Origin: Candidatus Woesearchaeota archaeon
Lineage (GTDB): Archaea; Nanobdellota; Nanobdellia; Woesearchaeales; ARS49
DNA length: 56,148 bases
Reading direction: 5' to 3'
NCBI GenBank assembly: GCA_018302815.1
Contig: JAGVZE010000009.1
Coordinates: forward strand, 1 to 56,148
Within the stretch, counting starts at the first letter, position 1. The number at the start of each line of letters is the position of its first letter. A program made the translations under genes and the position numbers. The notes under the pieces are model-generated. The model saw only the letters and a list, made by a program, of their open reading frames with translations. It had not been told where the DNA came from and did no database searches. Below, piece after piece: positions 1 through 56,148 of this stretch.

Positions 1-62
1 CGCCATTCATCCCCGACCTAAAGGTCGTCCGCTCGCGCCAACTGATAAAAAAAGACCTCACT
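1..62. other. Flank with short hairpin, possible mobile-element end
   Basis: No gene is seen. The stretch holds the short palindrome CGACCTAAAGGTCG preceded by ATTCATCCC. Sequences of this look (ATTCATCCC plus a small GC-rich hairpin) are common at the ends of IS200/IS605-type elements, but no transposase lies inside the window, so this is only a suggestion. It abuts the stop codon of the truncated-looking exported protein at 63-365. Confidence 0.2.
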
Positions 63-365
63 CTAGGCGCTCGCTGGATTTCTGGCTAGGTCACTTAATC
101 CATCAATAACAACTCCCTGAGAGCTCGAGGAAAAGGCTAACTGCGCACCCTCTGGATCCGAGAAAACCGCCGAAAGATCAATCACAACAGGCTCAAGAGG
201 AACTGCATCAAAAGAACCGCCGCTGTAAACAGGAAGCGCGTTCTCCTCAACAGTCTGCAAACCCGTGAATCCGTTCGATGGAGAAAATGCGAAGAATACC
301 AGAGCTAACGCTAATAACACTAAGACCGCTAGTTGACTTACACCCCCCTTTTTCATACTAACCAA
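63..365 (-). CDS. Exported protein with short cadherin-like segment, probably truncated
   Basis: A 100-residue protein (about 97 if translation starts at the second Met). The N-terminus has Lys-Lys followed by a hydrophobic stretch (about residues 10-30, LAVLVLLALALVFFAF), a signal peptide or membrane anchor. The rest contains a segment reading IDLSAVFSDPEGAQLAFS, the start of a cadherin/Ig-like repeat (D-P-[ED]-G-x-x-L-x-[FY]-S) as found in archaeal surface proteins. Such proteins are normally several hundred residues long; here the fold stops about 25 residues after the DPEG motif, so the gene looks cut at its 3' end, next to an IS605-like hairpin. It may instead be a short anchored protein. 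Function unknown. Confidence 0.5.
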   Translation of the reverse strand: MVSMKKGGVSQLAVLVLLALALVFFAFSPSNGFTGLQTVEENALPVYSGGSFDAVPLEPVVIDLSAVFSDPEGAQLAFSSSSQGVVIDGLSDLARNPASA

Positions 366-388
366 TCTTAAAAAAGAATATAGACTAT

Positions 389-1657
389 TTAAAGTTTCTT
401 CTTAGCCAATAATTTAGAACTTTCACGTTTGTACGACTCAACCGCTGGCTGATCAAACGGATTGATATTCAGCAAATGCGCGAGCAAAACCACCTCAAGC
501 ATCTTTGCCTGCATGAACGCGCCAAGAGAGAACTCGTCTTTTGATAAACGCGCCTCAATATACGGCAACCCTGCGCTCCTGTACGACTTGAGAACACCCT
601 CACGCACGCAACGCATTATTGACGACAAATCCTGCTTTTGAATGTTAGGAACAAGATTATTGAAATCAGCATAACTTGGCAATTTAAGCTGCTCATTGAA
701 ATGCGAAGTCACGAACTGAGTGAACCTCGCATCAGGACCGCCGAAATACAACTGCCCCAAACTATGCAAATCAGTAGTGCCTAAACTGACAGTTGGAAGG
801 ATGCCGACCTTTTTACGCGCCCCATCCAAATCAAACTCCTTGCCCAAACTTTCCGCCACAAGCTGACGGCACCATTTGCCAATACCTTCCAAATCAGAAG
901 CGAAGAAAAAATGATCGTAGACAGTACGGCCTTTCCTGTAATTAAGGAACGCCCATGAAGCAGCCTGCGCAGCGGGACTTTTTTGCGAAAAACAAAGACG
1001 ATTCGCGAACGAAGCGCCCTTTAACAGCTCGCGAATATCGACGCCAGCAAGCCCCAAAGGAAACAATCCTGCCGCGGAAAACACGCTGTACCTTCCACCC
1101 ACGTTTTTAGGAATCTCAAGAACAGAAAAATTACGCTTGAACGCAAGATGCCAAAGTTTGCTGCCCTTGTCTGTCGTAGCCACAACAAACTCATTCGCGT
1201 TCCTTCGATGCCTTGCAAGAACGTTGTACAAAATCTCAAAATTCGCAATAGTCTCGACAGTAAAACCGCTCTTCGTCACGACATTGAGAACGATGTTTTT
1301 CCCCTGCCGCAAAACATCCTGCATTTGAACGATGATGCGCGAAAGAACATCAGGATCGACAGTGTCAGCGAACAAAACTTTAGTTTTCGGACGAAGCGCC
1401 TCGACAAGAGCCTGCGCGCCAAGATTGCTCCCGCCGATGCCAACAACGACGATAAGTTGAGGATGAAGAGCACGTTTTAGCGACACTGCCGCATCAATCG
1501 AACGAATAGTCGCTCCATCAGACGGAAGAGATGCGAATGCGAATGGCGAATCTAATGAAGAGCGCTCTAACTTCACAAGAACCTTCTTTAGCCGCTTTGC
1601 GACATCAGCAATCCTCTTTTTGGCAAAACCTGCGCCTTCGAACCGAACTGACAGCAT
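389..1657 (-). CDS. pgi: Glucose-6-phosphate isomerase
   Basis: Interconverts glucose-6-phosphate and fructose-6-phosphate in the cytoplasm, feeding glycolysis/gluconeogenesis and, here, the GlmS substrate made further along. The sequence shows the SIS-fold PGI landmarks: VVGIGGSNLG near residue 73, NVVTKSGFTVET in the middle, GGRYSVFSAAGLFP, QLVAESLGKE with the catalytic Glu, and the C-terminal block TVSLGTTDLHSLGQ. The length, 422 residues, fits the shorter PGIs. The frame is open upstream to 1693, but a TATA-like box (CGTTTAAATG, 1691-1700, minus strand) lies there and an AAGAGGT ribosome site precedes the ATG at 1657, so the internal Met is the likely start. Monocistronic. Confidence 0.93.
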   Translation of the reverse strand: MLSVRFEGAGFAKKRIADVAKRLKKVLVKLERSSLDSPFAFASLPSDGATIRSIDAAVSLKRALHPQLIVVVGIGGSNLGAQALVEALRPKTKVLFADTVDPDVLSRIIVQMQDVLRQGKNIVLNVVTKSGFTVETIANFEILYNVLARHRRNANEFVVATTDKGSKLWHLAFKRNFSVLEIPKNVGGRYSVFSAAGLFPLGLAGVDIRELLKGASFANRLCFSQKSPAAQAASWAFLNYRKGRTVYDHFFFASDLEGIGKWCRQLVAESLGKEFDLDGARKKVGILPTVSLGTTDLHSLGQLYFGGPDARFTQFVTSHFNEQLKLPSYADFNNLVPNIQKQDLSSIMRCVREGVLKSYRSAGLPYIEARLSKDEFSLGAFMQAKMLEVVLLAHLLNINPFDQPAVESYKRESSKLLAKKKL

Positions 1658-1730
1658 ACAACCTCTTTTTAAGAAAGAAAGCAGAACAGGCATTTAAACG
1701 TTATCTATGACGCGCCATCAATGGAACTCA

Positions 1731-2105
1731 TCAATGATGCTTCTTGAATAAATCAGTATAACTCCTCAAAATATCCTTCGGCTCGATGCCCTTATGAGTT
1801 TGGAACAAAAGCGACAAGGCGGAAAGCAAAAGACCGAAATCACGAACCGCAATATCATTTAGACCCAGAGTACCTATCGCGCCCACGAGAATACCGCTCG
1901 CGCCCAGAGCTCCGAACTTATACATCTTTGTCAGCAGCAAAACGCCGATAAGAATCTCTAAACCGCCAAGAACTGAAACAATCTGCGTAGACGCCATCTG
2001 AGGCGGCATCTGAATGACCCACACATCAGGACGCAAAAACTTATCCACACCCATATACAAAAATACAACTGAAAGACCTGTGCGGACAAGCGCGATTGAA
2101 AGCAT
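1731..2105 (-). CDS. DoxX-family membrane protein
   Basis: A 124-residue protein with about four hydrophobic segments and the DoxX-type opening R-x-x-L-x-x-x-F-L-Y-x-G-x-x-K-F, followed by the GGLEILIGVLLL helix. DoxX-like proteins are small integral membrane proteins linked to quinone/terminal oxidase or redox functions, but the role of most members is unknown. The open frame extends upstream to 2228, but that part reads through the GACGG array and gives a Pro/Ser/Arg-rich peptide that is not real. A TATA-like box (TATTTAAACG, about 2125-2137, minus strand) sits at the distance expected for a leaderless start at 2105. Confidence 0.75.
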   Translation of the reverse strand: MLSIALVRTGLSVVFLYMGVDKFLRPDVWVIQMPPQMASTQIVSVLGGLEILIGVLLLTKMYKFGALGASGILVGAIGTLGLNDIAVRDFGLLLSALSLLFQTHKGIEPKDILRSYTDLFKKHH

Positions 2106-2146
2106 ACCGATACGTTGAAAGAAATCGTTTAAATAATTATCGCATG

Positions 2147-2220
2147 AGGACGGCGAGACGGATGGACGGCAAGACGGTAGGAAGACGGCGGGACGGTAGG
2201 ACGGACGACGGCGGATGACT
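2147..2220 (+). repeat. GACGG array A1
   Basis: Degenerate direct repeats of GACGG spaced by 2-8 bases, between a minus-strand and a plus-strand gene (divergent). It ends in GACTGCCTGCAAACTG (2217-2232), an edge motif shared with several other arrays. Plus-strand polarity. Confidence 0.85.
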
Positions 2221-2294
2221 GCCTGCAAACTGATCTAAACCGCAAGGATTTTAAAGTGCGCAAGACTATCAACACACAAAAGGAGGATGATATA

Positions 2295-2597
2295 ATGGCA
2301 AAAGAAACTGGATGGGCAGTCGTCGGCACACTACCGATACTCGGATACGTTCTCGTGATGATCCTAAACAAAAAGGACTCGTTCGCGCTCTATTACGCAA
2401 AACAAGGACTCGTGTTAGGACTTGCAACTATCGTTTTGCAAGTATTGCTAATGGTGACAGTCATATTGAGCCCGCTAACGCTACTCGTAGGACCTGCGGC
2501 GCTCGTGCTCTGGGTACTTAGCGTAGTCAACGCAGTAAGCGGAAAAGAAAAACCAACCCCGCTAACAGGCGTACTCGTCAAGAAACTTGGACTTTAA
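2295..2597 (+). CDS. DUF4870/Tic20-like small membrane protein
   Basis: A 100-residue protein with three to four hydrophobic helices. It has the features of DUF4870-type proteins: an early ILGYVLVMIL helix, then FALYYAKQGLVLGL with the conserved aromatic/Lys-Gln pair, and a terminal VVNAVSGKEKPTPLTG segment. Members are found in bacteria and archaea and have no established function. The start is the ATG at 2295 because AGGAGG lies 7 bases upstream; the frame's earlier Met at 2256 lacks a ribosome site. It directly precedes the secreted protein at 2635. Confidence 0.75.
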   Translation: MAKETGWAVVGTLPILGYVLVMILNKKDSFALYYAKQGLVLGLATIVLQVLLMVTVILSPLTLLVGPAALVLWVLSVVNAVSGKEKPTPLTGVLVKKLGL

Positions 2598-2634
2598 GCA
2601 TAGTCTTAAATACTCTTTTTCTTTTCTTCTTTTC

Positions 2635-3363
2635 ATGAAAAAAGCGGCAACATTAATTTTACTTATACTAACGCTCGCAAGCGCAGCTAACGCAGTATTA
2701 ATCTCAAGAACGACGCTGCAAGACGGAGTAAATCCCGGCGAATACTCATTAGTAATGTGTGAACGCGAAAAACAGCTTGGCGCAGTCCACGGAAACGATA
2801 GACGACTTTGCTGCATCAACAAAGACCTCAACGGATTCTGCGGAAACAACGAACCTTACGTCGGCGAATGCAACTCGAATCTTTGCATTTGGCCAACAAA
2901 AACTTTACGATCATCATATACGTACTGGTACAAAAGAACACCCTGCCAAGGACTTGCTATTCTCGCGGGCGATGAACACAAAGACCTGCTGACACGCGCC
3001 CGGTGCGAAAAAATAGGCACGTACTGGTGCTGCGATCCATTCTCATTCGCGCCGCACGAAAGCGGACTTGTAGCAAGACCCGGAGACAAGCCTCCAAGCC
3101 AGCCAAACCCAAAAGGAGCCCTTCTCGTAGTAAATCCTGCACGATGGCGAGCGCTCGAACTTGGCTATCCAACCCGCGATGAATACCTCAAACGCGCGTA
3201 CTCCGCAGAACAAAACCGATGCGCCAACGGAGGAGACTCGGTTCGAATAATCGACCCCAAATACGGCAGCTTCTTCGCAGACATCAAAAACGTCAAAGAA
3301 GGATGGAGAGCATTCTACATGATGCCCCCAGACAAAGTCACAGCGCTTGTGGCCTGGTGCTAA
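2635..3363 (+). CDS. Secreted Cys-rich protein, unknown function
   Basis: A 242-residue protein with a classical signal peptide (MKKAATLILLILTLASAANA, cleavage likely after Ala-Asn-Ala near residue 20). The mature part has 12 Cys residues, including CC pairs in LCCIN and WCCDP, which suggests a disulfide-stabilised extracellular domain. I recognise no family. The start at 2635 is preferred over the upstream frame Met at 2587 because a TATA-like box (CTTAAATACT, about 2604) precedes it by about 27 bases and the signal peptide begins exactly here. The region after the stop enters GACGG array A2. Confidence 0.75.
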   Translation: MKKAATLILLILTLASAANAVLISRTTLQDGVNPGEYSLVMCEREKQLGAVHGNDRRLCCINKDLNGFCGNNEPYVGECNSNLCIWPTKTLRSSYTYWYKRTPCQGLAILAGDEHKDLLTRARCEKIGTYWCCDPFSFAPHESGLVARPGDKPPSQPNPKGALLVVNPARWRALELGYPTRDEYLKRAYSAEQNRCANGGDSVRIIDPKYGSFFADIKNVKEGWRAFYMMPPDKVTALVAWC

Positions 3364-3407
3364 GAACGGCCAGTACGGAAGACGGAAGTACGGACGGCTT
3401 GTCGGCG
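3364..3407 (+). repeat. GACGG array A2
   Basis: A short array (ACGGAAGACGGAAGTACGGACGG) beginning one base after the stop of the secreted protein and upstream of a plus-strand regulator. Same polarity as all others. Confidence 0.75.
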
Positions 3408-3490
3408 AGCGCATATCAATATAATACAATAAAAATGAATAAAAAATCAATTATTCCCTATTCTGTTTTTATCGACTATAAGTGAAAAGA

Positions 3491-3530
3491 TTAAATATCC
3501 ATAGATATCTCTGAGATATCAATAGATATC
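3491..3530 (+). promoter_or_regulatory. Promoter with phased AGATATC operator repeats
   Basis: TTAAATAT (3491-3498) is a TATA-like box. It is followed by three AGATATC copies starting at 3503, 3514 and 3524, i.e. 11 and 10 bases apart, one DNA turn each. GATATC is itself palindromic. This spacing is typical of operators bound by ribbon-helix-helix dimers side by side, and the next gene encodes a RHH-like protein, so autoregulation is inferred. Confidence 0.55.
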
Positions 3531-3540
3531 CGAATTCAAA

Positions 3541-3750
3541 ATGAAGAACAAGAAAATCCTGCTGACGCTCAACCCGGATTTTTACTCACAGATAGAAAGC
3601 AAAGCGAATGAACGGCTGCAAACAATGCAAGACTACATCTACGAGACGCTTCGTGGCAGAGTGTACGCGCCGCCCGTAAAGAAATCGCGAGCGGGACGAC
3701 CCAAGAAAGTCGACGACCCGTTCATCGAGCATTTCTCACGGGCGCGATAG
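3541..3750 (+). CDS. RHH-like DNA-binding protein with AT-hook-like tail
   Basis: A 69-residue basic protein. The first 40 residues have the pattern of a ribbon-helix-helix fold: a KKILLTLNPDFYSQI strand-helix start followed by an amphipathic helix pair ending in YIYETLRGRVY. The tail contains RAGRPKK, an AT-hook-like Gly-Arg-Pro core flanked by basic residues. Such proteins are antitoxins or autorepressors. The promoter carries three helically phased AGATATC sites, fitting autoregulation. No toxin is directly adjacent, but a nucleotidyltransferase follows 70 bases downstream with its own promoter, and the two could form a pair; this is inference. Confidence 0.65.
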   Translation: MKNKKILLTLNPDFYSQIESKANERLQTMQDYIYETLRGRVYAPPVKKSRAGRPKKVDDPFIEHFSRAR

Positions 3751-3819
3751 CAAGAACTTGCACAGAGACCGAGCAATGAAGCGCAATTAAGTTATACTTA
3801 AATACGCGCATCTTCTCTC

Positions 3820-4302
3820 GTGGCGAAATCAACAAAAGAAGCCCTGCACTGGATCGTGAACCTCCTTCGAAAACACAAGATTCCATTCTACATATCAGGA
3901 GGATTCGCAGCGCACATCTACGGATCGCCAAGACCAATCAACGATATCGACATCGATATTCCCGAGAAACACTTCCAGAACGTCCTACAAACAACACGAA
4001 AATACGTGACATGGGGCCCTGAAAAGCACCTGCACAGACCATGGGACGTCCATGTTTTCACCCTCACCTACAAAGGCCAAGAAATAGACATATCGAGTGG
4101 AGACACGATGAGATTCTATGACAAAAAGAAAAAAAGATGGACATTGGGCCCTTCAAATTTCTCAACAGCCGCAAGGAAAAAGGTATTCGACATCATAGTA
4201 CCGGTAATACCGAAAAAAGATCTTCTCACCTATAAGCTGCTGTTAGAAAGCTATTCGAGCAAACCGCATCAAAAAATCGATGTGGATGCGCTATATTCTT
4301 GA
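3820..4302 (+). CDS. Nucleotidyltransferase-fold protein
   Basis: A 160-residue single-domain protein with the minimal nucleotidyltransferase signature: YISGGFAAHIYGS (about 24-36) then R-P-I-N-D-I-D-I-D with the two metal-binding Asp residues, and a third acidic site likely in GQEIDIS near residue 90. The GG-x-A-x-x-x-Y-G-x-x-R-x-x-x-D-I-D arrangement is that of AbiEii-like/stand-alone NTases. The start is a GTG at 3820, 20-25 bases downstream of the TATA-like ACTTAAATAC (3796-3805), implying a leaderless transcript. Substrate unknown; it may be a toxin-type NTase or an RNA-modifying one. Confidence 0.7.
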   Translation: MAKSTKEALHWIVNLLRKHKIPFYISGGFAAHIYGSPRPINDIDIDIPEKHFQNVLQTTRKYVTWGPEKHLHRPWDVHVFTLTYKGQEIDISSGDTMRFYDKKKKRWTLGPSNFSTAARKKVFDIIVPVIPKKDLLTYKLLLESYSSKPHQKIDVDALYS

Positions 4303-4307
4303 GAGCA

Positions 4308-4373
4308 TAAATTGAAAAAGAAAAGTTGAAAGAAAAAACATCAAAAAAGAAAAATCAAAAAGTAAACAAGAAC
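4308..4373 (-). terminator. T-rich terminator of the translation operon
   Basis: On the minus strand, just after the aEF-2 stop, several runs of 4-6 T occur (TTTTTGATTTTTC, TTTTTTGATGTTTTTTC). Poly-T tracts without a hairpin are the normal archaeal terminator. It also separates this operon from the convergent nucleotidyltransferase gene. Confidence 0.55.
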
Positions 4374-6575
4374 TTAAACGCCCGCGCCCAATTGAGCCGC
4401 AGTAAGTCCCTTTCTCTGCACAATCTGCGAGATAACTTTCGGCTGCAATTCCGCCGGTAGTTTCTCGAATCTCTGATCGACAAGCGAAGAGATACCTCTG
4501 CCCGCAGTAGCCGAACGCAAATCTGAAGACCAGCCAAGCATCTCGCCGACCGGAAGCTTCGCCTTGACGAACGTCTGATTGCCTTCCTGGTTGAGTTCAA
4601 GGACCTGTCCACGCTTGTTCATGACAAGCTTCGTGACATCGCCAGTGTTATCTGTCGGAGCTTCAATCAAATGCGTCTGCACAGGTTCGAACATAACAGG
4701 ACCCGCGCCCATCATGGCAAGCTTGATACCCTCACGCACACACGGATACATCTGAGCCGGACCTCTATGGATAGCATCCTCGTGAAGCTTCGCGTCAGTT
4801 AACGTTATTTTCACGCCTACACAAGGCTCTCTTGCAAGCGGACCCTCATTCATGACCTGCTCGAAACCTTCCATTATAAGTTCAATAGCTTCATTAAGCT
4901 GAACGATACCACGCGTCGCGTCAAGAATCATATTGTTATTGTAAATATGCTTGACGGAAAGAGCAGTGTCGTTGTCCCAGCCAAGAGCCACAAGCTTGTC
5001 ACGCATAACAAGGTCTTTCTTCTTAACACGACCATCGTTGATTTCGCCCTTCTTTATCAGCTCTAAAATCGCAGGCTCAAGAGGCTCCACGATAAAGTAC
5101 AACTTATTGTGCTTGTTCGGAGACTTACCTTCAGCTTCGCCTGATTTCTTTGAGACAGTCTCACGATAAACGACAATCGGAGGTGAAGTTATTATCTGCA
5201 CGCCCTTCTCAGTGATTATACGGTTCTCGATAATCTCCAAATGAAGCTCACCCATACCGTGAAGCAAGTTCTCGCCAGTCTCCTGATTAATCTCAATCTT
5301 GACCGACGGGTCCTCCTTTGCGACCTTCTTCAAAACCTCAACAAGCTTGCTCAAATCCTGATGCTTGGCCGGCTTGATAGCCTTAGTGATGACCGGCTCG
5401 AAAATGTGCTTAAGCTCTTCGAACGGCTGCTCAGGCTGGACAGTGAGAGTATCACCCGCATTGCCTGAAATACCCGCAAGAGCGCACACATTACCCGCGC
5501 TAACCGATTCCATAATCTCAGTCTTGATACCCTGATACATGAAAACGGTCGAAACACGCTGGTTCTGCTTAGCGTTATTGAGATAGACCTGCATGCCATC
5601 ACGAACAGTGCCGCTGTAAAGACGACCCGCGCTGATTTCCCTGCCAGACTTCGGCTCGATAAGAATCCTAGTGATGACAAAAGCCACCTGACCCTTAGGG
5701 TCACAGTTCAAAAGCGACTTGCCAAACTCAGACTCGAGATCTCCACGCCAAATCTTCGGAATACGATACTTCTGAGCATCCGCCGGATTCGGCAAATGCT
5801 TGATGACCATATCCAAAATGACATCGTGCAACGGGCATTTCTCCCACACGAATTTCTCGCGCTCCTCTGCCTCGAGCTCGTAAATCTTGAGAATATCCTT
5901 AAAATTAACACCCTTCTTCTGCATATACGGCAAGCTAAGAGCCCAGTTGTCACGCGCTGAACCGAACGCGACAGAACCATCCTGAATGTTCACTTTCCAC
6001 TTCTGCTTGAACTCAGTCTCTGCAATCTGCTCTAAGTGCTCGTTGAACTGAGCGATAATTTCTATGAAACGCTTCTGCATCTGCTCAGGAGTATACTGCA
6101 TCTCCTTGATAAGACGGTCAACCTTGTTGATGAACAAAACCGGCTTGACACGCTCTCTTAACGCCTGCTTCATAACAGTCTCAGTCTGCGGCATAATACC
6201 CTCAGACGCGCAAACAAGAACCACAGTACCATCGATAGCCCTCATAGCCCTTGTGACATTGCCGCCGAAATCAACGTGACCCGGCGTATCGATAAGATTG
6301 ATAAGATAATCATCACCATTAAACTGGTGAACCATAGAAACATTCGCTGAATCAACAGTCATCAAACGCTCCTGCTCATCAGCGTGCTGCCACGTCGCCA
6401 TACCCTTATCAAGATCGCCGGCCGCAACCTCAGACATAAAACCCGCAGCGGCAAGAAGGTTATCCGTGAACGCAGTCTTACCGTGATGAATATGAGCGCT
6501 CGTAGCGATGTTTCTAATGCTTGCCTGCTTCTGAGACATTCTCTTCATAAGTTCAACTTTTGATTCATCTGCCAT
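4374..6575 (-). CDS. fusA: Translation elongation factor 2 (aEF-2)
   Basis: The GTPase that moves tRNA-mRNA through the ribosome. The protein has 733 residues, the normal archaeal length. Visible motifs are the P-loop AHIHHGKTAFTD (about 27-38), DTPGHVDFGGNV (G3), NKVDRL (G4), and the C-terminal diphthamide loop containing DAIHRGPAQ, whose His would be modified to diphthamide. Two motifs differ from textbook EF-2: the P-loop has His where AHxDHGK usually has Asp, and the switch I stretch reads DEQERLMTVDSANVSM instead of RGITI. Both may be lineage-typical. The ATG at 6575 is preceded by GGTGATT; the frame GTG at 6584 is part of that ribosome site. It is the last gene of the L7Ae-S28e-L24e-NDK operon, in the place where IF-2 often sits in other archaea. 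Confidence 0.95.
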   Translation of the reverse strand: MADESKVELMKRMSQKQASIRNIATSAHIHHGKTAFTDNLLAAAGFMSEVAAGDLDKGMATWQHADEQERLMTVDSANVSMVHQFNGDDYLINLIDTPGHVDFGGNVTRAMRAIDGTVVLVCASEGIMPQTETVMKQALRERVKPVLFINKVDRLIKEMQYTPEQMQKRFIEIIAQFNEHLEQIAETEFKQKWKVNIQDGSVAFGSARDNWALSLPYMQKKGVNFKDILKIYELEAEEREKFVWEKCPLHDVILDMVIKHLPNPADAQKYRIPKIWRGDLESEFGKSLLNCDPKGQVAFVITRILIEPKSGREISAGRLYSGTVRDGMQVYLNNAKQNQRVSTVFMYQGIKTEIMESVSAGNVCALAGISGNAGDTLTVQPEQPFEELKHIFEPVITKAIKPAKHQDLSKLVEVLKKVAKEDPSVKIEINQETGENLLHGMGELHLEIIENRIITEKGVQIITSPPIVVYRETVSKKSGEAEGKSPNKHNKLYFIVEPLEPAILELIKKGEINDGRVKKKDLVMRDKLVALGWDNDTALSVKHIYNNNMILDATRGIVQLNEAIELIMEGFEQVMNEGPLAREPCVGVKITLTDAKLHEDAIHRGPAQMYPCVREGIKLAMMGAGPVMFEPVQTHLIEAPTDNTGDVTKLVMNKRGQVLELNQEGNQTFVKAKLPVGEMLGWSSDLRSATAGRGISSLVDQRFEKLPAELQPKVISQIVQRKGLTAAQLGAGV

Positions 6576-6610
6576 ATCAATCACCTACTGTGCTTTGTTC
6601 ACTTAGCCAT

Positions 6611-7186
6611 TCACTTAACTTTCCTGTACAAAAGCGCTTCGTCCACTCTTTGATACGGGCAAAGCTCATCGCTCCTGAACCAGATAGCTATCTCACGCTT
6701 CGCCGACTCTGCTGAATCGGACGCGTGGATAAGATTCTGAATAGGCCTTCCGGACACATCCGCAAGACCGTAACTATCAAACGCGAAATCTCCTCGTATC
6801 GTTCCTGGCAACGCAGAGCTTGGAGCGGTCGCGCCAACAATCGTCCTAACCTTGTTCACCACATCGTGGCCCTCAAGAACAATCGCGACGCTCGGCGACA
6901 TCGTAATGAAATCAATAAGCTGCTGGCGAATCCTCTTTCCAATAGTAAGCGCATCGTCAGCCACAGGAGTTCCCTTCGCCTCGTACGACTTCTTCGTCTT
7001 ATCCCCAACGCTCTTTAGCCACGACTCATCATCAGCATAGTGCCTGCCCGCATCATCTTTCGAAGCATTAACGAGCTTGAGAGCTATGACCTTAAAACCA
7101 GTACGCTCAAACCTCGAGATTATCTCGCCGATAAGCGCGCGCTGGACAGCATCAGGCTTTAACAGGACAAGAGAACGCTCAATCAC
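6611..7186 (-). CDS. ndk: Nucleoside diphosphate kinase, extended form
   Basis: Transfers the gamma-phosphate between nucleoside triphosphates and diphosphates through a phospho-His. The N-terminus has [14 protein letters not shown] with the Lys of the NDK fold; the C-terminal block is GDFAFDSYG..., N-L-I-H-A-S-D-S, whose His is the catalytic one. At 191 residues it is longer than the usual 140-155: about 35 extra residues ([19 protein letters not shown] and following) lie before the [10 protein letters not shown] strand. The GTG at 7186 overlaps the L24e stop (GTGA), which sets the start; the open frame upstream to 7219 lies inside L24e. Translation coupling with L24e is likely. Confidence 0.92.
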
Positions 7187-7365
7187 TTCGCGCCACCAAC
7201 AGTCTCTTTCGTCGTCCACACAATCTTTCTTGGATTGCGTCGCAACTTGAGCATATTCTTCTCACACTTCATCGTGCAAAAGTAAAGAACAGCGCCGTCA
7301 GTCTTAACATACATCGTGCCTGTTCCGCGCTCGAGCATATTCTTACAAAAAGAACATTTCGCCAT
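7183..7365 (-). CDS. rpl24e: Ribosomal protein L24e
   Basis: A 60-residue zinc-ribbon protein of the large subunit. Four Cys ligands are visible as CSFC near the N-terminus and CTMKC further on (C-x2-C, C-x3-C), followed by the basic segment [11 protein letters not shown] that is characteristic of L24e. It lies three bases after rps28e and overlaps the start of ndk by four bases, so it is cotranscribed with both. Confidence 0.93.
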
Positions 7366-7368
7366 CGT

Positions 7369-7722
7369 TTAGCCTCCACGACCGCCAGAACTACTGAGCG
7401 GCCGAGCCTCGATTTCCGTCTCTCTCATCATCAAAATATCGTCAACTTGGATAGGGCCCTTCACGTTCCTTCGCATAACCTTGTCCTTATCACGGCCGTC
7501 AAGAATCCTGCAGCGAACCTGAATAGCTTCGCCTCTTGTGCCTGTCCTTCCAATGACTTCCTCAACTTTCGCCGGAACCGCCATCGAGAATCGAACAGCG
7601 CCAGAATCCTTAGACTGCTGCGGAGCCCTTTGCTGCTGTTGCTGCGAAGGAGCACCCGACTGCGGTTTTTGCGGTGAAGCCGCGGCAGGTTTCTGATCAG
7701 CTGGTTTCTTGTGTTCTGCCAT
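7369..7722 (-). CDS. rps28e: Ribosomal protein S28e with Gln/Pro-rich extension
   Basis: A small-subunit protein of the OB fold. The S28e core starts about residue 45 ([19 protein letters not shown]) and includes [23 protein letters not shown] and the terminal EARPL. Archaeal S28e is usually about 70 residues; this one has an extra N-terminal 40 residues rich in Gln, Pro, Ala and Lys and likely disordered. The ATG at 7722 follows the L7Ae stop at 7728-7730 with a GGTTGATT element before it; a frame TTG at 7731 is less likely. Operon member. Confidence 0.92.
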
Positions 7723-7727
7723 AATAA

Positions 7728-8057
7728 TCAACCCATATTAGCTTTCAATTCTGCGACAAGCTTCTTCGCATCGCCTTCCGCAATGACCGCAACCGCGCTC
7801 GTAGGAGCGCCGATACCGGATGCGAGACCAAGCTCTTCCTTAGACGCCACCTGCTGGCAAGGAACGCCTTTCTCTTTCGCAAGAAGCGGCAAGTGCATGA
7901 CAAGCTCTGCCGGCTGAACGTCTTTTGCGAACGCAACAAGCTTTGCCGTACCGCGCTCAAGGGCCTTTGTGACCTCATTCACGCCACGCTTAACTTTACC
8001 TGTATTCTTAGCTACTTCAATAGCTTCCAAAAACTTTTGTGCTGCATCGTCTGACAT
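7728..8057 (-). CDS. rpl7ae: Ribosomal protein L7Ae
   Basis: A 109-residue kink-turn binding protein of the large subunit; in archaea it also joins box C/D and H/ACA RNPs and RNase P. Characteristic stretches are [13 protein letters not shown] (the RNA-binding helix), [17 protein letters not shown], and the loop [13 protein letters not shown] near the C-terminus. The ATG at 8057 has GGAGG seven bases upstream; the upstream frame Met at 8090 has no support. First gene of the translation operon that ends with aEF-2. Confidence 0.95.
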
Positions 8058-8165
8058 TTGAATCCTCCAGGAGAATAGTATTCCCCTCATTCAGCCCCAC
8101 TTAAAAGCAAGGCGTCATCAATCATTGGTTGACTCATGAACGAAGGAGGTGGTTTATAAAGCTAT

Positions 8166-8253
8166 CGGACAGACGGATGGACGGCAGGACGGAAGACGGT
8201 AGGACGGATGGACGGAAAACGGCGGGACGGATTGATGATACGACTACCAAACT
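8166..8253 (+). repeat. GACGG array A3
   Basis: Array between two minus-strand genes (rpl7ae and the 137-residue helical protein). It ends in GACTACCAAACT (8242-8253), very like the edges of A1, A5 and A10. Its GACGG reads on the plus strand, opposite to the flanking genes. Confidence 0.85.
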
Positions 8254-8265
8254 GCTTAAAGCTAC

Positions 8266-8679
8266 TCAAAGCCCGAGCGAGCCGCCCAGCTCATCCATAT
8301 TATCAGAAACTTCCTTTAGCTCACCAAATGCTTTCTTCAAATCTCTTGAAGACATAACCATCGCCGCCTTGGCGTTTTGAACAACACCGCCCCGCTTGCC
8401 CTTCGTCAGCTCTTCCCAATCACTCGCGGAATCAAGCCAGTTAAGCGTACGAACCATCACGTTCAATTCACGCTTCAAGTCGGTTAGCAAACGCACCTGC
8501 TCAGTCACATCATAAATGGCATTGTTAAGAATACCCTCTATTATTGCACGGCTCATTTTCAACTTATCCGCGCAACCATTCAACACCTTCGAATCAGCAG
8601 GAGTCAAATCTCTATCAGGCGTCAAGACCTTTAACATCCCTTCGAGAACAGATATCGCATCCTGAACAGGTTTCGCCAT
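8266..8679 (-). CDS. Helical protein of unknown function
   Basis: A 137-residue, probably all-helical soluble protein (MAKPVQDAISVLEGMLKVL..., then an amphipathic helix EQVRLLTDLKRELNVMVRTL). I do not recognise a family. The frame is open to 8871, but the upstream part reads through array A4 and the TATA-like box (CTATTTAAG, about 8701-8709, minus strand) points to initiation at the ATG at 8679, probably leaderless. Its stop is 13 bases beyond the edge of array A3. Confidence 0.65.
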   Translation of the reverse strand: MAKPVQDAISVLEGMLKVLTPDRDLTPADSKVLNGCADKLKMSRAIIEGILNNAIYDVTEQVRLLTDLKRELNVMVRTLNWLDSASDWEELTKGKRGGVVQNAKAAMVMSSRDLKKAFGELKEVSDNMDELGGSLGL

Positions 8680-8729
8680 AAGCAAACAATGACCTGCGCG
8701 CTTAAATAGATTTCGTACGTCATCGCAGC

Positions 8730-8812
8730 ACGGCAAGACGGCGGGACGGGAAGACGGATGGACGGTTGACGGCGGGATGGCAAGACGGGAGGACGGATGG
8801 ACGGAAGACGGA
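8730..8812 (+). repeat. GACGG array A4
   Basis: Array of about 10 GACGG-like words between two minus-strand genes (upstream of the 8679 start, downstream of the TumA-like gene). Plus-strand polarity. Confidence 0.85.
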
Positions 8813-8884
8813 CAACAGCAGGGCAAAACTTTTATTAACCGCACGCCAAGAACATTCAGCACTACCAACAAAAGACGTTAAGAC

Positions 8885-9259
8885 TTAAATCGCAATCTCC
8901 ACACTCAATCTATCAAAATCAACACTGGGCTTTGATTTTTTACGCTCGTCCTTGCTTTTCTCCAAAGAAACAAGCCCAAGATTCACCAGAACAGTAATGT
9001 CAGTATTGACGCTCTTCAAATCCCTATCAACAATCTTGGCAAGTTCGTAAATTGACCCGGGAGACTGTCTCTTAATCGCGTGCAGCAACTCCATCCTTTT
9101 CTCAGTAAGGACCTTTCTCAAAGTATCAATATTCTGGAACGACAGCTCTGACTCATTAAAAGATGATTCACCCTTCCTGACTTTCGCCAAGATTTTTGCG
9201 AATTCGTCCAGCACTGTTTTCCGTTCCTTAATTGCAAGTTTAATGTGTTTCACGTTCAT
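8885..9259 (-). CDS. HTH antitoxin, TumA-like (HVO_A0114 type)
   Basis: A 124-residue protein. The C-terminal half has a winged-helix: RMELLHAIKRQSPGSIYELAKIVDRDLKSVNTDITVLVNLGLVSLEK is spread over about residues 57-103 and shows the helix-turn-helix followed by the wing. This is the pattern of the HVO_A0114-type DNA-binding proteins that act as antitoxin partners of TumE-type toxins. The start overlaps the toxin stop by four bases, so the two are translationally coupled. Expected role: neutralise the toxin and repress the shared promoter upstream of the toxin gene. Confidence 0.72.
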   Translation of the reverse strand: MNVKHIKLAIKERKTVLDEFAKILAKVRKGESSFNESELSFQNIDTLRKVLTEKRMELLHAIKRQSPGSIYELAKIVDRDLKSVNTDITVLVNLGLVSLEKSKDERKKSKPSVDFDRLSVEIAI

Positions 9260-9555
9260 CGTATCACGCCTCGCCTGATTCTATCCAATTCTTTGCTAAA
9301 ATCTTCCACTAGTTTCCATTCATCCACAAACGCATAGGGCACAATGCGCTCGCCGACGTGCTTATGATGGTTGCTTATTCCTGTGCCGTGATTCTCGTTG
9401 TCATACCCAATGAGCCGCCTGCCTTTTCGCACGCAAACAAGCGAATACGCCACTCCTTCAGGGCAGCTGCTCGATTTTGGAACTTTCCAAATATGCATCT
9501 CGATAATATCCCCGTTCTCTTCAACATGCTTATGACTGAATATATCTTCACTCAC
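9256..9555 (-). CDS. TumE-type toxin (DUF6516-like)
   Basis: A 99-residue protein carrying the hallmark of the TumE/DUF6516 family: RRLIGYDNENHGTGISNHHKH, i.e. R-x-x-x-Y-D-N-x-H-G ... H-H-K-H, followed by a terminal helix DFSKELDRIRRG. The family is reported to act on RNA and is paired with an HTH antitoxin, present here as the overlapping downstream gene. The start is taken as GTG at 9555 because a strong TATA box (TTTATATATG, about 9579-9590, minus strand) lies about 25 bases upstream; the longer frame to 9678 would run through that promoter. Toxin-first order is noteworthy. Confidence 0.68.
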   Translation of the reverse strand: MSEDIFSHKHVEENGDIIEMHIWKVPKSSSCPEGVAYSLVCVRKGRRLIGYDNENHGTGISNHHKHVGERIVPYAFVDEWKLVEDFSKELDRIRRGVIR

Positions 9556-9614
9556 ATATAAGGTATTGAATACCACATATATAAACATTTCCGTCTCTCT
9601 TAAGCTATCCGAAA

Positions 9615-9624
9615 CACATATAAC
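9615..9624 (+). promoter_or_regulatory. TATA-like box of prepilin peptidase
   Basis: CACATATAAC centred about 27 bases before the ATG at 9647, consistent with a leaderless transcript. It is divergent from the toxin promoter about 30 bases away. Confidence 0.45.
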
Positions 9625-9646
9625 TTGCGCTGAAAATTCCACTCTC

Positions 9647-10504
9647 ATGCTGACAATACTGATTATCACATTCACCATTCTTATTGCCGCAGCCTACACT
9701 GACCTTCGCACGCTTGAAGTTCCTGACTGGCTAAACTACGCAGGAATCGCGACAGGTCTTGGCATACACTTGATAGTATCCACGCAGGAATGGATTTTAT
9801 GGCCGATAATCTCAAGCGCGCTAGGACTTTTGGCAGGATTCCTAATCGCCTGCTTGATGTTCTACACCGGACAATGGGGCGGAGGAGACGCCAAACTTTT
9901 AATGGCGGTCGGCGCCCTGCTTGGCGTAGAAGCGAACAAATTCGCGCTCTCGACAAGCTTCATCATCAACTTGGTATTCGTCGGCGGAGCTTGGGTGCTC
10001 GCATACGCGATATTTCTTGCAGTGAAAAATCGCAAAAAAATGCTCAAAACCTACCGCGCGATAGCGCGCCACACGCCATACAAACGCCTTCGCAAAAGCA
10101 CAATCATTACCACCTTATGTCTTATAATCGCATCATTCATATTCCCGCAAGCGCGCGACCAAATAATTTTGCTCGCAGCGCTATGCTACCTGCTCGGACT
10201 ATTAACACTGTTCATGAAAACAGTAGAACTCGCAGCGCTGCACCAATGGGTAACTCCCGACAAACTCACCGAAGGAGACTGGATAGTACACGCAATACAA
10301 ATAGGAAACACCAAAATAGACCCACCCAGACTTGGACTTGAGAAAAAAGAGCTCAAACAACTGCAAAACTGGCACAACGCCAAAAAAATCAAGCACGTAC
10401 TCGTGCGATACGGAGTTCCGTTCACACCGGCTTTTTTGCTATCATTCATAACAAGCCTCACGCTTGGCAACATAGTACTAGCGGCAATGCCGCTGATATT
10501 CTAA
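9647..10504 (+). CDS. Prepilin/preflagellin peptidase (A24 family)
   Basis: Membrane aspartyl protease that cleaves the class III signal peptides of type IV pilins and archaellins; two candidate substrates are in this window (18081 and 49671-50396). The catalytic Asp residues are visible: TDLRTLEVPDW near residue 17 and the GGGDAKLL (GxGD) motif near residue 80. About six hydrophobic segments are present. At 285 residues it is longer than minimal archaeal FlaK-type enzymes; a soluble insert containing EGDWIVHAIQIGNTKIDPP precedes the last helix. Start at 9647: the upstream frame includes the promoter. The next gene begins two bases after the stop. Confidence 0.85.
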   Translation: MLTILIITFTILIAAAYTDLRTLEVPDWLNYAGIATGLGIHLIVSTQEWILWPIISSALGLLAGFLIACLMFYTGQWGGGDAKLLMAVGALLGVEANKFALSTSFIINLVFVGGAWVLAYAIFLAVKNRKKMLKTYRAIARHTPYKRLRKSTIITTLCLIIASFIFPQARDQIILLAALCYLLGLLTLFMKTVELAALHQWVTPDKLTEGDWIVHAIQIGNTKIDPPRLGLEKKELKQLQNWHNAKKIKHVLVRYGVPFTPAFLLSFITSLTLGNIVLAAMPLIF

Positions 10505-10505
10505 A

Positions 10506-11633
10506 ATGGCAACACCCAAATGCCCCTATTTCGGAACCTGCGGAGGGTGCACGCTGCAAAACCTAAGCAAAGAAGAACAAGCAGGCAAAAAACTCAACGC
10601 GGTCAAACTACTGCTCGAATCACGCGGAATAAATGCACCGACATCTATCGCGAGCGCAAACGAATACGAATACCGCAACAGAATGGATTTTGTATTCTGC
10701 GACGAAGGAGTCGGCCTTCGCGAGCGCGAGAACTGGAACAAACTTGTCCAAATAAAACAATGCGCGATATCCAACACTAAACTGAATAAAATTTTAACTG
10801 AACTTTGGACTTGGAGTTTGCGCGAAAAACCAGACGCGTTCAAACTGAAAAGCAAAGCAGGCACGTTCAAGTACGCAGTCATAAGAGCGCCGCAGAATAC
10901 TCAAGACTCCTGCGTCACAATCATACTCAACAAAAACTCGAGCAAAATTGAGGACGCTAAAAAACTCATACAATTATTCGCCAAAACAACAACCGCTCAC
11001 AGCATCAACATCGGATATGTAGAGGACGCAAACGATGTCAGCGTAAGCGATGAACTCGAGAGTGTAAAAGGCGAAAAAACGTTCACTGAAAAACTTCTTG
11101 ACAAAACTTTCACTTACTCAAGCCAAGCGTTCGCGCAAAACAACACGAGAATGGCAGAAGAAATGATAAAACACGTCCAAATGATAGTGGATAAGGATGA
11201 CAAACCTACTGACCTGCTAATCGACCTATACGGAGGCGCAGGGACGTTTGGCATCTCGCTCGCGCACCTTTTCAAGGAAACGATCGTTATAGACAATAAT
11301 GAAGAAAATATCAAAAGTGCTTTGCACAATATAAAACTGAACAAAGTGAAAGCAGACGCCCGATTCGCAGACGCGAAAGCTCTGAGCGAGTACAAAGAAC
11401 GAAACTACACCCTGATAGTGGACCCTCCGAGAGCAGGAATGCATCCATCGGTTCTTCGTGAAATAGTGCGCCAGCTGCCCAAAGAAATCGTTTATATCTC
11501 CTGCAATCCTTTGAAAATGGCAGAAGAACTCGCAATACTCAAAAACCAATACTTGATAGAGTCTGTGAAACTTTTCGATTTATTCCCGCAGACAGAACAC
11601 GTTGAAGCAATCGCTCACTTGCGCCTCGCGTAA
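10506..11633 (+). CDS. RNA (uracil-5-)-methyltransferase, TrmA/RlmD type
   Basis: SAM-dependent enzyme making 5-methyluridine in rRNA or tRNA. A four-Cys iron-sulfur site is suggested by CPYFGTCGGC at the N-terminus and a later Cys in QIKQCAIS. Motifs of the catalytic domain: SSQAFAQNN (Gln recognition), DLYGGAGTFGI (SAM), VDPPRAGMHP, and ISCNP with the catalytic Cys, plus the terminal E in TEHVEA. At 375 residues it lacks the N-terminal TRAM domain of bacterial RlmD. Substrate (23S rRNA or tRNA U54) cannot be told from sequence. It is in an operon with the prepilin peptidase and overlaps the convergent CYTH gene by 19 bases. Confidence 0.88.
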   Translation: MATPKCPYFGTCGGCTLQNLSKEEQAGKKLNAVKLLLESRGINAPTSIASANEYEYRNRMDFVFCDEGVGLRERENWNKLVQIKQCAISNTKLNKILTELWTWSLREKPDAFKLKSKAGTFKYAVIRAPQNTQDSCVTIILNKNSSKIEDAKKLIQLFAKTTTAHSINIGYVEDANDVSVSDELESVKGEKTFTEKLLDKTFTYSSQAFAQNNTRMAEEMIKHVQMIVDKDDKPTDLLIDLYGGAGTFGISLAHLFKETIVIDNNEENIKSALHNIKLNKVKADARFADAKALSEYKERNYTLIVDPPRAGMHPSVLREIVRQLPKEIVYISCNPLKMAEELAILKNQYLIESVKLFDLFPQTEHVEAIAHLRLA

Positions 11634-12154
11634 TAATCAATCACGTCCCTACCCGACCAAGACTTCGCGTTCTCCATCGACAATCCTATCAGTGAGACCG
11701 CTTCCTCGAGCGATTTGATATTACTCGCCTCGACCTCAAGAAAAGTCGGAATGTTCGGCATCGTATCGAACTCGTACAAGAAATTCTTCACCTGATACGA
11801 CACTCGGTATTTCTGCTGCCTTCGCTTCTCCTGAAAGCCAAGATGCCTTAGCAGCGAATGCATCGTATCATAATCGCTGACCTTAACTTCAGTCTCATCA
11901 GCTATCTTCGCTTTGCCTTTCTCCTTGTCCTTCTTGTAAGTAAGCTCCACAATATCGCCTTTCACCGCATCGCGCTTTTTGCGAAGACGCAGCTGCTCTG
12001 AAGAACTGATAAGACCTAACGGATGCTCGAAATAAACAGCGAAAACTTCGCCCTCAAAAATCTTCTTCGCTCCACTCGCCAAAAGCTTGCGCGTAAGAGA
12101 CCCGACATCCACCTCTAAAAACTTCACCTCGACTTCCTGCATAGAATCAGACAT
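11615..12154 (-). CDS. CYTH-domain protein (class IV cyclase/thiamine triphosphatase-like)
   Basis: A 179-residue single CYTH domain. The signature E-x-E-x-K is seen as QEVEVKFLEV at residues 6-15. Further charged strands (EQLRLRKKR, VELTYKKDK, EVKVSDYDTM, KYRVSYQ, FLEVEA) line the triphosphate tunnel. Archaeal relatives are annotated as class IV adenylate cyclase or triphosphatases; activity is unproven. GGAGGTG lies 4-6 bases before the ATG at 12154. The upstream gene (12166-12561) ends 11 bases before it, so the pair forms an operon. Confidence 0.85.
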   Translation of the reverse strand: MSDSMQEVEVKFLEVDVGSLTRKLLASGAKKIFEGEVFAVYFEHPLGLISSSEQLRLRKKRDAVKGDIVELTYKKDKEKGKAKIADETEVKVSDYDTMHSLLRHLGFQEKRRQQKYRVSYQVKNFLYEFDTMPNIPTFLEVEASNIKSLEEAVSLIGLSMENAKSWSGRDVIDYYARRK

Positions 12155-12165
12155 CGCGCACCTCC

Positions 12166-12561
12166 TTATTTAACATTTGCATACCCATAGTATGAAGTCT
12201 CTGCCTTTAGCTCGTGAACTCTTGGATCAGTCAAGCAGTCGTCAGGAACCCTGAATAACTGGAACGCGAAAACATCCTCAAACGGAGCTCCGTCATACGC
12301 TCTTCCATGAACGTCAGTCACTACTCTTAACGCAGAATACGCATTCGGCTTTGGCTCTGCCGATTTCACAGCCACATTCGCGACAGCGATAAGCATATTG
12401 TGCAAAGCCATTGACGTCATGCCATCTGCATAAACCGACAAAAGATCGCTTGCGAGAATAGGGCAAATGATTCGCCTTCCAGTCGCTGCGACCTCATACA
12501 TTTTTTGCTCCGCGCTCCAAACCAATTTCACCAAACAATCAACTTTTTTTGATTCATCCAT
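12166..12561 (-). CDS. Conserved-looking protein of unknown function
   Basis: A 131-residue soluble protein, no recognised family (MDESKKVDCLVKLVWSAEQK... with the hydrophobic segment MALHNMLIAVANVAVKSAEP). The ATG at 12561 is preceded by GGTGAT; GTG codons at 12570-12573 are part of that site. It is the first gene of an operon with the CYTH protein, and shares a 146-base divergent promoter region with the TrmB-like regulator. Confidence 0.6.
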   Translation of the reverse strand: MDESKKVDCLVKLVWSAEQKMYEVAATGRRIICPILASDLLSVYADGMTSMALHNMLIAVANVAVKSAEPKPNAYSALRVVTDVHGRAYDGAPFEDVFAFQLFRVPDDCLTDPRVHELKAETSYYGYANVK

Positions 12562-12621
12562 AGGTATCACCACTGTTTTAGCTGATGCACACCTTTAAAT
12601 CTATTACTGCACTGCAAAATG

Positions 12622-12632
12622 CAACAGTGTTG
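12622..12632. promoter_or_regulatory. Perfect palindrome in a divergent promoter
   Basis: CAACA-G-TGTTG is a perfect inverted repeat; ACTGCAAMA-like words flank it (12607) and GCAACACT recurs at 12677-12684. It lies between the 12561 gene and the wHTH regulator and could be its operator. Confidence 0.35.
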
Positions 12633-12706
12633 TATTCTTCCTCGATAAAATCACAATGGCAAGAAATAAATAGAACTGCAACACTCGGCAAAACAGGTGA
12701 TGAACG

Positions 12707-13558
12707 ATGATGACTAAAGAGGTCGAGAAAAAAATACTCCAATACATCCACGCACAACCGCGCGCGGTGCAGGAAATCGCAAAACACATCAACAAAAACT
12801 GGCGAACAGCAGACAGCTACGTGCAAAAAATAGTCGATGAAAGCGGACAACTCGCCGTGCGAACATTCCGCGGAGGAACAAGAGGAGCGCTCAAAATAGT
12901 CTACTGGAACAACAAAGACTCGGTCAACGCAAGCGAATTCCAAGAACGACTCTTCAAACGAATAGAAATCGGACGACGAAAAAGAGACTTCTCACCGCTC
13001 GACATCTACAACTATGTCGCTGAGAACAAACGAAGCGCGAGGAGCGGCAGCTATACCGTCGGCAACGAACTATTCAACCAAAACCTCTCAAGCTTCCTTA
13101 AAAGCGCAAAAGAACGACTGCTCGTATTCAGCGGAAACTGCAGTTTTGTAAATTTACAAGAAAACGGCAAATCAATGCTCGATGTCTTGACCGAACTCGC
13201 CGAAAAAGGCACCGACATAAAAGTTTTGACAAGAGTCGACTTCGCTTCGCTAGGAAACCTGCAAAAACTACTAAGCATAAACTTCGCTCTTGGCAAGGAA
13301 GCCATCGAAGTTCGCCACTGCGAACAACCGCTGCGCGGATTCCTTGTTGATGAAAACGCCTTGCGCCTAAAAGAAGAAGTAAACCCCGACGAATACAAAC
13401 AAGGAGAACTACCAGAAGACATCCGAGTGATTTTGTACGACATACGAGATTCTGACTGGGTCAAATGGACAAAAGACGTTTTTTACAATTTATTCAGAAC
13501 AAGCATCGCAGGCGAAAAACGAGTAAAGGATTTGAAAAGCATACGACGAAACGCGTGA
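12707..13558 (+). CDS. TrmB-like transcriptional regulator (wHTH + PLD-like sensor)
   Basis: A 283-residue protein. Residues 1-60 form a winged helix (EVEKKILQYIHAQPRAVQEI..., NWRTADSYVQKI). A C-terminal region, from about residue 130, has a PLD-like fold as in TrmB/sugar-responsive archaeal regulators: RLLVFSGNCSF, then VRHCEQPLRGFLVDENALRL, resembling the H-x5-P-x-R-G-x-x-x-D segment of TrmB effectors. The catalytic HKD is not intact, so a sensor is likelier than an enzyme. GGTGAT precedes ATG 12707 (12710 is also possible). Likely controls the divergent operon. Confidence 0.72.
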   Translation: MMTKEVEKKILQYIHAQPRAVQEIAKHINKNWRTADSYVQKIVDESGQLAVRTFRGGTRGALKIVYWNNKDSVNASEFQERLFKRIEIGRRKRDFSPLDIYNYVAENKRSARSGSYTVGNELFNQNLSSFLKSAKERLLVFSGNCSFVNLQENGKSMLDVLTELAEKGTDIKVLTRVDFASLGNLQKLLSINFALGKEAIEVRHCEQPLRGFLVDENALRLKEEVNPDEYKQGELPEDIRVILYDIRDSDWVKWTKDVFYNLFRTSIAGEKRVKDLKSIRRNA

Positions 13559-13800
13559 CGGCACGTACGGCAAACGGGAGGACGGCGAGACGGATGGACG
13601 GCATGACGGTAGGACGGAAGACGGCGGGACGGCATAACGGTAGGACGGAAGGAAGGCAGGACGGAAGACGGCAAGCACGAAGAACAGCAGGAGGTAGGAT
13701 GTGGGAAGAAGGTAGGACGGCTGTAGGAAGGCTGACGGTAGGACGGACGACGGCGGGAAGTTGGAGGTAGGACGCTGGAGGACGATTGACTGCCAGACTT
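13556..13800 (+). repeat. GACGG array A5 (longest), part of a segmental duplication
   Basis: About 240 bases of GACGG/GGACGG/GTAGGACG words, between convergent genes. It ends in GACTGCCAGACTT (13788-13800). Within it a stretch around 13597-13720 (ATGGACGGCATGACGG..., ACGAAGAACAGCAGGAGG, GATGTGGGAAGAAGG) recurs almost base for base in array A15, so the array was copied together with the gene next to it. Confidence 0.9.
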
Positions 13801-13826
13801 GGATATAACCTTGTCCAATTTTGGCG

Positions 13827-14004
13827 GGCGCTCCGCGCCGACTATTGAACTCTAGACTCGCCTCGCGGCAATCCAAGATTTCCGAGAATCACGAAAATAC
13901 AGCGTATTTTCGGGAACTCGACAAGCTTTGCTTGTCACGTCTCAAAAAGCTCTGCTTTTTGCGTCTACGCGCCGATTACTAAAAGAGTGGCTCGCCCTTC
14001 GGGC
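13827..14004. other. Train of perfect short hairpins with 3-base loops
   Basis: Five perfect stems, each with exactly three loop bases: GGCGC-TCC-GCGCC (13827-13839), CGAAAATAC-AGC-GTATTTTCG (13892-13912), GACAAGC-TTT-GCTTGTC (13920-13936), CAAAAAGC-TCT-GCTTTTTG (13943-13961), GCCC-TTC-GGGC (13994-14004). They lie just downstream of the stop of the minus-strand MDD gene. They could terminate or stabilise its transcript, or act at DNA level. Confidence 0.7.
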
Positions 14005-14011
14005 TCGCAAT

Positions 14012-14803
14012 TTATAATGGGCATACCCGAGCGAAACGGGCGCTGTTGCCGAGAACCCTGCCGCCACCACAACCGCAGCCGTAACGAACATCGTTGGCGC
14101 ACAACGGCCGCAACTGATCCTGTTTAGGAAGAACCCACCTTCCCTGATCATCTTGATGAGGAACAGTCCAAAACGCCATGGCCGCACCACCTTGAACCTG
14201 TCCAAAAACAATATTAGAATACCGCCTCAACAAATTCCTATCACCCTCGACCGCCGCAAGCCAACCCTTATGCTTCAAAACCTGATCAGGAGTCAACGGC
14301 TGATTATACACATCATCTCTATCCTGAACATCAAGCTCAACAAAACTTACAAAATCATCATAATTCACAGGCAAAAAATCACCCCTAAAAGAAGCAGGAA
14401 CATCATTGAGCAAAGCATCACTACACGGAACAACAACACGAAACTTAGTCGTTCCTTTCTGATACACGATCGCACTGCTCGTATCAAGCCACGACTCCCA
14501 TAAACTCGCAGCGCCCTCACGCTCAAACTGTTCTATTCTCGCCTGAACAGTCTCCTTAAACGTCAAAGGACGAGCAACTCCTCCCGCAAAAGGATGCAAA
14601 CCATCATCACTTGCGCACAAACCACGCAACGCAACCAACGCCTCACCATACCTTGCATTCCCAGAACCAACCGCCCATTGATGAGGCAAACCCAAATCCA
14701 AAACCGCACCCTCACCCGCCTTCTTCAACTCACCACGCCAACGCAAAACATCACTCCACACACTACTCGTCCTTGCCAAACGCTCCAACGCGCAAACGAT
14801 CAT
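14012..14803 (-). CDS. MDD-family protein, copy 1, start probably shifted
   Basis: A 263-residue protein of a family seen four times in this window and not recognised elsewhere. Shared features: an N-terminal helix of type LERLAR, a mid block with [DN]-x-x-x-F-x-x-V-E-L-D-V, and a C-terminal block W-[TV]-x5-D...W...PLCA-[ND]-D followed by a short Gly/Cys-rich segment (YGCGCGGG). Relative to the copy at 51482, it has lost two bases in the N-terminal codons, so the ATG used by the family (14807, MDDRLR...) is out of frame here; the overlapping ATG at 14803 (ATGGATG) is in frame and rescues the reading frame. A TATA-like box (GTTTAATAAC) lies about 25-30 bases upstream. Function unknown. Confidence 0.6.
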   Translation of the reverse strand: MIVCALERLARTSSVWSDVLRWRGELKKAGEGAVLDLGLPHQWAVGSGNARYGEALVALRGLCASDDGLHPFAGGVARPLTFKETVQARIEQFEREGAASLWESWLDTSSAIVYQKGTTKFRVVVPCSDALLNDVPASFRGDFLPVNYDDFVSFVELDVQDRDDVYNQPLTPDQVLKHKGWLAAVEGDRNLLRRYSNIVFGQVQGGAAMAFWTVPHQDDQGRWVLPKQDQLRPLCANDVRYGCGCGGGRVLGNSARFARVCPL

Positions 14804-14907
14804 CCATAAAATAAACAAAACAGAACACGTTATTAAACATACTGCTCTGAAATTCAAACAGCCATCAAAGCGCAGAATTTATAAGCATCTAAACCGTAAT
14901 CAAAATA

Positions 14908-15012
14908 ATGGTGCTAGAATCCGAATTCATCGTCATGATAGGACTACTCACCATGTTCTCAGTCGTCGCCATAATATTGAAGACTCTAAGGGCGAGAATA
15001 TTTGACATATGA
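14908..15012 (+). CDS. 34-residue single-helix membrane peptide
   Basis: A small ORF: MVLESEFIVMIGLLTMFSVV followed by AIILKTLRARIFDI. One hydrophobic segment then a basic tail. A TATA-like box (TTTATAAG, about 14879) precedes the ATG at 14908 by about 27 bases, and the stop overlaps the start of the next membrane ORF (ATATGA), so the two are coupled. Unknown role. Confidence 0.5.
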   Translation: MVLESEFIVMIGLLTMFSVVAIILKTLRARIFDI

Positions 15013-15206
15013 ACATCCTTAGAACCATCGCAATTGGCACAGCAGTCATCCTCACACTGCTCGCATTCTACCTCAATGAAACAATGCTCTCAGAAATACC
15101 AATCACTAATCCCTACCTTCGCCTTTTGGCGATAATCTCGCTCATCTGGATAACAGCGATAGAATTAGAACCCTTCGTGATGTTCGCTAAAAAGATAAAC
15201 TCTTAA
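15009..15206 (+). CDS. 65-residue membrane protein
   Basis: Two hydrophobic helices (about 5-22 and 37-57, LLAIISLIWITAIELEPFVMF) with short polar ends. Its ATG overlaps the stop of the preceding 34-residue ORF. Both are likely parts of one membrane unit; no family recognised. Confidence 0.6.
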   Translation: MNILRTIAIGTAVILTLLAFYLNETMLSEIPITNPYLRLLAIISLIWITAIELEPFVMFAKKINS

Positions 15207-15220
15207 AACTTCAAACGTGA

Positions 15221-15838
15221 TTAAGATAATAACCGCTTTGAACTTGATAATCGGACTTTCTCACCAATCTTTCGCCTCAGCTGCGCATTGCTATCGATGA
15301 AGCCAAGAATGCGCGCCTTTGTCTCTTCAACTGTTGATGAGCGATAATTCCTGCCAATGCGCGCCGCGACATCATCGGGCATGCTCCTAACTAACTGCGC
15401 ATCCTTCGCGTAGAAATCAGTCCACCACTCGCAATACTGCTCAAGCTTTCCTCTGGACTGCGCCAAACTCAATTCCTTAAGCGTTGCCAACCTATGAGCC
15501 GTACGAATCATTTTATCAGCAGGCAAAGACCTATCAAAATACTCATACAATCTCAAGTTGAAACCCGACTTGTTAACGACATAATCCTCCCACATCTCAT
15601 GAACGAGCATGAAGCCAATGAAATCAGTATCAGGAACTTCATCGCAAATCACTATCTCGTGCGCGATCGTATTTACAAAAGCAGGAGACCTGATGCCATA
15701 CGCGCGCACAACCGGCGCGTACAAATAATCAAACTCCTCGCGCCCGACTATCTTCGCAGACGCTTCGAGCGTCCTAAAATACCGAGAACGATATTGAGCG
15801 AACGATTCGCCATCCTGCTTAACTGTCCACTCACTCAT
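15221..15838 (-). CDS. Unrecognised 205-residue protein
   Basis: Soluble, mixed helical protein. Notable segments: NTIAHEIVICDEVP and FIGFMLVHEMWEDYVV, which superficially recall metal-binding helices (H-E residues), but no complete HExxH is present, so no protease call is made. A TATA-like box (ATTTATAAAC, about 15856-15866, minus strand) precedes the ATG by about 25 bases. Convergent with the membrane-peptide pair. Confidence 0.6.
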   Translation of the reverse strand: MSEWTVKQDGESFAQYRSRYFRTLEASAKIVGREEFDYLYAPVVRAYGIRSPAFVNTIAHEIVICDEVPDTDFIGFMLVHEMWEDYVVNKSGFNLRLYEYFDRSLPADKMIRTAHRLATLKELSLAQSRGKLEQYCEWWTDFYAKDAQLVRSMPDDVAARIGRNYRSSTVEETKARILGFIDSNAQLRRKIGEKVRLSSSKRLLS

Positions 15839-15932
15839 AAACGAAAACGCAAAAGGGCAGTTTATAAATCATTCGCTCAAAAAACGAGACACCTCGAAAA
15901 CATTAAATACTCCCCATCTGCCCGCAAAAAGC

Positions 15933-16250
15933 ATGAGCTTAGACAAACTGACATTCCAAGCAGGGGATTTCACACTCGAAATGGGAACACAACTATCCTA
16001 TCACGGACCAAACGGACTTCGAGTCGAGCCTGCACTCCCAATCGACATCGTGAAAAACCAACGCAAAACATCAACCCAATTCGCTTACGATTCATCCAAA
16101 GGAACCTTCGTCAGACCAGAAGAAAACCGGGATTTGACAGCATACACTCCTAACGAACGCACAAGAATCGTATTGCTCTTAGCAGAAGCCGCAGAAACTT
16201 ATGCACTTTTGCACAGAAGCGGAATGGTCCAAACATCAATCTTGAAGTGA
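15933..16250 (+). CDS. Unrecognised 105-residue protein
   Basis: Begins MSLDKLTFQAGDFTLEMGTQ and ends with a helical segment RTRIVLLLAEAAETYALLHR. A TATA-like CATTAAATACT (about 15899) lies about 28 bases before the ATG, so transcription is likely leaderless. Its stop is two bases from that of the convergent HIT gene. No family recognised. Confidence 0.55.
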   Translation: MSLDKLTFQAGDFTLEMGTQLSYHGPNGLRVEPALPIDIVKNQRKTSTQFAYDSSKGTFVRPEENRDLTAYTPNERTRIVLLLAEAAETYALLHRSGMVQTSILK

Positions 16251-16252
16251 AT

Positions 16253-16765
16253 TTAAGGACGCCTTCTCAACTGCTTAATCCTCAAATCTTCCCTAGGAAC
16301 TTCCTTTGGCTTCTCCTGCTCTATCGGCTTTGGCTTTTCCTTCTCGAACGAACCAACGCTTTTAGCTTCTTCCTTAATCGCGGATTCCATCTTGGCAAGC
16401 TGGTCGGGAGTTGTCTGCGAAGGATTCCAGCCAATCGGAAGATTATCATTCTCAAACCTTGGAATCACGTGAACCATCGCGTGATTGTGGCGCTGGCCGG
16501 CAGATTCACCGCTTTGAACTATAAGGTTCGTTCCCTGCGCGCCAAGAGCTTCGAAAATGGAAATACTCGCCTTGTTCGCAATCCTAAACAAGTCACTCAC
16601 GACAAAATCAGGAACGCTCTCGAAAATAGGCGCGTGCTGCTTTGGAAGCACAACAATATGACCAATAGCCGCAGGCTCCGGAGCCAGCATAGCGAACACG
16701 CGCTCGTCCTCGTAAAGCACGTTCGCTTTCTTCGCGATAAGGCCGCAGAAAAGACAATCCGTCAT
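16253..16765 (-). CDS. HIT-family protein with Met at the catalytic His position
   Basis: A 170-residue HIT-superfamily protein (Hint/FHIT-type nucleotide-binding fold). Zinc-type CLFC at residues 4-7, GHIVVLPKQHAP at 35-46, and the motif region QRHNHAMVHVIPR at 91-103. The family pattern H-x-H-x-H is here H95-A-M97-V-H99: the middle His, which is the nucleophile in active members, is Met. A Lys/Pro/Glu-rich tail (about 145-165) follows. It overlaps its paralogue by four bases (ATGA) and is the last gene of an FHA-HIT-HIT operon. It may bind nucleotides without hydrolysing them. Confidence 0.85.
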   Translation of the reverse strand: MTDCLFCGLIAKKANVLYEDERVFAMLAPEPAAIGHIVVLPKQHAPIFESVPDFVVSDLFRIANKASISIFEALGAQGTNLIVQSGESAGQRHNHAMVHVIPRFENDNLPIGWNPSQTTPDQLAKMESAIKEEAKSVGSFEKEKPKPIEQEKPKEVPREDLRIKQLRRRP

Positions 16766-17382
16766 TTCTTGCCCCCCATCAGAAAATCAGTAATCTCATC
16801 AAGCGAAGACTTGAAAGAACCCTTATCGGATTTGCCATCCTGCTTTGGAGCGGGCTTTGCGTCCTGCTTAGATTCAGACTTGGGCTCTGACTTTTTCTCG
16901 TCTTTCTTCTCCTCGCCCTTTGACTTATCATCAAACGAAGGAGGCTCCTTGCCGGTAAGTTTAGCAAGCGACACTGCGAGCTTCTTGTACGCGGCAGTGT
17001 TAAGCGCAGAGTCCACCTTCACAGCAGGCGGCGCAAGAGCTATCTCGTCTGCTTTTTTTCGAGGAATTATGTGAAGCATGAAATGCGGAGCGCGCTGGCC
17101 CGCAGCAGGGCCGTTCGCCACAAAAATAGACACTCCATCGACTTTAAGCGAGCGGATAAGAGAATGGCTGAGCTGCTTTGAAATCATACCCATGTGAGAC
17201 GCGAGCTCATCGTCCATCTGCGCCATCAACATAACGTGCTTCTTTGGAATCAAAAGAATATGGCCATCAGACGCAGGATTAATGTCAAGAACAGCATTCA
17301 CCTTATCATCGCTGTAAACAGACTTCGCAGGAATCTTGCCTGACGCGATATTACAAAAAATGCACTGTTGCTCATCAGCCAT
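16762..17382 (-). CDS. HIT-family protein, long charged tail, Met at catalytic His position
   Basis: A 206-residue paralogue of the gene after it. CIFC at residues 7-10, GHILLIPKKHV at 40-50, and GQRAPHFMLHIIPRKK at 95-110, giving H100-F-M102-L-H104 in place of H-x-H-x-H. From about residue 150 the chain is a Lys/Glu/Ser/Pro-rich, presumably disordered linker, ending in a short helix (SLDEITDFLMGGKK) that may be a docking peptide. The ATG at 17382 has AGGTG eight bases upstream. Middle gene of the FHA-HIT-HIT operon. Confidence 0.87.
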   Translation of the reverse strand: MADEQQCIFCNIASGKIPAKSVYSDDKVNAVLDINPASDGHILLIPKKHVMLMAQMDDELASHMGMISKQLSHSLIRSLKVDGVSIFVANGPAAGQRAPHFMLHIIPRKKADEIALAPPAVKVDSALNTAAYKKLAVSLAKLTGKEPPSFDDKSKGEEKKDEKKSEPKSESKQDAKPAPKQDGKSDKGSFKSSLDEITDFLMGGKK

Positions 17383-17414
17383 ACAACGCACCTACTAAGA
17401 AGAGTATAAAAAAC

Positions 17415-17978
17415 TTAGCCGAGCTTCGGATTCTTAGCCATCGCGTCAAGATTCTTCAAATAAGTCAAAAACCCGCGCGGAGTGTAAAACTCAAGCTCGA
17501 CATCACCACATCGAATCCTTGATGCATCAGAAAGCGCGAGCTCCTCACCCTCAACAAGGCGAGTCTCAAGTCCGAACCGTGCAGACATAATAACATACGT
17601 TTCCCTTCCGGTTCCCGCGTTCTTAACCATCCAAGAATCAGAAGATTTGCGAATCATAGCATGGCTTTCAGCCACACCCCTGCCCGAAAGAAGCACGTCA
17701 CACGAACCCGCAGAACCCAAAACATAGAGCATACCTTTGAAAGTGTGCGTGCCAAAAGCGCCAACCCTATAAACGATAACGCTCTTATATGCAGCATACA
17801 TATTTTCACTGAATGAAGAGGCTGAATCCGCGGCCTCCACAACTCTCATAGAATCGGAACTTGAAGCTCTAAACGGAGTCACCAAAACAGGTTCTGGATT
17901 CTTACCTACAAAATCCTCTTCAGAAAGCCCAACAGTTGCCTTCAAAATATCCAATAATGACTGTTCACGACCACCCAT
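17415..17978 (-). CDS. FHA-like domain protein
   Basis: A 187-residue protein. The C-terminal 110 residues read as a forkhead-associated fold: strands GMLYVLGSAGSCDVLLSGRG, then VAESHAMIRKSSDSWMVKNAG, matching the usual G-[RS]...D-[VI]...[VI]-S-x-x-H-A-x-I spacing of phosphothreonine-binding FHA domains, although the usual Arg after the first Gly is Ser. The N-terminal 60 residues are low in order. GGTGGC precedes the ATG at 17978; the GTG at 17993 is less likely. First gene of an operon with two HIT proteins. Confidence 0.65.
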   Translation of the reverse strand: MGGREQSLLDILKATVGLSEEDFVGKNPEPVLVTPFRASSSDSMRVVEAADSASSFSENMYAAYKSVIVYRVGAFGTHTFKGMLYVLGSAGSCDVLLSGRGVAESHAMIRKSSDSWMVKNAGTGRETYVIMSARFGLETRLVEGEELALSDASRIRCGDVELEFYTPRGFLTYLKNLDAMAKNPKLG

Positions 17979-18032
17979 AAAGCCACCGCCCACTTAGTCC
18001 TTTAAAAACCTATTGCCAAAACCCACCAAAAA

Positions 18033-18042
18033 CTATATAAAC
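18033..18042 (+). promoter_or_regulatory. TATA box of the pilin gene
   Basis: ACTATATAAA about 40 bases before the pilin start, giving a leader of 10-20 bases that contains the GAGGTGA ribosome site. A second TATATAAAA at 18060 overlaps the leader and is too close to the start to be the main promoter. Confidence 0.45.
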
Positions 18043-18080
18043 AAACCTGACTGTAACACTATATAAAAGAGAGGTGAATG

Positions 18081-18575
18081 ATGGCACTATTCGACAACCG
18101 CAAAGGAATAACCCCACTTGTCGCCACCATCCTTCTCGTCGCATTCTCAATCGGCCTTGGAGCCCTAGTAATGAGCTGGGGCGAAGAATACATCGAAGAA
18201 AAAGCCGAATTCGTCCAAGGAACAGCTGAAGTACGCTCCGGATGCGATGTATCTGAAATCAGCGTCATAAAAATAAGCGGACAACCGCAAGCCTGCGTAG
18301 CTTCCGACGGCATCAAAATCTGGATAGACAACGGACCAGAAATGGACCTTGTGAACCTGCACGCGAGAATAGCCGGAACAAACGGCGTCGACGTCATCGA
18401 CTCACTCTTAACACAACCGCTGCTCAAAGCAAACGCGATAAACACAATCATACCATACAACAAAGAAATCGGCCAAGTCCTGCAAGTCAAACTAACTCCA
18501 AAAATATGGACCGGCAGCCAAGTAGCGATATGTTCTCAAAAAGCGATAGAATTAGAAGACTTGCAAAGTTGCTGA
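18081..18575 (+). CDS. Type IV pilin-like protein (class III signal peptide)
   Basis: A 164-residue protein. The N-terminus RKGITPLVATILLVAFSIGL is the standard archaeal pilin signal: basic residues, Gly-Ile-Thr/Ser at the cleavage site, then a hydrophobic helix that forms the pilus core, followed by GALVMSWG as in DUF1628-type pilins. Prepilin peptidase (9647-10504) should cut after Gly. The C-terminal domain has four Cys (GCDVS, QACVA, AICSQ, QSC), likely disulfide-bonded. ATG 18078 and 18081 are adjacent; the second is better spaced from GAGGTGA. The stop is followed by array A6. Confidence 0.85.
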   Translation: MALFDNRKGITPLVATILLVAFSIGLGALVMSWGEEYIEEKAEFVQGTAEVRSGCDVSEISVIKISGQPQACVASDGIKIWIDNGPEMDLVNLHARIAGTNGVDVIDSLLTQPLLKANAINTIIPYNKEIGQVLQVKLTPKIWTGSQVAICSQKAIELEDLQSC

Positions 18576-18581
18576 TAACGC

Positions 18582-18652
18582 AAGGACGGAAGATGGACGG
18601 CGGAACGGACGATGGTAGGACGTTGGAAGTAGGACGAAAGACGGCAAACGAG
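18582..18652 (+). repeat. GACGG array A6 (left of Bro-N gene)
   Basis: Begins with TGCTGATAACGCAAGGACGG (18570-18589) and ends in GACGGCAAACGAGTAATCCTAC...GACTTTTTT. Both edges recur in array A7 on the other side of the Bro-N gene. Contains TAGGACGTTGGAAGTAGGACG, a word shared with A12, A14 and A16. Confidence 0.85.
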
Positions 18653-18657
18653 TAATC

Positions 18658-19518
18658 CTACAAGACTTTTTTACGCGTATGGATAAGTTTTTTCTTTGAC
18701 TCGGGCTCTGCAAGATAATTCTCCTTTGATATCACCGGACGACCAAGTTCTTTCTCTGTCTCTTTTCTTGCATTACCTGCAACACGACCGCCTCTCTTCG
18801 CAGCGCCTTCAACCTTTACGTATCCCTGCGCATCCTCATTCCCAGTGATTTCCGTCGACACTCTCTCGCCCAACATTGAAAAAATAAGCTCCAAATCACT
18901 CATATGATCCCGCAAATTCTCACGTTTCAAACCCTTGAACTGTTTATACTCATTCGGAGTCATGCCAAACGTGGCTTTTGAGATTTCCGCAGTGAGTATT
19001 GCATATTCTCGTTCCTCCAAAACCCCTCGTTTTCTCCATTCATCGGTTAGTTCATCGCGTATGGCGATGCCGCGTATCCTTTTTTCAATCCAGTCATCCG
19101 AATACCCCTTTGCCTTGTATAGTTCTCTCATACGTTTTTGCGCGAGTTCCGGATTTTCTATCTCTTGAACGCGCTGATAGCCAACTTCCGCAAGCCATTG
19201 CTTAAACGGCTCTGCCTTTGGAGAGGGAATAGATTGAATGATCCTGAAGAGCGATTTGATATTTGCACAGTCTGTTTCTCGTAACTTGCCATCTTCAGAG
19301 GGTAATTTCAACCGGTGACAATTTGTCACCACTTCGCTTCCCTCTGCCCTGAGCCGTTGACTGAGCTTATTCCAGTATTTCCTTGCAGTCTGAAAATCTG
19401 CCTGCTCTGTTAACACTGCAACAATATCTACGATTGAGAACCACCATTCGTCATTAGACCAGATTCTTCTGATGTCTTTACCTTGAAATACCACTAATGA
19501 TTTATCCGACTCAGCCAT
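18658..19518 (-). CDS. Bro-N domain protein (DinD/phage antirepressor type)
   Basis: A 286-residue protein. The N-terminal 100 residues are a Bro-N domain: VVFQGKDIRRIWSNDEWWFSIVDIV, then ALTEQADFQTARKYWNKLSQRL-type helices. A middle part with GYQRVQEIENPELAQKRMRELYKAKGY is typical of the chromosomal DinD-like group, which is widely spread by horizontal transfer. Bro-N proteins bind DNA; the role of this group is unclear (DNA damage/phage-related). The gene is bracketed by arrays A6 and A7, whose outer and inner edges match, which suggests insertion or duplication. Its last codons lie in the repeated edge. Confidence 0.8.
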   Translation of the reverse strand: MAESDKSLVVFQGKDIRRIWSNDEWWFSIVDIVAVLTEQADFQTARKYWNKLSQRLRAEGSEVVTNCHRLKLPSEDGKLRETDCANIKSLFRIIQSIPSPKAEPFKQWLAEVGYQRVQEIENPELAQKRMRELYKAKGYSDDWIEKRIRGIAIRDELTDEWRKRGVLEEREYAILTAEISKATFGMTPNEYKQFKGLKRENLRDHMSDLELIFSMLGERVSTEITGNEDAQGYVKVEGAAKRGGRVAGNARKETEKELGRPVISKENYLAEPESKKKLIHTRKKVL

Positions 19519-19577
19519 TATTCAACAGAGTTCAAAACCACCTTAAGAATCTTACGCACTCATAAGTCCAGTGAACA

Positions 19578-19777
19578 GAACCTGCTGATAACGCAAGGAC
19601 GGCTGATGGACGGTAGACAGCTGTCGGCGGGACGGATGGACGGCACGTACGGAGAACGGCAAGACGGAAGACGGCGGGACGGATTGGACGGCACGTACGG
19701 AAAACGGCAAGACGGAAAATGACGGGACGGATTGGACGGAAGAGGGCAAAAGAGTAAGCCTAAAAGACTTTTTTAGA
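19578..19777 (+). repeat. GACGG array A7 with 48-bp tandem unit (right of Bro-N gene)
   Basis: Starts with TGCTGATAACGCAAGGACGG as A6 does and ends with AGAGTAAGCCTAAAAGACTTTTTTAG, matching the end of A6. Inside, a 47/48-base unit (GGATTGGACGGCACGTACGG and following) is repeated in tandem at 19634-19680 and 19681-19728, with a third partial copy. Plus-strand polarity between minus-strand genes. Confidence 0.88.
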
Positions 19778-19780
19778 AAA

Positions 19781-20725
19781 CTACTCAATCATACGACCGC
19801 TAAGAAAATTCGCACGACGACACCCACGGGCGGGCCCGACGCCGATGACGACATTGCAGTTGACGTTGCAGTAGATGTCGAACCTGCCGACGACGCCGAC
19901 GACGTCGTAGCGGCCCAACACCAAAGCCCGCTCCGAATTGTGACGATTCCAATTCTGATCAGGCGTCCAAATTCTTGTTTCTCTCTTCTGACCATCCCTT
20001 CGAGAAGCCCAACACTGGAAAATACCCGCTGGATTTCTATAACCTGACAAAGATTCAAGACACCCCCCAACATCAGAAGACACAGAAGAAACCACCTCTG
20101 AACTCTCTTCTTGCTCCGGCGCAAGAACAGAATAATTACCCTGCAAAACAGGAACACCAACACCCCTTCGCACTAGAACGCCATCCAAACTCAACTCATC
20201 CAACCTCATCCGCATACCCTCACACTCATAAGTCAACTTGCCGTACGCAGGCCACACATTCTCAATTGCAACTCGAAAAGATGCCCTGTAAGCATCAACT
20301 TCTCTTGAAAAAAACGAAACTTCCCTAATCGAATGCATACCAACAGCAACAGCAGTCTCCAACCTCAAAGGCATAACAACTACACCATCTTTACGCGCAG
20401 TATAACGAGAAAGCCAATTAACAACAGTATCCAAATTCCCATCCTCAAGATTATCCAAACCAACAATTACATTTTCATTCTTACCTTCATACTGAAAACT
20501 CACACACAAAGAACGACCAAGAAACTCATCCTCAACCAAACAAGCCCAAACACCACCCAAACCAAAATACACACGCCTCCACAACTCGTCCTTCTGATCC
20601 GCAACCACCCTATCAAGCGCATACGCAAGTCCACCAGCACGCGCAACCGCCTGCTGCAAACGAGCCAGCTCCTCAGGCGCACCATACCGAGCAGCCTTCT
20701 CCAATGCACGAATATTGTCGTCCAT
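19781..20725 (-). CDS. MDD-family protein (second of a tandem pair)
   Basis: A 314-residue protein starting MDDNIRALEKAARYG. It shares with its upstream neighbour and with the 14-kb and 51-kb copies the opening MDD-x-[LI]-R-x-LE, a block KDGVVVMPL, and a C-terminal block with W-T-P-D-Q-N-W ... ERALVL ... RFDIYCNVNCNVVIGVG. Internal motif: LDGVLVRRGVGVPVLQGNYSVL, matched by ALDGKIFVRQVAVP in the neighbour. The ATG at 20725 begins one base after the neighbour's stop, and is chosen over the upstream frame ATG at 20776 because it aligns with the family start. Function unknown; no signal peptide or catalytic motif seen. Confidence 0.62.
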   Translation of the reverse strand: MDDNIRALEKAARYGAPEELARLQQAVARAGGLAYALDRVVADQKDELWRRVYFGLGGVWACLVEDEFLGRSLCVSFQYEGKNENVIVGLDNLEDGNLDTVVNWLSRYTARKDGVVVMPLRLETAVAVGMHSIREVSFFSREVDAYRASFRVAIENVWPAYGKLTYECEGMRMRLDELSLDGVLVRRGVGVPVLQGNYSVLAPEQEESSEVVSSVSSDVGGCLESLSGYRNPAGIFQCWASRRDGQKRETRIWTPDQNWNRHNSERALVLGRYDVVGVVGRFDIYCNVNCNVVIGVGPARGCRRANFLSGRMIE

Positions 20726-20726
20726 T

Positions 20727-21557
20727 TTACTCGAGTCTGCGCCAACCAAGCGCAGGCCTACCTTTTTCAACGGCACAGTCTACGTCGATGCCGAACCTAA
20801 TGTTTTGGCTATTGCGGCACAACACCACCGCCCGCTCAAACAATTCTCTTCGAAATTGCAAAGGTGGTGTAAAAAGAGCGACTTCGCTCAGCTTTTTGTT
20901 CCTACGCGCAGTAAAATATTGAATCGCAAAAATCACCCCCCTATAATTCGAACCCATCAAATCAACAAGAAAAGGAGCAATATTTTTCTGAATGCTTCCA
21001 AAAACTGCAAGCTTATATTCCTGCTGCTCTCGCGCAAGCGTGAAGTAAGACCCCTGACAATCAGGAACGGCCACTTGCCTCACAAATATCTTTCCATCAA
21101 GGGCTATGTCCTCAATAGTTGTCTGCTCGCCTTGTCTGAGCGTGAGCCTGGCTGCGACGCGCTCACGTATCTCGTTTCGAAGCTGATCTTTAGCATACTC
21201 TCGCACCGTCCCTTCAAACGCAGAATGATTGCGGTGCTGATACATCGCAAGCTTAAAAGAATTATCAATGACTGGACTCGTCATCACTACACCATCTTTA
21301 TTTTGAACAGAGTCCTCAAGATGCTGATCAACTGTTCTTTCAGCACCGTTATTCAAAAATCCACGAGAATGAATAATATTCGCAGTCTCACCATTCACGC
21401 CCAAATTATACAACTTCCAAGCAGAACCAAGAATCGAATCATCAGCAGCCTCAACCCAGAATTCTCCAGATCTGATTCTTGCTTGACCATACGCAGGAAT
21501 CAGATCGACCTGTCCTGCCCGTATTCTTTGTTCTAGCCTGCGAAGCTCATCGTCCAT
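20727..21557 (-). CDS. MDD-family protein (first of a tandem pair)
   Basis: A 276-residue protein starting MDDELRRLEQRIRAGQ. Shared family blocks: NKDGVVMTSPVIDNSFKLAM, EGTVREYAKDQLRNEI, ALDGKIFVRQVAVPDCQGSY, and C-terminal FERAVVLCRNSQNIRFGIDVDCAVEKG. The second of these resembles the corresponding part of the next gene, so this is a local duplication. TATA-like TTTATAAATC is 25-30 bases upstream of the ATG. I recognise no family beyond this window. Confidence 0.65.
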   Translation of the reverse strand: MDDELRRLEQRIRAGQVDLIPAYGQARIRSGEFWVEAADDSILGSAWKLYNLGVNGETANIIHSRGFLNNGAERTVDQHLEDSVQNKDGVVMTSPVIDNSFKLAMYQHRNHSAFEGTVREYAKDQLRNEIRERVAARLTLRQGEQTTIEDIALDGKIFVRQVAVPDCQGSYFTLAREQQEYKLAVFGSIQKNIAPFLVDLMGSNYRGVIFAIQYFTARRNKKLSEVALFTPPLQFRRELFERAVVLCRNSQNIRFGIDVDCAVEKGRPALGWRRLE

Positions 21558-21619
21558 ATTCCAAAAACTACCTTCTTTGATTTATAAACCTTTCTAACGT
21601 CACCACTCAAAAGTAACTA

Positions 21620-22231
21620 TTAAAGCAACCCGCCGAACACCCACTTCTTCAACTTCTGCGCAGGAGTCACCTGCTCTGAAAGCCACGTTTTCATAACGGG
21701 CTTTGCGGTCTGAGGCTGCAAAAACAACGGCAAAGCGTTCCTTGGCTGGTTGCAAATGTTCTTTCGGCAGAAATCAGCGCGCACTGGCTTATTCACACTA
21801 GAAAGAAAATTGCCCTCGCTATTCACAAGCTCCAAATCAGAACGCAAACTAATATCGCGATTAAACACCGCGCTCTTAGACACGCTGACAAACTGAACGC
21901 CGATGCGATTCTTCACAAGACTATTATCGACAAGAACAATCCCTGAAGAATTGCTCACGGCAAAACCACGCTCGTAGCCCTGCAATTTGCAATTCTGCAC
22001 TGTCACATTCCTTGAATTCTTAATCGTCACACCCTGATAGCCGATAAGGCCAGATAAAACAGCGCCGTTACAGTCAACAAGAATGTTGCTGCCTGAAACA
22101 ACCAAACCCTTCTTCAAGAAATAAACGCCGTTACAAATGTCCAGCGAAGAATCTACCCTAAGACCTTCAGACGGCGCAATACACGCGAAAACACCCGGCG
22201 CTAACAAAAGCGCGACAATCACCCACTTCAT
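21620..22231 (-). CDS. Secreted beta-helix (NosD-like) protein
   Basis: A 203-residue exported protein. Signal peptide MKWVIVALLLAPGVFA. The rest shows right-handed parallel beta-helix rungs: GLVVSGSNILVDCNGAVLSG, then GVTIKNSRNVTVQNCKLQGY, GFAVSNSSGIVLVDNSLVKN, each about 20-24 residues with Asn/Gly turns, as in NosD/polycopper- and carbohydrate-binding surface proteins. Two Cys pairs (CNGVYF, DFCRKNICNQ). It lies nine bases after the related gene upstream and is probably in one operon with it. Likely cell-surface role. Confidence 0.78.
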   Translation of the reverse strand: MKWVIVALLLAPGVFACIAPSEGLRVDSSLDICNGVYFLKKGLVVSGSNILVDCNGAVLSGLIGYQGVTIKNSRNVTVQNCKLQGYERGFAVSNSSGIVLVDNSLVKNRIGVQFVSVSKSAVFNRDISLRSDLELVNSEGNFLSSVNKPVRADFCRKNICNQPRNALPLFLQPQTAKPVMKTWLSEQVTPAQKLKKWVFGGLL

Positions 22232-22240
22232 CTCTTTTTT

Positions 22241-23053
22241 TCACTTCTTTTTAAACAGGAACGACGCTATAAACGCAACAAAATACAGCGCCGCATAAAA
22301 CAACAATTTAGCCCCAAGCGGAACAGACGAATCAGCCCGCACAGGACCCGCAGGAACCTCTTTTTGAGCGACAATCTCTTTAACTTCCTGCTCGAGCTCA
22401 GCAATCCTAGTCTCGACATCAACTTTCTCAACCACGCTGCCAGTTATTTCATCAGCAGTAGCAGGCGTTGCGCCTACGCAATCATCATCATTGCCAGAAT
22501 TGCACCTATCACTGCAATAAAAGTCGCCGGACACGCACACGTTCATATCACGATACTCATTGCAGGCGTTCACCTCGCAAAAAGAACGCTCAATATCGCG
22601 ATTGCCAAGCATCACAATATTGAACTTGCTGCTGATAGCCGAAACAGGCACCTGATAACTCTTGTCACTGTTATCCTGCATAACATTCTCGTACGATTCA
22701 AGCAAACGGATACCAACACGATTCTTGAGAAACGCATTATCCTCTATCAAAGAATGAGTCACGTTCTTCAAATACAAACCCTGATTGAAAGTCATCAAGT
22801 TGCAATTACGCAGCGTGAAATTCTTCGCGTTCTCGACACGAATTCCAATCTCGCTCTGGCCAAGAATACCCCTTAGAACAGAAGTTGCGCAATCGATCTG
22901 CACATTATCGGCACTGATACTGATGCCATTCGGGATATCGTACGTATCAACGCAAAAAATCACGCTCTCCTTAATGACAGAACCGTCTATGGGCTCAACA
23001 CACTGCGCAAAAGCCAATTGCGATACTAAAATGAACAAAAGCAGGCGCTTCAT
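22241..23053 (-). CDS. Surface beta-helix protein with C-terminal anchor
   Basis: A 270-residue protein: signal peptide MKRLLLFILVSQLAFA, beta-helix rungs from about residue 40 (ISISADNVQIDCA, IGIRVENAKNFTLRNCNLM, GLYLKNVTHSLIEDNAFLKN, VGIRLLESYENVMQDN), a Cys-rich block (CEVNACNEY...CSDRCNSGNDDDC), a coiled-coil (ETRIAELEQEVKEIV), and a final hydrophobic helix with KKK tail that anchors it in the membrane. It is a longer relative of the next gene. The start at 23053 overlaps the stop of the small membrane ORF (23050-23220). Confidence 0.8.
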   Translation of the reverse strand: MKRLLLFILVSQLAFAQCVEPIDGSVIKESVIFCVDTYDIPNGISISADNVQIDCATSVLRGILGQSEIGIRVENAKNFTLRNCNLMTFNQGLYLKNVTHSLIEDNAFLKNRVGIRLLESYENVMQDNSDKSYQVPVSAISSKFNIVMLGNRDIERSFCEVNACNEYRDMNVCVSGDFYCSDRCNSGNDDDCVGATPATADEITGSVVEKVDVETRIAELEQEVKEIVAQKEVPAGPVRADSSVPLGAKLLFYAALYFVAFIASFLFKKK

Positions 23054-23220
23054 TGATCCCACCACACGACAAGCAAAGGCAACGCTACGAAGAACAACAC
23101 TATGCCGATTATCGCGATAATCCAGCTAAATCCATGCTCAAACCAGTACATGCCCCAAAAACCAAAGGGCATCACCGCGAGCGGACGCACAAAGTCCTGC
23201 CAGCCCAACCTCTTTTTCAT
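23050..23220 (-). CDS. 56-residue membrane protein upstream of beta-helix genes
   Basis: MKKRLGWQDFVRPLAVMPFG starts the chain; two hydrophobic helices (FGFWGMYWF and WIIAIIGIVLFFVALPLLVV) follow. It ends two bases inside the ATG of the beta-helix gene (ATGA), so it is translated in the same operon. The promoter (TTTTTTAAAG) lies in a 48-base sequence that is repeated upstream of the ADP-ribosylglycohydrolase gene. Aromatic-rich ends suggest an integral membrane protein of unknown function. Confidence 0.6.
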   Translation of the reverse strand: MKKRLGWQDFVRPLAVMPFGFWGMYWFEHGFSWIIAIIGIVLFFVALPLLVVWWDQ

Positions 23221-23227
23221 TTAACAT

Positions 23228-23275
23228 AGAGCAAGGCAAGTTCTTTAAAAAACCTTTCTGTCAAAGAAGAGTGAT
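23228..23275. repeat. 48-bp direct repeat, copy A (promoter-bearing)
   Basis: Matches 24382-24429 at 46 of 48 positions. On the minus strand it contains the TATA-like TTTTTTAAAG just upstream of the 23220 start. The two copies flank the ADP-ribosylglycohydrolase gene and array A8. Confidence 0.88.
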
Positions 23276-23280
23276 ACCAA

Positions 23281-23355
23281 AACGGACGGGAGGACGGAAT
23301 GACGGCAAGTACGGAAGATGGATGGACGGAATGACGGGGGGAAGTGGGACGCAGG
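23281..23355 (+). repeat. GACGG array A8
   Basis: Array directly after the 48-bp repeat and before the stop of the ADP-ribosylglycohydrolase gene; minus-tandem context, plus-strand polarity. Confidence 0.83.
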
Positions 23356-23366
23356 TGAAATAAACT

Positions 23367-24374
23367 TCAACGTTGCACTTTGTGAGAGACTTTCCCCATA
23401 GAGAGGTAACGTTCAAATGTTTCCGCCAGCGCTGTTAGCTTCTCTCTACCTTCAACGTTCTCTATCATGAAAGATGGCAATGAAGCAAGACCGTGTTTCC
23501 CTGCGAGAATCCCGGTACAAATCGATGCGAGTGAATCTACATCTCCGCCAATACGAACTGAAATCCTCAACCCATCCATCGCGTCTTTCGCATGCTTGAG
23601 GACATACAGGACGCAACCGCCAGTGAGCATCGCATCAGATGGCAGTCCAGTGATTCCCGGCATGAACCGCGGCGCAACAATCGGTTGCGGGCCGCATAAC
23701 ACTTCATACTGGTGCTCCTTCAAGTCCTCGGGTCGAGGCAGCTCATCTATTCTCTGCAAGAGCAAGTCAGTATCTTTATCCATTCCTTTGACCTGCTCTT
23801 GACAGTAGGAAACTATGCTCGTTGGATTTCCATCTCGAAGCAAAAGATACTCTGCCGCTCTTGCAACTATGATGCTTGCCACCCTCGCCCTAGGATGAGG
23901 ATGCGTCGCGTCAGCATTGATCACTGCGCACCGATTTATATCATGCTCTTGAACAAAAGCAAAAGGAATCGCCCTCATCGGAGGAGCATTCCCGGGGTAC
24001 TCCCTATCCCGTTGGAACGCTCGTATCTCTTCAATTGATTTTGCACCGTTGAAATACCATTGCATCGAACCGTGACCCTGCCTACCAAACCCTCTCCTTT
24101 GCACGCCATCCTGATATTCCTCTTTCCAGAATCCGACAAGCATATCAGGCGTCAGCTCCTTACCTGAAAGAAGCGCGTTAATCACTCCCACCGTCATCTC
24201 AGTATCATCAGTATAATCCCACGGACTATAATTTTCAACGAAGGATCCTTCCCGCGCATTTACGAACTTCTGAAAATCAACATTGGCCCTTATCCACTCC
24301 CTGCTCTTGAATTCAACACCCGCACCAAATGCATCTCCGATCGCCAAACCCAATAATAAGTCCTTCTGTTTCAT
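23367..24374 (-). CDS. ADP-ribosylglycohydrolase family protein (DraG-like)
   Basis: A 335-residue protein. N-terminal LLGLAIGDAFGAGVEF, then the metal-binding TDDTEMTVGV, and C-terminal GGDVDSLASICTGILAGKHG, in the positions of the two Mg-binding motifs of DraG/ARH-type hydrolases that remove ADP-ribose from proteins or nucleic acids (G-G-D-[TV]-D-[ST]). The second motif has Val-Asp-Ser instead of the usual Thr-Asp-Thr, a mild change. The gene is flanked by 48-base direct repeats carrying its promoter, suggesting acquisition or local duplication. No ART partner is seen nearby. Confidence 0.88.
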   Translation of the reverse strand: MKQKDLLLGLAIGDAFGAGVEFKSREWIRANVDFQKFVNAREGSFVENYSPWDYTDDTEMTVGVINALLSGKELTPDMLVGFWKEEYQDGVQRRGFGRQGHGSMQWYFNGAKSIEEIRAFQRDREYPGNAPPMRAIPFAFVQEHDINRCAVINADATHPHPRARVASIIVARAAEYLLLRDGNPTSIVSYCQEQVKGMDKDTDLLLQRIDELPRPEDLKEHQYEVLCGPQPIVAPRFMPGITGLPSDAMLTGGCVLYVLKHAKDAMDGLRISVRIGGDVDSLASICTGILAGKHGLASLPSFMIENVEGREKLTALAETFERYLSMGKVSHKVQR

Positions 24375-24381
24375 TCAATCA

Positions 24382-24429
24382 AGAGCAAGGCAAGCGCTTT
24401 AAAAAACCTTTCTGTCAAAGAAGAGTGAT
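24382..24429. repeat. 48-bp direct repeat, copy B (promoter-bearing)
   Basis: Second copy of 23228-23275 (two mismatches, CG for TT), beginning eight bases upstream of the ADP-ribosylglycohydrolase ATG at 24374 and containing its TATA-like box. Confidence 0.88.
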
Positions 24430-24436
24430 TACCAGC

Positions 24437-24811
24437 TTATTTCTTTTTGTAGCCGAATATCGTGTCGTAGTGCTGATGATCCGCAATCTCAAAAACCACG
24501 CTCACTATCCGTACTTCATCACCACTCACATAATAGAGCAACCTCCAGAACTGCGAGAGCTCCACCCTAAACAAATTAGGCAAATTCCCAAACTCTTTCG
24601 GCCACACCTCGTGCTTGACCGCATCACCTGAAAACGGATTCGTTTTGAGAAGATTCAATGATCGTTCGACACTTCGTAGAAGCTGCGCATCCTCTTTTGG
24701 AGGAGTCTTCCCCTGCGCCTCAAAAGCATGCACTGTTTCCTGCAATCGCGCAAGAGCAACATCTGCGGCGCCAATAACCTGAACTATCTTCTGTTTATCC
24801 TTTAATTCCAT
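24437..24811 (-). CDS. RelE/ParE-fold toxin-like protein
   Basis: A 124-residue protein. Its C-terminal 55 residues have the RelE/ParE pattern of strands: LFRVELSQFWRLLYYVSGDEVR, then IVSVVFEIADHQHYDTIFGY, as in archaeal mRNA-interferase toxins with a YxxxFGY end. A helical N-terminal half (about 60 residues) precedes it. It overlaps the upstream wHTH gene by ten bases, a typical toxin-antitoxin arrangement with antitoxin first. The start is ATG 24811; the longer frame to 24865 lies in the antitoxin gene. Confidence 0.68.
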   Translation of the reverse strand: MELKDKQKIVQVIGAADVALARLQETVHAFEAQGKTPPKEDAQLLRSVERSLNLLKTNPFSGDAVKHEVWPKEFGNLPNLFRVELSQFWRLLYYVSGDEVRIVSVVFEIADHQHYDTIFGYKKK

Positions 24812-25080
24812 GTCCGCCCCTTGCTCAGAATAGCAGCGATATCCTCCTTTGGCGCGAAAATCCAAACAACGCCATCAGGAGTGAACTCCACTTTTCCGCT
24901 TTTCTGCAAGTAGGCAAGGATGACTTTAAGCGTGTTATGATTCACTTTTCTTGGAAGGAGACGTTTAAGCTCAGCCACGCTGAGCACTTCTTTTGCGTCG
25001 CGAATGGTATCTTCCACCATTTGCACGGTATCCAATGTAGGACTGTGGATTGGCTTTGGTTGTTCAAGTAATTGCGACAT
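24802..25080 (-). CDS. wHTH antitoxin-like protein
   Basis: A 92-residue protein. A winged helix covers residues 25-75: DTIRDAKEVLSVAELKRLLP, then NHNTLKVILAYLQKSGKVEF, with the wing TPDGVVWIFAP. It overlaps the RelE-like gene downstream. Start ATG 25080, about 27 bases after a TATA-like CATTTATATATTGG (minus strand, about 25104-25118). Likely autorepresses this promoter and neutralises the toxin; inferred from context. Confidence 0.65.
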   Translation of the reverse strand: MSQLLEQPKPIHSPTLDTVQMVEDTIRDAKEVLSVAELKRLLPRKVNHNTLKVILAYLQKSGKVEFTPDGVVWIFAPKEDIAAILSKGRTWN

Positions 25081-25203
25081 AGTTATCAATATGTAACTAA
25101 TCGATACCAATATATAAATGTATCTGCATTTGAGCACGTAGTAGTCATTCATCAGTGATGACAAATCAAAAGATTTATAAGTCTCCAGCATTTCAAAAAA
25201 AAG

Positions 25204-25824
25204 ATGTTATATGATGAAACTTTAGCAGACAGGGAATATTGGTCCTGGTTCACTGGTGAAGAATTTAAAACCGGCCCCGGTAAAAATGACATAGGAGACG
25301 AAGTAAGAACAGAATTAGAAAGTTTTGTTGATCCTGGAAAAGTGATGAATATCATGTGTGGGAAATACGGTCTAATTAAGTCACACCTAGGACTCGACGT
25401 CTCACCACATATGCTAAGAAAGAACAAAGATCTGACACGCCGTGTCGTATGCGATTTAAATGCAGATACATCCTATCCCATCAGAAATGAAGAATTCGAT
25501 ACCGCGGTAATAATTAACGGCATCGCGTACTTAAGGAACCCAACACATGCTTTCAAAGAGATCGCAAGGACTCTGAAGTTAGGAGGAGTTTTAGTTGTTG
25601 GCTTTGATCATAATCAAACCCGAAAGGGTCAAAAGGAATGGGGTTGTCTAAACGAAAATGATAAATTAGTCAAACTCCAAGATCTATATTCACAGGCAGG
25701 ATTCGGGCCACAGATTATTAAAAAATTCAAAGTTCACTGGGGATTTCCAAACCATGACATCCGTCTTGAAAATACGTTTTATCTAGTAAAAGCGGAGAAG
25801 TCTCCAGCCAGTCATGTTTTGTAG
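25204..25824 (+). CDS. SAM-dependent methyltransferase
   Basis: A 206-residue class I methyltransferase. The pattern is shortened: VMNIMCGKYGL occupies the glycine-rich motif I position, then GLDVSPHMLRKN, RRVVCDLNADTSYP, FDTAVIINGIAYLRNP (motif IV) and LKLGGVLVVGF (motif V-like). Motif I lacks the usual three glycines. Substrate unknown. The gene starts leaderless, 20-25 bases after a TATA-like GATTTATAAG (25170). Its A/T-rich composition differs from its neighbours, which may mean transfer. Confidence 0.7.
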   Translation: MLYDETLADREYWSWFTGEEFKTGPGKNDIGDEVRTELESFVDPGKVMNIMCGKYGLIKSHLGLDVSPHMLRKNKDLTRRVVCDLNADTSYPIRNEEFDTAVIINGIAYLRNPTHAFKEIARTLKLGGVLVVGFDHNQTRKGQKEWGCLNENDKLVKLQDLYSQAGFGPQIIKKFKVHWGFPNHDIRLENTFYLVKAEKSPASHVL

Positions 25825-25886
25825 CTTAACGATGAAGCCGTAAAAGACCTTAAAATTTTCTGCGGCCAGCGCAAATTACACTAATA

Positions 25887-26810
25887 CTACTCCACAAACT
25901 TAACATCATCAACAATTCCATCAGCATCCCTATCTAATCCTTCAACAATTCTCGCGCAAACTTTAGGGTCAATTGAATTGCCCTTGGCAACTTCCGAGAA
26001 ATACCGCAGGAACGCCATCGTAACCGCTCTTGTTCCAGCATACCTTCTCCCCGCGACCACAAGCACCCACTTCTTAGGATTGAAAGGATTTTTCGCCTTT
26101 ACTATAAGACCGCACTCACCCTCAGGATAAACCTTGCCTGAAAGCGTGCTTTTAATCGCCCAGCTAGCAGTTTTATCGAAAAAAATAGGCAAATGCTCAT
26201 TCACTTTTTGCGTCACCATATTGACGACAGGCCCTCCGATCAATATCAAGTTCTTCTGCAATTCTTCGGATCGAACCTCAGTATCGAGACGAACGGACAA
26301 ATTACTAAGGTTGCTGACAAAAGTGCCCAAACAAAGCGCCAAATCAATACCATAATACCCATCACGGCTCCTTGCCATCTCAGGACCGTGCGGGTCGGGA
26401 GAACCCACAACAATAATACCGTTGAGCTCGCCGTTCTCGATAATCGGCGATAAAAACTCATCGCTTTGCATCGAAAGACCCGGAATCTTACGCGTCTCGC
26501 TAGGCTCCCTTAATGCCATCACGAACGCAGGAGCTGTCGGCGCGTAAAAACTCGCAGACGTTCCATTCACCTCCTCCTTTCTAACAACCGAGATAAGCCC
26601 GACTTTCTCAAGATTGCGGATATGATAGTACACCTTCTGCTCGTGCACGCGAAACTTTTTCGCAATACCCATAGGATACATCGGAGTCTTCGCTAGCTCG
26701 TGCAGAATCCTTTGGGCAAGAGGGCTAGAAGAGACCCTCAGCTGTTTCTGATTCATCGCCTTCGCCGGAAGGCTCACCACTGATTTGTTCCTGTTATCGA
26801 CGACAATCAT
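25887..26810 (-). CDS. wHTH regulator with S-layer-type C-terminal domain
   Basis: A 307-residue protein. Residues 25-75 form an ArsR-type winged helix (SPLAQRILHELAKTPMYPMGIAKKF, then VYYHIRNLEKVGLISVV). The C-terminal part contains a segment like the repeated surface-protein domain of archaeal S-layer proteins: LILIGGPVVNMVTQKVNEHLPIFF, then VYPEGECGLIVKAKNPFNPKKWVLVVAGRRYAGTRAV over about 205-265. Such N-HTH plus S-layer-like fusions probably act as sensors. It diverges from glmS over a 100-base intergenic region with two TCTAAAAA(A)TATTT operators. Confidence 0.65.
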   Translation of the reverse strand: MIVVDNRNKSVVSLPAKAMNQKQLRVSSSPLAQRILHELAKTPMYPMGIAKKFRVHEQKVYYHIRNLEKVGLISVVRKEEVNGTSASFYAPTAPAFVMALREPSETRKIPGLSMQSDEFLSPIIENGELNGIIVVGSPDPHGPEMARSRDGYYGIDLALCLGTFVSNLSNLSVRLDTEVRSEELQKNLILIGGPVVNMVTQKVNEHLPIFFDKTASWAIKSTLSGKVYPEGECGLIVKAKNPFNPKKWVLVVAGRRYAGTRAVTMAFLRYFSEVAKGNSIDPKVCARIVEGLDRDADGIVDDVKFVE

Positions 26811-26816
26811 GTTAAC

Positions 26817-26859
26817 CTCTAAAAAATATTTGTTACCACTTCTAAAAATATTTTAGGAA
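26817..26859. promoter_or_regulatory. Paired near-palindromic operator between regulator and glmS
   Basis: Two sites, CTCTAAAAAATATTTGTTAC (26817-26836) and TTCTAAAAATATTTTAGGAA (26840-26859), are 23 bases apart; the second contains CTAAAA-ATA-TTTTAG, a perfect inverted repeat. They lie between the divergent starts and beside the glmS TATA box. Most likely bound by the wHTH regulator at 25887-26810; inference. Confidence 0.5.
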
Positions 26860-26861
26860 CC

Positions 26862-26872
26862 CTTATATATAA
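26862..26872 (+). promoter_or_regulatory. TATA box of the glmS operon
   Basis: CTTATATATAA about 45 bases before the glmS ATG, leaving a leader with an AAAGGTGA ribosome site. Confidence 0.45.
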
Positions 26873-26910
26873 TCTTTTCGCATAATTCCACAAAAGGTGA
26901 ATAACAACAA

Positions 26911-28638
26911 ATGTGCGGAATACTAGGATACCTCGGAAACAAGAACGGCGTGCCACTCGTGCACGAAGGCCTCAAAGCTCTCTCGTACCGAGGGTATGAC
27001 AGCTGGGGAATAGCCGCTATCCGAGGAAAAGAAACAATCATACAAAAAGAAGTCGGAGACATCAGCAAATGCGCCCCAATGGACGCGCACAGCCCGATAG
27101 TCATAGGGCACACAAGATGGGCAACCCACGGAGGAGTCACCGACAACAACGCCCACCCGCACACAAACAACGACGGCACGATAAGCGTCGTACACAACGG
27201 CATAATAGAAAACTACCACCTGCTCAAAGAAGCCCTCCTTGAAGAAGGATACACATTCACAAGCGAAACAGACACTGAAGTCATCCCCCACTTAATCGAC
27301 TTCTACATGAAACGAGGCAAAACATTCAAAGACGCATTCGCACGCACGCTAAAAGACCTCAAAGGAAGCTACGCAATACTCGCCATGCACGCCCTTGAAG
27401 GAATACACTTCGCAAGAAACGGAAGCCCGCTAATCCTTGGAATCGGCGACAATGAGATGTTCGTAAGCTCAGACATACCAAGCTTTCTGCCGCACACCAA
27501 AAGAATAATCACGCTAGAAGACGGCGATTACGGAAGCCTAACACCGCTTGCCATCACAAACAAAGGAAAACCAGTCAAACGAGAAGAAAGCCTCGCCCAC
27601 TGGGACCTCGAAGTCGCCAAAAAAGGAACATACGAACACTTCATGCTCAAAGAAATAGAAGAACAACCCCTCACAATCAGAAAAGCGCTCAACCAACCTT
27701 GCGAACTCATAGTAAAAGCTACACAACTGATGGACACCTCCACCATCATATTCGTGGGCTGCGGGACGAGCTACAACGCGTGCTCCATCGCGCTCACGCA
27801 TTTTGTTCACGCAGGAAAACAAGCAATGACCGTGCTCGGCTCAGAATTCGAAAGCGTCCTGCCATACATCAACAACAAAACACTGCTAATCGCAGTATCC
27901 CAAAGCGGAGAAACAGCAGACGTAATCGACTCAATAAAGTCAGCGCAAAAAAAAGGAGCGAAAGTAATCAGCATCGTCAATAGTCCGAGCAGCACAATAG
28001 CGCGGCTTGCTGATTTGACAATACCAATGAACTGCGGACCTGAACTATGCGTTCTAAGCACCAAAAGCTGCACATCGCAAATCGCAATTTTGATGATGCT
28101 CGCGTTCGCCCTGCAAAAAAAAGACATCGGACTACTAAAAGAAGCAGCAGACACAGCGCTTCACGTGATAAAACAGACAAAACCACAAATGCAACAGCTC
28201 GCGCGAAAAATAGCAAATGAAAGAAGCATGTTCGTCATCGGAAGAAAATCCCTAGCACACGTAGCACGCGAAGCCGCCCTCAAAATAAAAGAAGTAAGCT
28301 ACATCCACGCCGAAGGAATGCCCGCAGGAGAACTCAAACACGGAACCATCGCAGTCGTTTGCGATGGACTTCCAGTAATCGTGTTCGCAGACAACCAAAC
28401 ACGCGCGCACACCACATCGAATGCGATGGAAGTAAAAGCGCGCGGGGCATTTGTGATAGGAATCGACAGCAAGCCAAGCCACGCATACGACTACCACATC
28501 AGCATCCCTGACATCGAAGAAGCAACACCGCTAATCGCTCTGCTACCCGTCCAATTGCTCTCATACTATCTTGCGCTCGAACGCAAATGCGATCCTGACA
28601 AGCCAAGAAACCTAGCCAAAAGCGTGACAGTAAGATGA
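26911..28638 (+). CDS. glmS: Glucosamine--fructose-6-phosphate aminotransferase
   Basis: Makes glucosamine-6-phosphate from fructose-6-phosphate and glutamine, the entry to UDP-GlcNAc and surface glycans. Complete at 575 residues: N-terminal nucleophile Cys2 (MCGILGYLG), glutaminase motifs GHTRWATHGG, NHGIIENY-type VVHNGIIENYH and SETDTEVIPH, then two SIS domains (TIIFVGCGTSYNA, LIAVSQSGETADV, GRKSLAHVAREAALKIKE) and the canonical end PRNLAKSVTVR. Its substrate is made by the PGI at the left of the window. It heads an operon with a 125-residue protein and a HAD protein, both overlapping by four bases, and diverges from a regulator. Confidence 0.97.
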   Translation: MCGILGYLGNKNGVPLVHEGLKALSYRGYDSWGIAAIRGKETIIQKEVGDISKCAPMDAHSPIVIGHTRWATHGGVTDNNAHPHTNNDGTISVVHNGIIENYHLLKEALLEEGYTFTSETDTEVIPHLIDFYMKRGKTFKDAFARTLKDLKGSYAILAMHALEGIHFARNGSPLILGIGDNEMFVSSDIPSFLPHTKRIITLEDGDYGSLTPLAITNKGKPVKREESLAHWDLEVAKKGTYEHFMLKEIEEQPLTIRKALNQPCELIVKATQLMDTSTIIFVGCGTSYNACSIALTHFVHAGKQAMTVLGSEFESVLPYINNKTLLIAVSQSGETADVIDSIKSAQKKGAKVISIVNSPSSTIARLADLTIPMNCGPELCVLSTKSCTSQIAILMMLAFALQKKDIGLLKEAADTALHVIKQTKPQMQQLARKIANERSMFVIGRKSLAHVAREAALKIKEVSYIHAEGMPAGELKHGTIAVVCDGLPVIVFADNQTRAHTTSNAMEVKARGAFVIGIDSKPSHAYDYHISIPDIEEATPLIALLPVQLLSYYLALERKCDPDKPRNLAKSVTVR

Positions 28639-29012
28639 CAACACTCGACGAACTGCTAAAACACTGCGTGTCAGTTGAAGCTGCGCGACGAATAATATGT
28701 TTGCAAGTGCAGCGCAAACAAACAGCGAAACCAGAACATTTAGCGCTCGCGAAAGCGAACGCATACGATCTCAACGCAGGCATAGTTGAACACATACCAC
28801 TCATTAGCAATCCAACAGAACAATGGAGCCTATACGCAAGAGCCGCACTCGAAAACCTATTCGACTTCGAAAACGCAGCAATAATGGCCGCCGGATGCGG
28901 AGATTTCAACGCGTACCACGCATACCTGGATTTGCACAAACTAATCGGCGACCCCCACGAAGCGCAATATGACTATCAAAAAACAACACCACAACTGGAG
29001 GCAGCACAATGA
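28635..29012 (+). CDS. Unrecognised helical protein in glmS operon
   Basis: A 125-residue helical protein (ARRIICLQVQRKQTAKPEHLA; LYARAALENLFDFENAAIMAA). It overlaps glmS and the next gene by ATGA in each case, so it is translationally coupled to both. The helical repeats recall small ALR/TPR-like adaptors but no family is recognised. Confidence 0.55.
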   Translation: MTTLDELLKHCVSVEAARRIICLQVQRKQTAKPEHLALAKANAYDLNAGIVEHIPLISNPTEQWSLYARAALENLFDFENAAIMAAGCGDFNAYHAYLDLHKLIGDPHEAQYDYQKTTPQLEAAQ

Positions 29013-29701
29013 TTAAAGGAGTAATATTCGGACTAGACAGATGCATATACGACGTGGAAACACAAAACATAGACGTGCTCGACCCAGTAATCGAAGCGCT
29101 TGAAGACGCGGACATACACCGATTCTTCGACAAATCAGACGTTGAAGACATCAAAGAAGCCCTCTGGACACGACCGTTCGACGAAGTCCTGGCAACATTC
29201 AACATACCGCCGCAACTAGCGAACCATTTGAAGAAAGCGCACCAACATTTGCGCGCGGACCACTCAATACAGCCATACTCAGACATAGTAGTCTTGCCGC
29301 ATTTGAACCAGCGCAAAATCCTTGTGACACGAGGATTCAAAGAATACCAAAACAGCAAAATACAAGCGCTCGGCATCACACCATACTTCGATGAAGTTCA
29401 CATCGACTCAATCGATGACGGCAACCGAGGAAAAAAAGCAATCTTTCTAGATATTCTGCAAAAACACGGCTGGAAACCAAACGAAGTTCTCGTAATCGGC
29501 AACGACGTGCACCGCGCGATAAAAGCCGCCAAAGAAATCGGAATGAAAACAGCGCAAGCACTACGACCAGGAGTTCGCAAAGCAGAAAGCGCAGACTACT
29601 TCCTTAGAAGCCTCGAAGATTTGAACGCAGTACTGACAGCGAACGAAACGAAGATTGTCAGACGCAAAATAGCTCCGATAGCGGCGAAAATGCAGGCATA
29701 A
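29009..29701 (+). CDS. HAD-like protein without nucleophile Asp
   Basis: A 230-residue protein of the haloacid dehalogenase fold: motif II KILVTRGF, a Lys in GKKAIFLDIL, and the terminal IGNDVHRAIKAAKEIGMKT. In motif I the usual D-x-D-x-T is GLDRC: the nucleophile Asp (first) is Gly8, while the second Asp10 remains. Phosphatase chemistry by the normal covalent route is thus unlikely; it may be a binding or regulatory protein. Coupled to glmS through the 125-residue gene. Confidence 0.75.
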   Translation: MIKGVIFGLDRCIYDVETQNIDVLDPVIEALEDADIHRFFDKSDVEDIKEALWTRPFDEVLATFNIPPQLANHLKKAHQHLRADHSIQPYSDIVVLPHLNQRKILVTRGFKEYQNSKIQALGITPYFDEVHIDSIDDGNRGKKAIFLDILQKHGWKPNEVLVIGNDVHRAIKAAKEIGMKTAQALRPGVRKAESADYFLRSLEDLNAVLTANETKIVRRKIAPIAAKMQA

Positions 29702-29732
29702 AACGGAAGACGGCAGGACAACTGCGGGAGGC
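29702..29732 (+). repeat. Short GACGG array A9
   Basis: About 30 bases (ACGGAAGACGGCAGGACAACTGCGG) after the HAD gene stop. Plus-strand polarity, plus-tandem context. Confidence 0.6.
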
Positions 29733-29840
29733 TTTGGTTTAAACATGGCAATCGACTTTTTTGAGACTCACCATTAAACAATCGCTTTAGCCCCTCATGA
29801 ACGAAAGTTTTAAAAATAAACACCAGACAACCACTATCAG

Positions 29841-30686
29841 ATGACAACTTTGCAAACTCAAGGAGAATGTCTTGAGAACCGGTTAGAAAACGCCAATAGA
29901 ATAGTGGCAGCAGGATATTTTGACAGAGCAAAAGCAATATACGCTACAGGAGATAAAAATACCGCACTCCAAGAGCTTAATGAAGCAATAAAATTCGATC
30001 CAAATCTAGCTCAGGCATACGTGGGAAGAGGATACATCAACCTTGATCGGTCAAACTATCCTGAAGCAATAACTAATTTCGATCAGGCACTTAAACTTTT
30101 AGACAAACTCTTTGAAGAAAAGCCCACTGATGTGTGGCGATACTTGACCGAGTACCCTCGGACCATAGGATTACGCGGCTTCGCAAAGCGCATGATCAAC
30201 GATTATCAGGGCGCGCTCTTGGATCTAAATCAGGCAGTCCTTCATATTCCAAATAGCCCCGGATTGCATCTGAATCGAGGTATTGCCAAAAGCAAGCTTA
30301 ACATGGCCCAAGATGCGATTGAAGACTTCGACAAAACATTAGAACTCGACCCACAATGTGCCCTCGCATACCACCACAGAGCTTTGGAACGCTTGATTCT
30401 TAAAAACAGTGATTTTAACGCAGTGCTTCAAGACTATAACCACTTAACCAAGCTAATGCCGCTCGAAGCACGATTCTTCTATGAACGAGGAAAAATAAAA
30501 GAACTGCTCCTCAAAGATAAAGCCGCAGCATCCGAAGATTTCAAGGAAGCAATCCGACTTGAACCAACAAATTCAGACTACCGGGAGCAGCATACAAGAC
30601 TGTCCATGACCTCCTTAAAAAACTCAATACGCGTACGCTTAAACAACAACTTCTTCCGATACTTACCCAAAAAAACCAAGCGGTAA
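29841..30686 (+). CDS. TPR-repeat protein
   Basis: A 281-residue protein with at least five tetratricopeptide repeats: NTALQELNEAIKFDPNLAQAYVGRG, NYPEAITNFDQALKLL, QGALLDLNQAVLHIPNSPGLHLNRG, AQDAIEDFDKTLELDPQCALAYHHR and AAASEDFKEAIRLEPT; each is represented here by its helix pair consensus (W/L-x2-L/I-G-x2-Y/ALxxYxxAL-like). TPRs mediate protein interaction. TATA-like GTTTTAAAAATAAAC (29799-29813) lies about 30 bases before ATG 29841. Function unknown; no catalytic domain. Confidence 0.82.
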   Translation: MTTLQTQGECLENRLENANRIVAAGYFDRAKAIYATGDKNTALQELNEAIKFDPNLAQAYVGRGYINLDRSNYPEAITNFDQALKLLDKLFEEKPTDVWRYLTEYPRTIGLRGFAKRMINDYQGALLDLNQAVLHIPNSPGLHLNRGIAKSKLNMAQDAIEDFDKTLELDPQCALAYHHRALERLILKNSDFNAVLQDYNHLTKLMPLEARFFYERGKIKELLLKDKAAASEDFKEAIRLEPTNSDYREQHTRLSMTSLKNSIRVRLNNNFFRYLPKKTKR

Positions 30687-30999
30687 CGAATCCGATACGT
30701 GCAATGACAAGCATGCTCAACAGCCATACAAACCAAGAAAAATAATTCATATTTATCGGTTTAGCCCCTGCCGCCACAAAAGGGCAAGGTAAACACAAAA
30801 TTCAGACTACCTGAAATCATCATACAAAACTGAATGTTCCTGAGCAGAAGTCCGCTGAACCCAGACTGGAATAACACCCTATTTCGTCATAACTGAAACA
30901 ATGCAGATATTCATTGAATCATATTCGAGACCGCAGTTAGATACATGATTGTTTCAATAATTGAACTACTACTTGAACTAAATAGACAAATGCTAAAAA
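30687..30999. other. Gene-free interval with remnant and inverted repeat
   Basis: No ORF worth calling. A 14-base piece AAATTCAGACTACC (about 30799) and following bases resemble the 3' end of the TPR gene (30568), suggesting a decayed duplicate. TGAAACAAT (30892) and ATTGTTTCA (30949) form a 9-base inverted repeat about 48 bases apart, possibly a terminator-like structure. Confidence 0.4.
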
Positions 31000-32496
31000 C
31001 TATCCTGCGTGGCAGATAGGGTAGAAGAGTGCTGCTGCTTTTGCGTAGACGCGTGCGCGTTCGGTATCGTTGATTTTTTCAGCGACTTTTTGCGCGAATT
31101 CGAAATCGTGCTCCTCCTCCATCCGTACAAGATCAAGTTCAAAGAGCTCACGAGCCTTGAGATGATTACCAAGAGTGGTTTGGATTTCTGCAGCGTTGCT
31201 GTAATAACCAGGGTTTGAATATTTTTGCCCTGCTTTTTCGTAAAATTCTGCTGCGAGCGCAAGATCGCCCGCATTTTCCCAAACTTGCGCAGCAATGGCT
31301 GGCTGCTCCAGCACACTCGGGGTTTGGCATAGTCTTTCAAGCGTTTCTTTGGAAAAATACGGAGCCATGATGCGAAGATCGTCTGGACTTCTACGCAAGC
31401 TGCGTAATTCGTGTTCGTAGCGCGGGGCGAATGCTTCGCAAAACTCTCGTAACTTTTGCGTGTTCCCGCTTTTTTCCACCAAGATAAATGCGGAAAAGAA
31501 ACGGCCCGTTTGTTCGCAATACGCGATTGCCTGCTCGATACCTTCTCGCACTGCGATGCGTTCCGGAACAAAATACGCACCATACGCGCTAGACGGCAAT
31601 ACTTTAAGCTGTTCATATGTGGCCTGTGTTCGCACAGAGTTGCCTGATTTGAGCGCTGAGTCGTACGCTTCGAGCGTTCGCCCGTTTCTTTCGTATTCTT
31701 CACTTGCGCGTTCATAGAATCTTTTCGCTCGGTCTATTTGCCCGTTTTCTTCTGCGACCCTACCTGCTTCTTCAAATTCTTTGAACTCTTCAAAGACTTG
31801 GATTTTTCTTTCAGCATGGTGGATTTCGGATGCGACTGCACGAAGGCTGAAGATGAAGTTGGGATCTGCCCTGTTTAGTTCTTGAAGAGCGCTTTCCAAA
31901 AACTCATCTGCGCGTGCAGTATCTGCTTTTTTCTTGAGCAGTTGTGCTGCGTAAAAGAAATTTTTCCCCTGAACGTATAATTGAAGGGCTCTATCCAATT
32001 CACCATGATTTTCAGCAATGCGTCCTGCAAAGGAAAAGTTTCCCTGTTCGAGCTGTTCGCGCATTGCTGCGTCATAAAGTTCTGCTGCTTTGCTTGTGAG
32101 TTCGTGTTTTCGCGCAACCTCTTCAGCGTTCGAATGCCAACCCACCGATTCATAAACCTGGATTTCTGCCTGAACATCACCCTTAGCTCGTGCAAGTGCT
32201 GCATCAACTAGAAAGGACGCGTGGCTTATTCCTGCCTTTGCGAAGTCATACAATGAGCGAGCACGATCAACTTCACCTATTTTTCGGGCAAGAAGGATTG
32301 CTTGGGCGCTAATCCGCATTGCGTCGTCATATGAGCATCCACGGAAATTGTCGTCTTGTTCGCAGAAAGTAAATACTCGTTCGATGAGTGCGCGGTCCGC
32401 AGGTGTTTCTTCTGATGCAATAAGAATAGCCGCAACTCGACTTTCTTCCGTATGAAGTCTTTGAAGAACACCCTCAAGATCAAATTGAACTGCCAT
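31000..32496 (-). CDS. Large TPR-like/alpha-helical repeat protein
   Basis: A 498-residue protein made of helical pairs spaced about 35-40 residues, rich in ALQ/AAELY-type segments: KAAELYDAAMREQLEQG, ALQLYVQGKNFFYAAQLL, AKRFYERASEEYERNGR, ALAAEFYEKAGQKYSNPG, AKVYAKAAALF (the last read as ARVYAKAAALF). These match SNAP/TPR-type solenoids, as found in protein scaffolds. Start at 32496 is supported by a TATA-like GTTTAAAAATC (minus strand, about 32515-32525), about 25 bases upstream. No signal peptide, no enzyme motif. Confidence 0.72.
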   Translation of the reverse strand: MAVQFDLEGVLQRLHTEESRVAAILIASEETPADRALIERVFTFCEQDDNFRGCSYDDAMRISAQAILLARKIGEVDRARSLYDFAKAGISHASFLVDAALARAKGDVQAEIQVYESVGWHSNAEEVARKHELTSKAAELYDAAMREQLEQGNFSFAGRIAENHGELDRALQLYVQGKNFFYAAQLLKKKADTARADEFLESALQELNRADPNFIFSLRAVASEIHHAERKIQVFEEFKEFEEAGRVAEENGQIDRAKRFYERASEEYERNGRTLEAYDSALKSGNSVRTQATYEQLKVLPSSAYGAYFVPERIAVREGIEQAIAYCEQTGRFFSAFILVEKSGNTQKLREFCEAFAPRYEHELRSLRRSPDDLRIMAPYFSKETLERLCQTPSVLEQPAIAAQVWENAGDLALAAEFYEKAGQKYSNPGYYSNAAEIQTTLGNHLKARELFELDLVRMEEEHDFEFAQKVAEKINDTERARVYAKAAALFYPICHAG

Positions 32497-32574
32497 AGCT
32501 GCACTGAATAGTAGTGATTTTTAAACCTTTTGGTTGCGCTTCAACCTTTGCGCACACCTGTGCGGCAGGATTAA

Positions 32575-32739
32575 CGAGGAATAACTGAGCTCCACGTTCA
32601 ACAAATACTTCAACACCCTGATTACATCCGTAAATCATTCGAAGGAAGAAAAGAAGCAGGAGGCTCAATCGATGGACGCTCTATCAGAATAGAATTCATC
32701 GAAGAAGAAACTTATATAAACATAATAACCGTGATATAA
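32575..32739 (+). pseudogene. Decayed DUF4258-like toxin-type gene
   Basis: An open stretch without start codon: RGITELHVQQILQHPDYIRK, then GRKEAGGSIDGRSIRIEF and EEETYINIITVI before the stop. It has the end pattern of DUF4258 proteins (H-P-x-x-I, G-R-x-I-R-[VI], [IV]-T-V). Just upstream, a stop and a probable small deletion break the ARL/RINERGIT-type N-terminus. DUF4258 genes often precede DUF2283 genes as here, so this looks like a degraded toxin beside its intact partner. Confidence 0.45.
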
Positions 32740-32742
32740 CCC

Positions 32743-32949
32743 ATGAAACTCGAATACGACAAAAGCGTTGATGCGGCATACATCTACTTGAAATATCCCC
32801 TCTCAGATGGAGAAGTCAAGAGATCGGTAGAATGCAAGAAAGACATCATCTTCGACTTTGACGACCACGGAAAGCTCATCGGCGTAGAGATTCTGAACGC
32901 TAAAAAAGTTCTTGGACGAAAAGTGATTGCGGAAAGCCAAACAGTCTGA
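32743..32949 (+). CDS. DUF2283 protein (antitoxin-like)
   Basis: A 68-residue protein: MKLEYDKSVDAAYIYLKYPL, a DUF2283 opening (M-x-[IL]-x-Y-D-x-x-x-D-A-A/L-Y-I-x-L), and the second half IIFDFDDHGKLIGVEILNAKKV. Its partner DUF4258 gene directly upstream is broken. A truncated copy of its first 41 bases lies at 36797-36862. Function unproven; likely a toxin-antitoxin component. Confidence 0.7.
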   Translation: MKLEYDKSVDAAYIYLKYPLSDGEVKRSVECKKDIIFDFDDHGKLIGVEILNAKKVLGRKVIAESQTV

Positions 32950-33025
32950 TTTTCACGCAATAATATCAAATCACGAGAAATAATAAAAGGACAAGATAAT
33001 TAAACCTTCACGGTAATCTTAGTTC

Positions 33026-33139
33026 ATGCCTGTTTTTGAGCGGAAGGAAATTCGTCTCCTGTGGGCGCTTTTTTCGGGTGAAACAACCCATGCTGAACTA
33101 AATAGTGAAATCGGTTTTGACGAAAGATTTAAATACTAG
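33026..33139 (+). CDS. 37-residue ORF, uncertain
   Basis: MPVFERKEIRLLWALFSGET starts at 33026, 25 bases after a TATA-like AATTAAACC (33000). It ends at TAG 33137, overlapping the vapB promoter. It may be a small real gene or a fragment of a decayed HTH gene. Confidence 0.25.
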   Translation: MPVFERKEIRLLWALFSGETTHAELNSEIGFDERFKY

Positions 33140-33157
33140 GCAACCCTAGTAGTCATT

Positions 33158-33409
33158 ATGGCTGCGTTAACTAAAGTCACAAGAAATTTTCAAATAACCT
33201 TGCCCGAAGAGGTGCGCCAACAGCTCAAGATACGTCTTGGCGACAGCATTGCCATAGAAAGAGCGGATTTTGGGTTTAGACTGCACAGAGTGGAAAAAGG
33301 CAAGCTCGAGGACTTCGTAGGCATACTTGATAGTTTCGAAGAAAAAGTCCCAAGCACGGAACTACAAAAGATGTGGCGAAAAGCATTCGAAAAAAGAGGG
33401 AAAAATTAA
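33158..33409 (+). CDS. vapB: VapB-type antitoxin (SpoVT-AbrB fold)
   Basis: An 83-residue protein whose first 45 residues form an AbrB swapped-hairpin: ALTKVTRNFQITLPEEVRQQLKIRLGDSIAIE. The C-terminal part with acidic helices (LDSFEEKVPSTELQKMWRKAFEK) wraps the partner toxin. Four bases separate it from the PIN-domain toxin gene. TATA-like GATTTAAATACT (33127) gives a near-leaderless transcript. Represses its own promoter in other cases. Confidence 0.85.
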   Translation: MAALTKVTRNFQITLPEEVRQQLKIRLGDSIAIERADFGFRLHRVEKGKLEDFVGILDSFEEKVPSTELQKMWRKAFEKRGKN

Positions 33410-33412
33410 GCG

Positions 33413-33838
33413 ATGATAGGCATCGATACCAATGTTATCCTCAACGTATTGAGAAAGGAGGATCCTACGCTTCACAAAAAAGGTTCATTGGACTTTTTCA
33501 GAGCAGTGCAGCGCAAAAAAACTGAACTGGCGATCTCAGTTATCACGCTCACAGAATTGTTCAGAAAGCCGTTCAGGGACAATTCAGCAGAAGAAAAGCA
33601 GAAGATTGACTCGTTTTTACACTTAATCAATACAAAAACGATCATGATAAGCCACGATTCGGCGATAGACGCAGCGCGATTGATAGAAGAGCTCGGCATG
33701 AATTTTGCTGATGCGCTTATTGCTGCCTCGCTTGATTTTGCCAACATAAAAACATTTGTCACTAGGAACACGGATGATTACAAAAAAACAAATTTAGAAA
33801 TTTTAACACCAGAAGATTTTATGAAGAAATATTATTAG
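33413..33838 (+). CDS. vapC: VapC-type PIN-domain toxin
   Basis: A 141-residue PIN nuclease. Acidic metal site: Asp5 (GIDTNVIL), Glu48 (TLTELF), Asp100 (NFADALIAA) and Asp121/Asn119 (TRNTDDY) are in order and intact. PIN toxins cut tRNA or rRNA at specific sites when free of VapB. The operon partner VapB is immediately upstream. The gene is within a low-GC accessory area. Confidence 0.87.
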   Translation: MIGIDTNVILNVLRKEDPTLHKKGSLDFFRAVQRKKTELAISVITLTELFRKPFRDNSAEEKQKIDSFLHLINTKTIMISHDSAIDAARLIEELGMNFADALIAASLDFANIKTFVTRNTDDYKKTNLEILTPEDFMKKYY

Positions 33839-33954
33839 TACTACGTTTTCTCACAGTTCAATAAGTCCGAATCGGAAGGTTCCGACGTGGTTCACCCCCG
33901 CAGTTTCTTCTTTTGACAGTAATGTTTATATACCGCTCATAAAGGGATTTCTAC

Positions 33955-34770
33955 GTGGCAGTTGTGCATAATATCAACAGGGGAAGCATCATAGAAAATA
34001 ATACTTCCTTGACAGTAATCGATCCAGGGGATGACGCCGGCAATGGCGCCGTCAGTCCCACCTTATCAAAGATCGAAGAAATAGTGAGAACTTCCAATAA
34101 GCCATTGAAGTATGCCGTAATAACTCATGGCCATGGAGACCACTGCGCGAACTACTTTGTCTTAAAGCGATTGTATAAAGGTCTGGAACTGATAACACAT
34201 GAGAACTGCAAAATACCAGCAAAGCATAAACTAAAAAAAAGGACATCCTTCTCTATCAGCGGAACGTCCTATGACTTGATCCCGACACCAGGGCATTGCG
34301 AACAAGGAGATGATATCGCCATCTATCTGCCAACTGAACGGTTCTTGTTTGTCGGCGATACTGCCCAGCCCCACGGACAGTCTTATGAGCAGTGCGATTC
34401 ATTCACCTGCACGCCAGCCTACAGTGACGGTCAAAAGTTCATCGACGGAATAACCCTCTTGCTTTCACTTCCATTCACTTCAATGCAAACCGGCCACGGC
34501 TGGCAATTGAACGAATACGGAGCCAGAAAGAGCCTTGAAATAACGAGACAAGTTGTAGAGCGCACAAGGGATCTGAGCCAAAGATTGGCAGCCGAAAATA
34601 GGAATCAGCCCAACAGGGTGATTTGCGAATGGGTGTACCGCACGATAGCATATGAACGAGGCTTAGCCGGACACATTGTCGAAGACAGAATAACTAAGCG
34701 CGCCCCATTGAGCGATTTCGTCAATAATGACAGGCCAGGCATACTGTATTGGGTCAAGAGATTCAGATAA
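33955..34770 (+). CDS. Metallo-beta-lactamase-fold hydrolase
   Basis: A 271-residue MBL-fold protein: metal motif ITHGHGDHCANYF (H-x-H-x-D-H), then GHCEQGDD, FVGDTAQPHG and TGHGWQLN for the remaining ligands. No substrate can be assigned; hydroxyacylglutathione hydrolase-like and other MBL roles are possible. The start is a GTG at 33955, 24-30 bases after TATA-like GTTTATATACC (33924). Convergent with the ATP-grasp-like gene (overlap 8 bases). Confidence 0.82.
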   Translation: MAVVHNINRGSIIENNTSLTVIDPGDDAGNGAVSPTLSKIEEIVRTSNKPLKYAVITHGHGDHCANYFVLKRLYKGLELITHENCKIPAKHKLKKRTSFSISGTSYDLIPTPGHCEQGDDIAIYLPTERFLFVGDTAQPHGQSYEQCDSFTCTPAYSDGQKFIDGITLLLSLPFTSMQTGHGWQLNEYGARKSLEITRQVVERTRDLSQRLAAENRNQPNRVICEWVYRTIAYERGLAGHIVEDRITKRAPLSDFVNNDRPGILYWVKRFR

Positions 34771-36550
34771 GCAATATACTATCGCGACAAAAGACAACTT
34801 TTTCTGTCAGCATTTTTTTCGCCAGCCTCCAAAGCTCCTGCACTCCAACGATATATTCTGCTCTTGCGGCTTCATTCAATTCAGAAATCATATGCTTTGT
34901 GAACCTTCCTGCCGCAGCAGGATCTTTATTGAATACCGCTTTTGCCCAGGCGATATAATCATCGAAGATCGTCTTATTGTTCTTGTATTGATCCGTGAAA
35001 TAGTTCGTTCCTTGAATGTCCCCTCTTGTGTCGCTCCCATTCGCTTCAAGCAAGAACATCTGCATCACGCCATCACCGATATCGCCGAACGTTATGTCCA
35101 AAGCATGAGCGCCATACGGGCTCACCAAATTCATGAATTCCCCTATTATTCTTAGATCCTCCTTTTTCGAGCTCAAATCAGCACTTGAGTGCCAGCTGCC
35201 AGTGATATATCCGTTCACTTTCTGCAGACAAGAATCAAATCGCGTCTTTATCTTACCAAGGACAGTCTTTTGATATACTGCTTTGTCTTTGTTCAGTTCC
35301 TGCTCTTTTTTAGTTTCAAAATAATGCAGGGCGGTTCCTCCTTTCCCGTAGAACGCGACGGTCTCGTTCGTGCTCCAATATTCCTTCTCTTTCTTCACAA
35401 ACATCTTGACGCATGACGTCGAAACCCTATCACCCACGACATTAGCCTTATGCGTCGCGATAGCGATGTTCTTCCAGTCGTTGATATCATGGTCATCTTT
35501 AGCGTATGCTTGAATCATAAAGTAATCCTTCTTTCCATATCTGATGCGATAATTCTCAAGTTCGTACCATAAGTTCTCAACAACAGCATCAGGGTTTCCC
35601 CTCAGACACACCAGCAAATAAGGGCATTCTATTTGCTTGTTGTTTTCGTCAACTAATGCACTACCGCTTGATCGTGCAGTATCTCCGCCTTTAAGTATCG
35701 CTTTCTCAGTCTTTGTCTTCACGAAAAACGCATAAATCCGCTTGGCAGTATCGTATGATATTGGCTTGCTTGCAGGAAGCGAGACAAAAGGAGGTATGTA
35801 TCTTGTCATCACCAGGCCTTTTGAGACTCCGTTGAATTTTTCAGCGGTGAATTCACGTATCTGTTCAAGATACGGCTCTTGAAGCCCGGACAGATATCTT
35901 CGGTATTCATTGACTAAAAACGGAAGCACTGAAAAGACCACCTTGTCCAATTCGGAATCATGGCCTATCACGACCTGGCCTTTTTTGGCCAACTCATTGA
36001 GCTCGAATTCATCGTATTTGCGTTCAGCATCAAACAATACATGGATAGCAAACTGGCTTGAAAGCACTTTCACAAATTCCTCAGGCAGTTTATTCATATT
36101 GCCGATGAATCCTTTCTTGCCCAATAAATAGGGAACAAGGCCGTGCTTATCGCATGCACCTATCCATTCCAAGGTATTATTCAATTTCTGTCCGTGCCTT
36201 GTGACGAGCGCCTGTTCAAGAAAAGAATGGAATTGTCCGTCTGTTCCGAATGAGTCTGTAAATATTTTCGCCAGCAACAAGCTCAACTTCTTCTGAAGCG
36301 CGACTGCCAACTCGCCTGAAATGAATTTGAATCTCTGATCGCCAAGAAAAGCGCGGTCTTTCCTCATATCACTCAATATGGCCAATATCTCTTTCCAGCC
36401 GGCCTCGTGCGTTTTCCAATCATAGTCAAATCCTCTTGATTTAGCTATCCTCTTGAGATTTGAAGTGATGATGCGAACACAATTGATGGATGCATCAGTA
36501 TCATCGAAAAAATCATCGTCAGGTATCAGGATAAGAACATTGAGCGCCAT
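34763..36550 (-). CDS. Large protein with ATP-grasp-like C-terminus
   Basis: A 595-residue protein without signal peptide. Toward the C-terminus: KADTARSSGSALVDENNKQIECPYLLVCLRG (read as GGDTARSSGSALVDEN), then HALDITFGDIGDGVMQMFLLEANGSDTRGD (about 510-540), where an acidic D-x-T and the E-A-N end resemble the D...E-x-N metal site of ATP-grasp ligases. The rest is not recognised. It directly follows a small basic protein (36551-36754) on the same strand, separated by no bases, so they are coupled. Possible role: peptide or metabolite ligation; inference only. GC is lower than in the rest of the window. Confidence 0.5.
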   Translation of the reverse strand: MALNVLILIPDDDFFDDTDASINCVRIITSNLKRIAKSRGFDYDWKTHEAGWKEILAILSDMRKDRAFLGDQRFKFISGELAVALQKKLSLLLAKIFTDSFGTDGQFHSFLEQALVTRHGQKLNNTLEWIGACDKHGLVPYLLGKKGFIGNMNKLPEEFVKVLSSQFAIHVLFDAERKYDEFELNELAKKGQVVIGHDSELDKVVFSVLPFLVNEYRRYLSGLQEPYLEQIREFTAEKFNGVSKGLVMTRYIPPFVSLPASKPISYDTAKRIYAFFVKTKTEKAILKGGDTARSSGSALVDENNKQIECPYLLVCLRGNPDAVVENLWYELENYRIRYGKKDYFMIQAYAKDDHDINDWKNIAIATHKANVVGDRVSTSCVKMFVKKEKEYWSTNETVAFYGKGGTALHYFETKKEQELNKDKAVYQKTVLGKIKTRFDSCLQKVNGYITGSWHSSADLSSKKEDLRIIGEFMNLVSPYGAHALDITFGDIGDGVMQMFLLEANGSDTRGDIQGTNYFTDQYKNNKTIFDDYIAWAKAVFNKDPAAAGRFTKHMISELNEAARAEYIVGVQELWRLAKKMLTEKVVFCRDSILLI

Positions 36551-36754
36551 TCAATCACATTTGTCCCCATGTTTCTTCTGATGCTTTCTCTCATGGTATC
36601 TTTGCAGTTCATCAAGGATGCTAGGATATTTGTCAGGGATAGGTATCTTGACCGATAGCTTTTTGACTTGTTTCATCACCAGTTTTATTGCAAGCGAGTA
36701 TTTATTTATTTTGTTGTACTTATCTTGGAAATACATATCACCTGTGCAAAACAT
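36551..36754 (-). CDS. Small Lys/His-rich protein upstream of ATP-grasp-like gene
   Basis: A 67-residue protein (if ATG 36754; ATG 36736, MYFQDKYNKINKYSLAI, is also possible with AGGTGAT just before it). Strongly basic, with the tail HERKHQKKHGDKCD. Its stop abuts the start of the ATP-grasp-like gene (TGAATG). It could be a partner or substrate of that protein; no family recognised. The open frame extends to 36868 but there reads through a DUF2283 remnant on the other strand. Confidence 0.4.
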   Translation of the reverse strand: MFCTGDMYFQDKYNKINKYSLAIKLVMKQVKKLSVKIPIPDKYPSILDELQRYHERKHQKKHGDKCD

Positions 36755-36796
36755 GACCTGCTGATTTTGCCCAGCATAGACACAGCACCACAACTC

Positions 36797-36862
36797 ATGA
36801 AACTTGAATACGACAAAAGCGTTGATGCTGCATACCTGGCAGAAATACATTCTATCGATTAG
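36797..36862 (+). pseudogene. Truncated duplicate of DUF2283 gene
   Basis: The first 41 bases (ATGAAACTTGAATACGACAA and on) are nearly identical to the start of the gene at 32743, then the sequence diverges and ends MKLEYDKSVDAAYLAEIHSID. A partial copy, evidence of local rearrangement. Confidence 0.6.
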
Positions 36863-37047
36863 AGCCATTATTAGTCATACTAATAAATCATATTGTTAGA
36901 TTTCTATATCATACTCACTTCCCACCCGTATGCTCAAAGTACAAACAAAGAAATGATCCGCCAAGCACGAAAGGAGCTTTACAGCAAGCACGGTCTATGA
37001 ACTGCCTCGACAGCTATCCACTCGCGAAAAGCAGAACAGTCCAACTC
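36863..37047. other. Interval with gene remnant
   Basis: A frame ending TSHPYAQSTNKEMIRQARKE followed by LYSKHGL (stop at about 37001) looks like the tail of a broken small gene, but lacks a credible start. Nothing else seen. Confidence 0.3.
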
Positions 37048-37368
37048 TTATGCAATAACAAGTTCAGCTTCCTGCATCTTTTCAAGCTGTTTCTTGATCA
37101 ATCCATCATATAATGATGCAAGCAACTTGGAAGTTGGATTCTCAAGATTAAGTTTGTAAAGCGTCGCTCTGCCTATTTTCCTTGTCTTGACAATAATCCC
37201 TAATTCAACAAGAACCGGCACCAATGTGTTCAACGTACCCCAACTAACACCTGCATTAATCATATCTGTGAGAGTATAGTCAAAATCTCGACCTTCAATC
37301 AAGTATTGAAGAAGCCGCATTCTCGGCGTATCACCCACGTGCTCCAAAAATATCGATTCTTCAGTCAT
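37048..37368 (-). CDS. Winged-helix transcription regulator
   Basis: A 106-residue protein. Helix-turn-helix at about residues 30-75: TPRMRLLQYLIEGRDFDYTL, TDMINAGVSWGTLNTLVPVLVELGIIVKTRKIG, with the wing RATLYKLN. ATG at 37368. TATA-like AAATAGTTGTG element lies upstream. It is divergent from the 92-residue protein at 37472 and may regulate it. Confidence 0.68.
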   Translation of the reverse strand: MTEESIFLEHVGDTPRMRLLQYLIEGRDFDYTLTDMINAGVSWGTLNTLVPVLVELGIIVKTRKIGRATLYKLNLENPTSKLLASLYDGLIKKQLEKMQEAELVIA

Positions 37369-37471
37369 ATTAAATTGCAAAAGACACAACTATTTAAATC
37401 TTTCCTAATTATATATCGATGTACAATAACTAAAGGAAACTATTATTAACAATTCTCAAATCTGCTGTTCC

Positions 37472-37750
37472 ATGACTGAAATCGTGAAAAAGATGATTCT
37501 TCAAAAGCTCATCCGCGCCAATATTTGGGGAGGAAAACATACCCCGCTCGATTTCGTCAAAAAAGGCATTCCTGAACATTATCGAAACACGCATCAAGGA
37601 CAACGCGAAATAGAGAAAACACTAAAAGAACTCGTGAACGACGGCTGGATAATCATCGTCCTCAAGAAAACCGGAAAAGGATCAGATGAACACGTCTCTT
37701 TGAACCAAAGAAAAGTACAAGAAATACAACAATTCATGAACCAGATTTGA
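37472..37750 (+). CDS. Small HTH-like protein, unknown role
   Basis: A 92-residue protein; MILQKLIRANIWGGKHTPLD then REIEKTLKELVNDGWIIIVLKK is a winged-helix-like pattern (helix, strand, wing). Ends with SLNQRKVQEIQQFM. Located between a wHTH gene and a nucleotidyltransferase. No firm family. Confidence 0.55.
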   Translation: MTEIVKKMILQKLIRANIWGGKHTPLDFVKKGIPEHYRNTHQGQREIEKTLKELVNDGWIIIVLKKTGKGSDEHVSLNQRKVQEIQQFMNQI

Positions 37751-37831
37751 CCCTCAAAATATCGAGCACGAACACTATGAAAAGTGATGCCCATAAGAAG
37801 ATTTAAAAAAGGCAGAGAACAAAGACAAGCG

Positions 37832-38563
37832 ATGACTAAATACAACTTTTGGGAAGACTGGAAGAAAATAACGCCGCTTGAAGAAAAAGCCATACGTGCA
37901 GTTATCAAAGCACGGGATAAAGTCGTTAAAACGCTTCCAAAGGACAAACTCGTAGCCATATACATTAAAGGAAGTTTTACCAGAAGAGAAATGAAAGAAG
38001 GTTCTGACGTTGACATGGTTCCCATCGTCACAGAAAACGAAGATGAACCTGCAGTATTTGCCGTCAACGATTCTGACATCGATCCAGTCATGGTCGTTCC
38101 ACTTTCACTATGGGAATTTGAACACAACAAACTATCCACAAAAAGCACATACAGACCTGACTTGAGAGCTGAACCCGATCTATTCCTAAAAAAACTAAAC
38201 GCGTATAAACTCATCTACGGAACACCACTCGACCCCGCCCAATATCCAACAAGAGAAGACAGGCAGATAATCAAAGACGAAATCATGAAAATACGCGACG
38301 GATACATCCCTGCGTACAAGAAAGGAAAAACAAGCTTTTCATCCTTGCTAAAAGAAGTCTTCTGGCTCGTCGAACTCGTACAGAATATCGAAGGCAAAAA
38401 AGTATCCCATTCATTTAAAAACATTTCACAGTCCGTCAAAGACAAAGAACACATAATCCACGCAGCATACCAATTACTGGCAAACCCCAAACACACTAAA
38501 GCAGAAGAAGCACAATTCATAGAATCGCTCAATGAATATCTCGCCGAGAGTTCAAGCAACTAA
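37832..38563 (+). CDS. Nucleotidyltransferase-domain protein
   Basis: A 243-residue protein. NTase core at about 45-90: AIYIKGSFTRREMKEGSDVDM with the G-S...G-S-D-x-D-[ML] metal site. A following helical domain (KEVFWLVELVQNIEGKKV...HAAYQLLANP) may be HEPN-like. Start ATG 37832, about 28 bases after TATA-like GATTTAAAAAA (37800). Resembles tRNA- or antitoxin-type MNT proteins; substrate unknown. Confidence 0.72.
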   Translation: MTKYNFWEDWKKITPLEEKAIRAVIKARDKVVKTLPKDKLVAIYIKGSFTRREMKEGSDVDMVPIVTENEDEPAVFAVNDSDIDPVMVVPLSLWEFEHNKLSTKSTYRPDLRAEPDLFLKKLNAYKLIYGTPLDPAQYPTREDRQIIKDEIMKIRDGYIPAYKKGKTSFSSLLKEVFWLVELVQNIEGKKVSHSFKNISQSVKDKEHIIHAAYQLLANPKHTKAEEAQFIESLNEYLAESSSN

Positions 38564-38596
38564 AGCCTTTTAAACACCCCTTTCTTGAAATACCGT

Positions 38597-39370
38597 ATGC
38601 AACTCACCATCAACATCCGCAAAAAGCTCGAGGAGAGCGCGAACGGCTACTTCGAGAAAGCCAAAAAGGCCCGCAAGAAAATAGAAGGAGCGCGCATAGT
38701 CATAAAGAAATTCAACGGACAACTTGAAGAGCTTGAGCGCAAACAGCAAATCGAAGAAGAGAAAATAACCGAACGAAAAGAAAAAACACCTCTTGAATGG
38801 TACGAGAAGTTCAGATGGTTCATAACATCAGAAGGATTCTTGTGCATAGGCGGAAGGGATTCCACAACAAATGAAGTCATAGTCAAGAAGCACGCAGACC
38901 CAACTGACGTCATCTTCCACACAGAAATGCCGGGAAGCCCGTTCTTTGTAATCAAAACAAACGGCAAAACGCCAAACGAAACCAGCCTACAAGAAGCAGC
39001 TGACGCAACCACACTATTCTCAAGAGCTTGGAAACTCGGCCTTGGAACAGCAGAAGTCTATTGCGTGAAGCCAGAACAAGTAAGCAAAAAAGCTCCCTCC
39101 GGCGAATATTTGACCAAAGGAGCGTTCATGATAAGCGGAAAAAGAACATATTTCACAGGCACAGTCAACGCAGCTGTAGGAAAGCTCGATAACGGAAAAA
39201 TCATGTGCGGGCCCCAAAACGCAATCAAAACCAACTGCAAAGAGTTTTCACTCATAGCCGAAGGAAAGGACAAACCAAGCGATTGCGCCAAGAAAATCGC
39301 GAAACACTTAAAAGCAGACGTAGATGACGTCCTAAGAGTGCTTCCCGCAGGAACGTGCAAGATAATATGA
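38597..39370 (+). CDS. NFACT-R domain protein lacking the N-terminal half
   Basis: A 257-residue protein with a coiled-coil (MQLTINIRKKLEESANGYFE, KAKKARKKIEGARIVIKKF...) and the NFACT-R (DUF814) domain: WFITSEGFLCIGGRDSTTNE, HADPTDVIFHTEMPGSPFFV, QEAADATTLFSRAWKLGLG, SGEYLTKGAFMISGKRTYF. The full-length archaeal Rqc2/RqcH proteins of ribosome rescue have about 600 residues with NFACT-N and HhH in front; here only the coil and NFACT-R remain. The next gene (YhbY-like) overlaps by four bases. Probably a ribosome-associated RNA-binding protein. Confidence 0.78.
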   Translation: MQLTINIRKKLEESANGYFEKAKKARKKIEGARIVIKKFNGQLEELERKQQIEEEKITERKEKTPLEWYEKFRWFITSEGFLCIGGRDSTTNEVIVKKHADPTDVIFHTEMPGSPFFVIKTNGKTPNETSLQEAADATTLFSRAWKLGLGTAEVYCVKPEQVSKKAPSGEYLTKGAFMISGKRTYFTGTVNAAVGKLDNGKIMCGPQNAIKTNCKEFSLIAEGKDKPSDCAKKIAKHLKADVDDVLRVLPAGTCKII

Positions 39371-39612
39371 CCAAGACAACCAACCACCACCTTATGCAGC
39401 CAACCGTGCTAATCGGAAAAGGCGGACTCACAGAAAGCATCGTCAAACAAGCAAAAGAACAACTGCGCAGGCGTAAAATAATCAAAGTCAAATTCCTCGC
39501 CAGCGCGATAAAAGACGACAAAAAAACGCTCATTGACGAAATTGTCGCCAAAACAGGCGCGAAACTAGTCCACAAGGTCGGATTCATACTGGTATTAGAA
39601 AAGGTTAAATAA
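39367..39612 (+). CDS. CRS1-YhbY-type RNA-binding protein
   Basis: An 81-residue protein; MQPTVLIGKGGLTESIVKQA is the G-K-x-G-L/[IV]-[TS] opening, then RRRKIIKVKFLASA and GAKLVHKVGFILVLEK, as in the ribosome-assembly YhbY fold. The ATG at 39367 overlaps the stop of the NFACT-R gene, implying coupling and a shared ribosome function. The frame Met at 39355 is inside the preceding gene. After the stop lies array A10. Confidence 0.8.
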   Translation: MTKTTNHHLMQPTVLIGKGGLTESIVKQAKEQLRRRKIIKVKFLASAIKDDKKTLIDEIVAKTGAKLVHKVGFILVLEKVK

Positions 39613-39616
39613 ACAG

Positions 39617-39700
39617 TAAGACGTAGGACGGTAGTACGGAAGAAAGGTGGTACGGAGGACGGCGGGACGGACTGTACGACGGCCGACTACCAACTTTCGA
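39617..39700 (+). repeat. GACGG array A10
   Basis: Array between the YhbY-like gene and the next plus-strand gene. Ends with GACTACCAACTTT (39685-39697), like A1, A3 and A5. Confidence 0.83.
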
Positions 39701-39728
39701 ACCGCCGACTTACGGAGTAAAAAAAGAG

Positions 39729-41303
39729 ATGACAAAAGACAGCGCGAGGCTCGTAGCATACGGATTCTTGAAAAAAGGAGAAAAACCAGTCATAAAAACC
39801 AAAGACAAATCCTATCCAATAGAAGGCAAAACCCCTGAGCAAAAACTCGAAAGCATCAAAAAACTGCAAAAAGAACTCGGCGAATCAGAAGTCAACGGCA
39901 TACTAGAAAAAATCGCAGACCACGACGAAATAGAACCAGTCAAAGACCAAATAATACTAACAGACTATCCTAAAGCTCTCAACAAATACCAAATGAGCCT
40001 TGAAAGCTGGCACCAAAGCATCGAAACATACTACTACTGGTCACTAAACTTCTTTGGAGACATAGGATTTCCAGTCATACACAAAATAACAGACATCTTC
40101 ACCGCCGCAGAACACAGCAGCTTCGCAGGAGTCGCAGGACAAAGAGTAGGACTTGCGCAGGACAAAGCAAGCACGTACCTTGCAACAATCGGCAGAATGG
40201 TCAAAGACCTATTCCAACTGGTCAGAGAGCTTCGATGGATAGATGAACGGCTCGAAATATATCGCGGAGCAGTCGGCGTAGACAAAGAAGGCAAAAAACT
40301 CGAAAAAGGAGCACGAGTAGGCGATGAAGTCACACTCAAAGGAATGTGGGTCGACCTTGTAGACGGAGTCGTCGGCGGGCAAAGAACAGGCTCAAACCTC
40401 TACAACATGGCAGCGCAAGTACAATTCGTAGCACTGCCCGCACTCTTCTTTAACATACACCCGCAAAAACAAGAAGACGTAGACAAAATAGTTGACGACC
40501 AAGCACAAGGAATAAACGAAACAGTCAGGAACTCGCTCAAAAGAAAACTATCCGCTTACGTCGCCTGGAAAACAGCGACTTTCGAAGAAATAAAAAACCG
40601 CAGAAAATTCACAATCGATTACCTAAGACAGCACTATCACACGATAAGAATGTACACAAGCTGGGTAAAGCCGTACCTCAAAACAATAGAACGAGCGATG
40701 GGACAGCAAGATATGCTTGAAAACCCCCGCCTTGTCGCAGCATTCGAAAGCAGCCTAGTTGAAGTAGAAATACTCGCAAGGCAAAGAGCTAAAGGCACAA
40801 AAGCCCAAAACGTCTGCGTACTCATGACATTCGAATACCACACAAAACCACAATTGCAATTCCAAGCAGAAGGATACCAAAGAGGACCAATACACGTCGG
40901 CACAACAAGAATCACTTGGAGAGGCTATGCTTGGAGCGATGAACAGGTCAAAAACTACATCGCGATGAAAAACAGGCAGGACCTCGACCTTCTGACAAAC
41001 ATCGATTCAAGCCTCAAAGGAGCGATGGACGCACTTGGAAGCGACATCATCACATACCTATCCGAAGCTGAAAGCGGGCCAAAAAAACCAGACGAGAAAA
41101 AACCAGAATACACCAGCCTGCTCGACCCATTCACCGCAGTAGGCAAAGGATTCATCGACGCGTTCAAAGCAATCATCCCTGAAATGCCAAAAGGAAAACC
41201 AGGAGAAAAAGAAAAGGAAGACGCGCCAAGCGGAACAGCCAAAACAATGTGCTTTGTACACTACAACATTTTCAAGAAAGCGCACGGACTCTTGTCGTGG
41301 TGA
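39729..41303 (+). CDS. Unrecognised 524-residue protein
   Basis: A large soluble, mainly helical protein starting MTKDSARLVAYGFLKKGEKP. Features: KSYPIEGKTPEQKLESIKKL, a long helical middle (LYNMAAQVQFVALPALFFNI), a basic segment RRKFTIDYLRQHYHTIRMYT, and a Pro/Lys/Glu-rich tail before the last Trp. No transmembrane segment, no catalytic motif. It has a short GAG ribosome site. The stop overlaps the start of a 39-residue ORF (GTGA). Function unknown. Confidence 0.6.
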   Translation: MTKDSARLVAYGFLKKGEKPVIKTKDKSYPIEGKTPEQKLESIKKLQKELGESEVNGILEKIADHDEIEPVKDQIILTDYPKALNKYQMSLESWHQSIETYYYWSLNFFGDIGFPVIHKITDIFTAAEHSSFAGVAGQRVGLAQDKASTYLATIGRMVKDLFQLVRELRWIDERLEIYRGAVGVDKEGKKLEKGARVGDEVTLKGMWVDLVDGVVGGQRTGSNLYNMAAQVQFVALPALFFNIHPQKQEDVDKIVDDQAQGINETVRNSLKRKLSAYVAWKTATFEEIKNRRKFTIDYLRQHYHTIRMYTSWVKPYLKTIERAMGQQDMLENPRLVAAFESSLVEVEILARQRAKGTKAQNVCVLMTFEYHTKPQLQFQAEGYQRGPIHVGTTRITWRGYAWSDEQVKNYIAMKNRQDLDLLTNIDSSLKGAMDALGSDIITYLSEAESGPKKPDEKKPEYTSLLDPFTAVGKGFIDAFKAIIPEMPKGKPGEKEKEDAPSGTAKTMCFVHYNIFKKAHGLLSW

Positions 41304-41419
41304 TAACCGTGGAACCAGAACTGCGGCCTGAATTTATTGAAAAGATACGAAAAACAGAGCATCTGAAAGGAATACAGTTTGAATCCATTGAAGAACTCAA
41401 GGAAAGATATCTCCATTAA
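41300..41419 (+). CDS. 39-residue antitoxin-like ORF
   Basis: GTG start at 41300 overlapping the stop of the 524-residue gene. The peptide VITVEPELRPEFIEKIRKTE followed by HLKGIQFESIEELKERYLH has the amphipathic, acidic-helical pattern of short archaeal antitoxins. A second GTG at 41309 is possible. No toxin follows; the partner could be elsewhere. Confidence 0.5.
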   Translation: MITVEPELRPEFIEKIRKTEHLKGIQFESIEELKERYLH

Positions 41420-41506
41420 TTTATCAATGCAAGTTAGGCTCGATTGCGAATTTGACCATAGTGAATGTGGCAAATATTTATAAACGTCTCAGAGTCATTA
41501 ACCACT

Positions 41507-41896
41507 ATGAAAACAGTAAAACTCGATCACATTTATGTTTCCGTAACAGATATGGATCGCGCAATAGCGTTTTATGAAGAACTATTCGGAATGAAAATCA
41601 CCCATCGAGAAAAAAATCAGTGGGCGGATTTTGACCTTGGAAAGGGATGTTACTTTGGACTTATAGACTACAAAATTATCAATGAGAAACGAACCATTGG
41701 AAACAACTCGATACCTACTTTCTGGGCCGATGATGTTGATGCAGTCTATGAGAAAATCAAAAAATACGGCGTTAAAATCACTTTTCCACCCCTTGATTTA
41801 GCGTTCACAACATACAAATACTATTGTTTCGAATGTGAAGATACCGAGGGTAACTTAATCGAAATTACAAACTATGAACGCGATCACGTTAAATAA
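41507..41896 (+). CDS. VOC/glyoxalase-fold protein
   Basis: A 129-residue vicinal-oxygen-chelate domain: VKLDHIYVSVTDMDRAIAFYEELFGMKI at the start, then DFDLGKGCYFGLIDYKI and CFECEDTEGNLIEITNYE at the end, the usual bleomycin-resistance/glyoxalase layout. Metal ligands likely His7, and Glu in NLIEIT. Substrate unknown. Low-GC context suggests acquisition. Confidence 0.8.
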   Translation: MKTVKLDHIYVSVTDMDRAIAFYEELFGMKITHREKNQWADFDLGKGCYFGLIDYKIINEKRTIGNNSIPTFWADDVDAVYEKIKKYGVKITFPPLDLAFTTYKYYCFECEDTEGNLIEITNYERDHVK

Positions 41897-42089
41897 ATTT
41901 TGCCGCCTCATACTAAAAAACAAATGCAAAATTCCTACAATTCCCTGCGCTCTTCCAGAATATAGTGCACTACGGCTATACGGTGGTAGCGTCCAATATA
42001 TAATGTGCAGTTTCGCTCAATCACACTCCATTAGTCGACGGCCGCCCAGTTGGTATATCATACGCAGGCAAACATCGCATAGTTTGAAG
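41897..42089. other. Intergenic interval without a gene
   Basis: A frame of 83 codons (41874-42125) exists, but it overlaps both neighbours' ends, has no ribosome site and no recognisable domain. No RNA gene seen. Confidence 0.4.
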
Positions 42090-42605
42090 TTACGACTCTC
42101 TTCTTCCAGCAAAACTCTGCTTTAGAATAGAATAACTCAAGAAATTCGGCGGTCTTAAATTGTGCCTCAAATTAACTAACTGATACGCCTTGATGCATGA
42201 GTCGGCCTTCATCGTTTTTGAATCGTCGCTAAAAACAATATCCAGATTATTCAAACTTGCAACCGCGACAATGAGAAAATCTTTGCAAATCTCCGCATAG
42301 GCGCGAATATGCTGATTCTCCCGCTTGGCTTCAGCGTAATATTCCTGCGCAAGAACCTGCGCTTCGGACGAGACAGCCAAATCACGACTCTTGGTAATAT
42401 GGTCGTACAATTCCAAAAGAGCCAGGCGCGCGTCACGCGGCGCATCCCGCAGTTCCTTACGAATCACCGAGCAACCATAAACTATGAGCGCGCCATTGTC
42501 AATTATTCGCGGTTCAATCTGCGCTATCAATGACTCATCCGCAAGAAATCCATAGATATTCGTATCAAAAATCACTCTGTTTTGAGAATTACCGCGTTGT
42601 TTCAT
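42090..42605 (-). CDS. PIN-domain ribonuclease, toxin-like
   Basis: A 171-residue protein with PIN motifs: VIFDTNIYGFLAD with Asp14, an acid in RKELRDAP, CKDFLIVAVASL with Asp about 109 and IVFSDDSKTM. It overlaps by 17 bases a 40-residue ORF on the same strand that is a likely antitoxin. A nearby cluster of such modules marks this zone as accessory. Confidence 0.75.
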   Translation of the reverse strand: MKQRGNSQNRVIFDTNIYGFLADESLIAQIEPRIIDNGALIVYGCSVIRKELRDAPRDARLALLELYDHITKSRDLAVSSEAQVLAQEYYAEAKRENQHIRAYAEICKDFLIVAVASLNNLDIVFSDDSKTMKADSCIKAYQLVNLRHNLRPPNFLSYSILKQSFAGRRES

Positions 42606-42711
42606 TGATAAAAAGCCTAATCGCTTTCTTAAACTTCGGATCCTGCTGCAATATAAGAAGCTTTTGAATTATCTTACTATGTTCAAGTTTAGATTTTGAG
42701 ACTTTAACCAT
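42589..42711 (-). CDS. 40-residue antitoxin-like ORF for PIN toxin
   Basis: MVKVSKSKLEHSKIIQKLLI is a helical start, followed by LQQDPKFKKAIRLFINETTR. GAGGT lies four bases before the ATG at 42711 and a TATA-like AAATATTATATA precedes it by about 35 bases. The stop lies inside the PIN gene, as usual in toxin-antitoxin pairs with the antitoxin first. Confidence 0.55.
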   Translation of the reverse strand: MVKVSKSKLEHSKIIQKLLILQQDPKFKKAIRLFINETTR

Positions 42712-42872
42712 GATACCTCTTTTTTATCAATAATCATCAGATATATAATATTTATGGTTTGGTGACTACTCTTTAGTAAGCACAAACTGAGAAAAAACTA
42801 ATCACTCGGCACACCCACCCACAACAGTATGTCGTGGTAAGCCTTTTAAAGCCCTAAAAACAGTCTTTTTCT

Positions 42873-43415
42873 ATGGCATTCGAAGCGCTAAAACTGCTCG
42901 CGCCCGAGCAAAGGCTCACTGAACTCAAGAAACTCATAGAAAAACTGCTCAAAGACAAGGAAGAAATAGAAAAAGAGCTTAAAATTGCGCGCGAAGCCAA
43001 AAAAGAAACTGAAGAACTCGACAAAAAAGCGAAAACGAATCACGAAGAGATTTCTGAAGCGAACCAGATGCTAGTCAATGCCCAAAAAGAAGCCTCTGCT
43101 GAAAGGCCATCTCGCAGCGTCGAGGAAAGACTTACAGAACAGAAACGAGACGGACTTGAGCAGCTAGTCGTAGCTGCGCCAGGACCAATTCGGGCAAAAG
43201 AAGATACGCCTGAAAAAAACAAGGCATACGAACAGGCAAAAGGCTACGACCAGCCAGAGCATCTATATCAAAAGAATGAACAAAGATATGAACGATTCGA
43301 AGAGATGAAACAAAAATCCTACGAAAAACGCCAAGAGGAAGAACGCGAACAAACGCTTGGCAAAGAAGGACTCAAAGAGCAATTGTACGGGCACCAAGAA
43401 AGCTACAAACGGTAG
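42873..43415 (+). CDS. Coiled-coil protein, unknown function
   Basis: A 180-residue, highly charged (Glu/Lys/Gln-rich) protein; residues 10-75 form a long coiled coil (KKLIEKLLKDKEEIEKELKIAREAKKETEELDKKA in pieces), and the C-terminal 60 residues are another charged helix with YERFEEMKQKSYEKRQEEER. TATA-like CTTTTAAAGCC (42842) is about 30 bases before the ATG. No enzyme motif. The stop is followed by array A11. Confidence 0.6.
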   Translation: MAFEALKLLAPEQRLTELKKLIEKLLKDKEEIEKELKIAREAKKETEELDKKAKTNHEEISEANQMLVNAQKEASAERPSRSVEERLTEQKRDGLEQLVVAAPGPIRAKEDTPEKNKAYEQAKGYDQPEHLYQKNEQRYERFEEMKQKSYEKRQEEEREQTLGKEGLKEQLYGHQESYKR

Positions 43416-43582
43416 ACGGCAAGTACGGAAGACGGATTGTCGGTGGACGGCAGGAAGTAGGACGAACGGACGGCAAGACGGAAGATGGCTTGTCGGAAGA
43501 CGGATGGGCGGTAGGATAGGCGGGACGGAAGACGGCAAATACGGAGGACGGATTGACGGCAGGACGGGAGACTGCAGTTTGG
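43413..43582 (+). repeat. GACGG array A11
   Basis: About 165 bases of GACGG words with variants (GTCGGAAGACGG, GGCGGGACGG), between two plus-strand genes. It ends with GACTGCAGTTTGG (43570-43582), an edge motif like A1/A5. Confidence 0.87.
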
Positions 43583-43643
43583 ACAAATTCTACAATTTTG
43601 CGACAGGAAATACATAAAGGTTTAAATAATCCAGTAGCCTAAA

Positions 43644-45509
43644 ATGTATACTATGGTCGAGTTCAGGACGATGTACTATCAGCCAATGGATAGAAACTAT
43701 AACCAATCCGTCACAGAAGTACAAAGAGACGTAAAACTCGAAAAGCCAATCATGCCCATCAATCGCCTCGGAGAAACGGTCCCTGAAGCGCTCGGCGGAA
43801 GAAACATCCTGCAAACAACTGAAGCCGCAATACGCGGAGGAGCAGGAGTTTTACAACTAGTCCTTGTCCCGCCACAAGACAGCATCGGCGGCACAAGCAT
43901 CGGAGCGCGAATAGGAACCGAAGTTCGCGAAGCTCTTCGAGAACTCGCGCTCGCAAACAAAGTAGAAATCGCAGGAGTCGAACTGCCAACAGCAGTTCGA
44001 GGACTATCAGGATTCGACTTCCAACAAAACGCATTCTCAGAAGACGTTCGGCAAAGAAATTTGCAGCAAGTAAAAGACGCGATCAAATTCGCAGCAGACG
44101 TAGGCCGAGGCGGAGGAATAGACCTTCTAAGCTGGGAATTCAGCAGAGGAGTCTCAGACACAGGCGATAAAAACTTCGTCGAACCAATAGAACAACAGGA
44201 CGTTCGAGTCGTCGACAAAAAATCAGGAAGAACATTTGGCTTTAGAAAAGCGGACACAATATATCTTCCCCTCGACCCTGACAATAACTTCAAAAAAGTG
44301 GAATTCGACCCAGAACAAGGAAAAATCGACCTCAAACCAATCAAATGGCAGGACTTTGAGAAATGGGCAAAATCAGAAAACGAAAAAGCCAAAAAAGAAG
44401 GCAAAGAACAGATAGCGCCCGAAGTTCGCTATTATCGAGAGCGCCTCGAAGCAGATATGAAACGAGCGCAAGGAACCAAAAGCCAAGCCGAACTTCGAGC
44501 ACGAGACACAATCGACGGCATCAAAAAAATAAACGAACAAATCAAAGAAGCAAAAAATGAAGAGGATAAGAAAATACTTGAGAAAAACAAACACTTCCTT
44601 GAAAACCAACGCGACGAAGCAATCCGCGCAGCAGAAGGACACGCTCAAGAAATCAAAAACATAGAACAAACAAAAGACAACATCACATCCCTTGGCGAAT
44701 TCGGCCTCAAACAAGCAGCGCTAGGCTACGCAGAAGCAGGAGTTTTCACCTGGCGAGAATTCGAAGCCGCGAAAGAAAAAAACCTGAACCCAAAACCAAT
44801 GCACATCGGCCCGGAAATAGGATGGCCCGAATTCTACGGCAGCCACCCAGAAGAATTCAAGAACGTCATCGTTGAAAGCCGAGAAAAAATGGTTGAGCTT
44901 CTCACTAATCCTGAACTCACCTTACCTTCGGGCGCGAAACGCGAGAACCCGCACTTCCAAAAAGGACTTAGCCCAGAAGAAGCACAAAAACTCGCCAAAG
45001 AACACATCAAAGGACTATTCGATACCAGCCACATGGGAATGTGGCTCGCGCATTTCAAGCCGAACGTCGGCGAGAATGAAGACGACCGAATAAAACGATT
45101 CAACAAATGGTACGTCGAAGAAGTAGAAAAGCTCGCCAAAGACCCGCGCGACCTCATAGGCGGCATCCAACTTGTGGACAGCCACAGCGCGGCCCACGGA
45201 CACCTGCCTCCCGGCGAAGGAATCTTTCCAGTCATCAAAACCGCAGAGATATTCGAAAAATCAGGATTCAAAGGAATGGTCGTCTCAGAAGGCCACGAAG
45301 AAGAACGATTCGGACAAGGAAGAATACGAATGAAAACGTGGCAGCACGCGAATGCCAACATCGGCCAAGGATACTTCTCAGGACCGCCACTGCAATGGGG
45401 ACAAGTACAATCAAACTATTTCGGAAGAACGTACAGCCCGCTATTCATGTTCGGAAGCTACTCGCCAAGCAACGACTTCAAACTATGGAGTGAGGTACCC
45501 CTCGAATAA
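43644..45509 (+). CDS. TIM-barrel protein, xylose isomerase/AP-endonuclease-2 type
   Basis: A 621-residue protein. Its C-terminal part shows AP_endonuc_2 features: HIGPEIGWPEFYGSHPEEF, GLFDTSHMGMWLAHF, and HLPPGEGIFPVIKTAEIFEK with GMVVSEGHEEE, which hold the metal-binding Glu, Asp, His and His/Glu. The barrel starts early (GGRNILQTTEAAIRGGAGVLQL) and is interrupted at about residues 230-340 by a charged coiled-coil segment (KWAKSENEKAKKEG..., NEEDKKILEKNKHFLENQRD). Sugar isomerase or DNA repair nuclease activity cannot be decided. TATA-like GTTTAAATAATC (43619) supports a leaderless start at 43644, or 43653. Confidence 0.75.
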   Translation: MYTMVEFRTMYYQPMDRNYNQSVTEVQRDVKLEKPIMPINRLGETVPEALGGRNILQTTEAAIRGGAGVLQLVLVPPQDSIGGTSIGARIGTEVREALRELALANKVEIAGVELPTAVRGLSGFDFQQNAFSEDVRQRNLQQVKDAIKFAADVGRGGGIDLLSWEFSRGVSDTGDKNFVEPIEQQDVRVVDKKSGRTFGFRKADTIYLPLDPDNNFKKVEFDPEQGKIDLKPIKWQDFEKWAKSENEKAKKEGKEQIAPEVRYYRERLEADMKRAQGTKSQAELRARDTIDGIKKINEQIKEAKNEEDKKILEKNKHFLENQRDEAIRAAEGHAQEIKNIEQTKDNITSLGEFGLKQAALGYAEAGVFTWREFEAAKEKNLNPKPMHIGPEIGWPEFYGSHPEEFKNVIVESREKMVELLTNPELTLPSGAKRENPHFQKGLSPEEAQKLAKEHIKGLFDTSHMGMWLAHFKPNVGENEDDRIKRFNKWYVEEVEKLAKDPRDLIGGIQLVDSHSAAHGHLPPGEGIFPVIKTAEIFEKSGFKGMVVSEGHEEERFGQGRIRMKTWQHANANIGQGYFSGPPLQWGQVQSNYFGRTYSPLFMFGSYSPSNDFKLWSEVPLE

Positions 45510-45860
45510 ATTATTCATCTGGTACCTCTCAAGCTTTTCCCGCTCATCCTCCAAAAGAACTCCACCAGAGCAATACGAAGCGAAAAGACGCAGAGCATCA
45601 CTCTCATCATTCGCATCAACATAATCGTGCACCTCTGAGAACTCGTCCCCGTAAATAGTCTCGTAATCCACGTAGTCTTCCTGCGACTCGGCATCTTCAA
45701 GCTCCTCTAAAATCATAGGAAGGTCTTCGCCATCCTCAACATCGGAATGCTCCTCCACAAGAGCCTCCAAGGTAGAATCATCAGAGAAGTCTTCGACCTC
45801 CGCTGTCACCTCTTCTTTGCCACCTATCAAATCCACGTCTTCGTTAGTCTCCCTCCTCAA
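45483..45860 (-). CDS. Highly acidic protein, second of a pair
   Basis: A 125-residue protein with a very acidic centre (VEEHSDVEDGEDLPMILEE, then LEDAESQEDYVDYETIYGDE) and a helical C-terminus (GGVLLEDEREKLERYQMN). Strongly negative and likely disordered or helical. A TTG start (45860) overlaps the previous gene's stop (TTTTGA); an AGGAGGG occurs just inside, so a later start such as GTG 45836 is possible. Overlaps the TIM-barrel gene's end by 27 bases on the other strand. Function unknown. Confidence 0.5.
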   Translation of the reverse strand: MRRETNEDVDLIGGKEEVTAEVEDFSDDSTLEALVEEHSDVEDGEDLPMILEELEDAESQEDYVDYETIYGDEFSEVHDYVDANDESDALRLFASYCSGGVLLEDEREKLERYQMNNLFEGYLTP

Positions 45861-46477
45861 AACTGAACTTCGCCGGAATACATGAGGAATGTAATGAACT
45901 GACCGTACTCAACCTTAAGCTCCTGTATGCTCGCCTGCGCTTTCTCATCAAATCTTGTCATATTCACCTGATTGAAATGCTCAGCAGACTTAGACTCATC
46001 TATCGCCTCTTGAACCTCAAGAACCATCTCTTCTTGAGAAGTCTCTGCAACATACTCGACACTATTTTCTTTCGCATCAACGCTCTTGTACTCGTACGCC
46101 GCGCGCTCATCATAAACAGTTATCTTGTACTCAGAATGCTCGTACGAATCAGGATCTATATCCTGCTCTATGACAGGCTCCAACGCTTCAAGCTCCCTTG
46201 CCCGCGGTTCAGAAGGCTCCTGCTCTTCTTTGAGAGTCATCAAAGCAGTTAGAATCTCATCAATAAAGAAATTGCCTGAAAACTCGCTATCCCTCAGAGC
46301 AGAGCTCAGGGGCATTACGCGAGTTTTCTCCTGCTGGACCGGCAATTTCTGTCTTTCAGTTTGGGTCGTGTTTCCGAAGCAAGCTTCAGGGTATTGAACC
46401 CAACCTGAAATAACAGAATCTTTGCTCTCTTTCCCTTGAGGCTTCGCCTCAACCAACTCCTCTAATCCCCCGACCAT
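45857..46477 (-). CDS. Acidic protein, first of a pair
   Basis: A 206-residue acidic protein without signal peptide: MVGGLEELVEAKPQGKESKD, an EILTALMTLKEEQEPSEPRA segment, then DIDPDSYEHSEYKITVYDERAAYEYKSV and an acidic tail. Cotranscribed with the next gene (overlap 4 bases). TATA-like CTTATTAATCGG lies about 25 bases upstream of ATG 46477, so this internal start is preferred to 46534. No family recognised; charge suggests interaction with nucleic-acid-binding proteins. Confidence 0.5.
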   Translation of the reverse strand: MVGGLEELVEAKPQGKESKDSVISGWVQYPEACFGNTTQTERQKLPVQQEKTRVMPLSSALRDSEFSGNFFIDEILTALMTLKEEQEPSEPRARELEALEPVIEQDIDPDSYEHSEYKITVYDERAAYEYKSVDAKENSVEYVAETSQEEMVLEVQEAIDESKSAEHFNQVNMTRFDEKAQASIQELKVEYGQFITFLMYSGEVQF

Positions 46478-46629
46478 ACTATCAAACTCAGATAACCCGA
46501 TTAATAAGGTTTTGGAAACACTTGATGATGACAAATGAGATTATCGACGATAAAATCCATTCTTTAGCAAACCTTACCATTCATTAGGAGTGCCAAATGT
46601 TTAAAAGACGAAGAGCGTCAATTAAAAGC

Positions 46630-47442
46630 ATGCAGTTCAAGATACAAACCAAATCGCACCCGAATATTCCTAAATATCAAACCACTGATTACGACTACGC
46701 CAAAAAGTTCGCAGAGCTATTGCATCTGGAACTAAAAGATTTCTTGAAAGCAGCAGTGCTCTTTGGCAGCACGGCACGCGAAGAAAAACCGCTCTACGGC
46801 GAAAGAGACATCGATGTTCTAATAATAATAAACGATTTGACCACTGTTCTTACCGATGAAGTCATCCAAAGCTACAGAGTCATAACAGAGAACACCGCGG
46901 CGAAAGTAACTCACAGACTGCACATAACCACACTCAAATTAACGACATTCTGGGACTACGTTCGAAGCGGAGACCCTATCGCGATAAACATGCTACGCGA
47001 CGGAGTGCCGCTATACGACGCAGGATTCTTTGAGCCTGCACAGCAGCTGCTATTCCAAGGACGAGTACGCCCAAGCAGAGAAAGCATCTGGACATATTTC
47101 GCAAGAGCCCCTGCAACGCTTAACAACGCAAACTGGCACATATTACAGGCAACCCTTGATTTATACTGGGCCGTAACAGACAGCGCCCACGCAGCCTTAA
47201 TGCAAGCAGGAGAGATACCGCCAACGCCAGGACATCTCGCAGAATTACTTGACAAAAAATTTGTACGGCACGGCAAACTAAGCAAAAAATACGTAGACCT
47301 AATGGACACGTTCTTCAAACTGCAGAAAAAAATAGTCCACAGAGAAATACAACAACTATCAGGCAAAGAATTCGACCACTACAAAAGCGACGCAGAAGAC
47401 TTTGTGAAGGCTATGCAGGCGATTGTGGAAGAACAGAAATAG
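46630..47442 (+). CDS. Nucleotidyltransferase-HEPN fusion protein
   Basis: A 270-residue protein. N-terminal NTase: AAVLFGSTAREEKPLYGERDIDVLI, the G-S-x(10-14)-D-x-D site, at about 48-72. C-terminal helical HEPN-like domain: LDLYWAVTDSAHAALMQAGE, then FFKLQKKIVHREIQQLSG and YKSDAEDFVKAMQ. In MNT-HEPN systems the two are usually separate polypeptides (toxin HEPN, antitoxin NTase); here they are fused. ATG 46630 follows TATA-like ATGTTTAAAAG by about 30 bases; the longer frame to 46597 contains that box. Confidence 0.72.
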   Translation: MQFKIQTKSHPNIPKYQTTDYDYAKKFAELLHLELKDFLKAAVLFGSTAREEKPLYGERDIDVLIIINDLTTVLTDEVIQSYRVITENTAAKVTHRLHITTLKLTTFWDYVRSGDPIAINMLRDGVPLYDAGFFEPAQQLLFQGRVRPSRESIWTYFARAPATLNNANWHILQATLDLYWAVTDSAHAALMQAGEIPPTPGHLAELLDKKFVRHGKLSKKYVDLMDTFFKLQKKIVHREIQQLSGKEFDHYKSDAEDFVKAMQAIVEEQK

Positions 47443-47505
47443 GACGGACGATGGAAGACGGTAGGAAGGCGGGACGGCACGAAGGTAGGACGTTGGCGGG
47501 ACGGA
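47442..47505 (+). repeat. GACGG array A12
   Basis: Array with words GGACGGACGATGGAAGACGG and TAGGACGTTGGCGGGACGG. It starts right after the NT-HEPN gene stop. Plus-tandem context. Confidence 0.8.
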
Positions 47506-47566
47506 TGATACAACATAACATATTACCATACGCAATACATTTAAGGACAAACATCACCCGAAGCAT

Positions 47567-47698
47567 ATGACGTCTAAAGAAAAAAGCGCGAAAGAGTTCT
47601 GGGAAAAAATTTTAAACCGTAAAGGCTCGCTCACCGATGAAGAAGCGGAAGAAATGCACAGATTCGTCAGAAAGTTGAGAAACGAGAGTAAATTCTGA
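47567..47698 (+). CDS. 43-residue ORF, helical charged
   Basis: MTSKEKSAKEFWEKILNRKG followed by SLTDEEAEEMHRFVRKLRNESKF; helical and charged, resembling short antitoxins or DUF-type small proteins. TATA-like ACATTTAAGG (47537) is about 28 bases upstream, so leaderless. No toxin partner adjacent on this strand. Confidence 0.5.
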   Translation: MTSKEKSAKEFWEKILNRKGSLTDEEAEEMHRFVRKLRNESKF

Positions 47699-47731
47699 AA
47701 CGTTAAAAAATACAAAACAACAATACTCTAA

Positions 47732-48166
47732 TCACGCAGGATTTTGCACAGGCTGTTCATAAGTCTTAAGCAACTGCTCAAGCCCAATCTTTATGCGCTC
47801 AACAGACGCGACTACCTGCTCATAACTCATAACAGGATGAACACCCTTCTGCGACTTCGCATCGAAAACTGCAATGCCAATCTCAGAATATAACTTCGTC
47901 AAATCAAATGCTCGCACAGACAAATCCACACCAGAAACAAGATGCAGCCTCAAATGGTCATACTCAAAAGACAATTCTGCCTCTTGCTTCACAACACCAT
48001 TGACATCGCGAGTGTAAAACGCCAAAGAGATGCCGACAGCGTAATAACTGCCTTTGAGGCCTTGAGCAATCTGCGCAAGCTGCACATGATCAGTCAATTT
48101 GATAATATCAGAACCTAAAATGCGAGAAACCGACAAAGAACGACGCACGTCAAAATTTTCAATCAT
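47732..48166 (-). CDS. Unrecognised 144-residue protein downstream of rps6e
   Basis: Soluble protein (MIENFDVRRSLSVSRILGSD, a beta-rich middle SYYAVGISLAFYTRDVNG, QKGVHPVMSYEQVV). The ATG overlaps the S6e stop by four bases (ATGA), so it is coupled to rps6e. No family recognised. Confidence 0.6.
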   Translation of the reverse strand: MIENFDVRRSLSVSRILGSDIIKLTDHVQLAQIAQGLKGSYYAVGISLAFYTRDVNGVVKQEAELSFEYDHLRLHLVSGVDLSVRAFDLTKLYSEIGIAVFDAKSQKGVHPVMSYEQVVASVERIKIGLEQLLKTYEQPVQNPA

Positions 48167-48555
48167 TTCTTATCTTCAGCTTTCTTCTCAGGGAAGACGA
48201 AAGGCTCCTTGCCTTCCTGTAAAACTTTAAGATTGACCTGAACTGTCTTCTGATGAATTGTGTTGCCACAGACAGTCTTTCGCTGCCTTATGCCCTTCGC
48301 CTTCTGCTTAAGGCCAATGCCGCTGATTTCAAGAACACGACGCCTGCCCGGACCCTCAACGTCTTTACGCATAGGAAAACCGCAATAATCAGAACCACCT
48401 GTGATTTGGAACTCATAACCCGCAAAGCCTATGGAATCACCCTCGACCTTATCGCCGACCTTTTTACCAAGCAATAAGTCAGATGTAGGTTCGGCCAAGT
48501 CCTTTTGGACACACTTGCCGCCCTTGGTTCCGATTACGAGCTTAAAAGTTGCCAT
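48163..48555 (-). CDS. rps6e: Ribosomal protein S6e
   Basis: A 130-residue small-subunit protein. Typical segments: MATFKLVIGTKGGKCVQKDL, LLLGKKVGDKVEGDSIGFAG, FQITGGSDYCGFPMRKDVEG, RVLEISGIGLKQKAKGIRQR and KKTVCGNTIHQKTVQVNLKV-type VQVNLKV. The G-F-P-M-R block is diagnostic. Charged Lys-rich tail. Start ATG 48555 with no strong upstream ribosome site, likely leaderless. Confidence 0.95.
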   Translation of the reverse strand: MATFKLVIGTKGGKCVQKDLAEPTSDLLLGKKVGDKVEGDSIGFAGYEFQITGGSDYCGFPMRKDVEGPGRRRVLEISGIGLKQKAKGIRQRKTVCGNTIHQKTVQVNLKVLQEGKEPFVFPEKKAEDKK

Positions 48556-48607
48556 ACTGAGGGATTTTTGAAGGGTGCTTTATAAATGTTACGGAAATGC
48601 GTTTTTA

Positions 48608-48680
48608 ACGGCGGGACGAAGGATGGTGGAAAATAGGACGGCTGTACGGAAAACTGCGGGAAGAAGGAAGGGAGATGCGG
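48608..48680 (+). repeat. GACGG array A13 (degenerate)
   Basis: Degenerate array (GGCGGGACGAAGGATGG, AGGACGGCTGTACGG, AACTGCGGGAAGAAGG) between rps6e and the RelE-like gene, minus-tandem. Plus-strand polarity. Confidence 0.7.
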
Positions 48681-48681
48681 A

Positions 48682-48945
48682 TCAATACGCATCATCGCGA
48701 TGGTCGATCGCACCAAGGAAAACTTTGCCTGCTTGCTCGTCCACTTTAAATAAAAGCCGAAATTTTCGTATGAGACGCGTGGACTGCCAGCCATGAAGCT
48801 CTCCTGAGAGCTTGCCACCCACAGAAACCGGATCCTGCTGAAGTTTTCGCATCTTTTTTTCGAGCGCGTTTAGGAGCGCGGCATTTTTCTTATGTTCTTT
48901 AAGAGCGTCAAGAAATGACTCAGTCCTCTCTATCTGCCAAATCAT
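48682..48945 (-). CDS. RelE/YoeB-type toxin-like protein
   Basis: An 87-residue RelE-fold protein: MIWQIERTESFLDALKEHKK opening, helix KKMRKLQQDPVSVGGKLSGE, and strands STRLIRKFRLLFKVDEQAGK ... VFLGAIDHRDDAY, with the terminal His/Asp/Tyr of mRNA-cleaving RelE-like toxins. The antitoxin ORF upstream overlaps by four bases. Confidence 0.8.
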   Translation of the reverse strand: MIWQIERTESFLDALKEHKKNAALLNALEKKMRKLQQDPVSVGGKLSGELHGWQSTRLIRKFRLLFKVDEQAGKVFLGAIDHRDDAY

Positions 48946-49160
48946 TGCATTTCTGCAAGAAGATCCTTCACGTTTCGAACAGGCTTAGTCCTTCCTGCCC
49001 TAATATCCTGATCACTTGCGCGCACCTGCTTCATAGTTTCAGGATTATGGAGAATCTCAACAGTCTCAAGAAACCGCGCAAGCTCCTCCTTTGAAACCAT
49101 GTGCCGCTTAATATCAACAATAGCACCATACACATCCTTCATCGTTATTGTCTGAGCCAT
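48942..49160 (-). CDS. Antitoxin partner of RelE-like toxin
   Basis: A 72-residue protein with an N-terminal helix (TMKDVYGAIVDIKRHMVSKEEL) and a disordered, basic C-terminal half (RAGRTKPVRNVKDLLAEMQ) suited to wrapping the toxin. The first 20 residues may be a small DNA-binding fold. Overlaps the toxin gene; antitoxin-first order. Short leader before ATG 49160 with TATA-like TTTAAATACG. Confidence 0.7.
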   Translation of the reverse strand: MAQTITMKDVYGAIVDIKRHMVSKEELARFLETVEILHNPETMKQVRASDQDIRAGRTKPVRNVKDLLAEMQ

Positions 49161-49212
49161 ATGACTACTCTCGCTAACTGGCTTTAAATACGTTTCGGAA
49201 ATGTATGCTGCT

Positions 49213-49566
49213 TCAACTTATCAACTTCAAATCGCCAGTCACTCTATCTATCTTTTCTGCTTTATCCGGACCAATTCCAAGACAAGTCGTCGTGCCAGGC
49301 TCAAGATGAGTTCTGCCCGCATCGGTAATCAAAGAGACCACAAGCCCCGCGTCCTGCGCCTTGCGCATATATTTTAGAAGCGTATCAAGATTCGGAACTT
49401 TAAGAACAACTTTCTTCATACCTTGGTCCTGCCAAGACTTCAAATCATCCTTATGAGTCTTTAAAACCGCGCCCACAGACGCGTGGCTAACCTGCGCTGC
49501 CATCTTGCCCTTGGTGAGCTTCAAATCATCACGAACGATAATCACTTGCTTTAGTTCAGTTGGCAT
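49213..49566 (-). CDS. pth2: Peptidyl-tRNA hydrolase 2
   Basis: Releases peptides from stalled peptidyl-tRNA. A 117-residue Pth2-fold enzyme: QVIIVRDDLKLTKGKMAAQVSHAS, then KKVVLKVPNLDTLLKYMRKA, AGLVVSLITDAGRTHLEPGTTTCLGIGPD; the G-K-[ML]-A-A-Q and T-D-A-G-[RKL]-T blocks are diagnostic. Full length for archaeal Pth2. Start ATG 49566. The tail of the gene precedes array A14 only on the far side. Confidence 0.95.
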   Translation of the reverse strand: MPTELKQVIIVRDDLKLTKGKMAAQVSHASVGAVLKTHKDDLKSWQDQGMKKVVLKVPNLDTLLKYMRKAQDAGLVVSLITDAGRTHLEPGTTTCLGIGPDKAEKIDRVTGDLKLIS

Positions 49567-49612
49567 TGTAGTCGGTAAGTTGTAGGACGTTGGAAGTAGG
49601 ATGTAGGAAGTA
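49566..49612 (+). repeat. GACGG-type array A14 (GTAGGACGTTGG variant)
   Basis: Short array of TAGGACGTTGGAAGTAGGATGTAGGAAGT words upstream of pth2. The word TAGGACGTTGGAAGTAGGA is shared with A6, A15 and A16. Confidence 0.65.
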
Positions 49613-49618
49613 CTTAAT

Positions 49619-49668
49619 AAAATTGATTAAAAAAGCTAAAGAAAAAAAAGAAAAAGCTCAAAATTTAT
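49619..49668 (-). terminator. T-rich terminator of pilin-like gene
   Basis: On the minus strand after the stop of the 49671-50396 gene: CTTTTTCTTTTTTTTCTTTAGCTTTTTTAATC, several U-runs, a typical archaeal terminator. Confidence 0.5.
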
Positions 49669-49670
49669 TT

Positions 49671-50396
49671 CTACTTCTGACCTTGGTCGAAGGGGAACGT
49701 CTTTGCAGACGCCCAACAGACCGGCACGCGAACGCCATTCACCAAGACTGAAGACCAGTCAAAGCGCTCATTACCGGACTTGTTATCAACCAATGTCGTC
49801 AAAACATTCTCACGAATCAAATCTTCACTGTTCGGCACCTGCTGCTCAGCTCCAAGGCTGTTCGCGTAACAGTACATATCGCCGCCAAGCTTACCTACTC
49901 CTTCAAGCGGAGGCCTTGCCTGAGCTGAACTCGCGCCAGGGAAGTTTCCTTCAACTTCAGCGCCGGTCGATCCCTTGTTAGGAACCGAATAGCAATTGAA
50001 CATGTCATGAGGAACTCCTATCTTCGGACCTGTCATCAAGTCACGCTCGCAAGCATACAAATCCTCAATGCTCGCAAAACCGCCAGACGTGTAACGACCG
50101 CTCACGACAAACGCAGGAGTCCTGCTACCCTTGGTCTGCACTGCAGAAGGGTAATAACCCGGACCTGCAGGATAAACAACCTGAGGCGCTCCAGGACCGC
50201 TCGGGGTCGCATAGACCGGAGCGATTCCAGACTCAACATCCGGATTAAACGTCTGATACGTGTTACCTATCGATAAATCGGTAAGCAATGCACCTTCTTT
50301 GCTCGCTCGAGTGAACAGCAACACAAGGCCGATCACCGCAATAATGGCAACTACGCCAAGAATCACCAAGCCAATACCTGTTTGTCCTCTTTTCAT
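49671..50396 (-). CDS. Pilin-like surface protein
   Basis: A 241-residue protein. N-terminus MKRGQTGIGLVILGVVAIIA with basic residues, Gly and a long hydrophobic helix (to about residue 28) is like a class III (pilin) signal peptide, which the prepilin peptidase in this window could process. The rest is Gly/Pro/Tyr-rich (YPAGPGYYPSAVQTKG) with several Cys (ACERDL, FNCYSV, MYCYAN, VCWASA), likely extracellular. AGGAGGC (after AA) lies eight bases before ATG 50396. Followed on the minus strand by a T-rich terminator. Confidence 0.7.
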   Translation of the reverse strand: MKRGQTGIGLVILGVVAIIAVIGLVLLFTRASKEGALLTDLSIGNTYQTFNPDVESGIAPVYATPSGPGAPQVVYPAGPGYYPSAVQTKGSRTPAFVVSGRYTSGGFASIEDLYACERDLMTGPKIGVPHDMFNCYSVPNKGSTGAEVEGNFPGASSAQARPPLEGVGKLGGDMYCYANSLGAEQQVPNSEDLIRENVLTTLVDNKSGNERFDWSSVLVNGVRVPVCWASAKTFPFDQGQK

Positions 50397-50463
50397 ATCA
50401 AAGCCTCCTTTAAAATGATAAAGATATCGAGGAGAAAATGGTATTTAAATGTTTTGTATGGTT

Positions 50464-50635
50464 TGTATGACGACGGCAGGATGGATGAAGTAGGAAGTAG
50501 GACGTTGGATGTATGTAGGACGGAAGACGGATGGACGGCATGACGGTAGGACGGAAAGAAGGCGGGACGCAAGACGACAGGCACGAAGAACAGCAGGAGG
50601 CAGGATGTGGGAAGAAGGAAGTTTGACGGCGATTA
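50464..50635 (+). repeat. GACGG array A15, in segmental duplication copy 2
   Basis: Array upstream of the pilin-like gene and downstream of the MDD pseudogene. The part 50528-50620 copies A5 (GACGGATGGACGGCATGACGGTAGGACGGAA, ACGAAGAACAGCAGGAGG, GATGTGGGAAGAAGG). Plus-strand polarity, between minus-strand genes. Confidence 0.87.
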
Positions 50636-50699
50636 GTTTCTGACTGGATAAAAATTGTCGAATTTTGCGCAAGCGCTCCGTGCTGGTAGAATTTATCGC

Positions 50700-50765
50700 T
50701 CGCCCCTTGCGGGGCTCGCTAATAGCTCGCTACGCTCGCAATTGGCTCGCCCTTCGGGCTCGCGT
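50700..50765. other. GC-rich hairpin cluster downstream of MDD pseudogene
   Basis: Stems GCCCC-TTGC-GGGGC (about 50711) and GCCC-TTC-GGGC (about 50751) with AGCTCGCTACGCTCGC words in between; sequence-related to the hairpin train at 13827-14004 and in the same place after the duplicated gene. Confidence 0.6.
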
Positions 50766-50766
50766 T

Positions 50767-51482
50767 TTATAATGGGCGTACTCGAGCGAAACGGGCGTCG
50801 TAGCTGAGACTCCCGTAGCCATTACAACTGCAGTAGCCATGAATATAGTAGGCGCACAACGGCCGCAATTGACTCTGCGCAGGACACACCCATCTTCCTT
50901 GCGCATCTTGCCTGTGAACTGTCCAAAACGCCATCGCAACACCACCTTGAACCTGTCCAAAAACAATATTAGAATACCGCCTCAACAAATTCCTATCACC
51001 CTCAACCGCCGCAAGCCAACCCTTATGCTTCAAAACCTGATCCGGAGTCAACGACCGATTATACAAATCATCTCTATCCTGAACATCAAGCTCAACAAAA
51101 CTTGAAAAATCATCATAATTCACAGGCAAAAATGCATCCCTGAACGAAGCAGGAACATTCCTCAACAAATCATCACTCAAAGAAACAATACGAAACTTTG
51201 TAGTGTCTTTTTGATACACAATCGCACTACTCGTATCTAACCAATTCGTCCACAAACCAGCCGCGCCCTCATGCTCAAACTGGTCAATACGAGCCTGAAC
51301 AGTCTCCTTAAACGTCAAAGGACGAGCAACTCCTCCCGCAAAAGGATGCAAACCATCATCACCCGCGCACAAACCACGCAACGCAACCAACGCCTCACCA
51401 TACCTTGCAGCCAACGCAAAACATCACTCCACACACTACTCGTCCTTGCCAAACGCTCCAAACGACGCAAACGATCATCCAT
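50767..51482 (-). pseudogene. MDD-family gene, copy 2, frameshifted
   Basis: The N-terminus reads MDDRLRRLERLARTSSVWSD from ATG 51482, as in the family, but 79 bases present in copy 1 (after ACCTTGCA, at 14656-14740) are missing, which shifts the frame. The remaining C-terminal part stays open (residues RYGEALVALRGLCAGDDG onward, then PLCAYYIHGYCSCNG). Copy 1 instead has a two-base loss near its start; so the two copies are broken differently. A TATA-like TGTTTATTTAC (about 51502-51512) is intact. Confidence 0.7.
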
Positions 51483-51533
51483 AACTAAACAAACCGCAAA
51501 GAAGTAAATAAACATTTCGAGAATGTGAAAAAA

Positions 51534-53453
51534 CTACTTCTTATGCTTAATCTCTTCCTTCAACTGCCCTATGAACGCGTCAACAGCAACAGGACCCAGA
51601 ACTTTATTATCTCGTGTTCTCACGCTAAGCTGCCCTTGCATCTCTTTCTCGCCGAAAACAAGAATGTAATTGACTTGGTCGAGCTGGGCGTTGCGAACTT
51701 TCTTGTTAATAGTCTCCATTGAAGCGTCAAGATGAGCGCGAATGCCCTGCTCTTTAAGCTTGTTCACAAGCTTTTGACCTTCCATCTCGAAACGCTCAGC
51801 AACGGTTAGAACACGAACCTGCTCAGGAGAAAGCCAGAGAGGGAACTTGCCAGCGAAATGCTCAATCAAATGCGCCATAAAACGCTCGTGAGATGAAAGC
51901 GGAGCTCTGTGGATGACAAACACTTCATTATTCTCTTTGCCTTCCTTGTCAACGTAGAACAAGTTGAAACGCGTCTTAGCCGCGAAATCAAGTTGAACAG
52001 TAGAAAGAGTCTCTTCCTTGCCGTAAACGTTCTTGAACTGAACGTCAATCTTAGGACCGTAAAACGCCGCCTCATTTTGCGCCTCAATAAACGCAACGCC
52101 GACGTCATTTAGAACTTTTCTAAGAACTTCCTCAGAATACTCCCAGTTATCCGGCTCGTTGATATACTTCTCGCTGTTCTTTGAATCCCATCTTGAAAGA
52201 CGGAAATGGTACTGCTTGAAACCGAACACATCGAAGTAATTCTTAATCATCTGAAGAACAGCCTTAAGTTCGTCAGCGATTTGCTCCTTCATGCAATAAA
52301 TGTGAGCGTCATTCTGCTCCAAACCACGAACACGAGAAAGGCCCGCAAGAGTTCCAGATAATTCATTGCGATAAACCATCGCATATTCAGCCAAACGAAC
52401 AGGCAAATCACGATAACTGCGAGGCTTGTGTCCGAAAATGAGATGATGCAATGGACAATTCATCGACTTAAGATAATACGTCCCGTCATCCATCACCATC
52501 TTAGGATACATACTCTCCGCATAATGAGGCAAATGACCGCTTCTTTGGAACAATTCCTCTTTCGCAAGATGAGGCGTTGAGACACGCTCGAACCCTGCCT
52601 TATCCTCCGTCTCAATTGCGAACTGCTCAATCGCATTCTTGATAATCTCGCCCTTAGGCAGCCATAAAGGAAGACCTTTTCCAACAAGCTCATGAAGCAT
52701 GTACAACTCCATCTCTTTGCCAATCTTCTTGTGGTCCCTAGCTTCAGCTTCCTCTTGAATCTTGACGTGCTCTTTAAGCTCCTTATCTGACGGGAAACTA
52801 ATGCCGTAGATTCTCGTCAGCTGCTTATTCTTCTGATCGCCACGCCAGTAAGCGCCCGCGATTTTTGTGAGTTTGAACGCTTTTATCACACCCGTGCTCG
52901 GAACGTGAGGCCCCTCGCACAAGTCAATAAAATCACCATCACGATAAGCTGTCAGATTCCAGCCCTTCTTCTTGAAATCTTCTGCGAGCTCGACCTTGTA
53001 AGGATTATCGCCCTCGAACTTTTTAACGTCGGCTAATTCCCACTCGTGACGCTCAAACAAATGATTCGCGTTTACGATATCATTCATCGCCTGCTCGATT
53101 TTTGGAAAATCATCAAGCGCAATCTTAAGATCGTCAAAATCATAATAAAAACCCTCCTCAACAGGAGGACCGATAGTCGGTTTTGCTTCAGGATAAAGCT
53201 TCTTAATCGCGTGAGCCAAAATGTGCGCAGTGCTGTGACGAAAAACATCCTTACCCTCAACATCCTTGAACGTGAGAATCCTAATTGACGCATCTTTCTC
53301 AATTATCCTGCTAAGGTCGCGAACTTCTCCATCAATAACTATTCCGAGCGCTGCCTGCGCAAGTTTAGGACCTATAGCCATCGCAACCTGCAAACCCGTG
53401 CTTTTAACCGGAAGCTGAATCTTCTTGCCATCCGGCAACGTAAGCGTTATCAT
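51534..53453 (-). CDS. thrS: Threonyl-tRNA synthetase, bacterial-type
   Basis: Attaches threonine to tRNA-Thr. A complete 639-residue enzyme: N-terminal TGS domain, then the bacterial editing domain with H73-x3-H77 (FRHSTAHILAHA) and C179-x3-H183 (LCEGPH), the catalytic core with zinc ligands Cys333 (SMNCPLHH), His384 (NDAHIYC) and a His in VIHRAP, and the C-terminal anticodon domain (LLNKLKEQGIRAHLDASMET in pieces). Many archaea instead have an N-terminal D-tRNA deacylase-like editing module; here the bacterial form is present, a possible ancient transfer. TATA-like TTTTAAACAA (53474-53484) gives a leaderless start. Confidence 0.97.
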   Translation of the reverse strand: MITLTLPDGKKIQLPVKSTGLQVAMAIGPKLAQAALGIVIDGEVRDLSRIIEKDASIRILTFKDVEGKDVFRHSTAHILAHAIKKLYPEAKPTIGPPVEEGFYYDFDDLKIALDDFPKIEQAMNDIVNANHLFERHEWELADVKKFEGDNPYKVELAEDFKKKGWNLTAYRDGDFIDLCEGPHVPSTGVIKAFKLTKIAGAYWRGDQKNKQLTRIYGISFPSDKELKEHVKIQEEAEARDHKKIGKEMELYMLHELVGKGLPLWLPKGEIIKNAIEQFAIETEDKAGFERVSTPHLAKEELFQRSGHLPHYAESMYPKMVMDDGTYYLKSMNCPLHHLIFGHKPRSYRDLPVRLAEYAMVYRNELSGTLAGLSRVRGLEQNDAHIYCMKEQIADELKAVLQMIKNYFDVFGFKQYHFRLSRWDSKNSEKYINEPDNWEYSEEVLRKVLNDVGVAFIEAQNEAAFYGPKIDVQFKNVYGKEETLSTVQLDFAAKTRFNLFYVDKEGKENNEVFVIHRAPLSSHERFMAHLIEHFAGKFPLWLSPEQVRVLTVAERFEMEGQKLVNKLKEQGIRAHLDASMETINKKVRNAQLDQVNYILVFGEKEMQGQLSVRTRDNKVLGPVAVDAFIGQLKEEIKHKK

Positions 53454-53501
53454 ACGTCCAAGACAACAGGGATTGTTTAAAAGGTTTTTGTGTGCTTACG
53501 C

Positions 53502-53571
53502 GAGTAGGACGTAGGAAGTTGGAAGTAGGACGGACGACGACGGCAGGATGGATGGACGGCAGTACAGACGC
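53502..53571 (+). repeat. GACGG array A16
   Basis: Array with TAGGACGTAGGAAGTTGGAAGTAGGACGG and GATGGACGGC words, between divergent thrS and the 53607 gene. Plus-strand polarity. Confidence 0.82.
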
Positions 53572-53606
53572 GAAAAGAATAAAAACCTGCAGATGAAGCG
53601 AAATGT

Positions 53607-54185
53607 ATGCTTGATTCACTAAAAAACGCAGCAGAACTACTAGCGTTCCCGTTCATACTAACCGCGGCAACAGGAACTTTGAGCTATGTGTTCTTAGACA
53701 AATACGCGAACGGCAAAGGAATGCAGAACGCGGACCTTTTACGAGGAACAGCAGAGTACCTAAAAGAATACGACGGCAAAGCGCAGAACGTCGCCCACCA
53801 CGGTTTTGAAACAGTAGAACTTGTGCGCAGCAACAACTCGCATTTAGAAGAACTCAGCCGGCTCTCACGCGACCTCGAAGAAAGACTCGCAAGCGGGCAA
53901 GCGATGGACACAAAAGAACTAAGCGAAAAAATGTACGCCATCGTGAACAAGCACGATGTTCACGCGGAAGAACTCATAGGCGGAATCGGATTCGGACTAC
54001 TGGCACTTATCAGCCTTGCAGGAACTGCATACGGCACTCAAAAAGTCATAAAGGATGAAATCATTGCAAGAAAAATCAGAGCACGGCTTTCGCAGAACGA
54101 AGTTAGATTCTCACCAGACGAAATCGCAAAAATACGCGAAGAAGAAGAACAACGCAATGATGATAATACTCAACTGAACCAGTAA
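53607..54185 (+). CDS. Membrane protein with two helices, unknown function
   Basis: A 192-residue protein. Hydrophobic helices at about 8-29 (LLAFPFILTAATGTLSYVFL) and 122-142 (LIGGIGFGLLALISLAGTAYG), with an extended helical segment between (VRSNNSHLEELSRLSRDLEERL). Basic cytoplasmic-looking end after the second helix. No family recognised. Confidence 0.6.
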   Translation: MLDSLKNAAELLAFPFILTAATGTLSYVFLDKYANGKGMQNADLLRGTAEYLKEYDGKAQNVAHHGFETVELVRSNNSHLEELSRLSRDLEERLASGQAMDTKELSEKMYAIVNKHDVHAEELIGGIGFGLLALISLAGTAYGTQKVIKDEIIARKIRARLSQNEVRFSPDEIAKIREEEEQRNDDNTQLNQ

Positions 54186-54192
54186 AAATAAC

Positions 54193-55497
54193 TCACTCTA
54201 ACTTCAAAGTCTCACGAAGATCAGGCATAAGCTTTGATTCATCAACAGATTCTCTTGTTCCATCAATCAAGTACCGCGCAACTCCTTTACTTCCTTCATT
54301 AACGTACAAAACCTGCCGAGTATCTTCATCAAGCATAATATGCGGTTCCGTTACATCCTTGCAGAACAACACAGAACCATCAAGCGCGCGCACATTGAAC
54401 GTTTTCTTTTCCACTGCCCCCTCATGCACAGTCTCTTTCAAAATTAAATACGGCTCACAGAATGCCAGCACTATCCCTGCATCAATCATTGAACGATCAA
54501 AAATCACGTCACCAATAAGTGAATGCACACCAAACTTAGAAGTCGAACTAAACGAACCATACCTATACGGAAATTCAACGCATTTCGAGTGAGACATACT
54601 CCTTGTAAAACTAGAAAATACAAGTTCGGAATTCCCAAGCTCAATTTGAGCAGCGCTCCACCTAGCAATCAGTTCACCGCCCCAATACAAACTCGCATAA
54701 TCACAAAATAAATTAGAACCTAAATACACCCTATGACCCAAGTCAGACTTCAGGTCCCCGCACGTCAAGTCAGAGAAATGAAAATACAAATCCCTTCCAG
54801 CCAACTCACCCCTATACAGCCAGCCACCCTCCCTGAAAATGCCCTGAATTATTATCTCCCTGCACTGCTCCTCCCAGTCCTGCCTCTCCAGCGAAGACCT
54901 TGATTTCGGCGAAGGAGGAAGCGTTCGCGAGTAATCAGTCACAGACCCTCTTGCAGGAATCTCATCGCGCGAAAAAGATTCACGAATTAGTTGAACGTTA
55001 TAACCTGCGATCTCACTTAGTTCAGATACAGCACCACCTAATCTTGGAACCGCCAAAGAGATATTATTTTTGCGAGCGTTCATAGCCGGCTCAAGTTCAG
55101 CCGCAGTCCAAGCAGCCACAGGAAACAATGAAGCGAAAGCGAATGCGCCAAGACAGCCCACATAGCTCAAACTCCTTTTTCGCTCATCAGTCTTTGTGAA
55201 CATCTTTGTCGCAAGACTGCGCGAAAGATACATCACTCCATCACACGCTTTCTTCCCAACATACCCAACCGCCAAACCCCCGGCTGCAAGCCAGCCGAGC
55301 TTTCCGGCAGAAACATGATAATCACCCGCGTCCAAAAACAACTGCGGCGAGGAAAATGCGATAAATTCGCCTGCACCAGCCGCAAGCGCGCCCATACCAT
55401 ACGAAAGAGCAGTCTTTCCATAGCGCAAGACTTTGCTTTCCAATACATCAGAATCAAATTCTTTTACCGGCTCCTGATTCAACTGCTCGTCACTCAT
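54193..55497 (-). CDS. Membrane protein with structured leader
   Basis: A 434-residue protein with about three hydrophobic segments near the N-terminus (GMGALAAGAGEFIAF, LGWLAAGGLAVGYVG, YVGCLGAFAFASLFPVAA), then a long extracellular- or cytoplasmic-facing domain (WEEQCREIIIQGIFREGGWL, DVTEPHIMLDEDTRQVLYVN). No enzyme motif seen. The ATG at 55497 is preferred; upstream frame codons (to 55635) read through a region of large hairpins. Its transcript would start with those hairpins, hinting at control in the leader; inference. Confidence 0.58.
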   Translation of the reverse strand: MSDEQLNQEPVKEFDSDVLESKVLRYGKTALSYGMGALAAGAGEFIAFSSPQLFLDAGDYHVSAGKLGWLAAGGLAVGYVGKKACDGVMYLSRSLATKMFTKTDERKRSLSYVGCLGAFAFASLFPVAAWTAAELEPAMNARKNNISLAVPRLGGAVSELSEIAGYNVQLIRESFSRDEIPARGSVTDYSRTLPPSPKSRSSLERQDWEEQCREIIIQGIFREGGWLYRGELAGRDLYFHFSDLTCGDLKSDLGHRVYLGSNLFCDYASLYWGGELIARWSAAQIELGNSELVFSSFTRSMSHSKCVEFPYRYGSFSSTSKFGVHSLIGDVIFDRSMIDAGIVLAFCEPYLILKETVHEGAVEKKTFNVRALDGSVLFCKDVTEPHIMLDEDTRQVLYVNEGSKGVARYLIDGTRESVDESKLMPDLRETLKLE

Positions 55498-55523
55498 ATA
55501 CTCGATTTTCCTGAAGACCATGT

Positions 55524-55664
55524 CAAAAACCACTGGTGGTCGCTCGCTGCGCTCGCTCAACACCAGCAGCATGAGTGACCAGTGGTTTTTGAACACACTC
55601 GGAAATCCACTCTCTCGTGGTTTGCGAATGAGCAAACCACCAGTCTCAGACTGGTGGATTTCCG
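55524..55664. other. Two large inverted-repeat structures in the leader of the 54193-55497 gene
   Basis: CAAAAACCACTGGT (55524-55537) pairs perfectly with ACCAGTGGTTTTTG (55578-55591), 14 bp, enclosing inner pairing GTCGCTC/GAGTGAC. Next, CGGAAATCCAC (55600-55610) pairs with GTGGATTTCCG (55654-55664), enclosing two perfect hairpins: GTGGTTTGC...GCAAACCAC (55617-55640) and CCAGTCT-C-AGACTGG (about 55640-55654). This looks like a multi-stem RNA or a small palindromic mobile unit. Confidence 0.72.
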
Positions 55665-55681
55665 ATGTTTAAAAAGGTTTC

Positions 55682-56011
55682 TCAGAAAGACTCGCCGCTG
55701 TACGGAAGACGTTTGAACGGCTCCAAACTCACATCATCAGAAAAAACACGCTTCCCATCAGGCGTGAAAAAATGCAGCTCAGGCGTTCCATCCTTATCAG
55801 TATCAGCGATGACGCACACCAAACTGACAGAAACAGAACGAACATCTGCTATAGAGCGCCTTGACTGCGATTCCTGCATCACACGCTCAAGCTCTGTTCG
55901 AGCGCGATACGATTCCTTCTCCATCTGCCCCGAATAATACGCAGAACTCAAACCAAAACTAAGAACAGAAGCGCCTGCCATCGCAGCAGCTGCAAAAAGA
56001 TACTTGTTCAT
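55682..56011 (-). CDS. Anchored or secreted protein with Ca-binding-like loop
   Basis: A 109-residue protein: MNKYLFAAAAMAGASVLSFG is a signal or anchor helix, then a helical stretch SYRARTELERVMQESQSRR, and a strand region IADTDKDGTPELHFFTPDG whose DTDKDGTPEL resembles an EF-hand/dockerin-type calcium loop (D-x-D-x-D-G-x-x-E). ATG 56011 is preferred over 56053 because a TATA-like CTTTATACG lies about 25 bases upstream. Confidence 0.62.
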   Translation of the reverse strand: MNKYLFAAAAMAGASVLSFGLSSAYYSGQMEKESYRARTELERVMQESQSRRSIADVRSVSVSLVCVIADTDKDGTPELHFFTPDGKRVFSDDVSLEPFKRLPYSGESF

Positions 56012-56100
56012 AAATCCACAGACAAAACACACGTATAAAGAGTTTATCCACAACTTTTATATACTGAGGCGGACATGACTATACTGGGAGTGGAAAACAT

Positions 56101-56148
56101 ATGGTAATACTATACGATAGATTCAACCTGCCCCAAGACATCTTCGAG
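56101..56148 (+). CDS. 5' end of a gene running out of the window
   Basis: MVILYDRFNLPQDIFE, 16 codons without a stop. GGGAGTGG lies about nine bases before the ATG at 56101 and a TATA-like TTTTATATACTG (56055) about 45 bases before it. Incomplete, so not identifiable. Confidence 0.4.
   Translation, partial: MVILYDRFNLPQDIFE

Follow-up and report, generated by a model that had tools for sequence, protein, structure and literature searches.

The window analysed here, the whole stretch of 56,148 nucleotides on one contig of a 26-contig, 1.55-Mb Woesearchaeales genome, carries an ADP-ribosylglycohydrolase (ADPRG) gene between two direct copies of one short sequence, within a conserved cluster of surface-protein genes. 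Read from high to low coordinates, the locus consists of an HTH gene, a methyltransferase gene, a putative antitoxin gene, a toxin-like gene, repeat copy 2, the ADPRG gene, a GACGG-type tandem array, repeat copy 1 and an operon for a small membrane protein and two beta-helix proteins (Table 1). Related genomes are referred to by our own labels (G followed by a number).

Table 1. Positions of genes, repeats and arrays discussed in the text (window coordinates)
Feature	Position	Strand	Remarks
BRO-family gene (18658-19518), repeat at its 3' end	18632..18673	.	42 bp, 88% to 19734-19775
BRO-family gene (18658-19518), other copy, upstream	19734..19775	.	Self-alignment
Second beta-helix protein, native operon	21620..22231	-	Profile match and synteny
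NosD-like beta-helix protein, native operon	22241..23065	-	Profile match and synteny
Small membrane protein, about 56 aa, first gene of native operon	23053..23220	-	In five family genomes, homologues precede a beta-helix gene
Repeat copy 1, likely to be the native promoter and start region of the 23220 operon	23211..23279	-	TATA 23244-23252, BRE-like 23253-23259
GACGG-type tandem array before copy 1, a probable component of the native site	23284..23337	.	Other arrays in the same place in G039 and G013
ADPRG, 335 aa	23367..24374	-	Pfam PF03747; intact TDDT and GGDVDS motifs
Repeat copy 2, promoter copy before ADPRG, probably derived	24365..24434	-	TATA 24398-24406
RelE/YoeB-like toxin (weak family match), inserted block	24437..24811	-	Homologues common in the class
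Putative winged-helix antitoxin partner	24802..25080	-	Adjoins the toxin also in G061, G440 and G005
Methyltransferase-domain gene, inserted block	25204..25824	+	PF08241; missing here in G002, G017 and G039
HTH / S_layer_C protein, native left neighbour	25887..26810	-	Adjoins the 23220 operon in G002, G017 and G039

The ADPRG gene and its paired repeat

A preliminary description of this DNA had reported a 48-bp direct repeat flanking the ADPRG gene, and our alignments confirm and extend it. Positions 23228-23275 and 24382-24429 agree at 46 of 48 positions, with TT/CG as the sole difference. Beyond this core, the ungapped extended alignment covers 65 nt at 89% identity, and the gapped alignment of 23211-23279 with 24365-24434 has 70 columns and one gap (self-BLAST E 1e-17; E 1e-18 for the same pair of about 70 bp when the whole genome was searched). 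The genome holds these two copies; a third was not found in any of its contigs, where the remaining matches are GACGG arrays. Within the window, the 19-mer GACAGAAAGGTTTTTTAAA occurs with up to 3 mismatches at only two places, both in the copies (0.04 expected by chance). The copies point in the same direction, 1154 bp apart, and each immediately precedes a start codon on the minus strand (24374 and 23220), both in the same register. Copy 2 begins about 3 nt past the stop codon of the toxin-like gene.

Both copies contain a BRE/TATA-like box, with the TATA-like sequence TTTTTTAAA at -32 to -24 from the ATG. As a reference for this distance, the first TATA-type hexamer was scored in 184 sampled genes of this genome with intergenic upstream regions. 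It fell into the -30 bin in 43 genes and into the -35 bin in 18, with other bins holding 1-8, so that the peak lies at -35 to -26 and the boxes of both copies stand within the usual distance. The earlier statement that each copy holds the TATA-like box and upstream region of the next minus-strand gene stands, with the box at the position that this genome prefers. Transcription from both copies would be of the leaderless type, and the genes behind them would be regulated together.

The ADPRG protein matches the PF03747 profile with 128.8 bits against a cut-off of 26.2, over residues 7-301 of 335. Like other members of the ADP_ribosyl_GH family (DraG / ARH3 / Tri1 type hydrolases), it has a nearly full-length Pfam domain and the metal-binding motifs TDDT (55-58) and GGDVDS (GGDxDS; 276-281), and its catalytic motifs are intact. 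It differs from the named types in scoring far under the equivalog cut-offs for DraG (49.7 vs 337 bits) and Tri1 (33.6 vs 490 bits) and in belonging to a mainly Bacteroidota subfamily that carries no named function here. Defence-system profiles gave no match to ADPRG.

When the proteins of 288 genomes from the order were searched, close relatives turned up in G207 (51%) and G166 (48%) only, and distant paralogues elsewhere. None of the other family genomes searched yielded a member of the subfamily; among them, G007 and G020 have distant paralogues only. The best matches in the GTDB collection are bacterial, namely a contig in a Thalassovita bin (62%) and Xanthocytophaga (59%), followed by many Saprospiraceae and Flavobacteriaceae in a subfamily that is mainly Bacteroidota. 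In the tree, the window ADPRG joins these two best matches (L048/L049; support 91/89) and stands apart from three archaeal proteins, L073, L078 and L082 (98/90), yet a single archaeal clade with the latter was not rejected (p-AU 0.109). The gene is thus bacterial-type, and it may have come directly from a bacterium. Viral contigs yielded a 25% relative at most. In bacteria, a conserved ADPRG partner was not found, the commonest neighbour cluster besides the ADPRG cluster itself occurring at 10 of 36 loci.

The corresponding site in related genomes

In G002, G017 and G039, family members from two other genera, the small-membrane-protein homologue directly follows the HTH gene with a gap of 37 to about 220 nt, and the ADPRG gene, the toxin-antitoxin-like pair and the methyltransferase gene are all absent from the site. 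G005 and G013 have the operon with other neighbours, and in no relative was an ADPRG of this kind found at this site. Because relatives join the HTH gene directly to the operon, the operon is regarded as the native unit and the intervening 2.6-kb block is most simply a lineage addition. This comparison of the locus in sister genomes, which the preliminary description had proposed, largely supports insertion. Its picture, in which an acquired gene is flanked by copies of one promoter that serve both this gene and the downstream operon, agrees with the empty sites, the restricted occurrence of ADPRG in the family and the mainly Bacteroidota homologues. The extent of its cassette has to be revised: the foreign block occupies 23.35-25.88 kb, about 2.6 kb rather than 1.15 kb, and takes in the toxin-antitoxin-like pair and the methyltransferase gene. 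The GACGG array (A8), which had been counted as part of the cassette, has to be taken out of it. In G039 and G013, tandem arrays of different units adjoin the native promoter on its upstream side, so that the array is more likely a feature of the native site, probably as part of the promoter region.

The toxin-like gene matches the curated YoeB/Txe family weakly (E 0.079, under the cut-off), and the two-gene toxin-antitoxin-like module recurs in the class. Its DNA homology to G061 and G440 spans 25118-24438 and stops at the toxin stop codon. Copy 2 therefore lies outside the module, and the possibility that the promoter travelled as part of it was ruled out.

Probable duplication of the promoter and alternative explanations

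When copy 1 was compared with the upstream regions of the native operon in G039 and G013, these ranked 2 and 3 against 360 control upstreams; the similarity is weak, and a few control upstreams score as high. The sequence GTATCAC is common to copy 1 and G039, and copy 2 has an extra A at this place. The G002 and G017 promoters of the native operon show no clear relation to the repeat copies. Because the sister-genus promoters resemble copy 1, a resemblance that is suggestive rather than strong, the native state is probably represented by copy 1 and its array, and the copy before ADPRG, copy 2, is probably derived. The relatives compared belong to other genera, so that in place of a comparison within the genus the order of events is one that we infer.

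We consider it likely that ADPRG was acquired and that about 70 bp of the native promoter was duplicated to stand before both ADPRG and the operon. Under this reading, a bacterial-type ADPRG gene would have been acquired by the archaeal lineage and, together with the toxin-antitoxin-like pair and the methyltransferase gene, would have come to stand between the HTH gene and the operon promoter. Some 70 bp of promoter DNA, reaching to the start codon of the operon, would have been duplicated, one copy now preceding ADPRG. Each copy would supply a complete leaderless-type promoter, and ADPRG and the operon would be expressed from the same control sequence. The duplication may have come about through homology-assisted illegitimate joining, or through a circle with the promoter that integrated and was then partly lost, in either case without a transposase. 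Recombination is the most likely cause of the join, ahead of transposition. A transposon insertion was rejected given the one gene between the copies, the duplication of about 70 bp and the weak inverted repeats nearby (72-78% complementary). A short target-site duplication does not fit a repeat of about 70 bp, and a dispersed element is ruled out by the presence of two copies only in the genome.

Among other explanations, a small circle might have integrated by an integrase or in the Campbell manner; the 48-bp core would then have served for attachment or homology, and the copies would mark the left and right junctions of an element reduced to one gene. Tyrosine-recombinase-like genes are present in the genome, and other locus-specific repeat pairs flank accessory genes here and in sister genomes, some of them at gene 3' ends (an integrase gene, tRNA-Cys and, in G005, TruB beside AAA_14). 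However, a recombinase gene was found neither between nor beside the copies, which lie at a promoter and have no third counterpart in the genome, and we regard this origin as unlikely. Tandem duplication of a longer segment, all of it lost but the promoter, followed by divergence and involving no foreign DNA, would account for the direct orientation and the spacing of the copies. The DNA between them, however, is not a second copy of the flanks and carries a gene absent from relatives, and the empty sites likewise disfavour this improbable course.

With like sites on either side of one gene of about 1 kb, the locus also recalls an integron-like gene cassette whose recombination sites would be the repeats. 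Yet the copies fold no better than shuffles (z +1.3 and +2.2), GTTRRRY occurs in copy 1 only and at chance frequency in the locus, and neither further such sites nor an integron integrase (TIGR02249) over the cut-off was found in the genome. A cassette was rejected on these attC-fold, GTTRRRY and integrase tests, and we give it hardly any credence. Convergence of two unrelated promoters under the same regulator, conceivable in that both copies are promoters of neighbouring genes, is just as implausible: identity at 46 of 48 positions, including positions outside the box and unique in the genome, goes far beyond a regulatory motif.

Local repeat pairs and comparison with known systems

The ADPRG repeat is not the only local pair in this DNA. 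A BRO-family gene 4 kb away is flanked (18570-19775) by local intergenic duplications, namely 42 bp at 88%, an array, and 31 bp at 94%, and relatives lack an insert at that site; the stop codon of the BRO-family gene lies inside one repeat copy. A sample of about 520 kb of this genome (about a third) contained about eleven local pairs, 30-200 bp long, two of them involving tRNA genes and some duplicating gene 3' ends (FtsZ, a YchF-like GTPase and an integrase gene). In the sister genomes G005 and G013, samples of about 190-200 kb apiece gave three and six local pairs, including one at TruB next to AAA_14. These pairs are no more than suggestive of a wider pattern. It is conceivable, if doubtful, that accessory genes enter genomes of the family through a recurring process in which 40-105 bp of local host DNA become duplicated around one- or two-gene inserts, the resident gene staying intact. 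The host DNA duplicated in such a process would comprise promoters, 3' ends of housekeeping genes and intergenic stretches. If true, the ADPRG case would show that recurring local duplication can hand a newcomer a host promoter.

Several further repeats were recorded. Immediately behind the FtsZ, YchF-like GTPase and TruB genes, their 3' ends occur a second time (L149 14718-14939, L143 10569-10902 and L162 12214-13669), and the TruB pair encloses an AAA_14/DUF4143 gene. At L142 6487-8291, an HTH-like and DUF6036 nucleotidyltransferase-like gene pair is enclosed by 73-bp direct repeats of which the genome has no further copies. In the window, a small conserved gene (32743-32949) has its initial 44 bp repeated 4 kb away at 93% identity (32738-32781 and 36792-36835), and the block enclosed by this repeat pair was not found between the corresponding neighbour genes in G039. 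An array-plus-gene unit occurs twice, at 13609-14819 and 50515-51493, 37 kb apart and with 86-95% identity, the second without an internal stretch. Intergenic GACGG-type arrays of the window include 13557-13673, 19598-19739 and 43409-43576; in the window and 27 sampled stretches, the GACGG strand is the negative-GC-skew strand in 26 of 26 arrays (Fisher p 1.5e-5).

Promoters differ between archaea and bacteria, and a bacterial-type gene arriving in an archaeon therefore needs a new promoter. At the ADPRG locus, the likely source can be read directly: the promoter of the neighbouring operon would have been copied, and the operon keeps its own. The locus is thus a modest but clear, concrete and testable example of promoter gain by an acquired gene, and the repeat predicts clean excision through recombination between the copies.

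No description of an arrangement like that of the ADPRG locus was found in the open-access literature, and three known systems offer partial parallels. Integron gene cassettes have been reported in archaea (PMC9668308); they share with the ADPRG locus a single-gene unit between like sites, but this locus lacks attC features, and an integron integrase over the cut-off was not found. Homology-facilitated illegitimate recombination has been discussed for Vibrio T6SS gene arrays (PMC5361080), where, as here, a foreign gene is added beside a conserved anchor and the resident gene is kept. The putative anchor in our case differs in being a promoter that is present twice, with neither a donor nor an intermediate known. 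The recruitment of promoters by new genes in E. coli (PMC11101190) likewise involves a gene expressed from pre-existing promoter DNA; here, in contrast, the promoter is archaeal, the gene is an acquired one, and the resident operon keeps its own copy.
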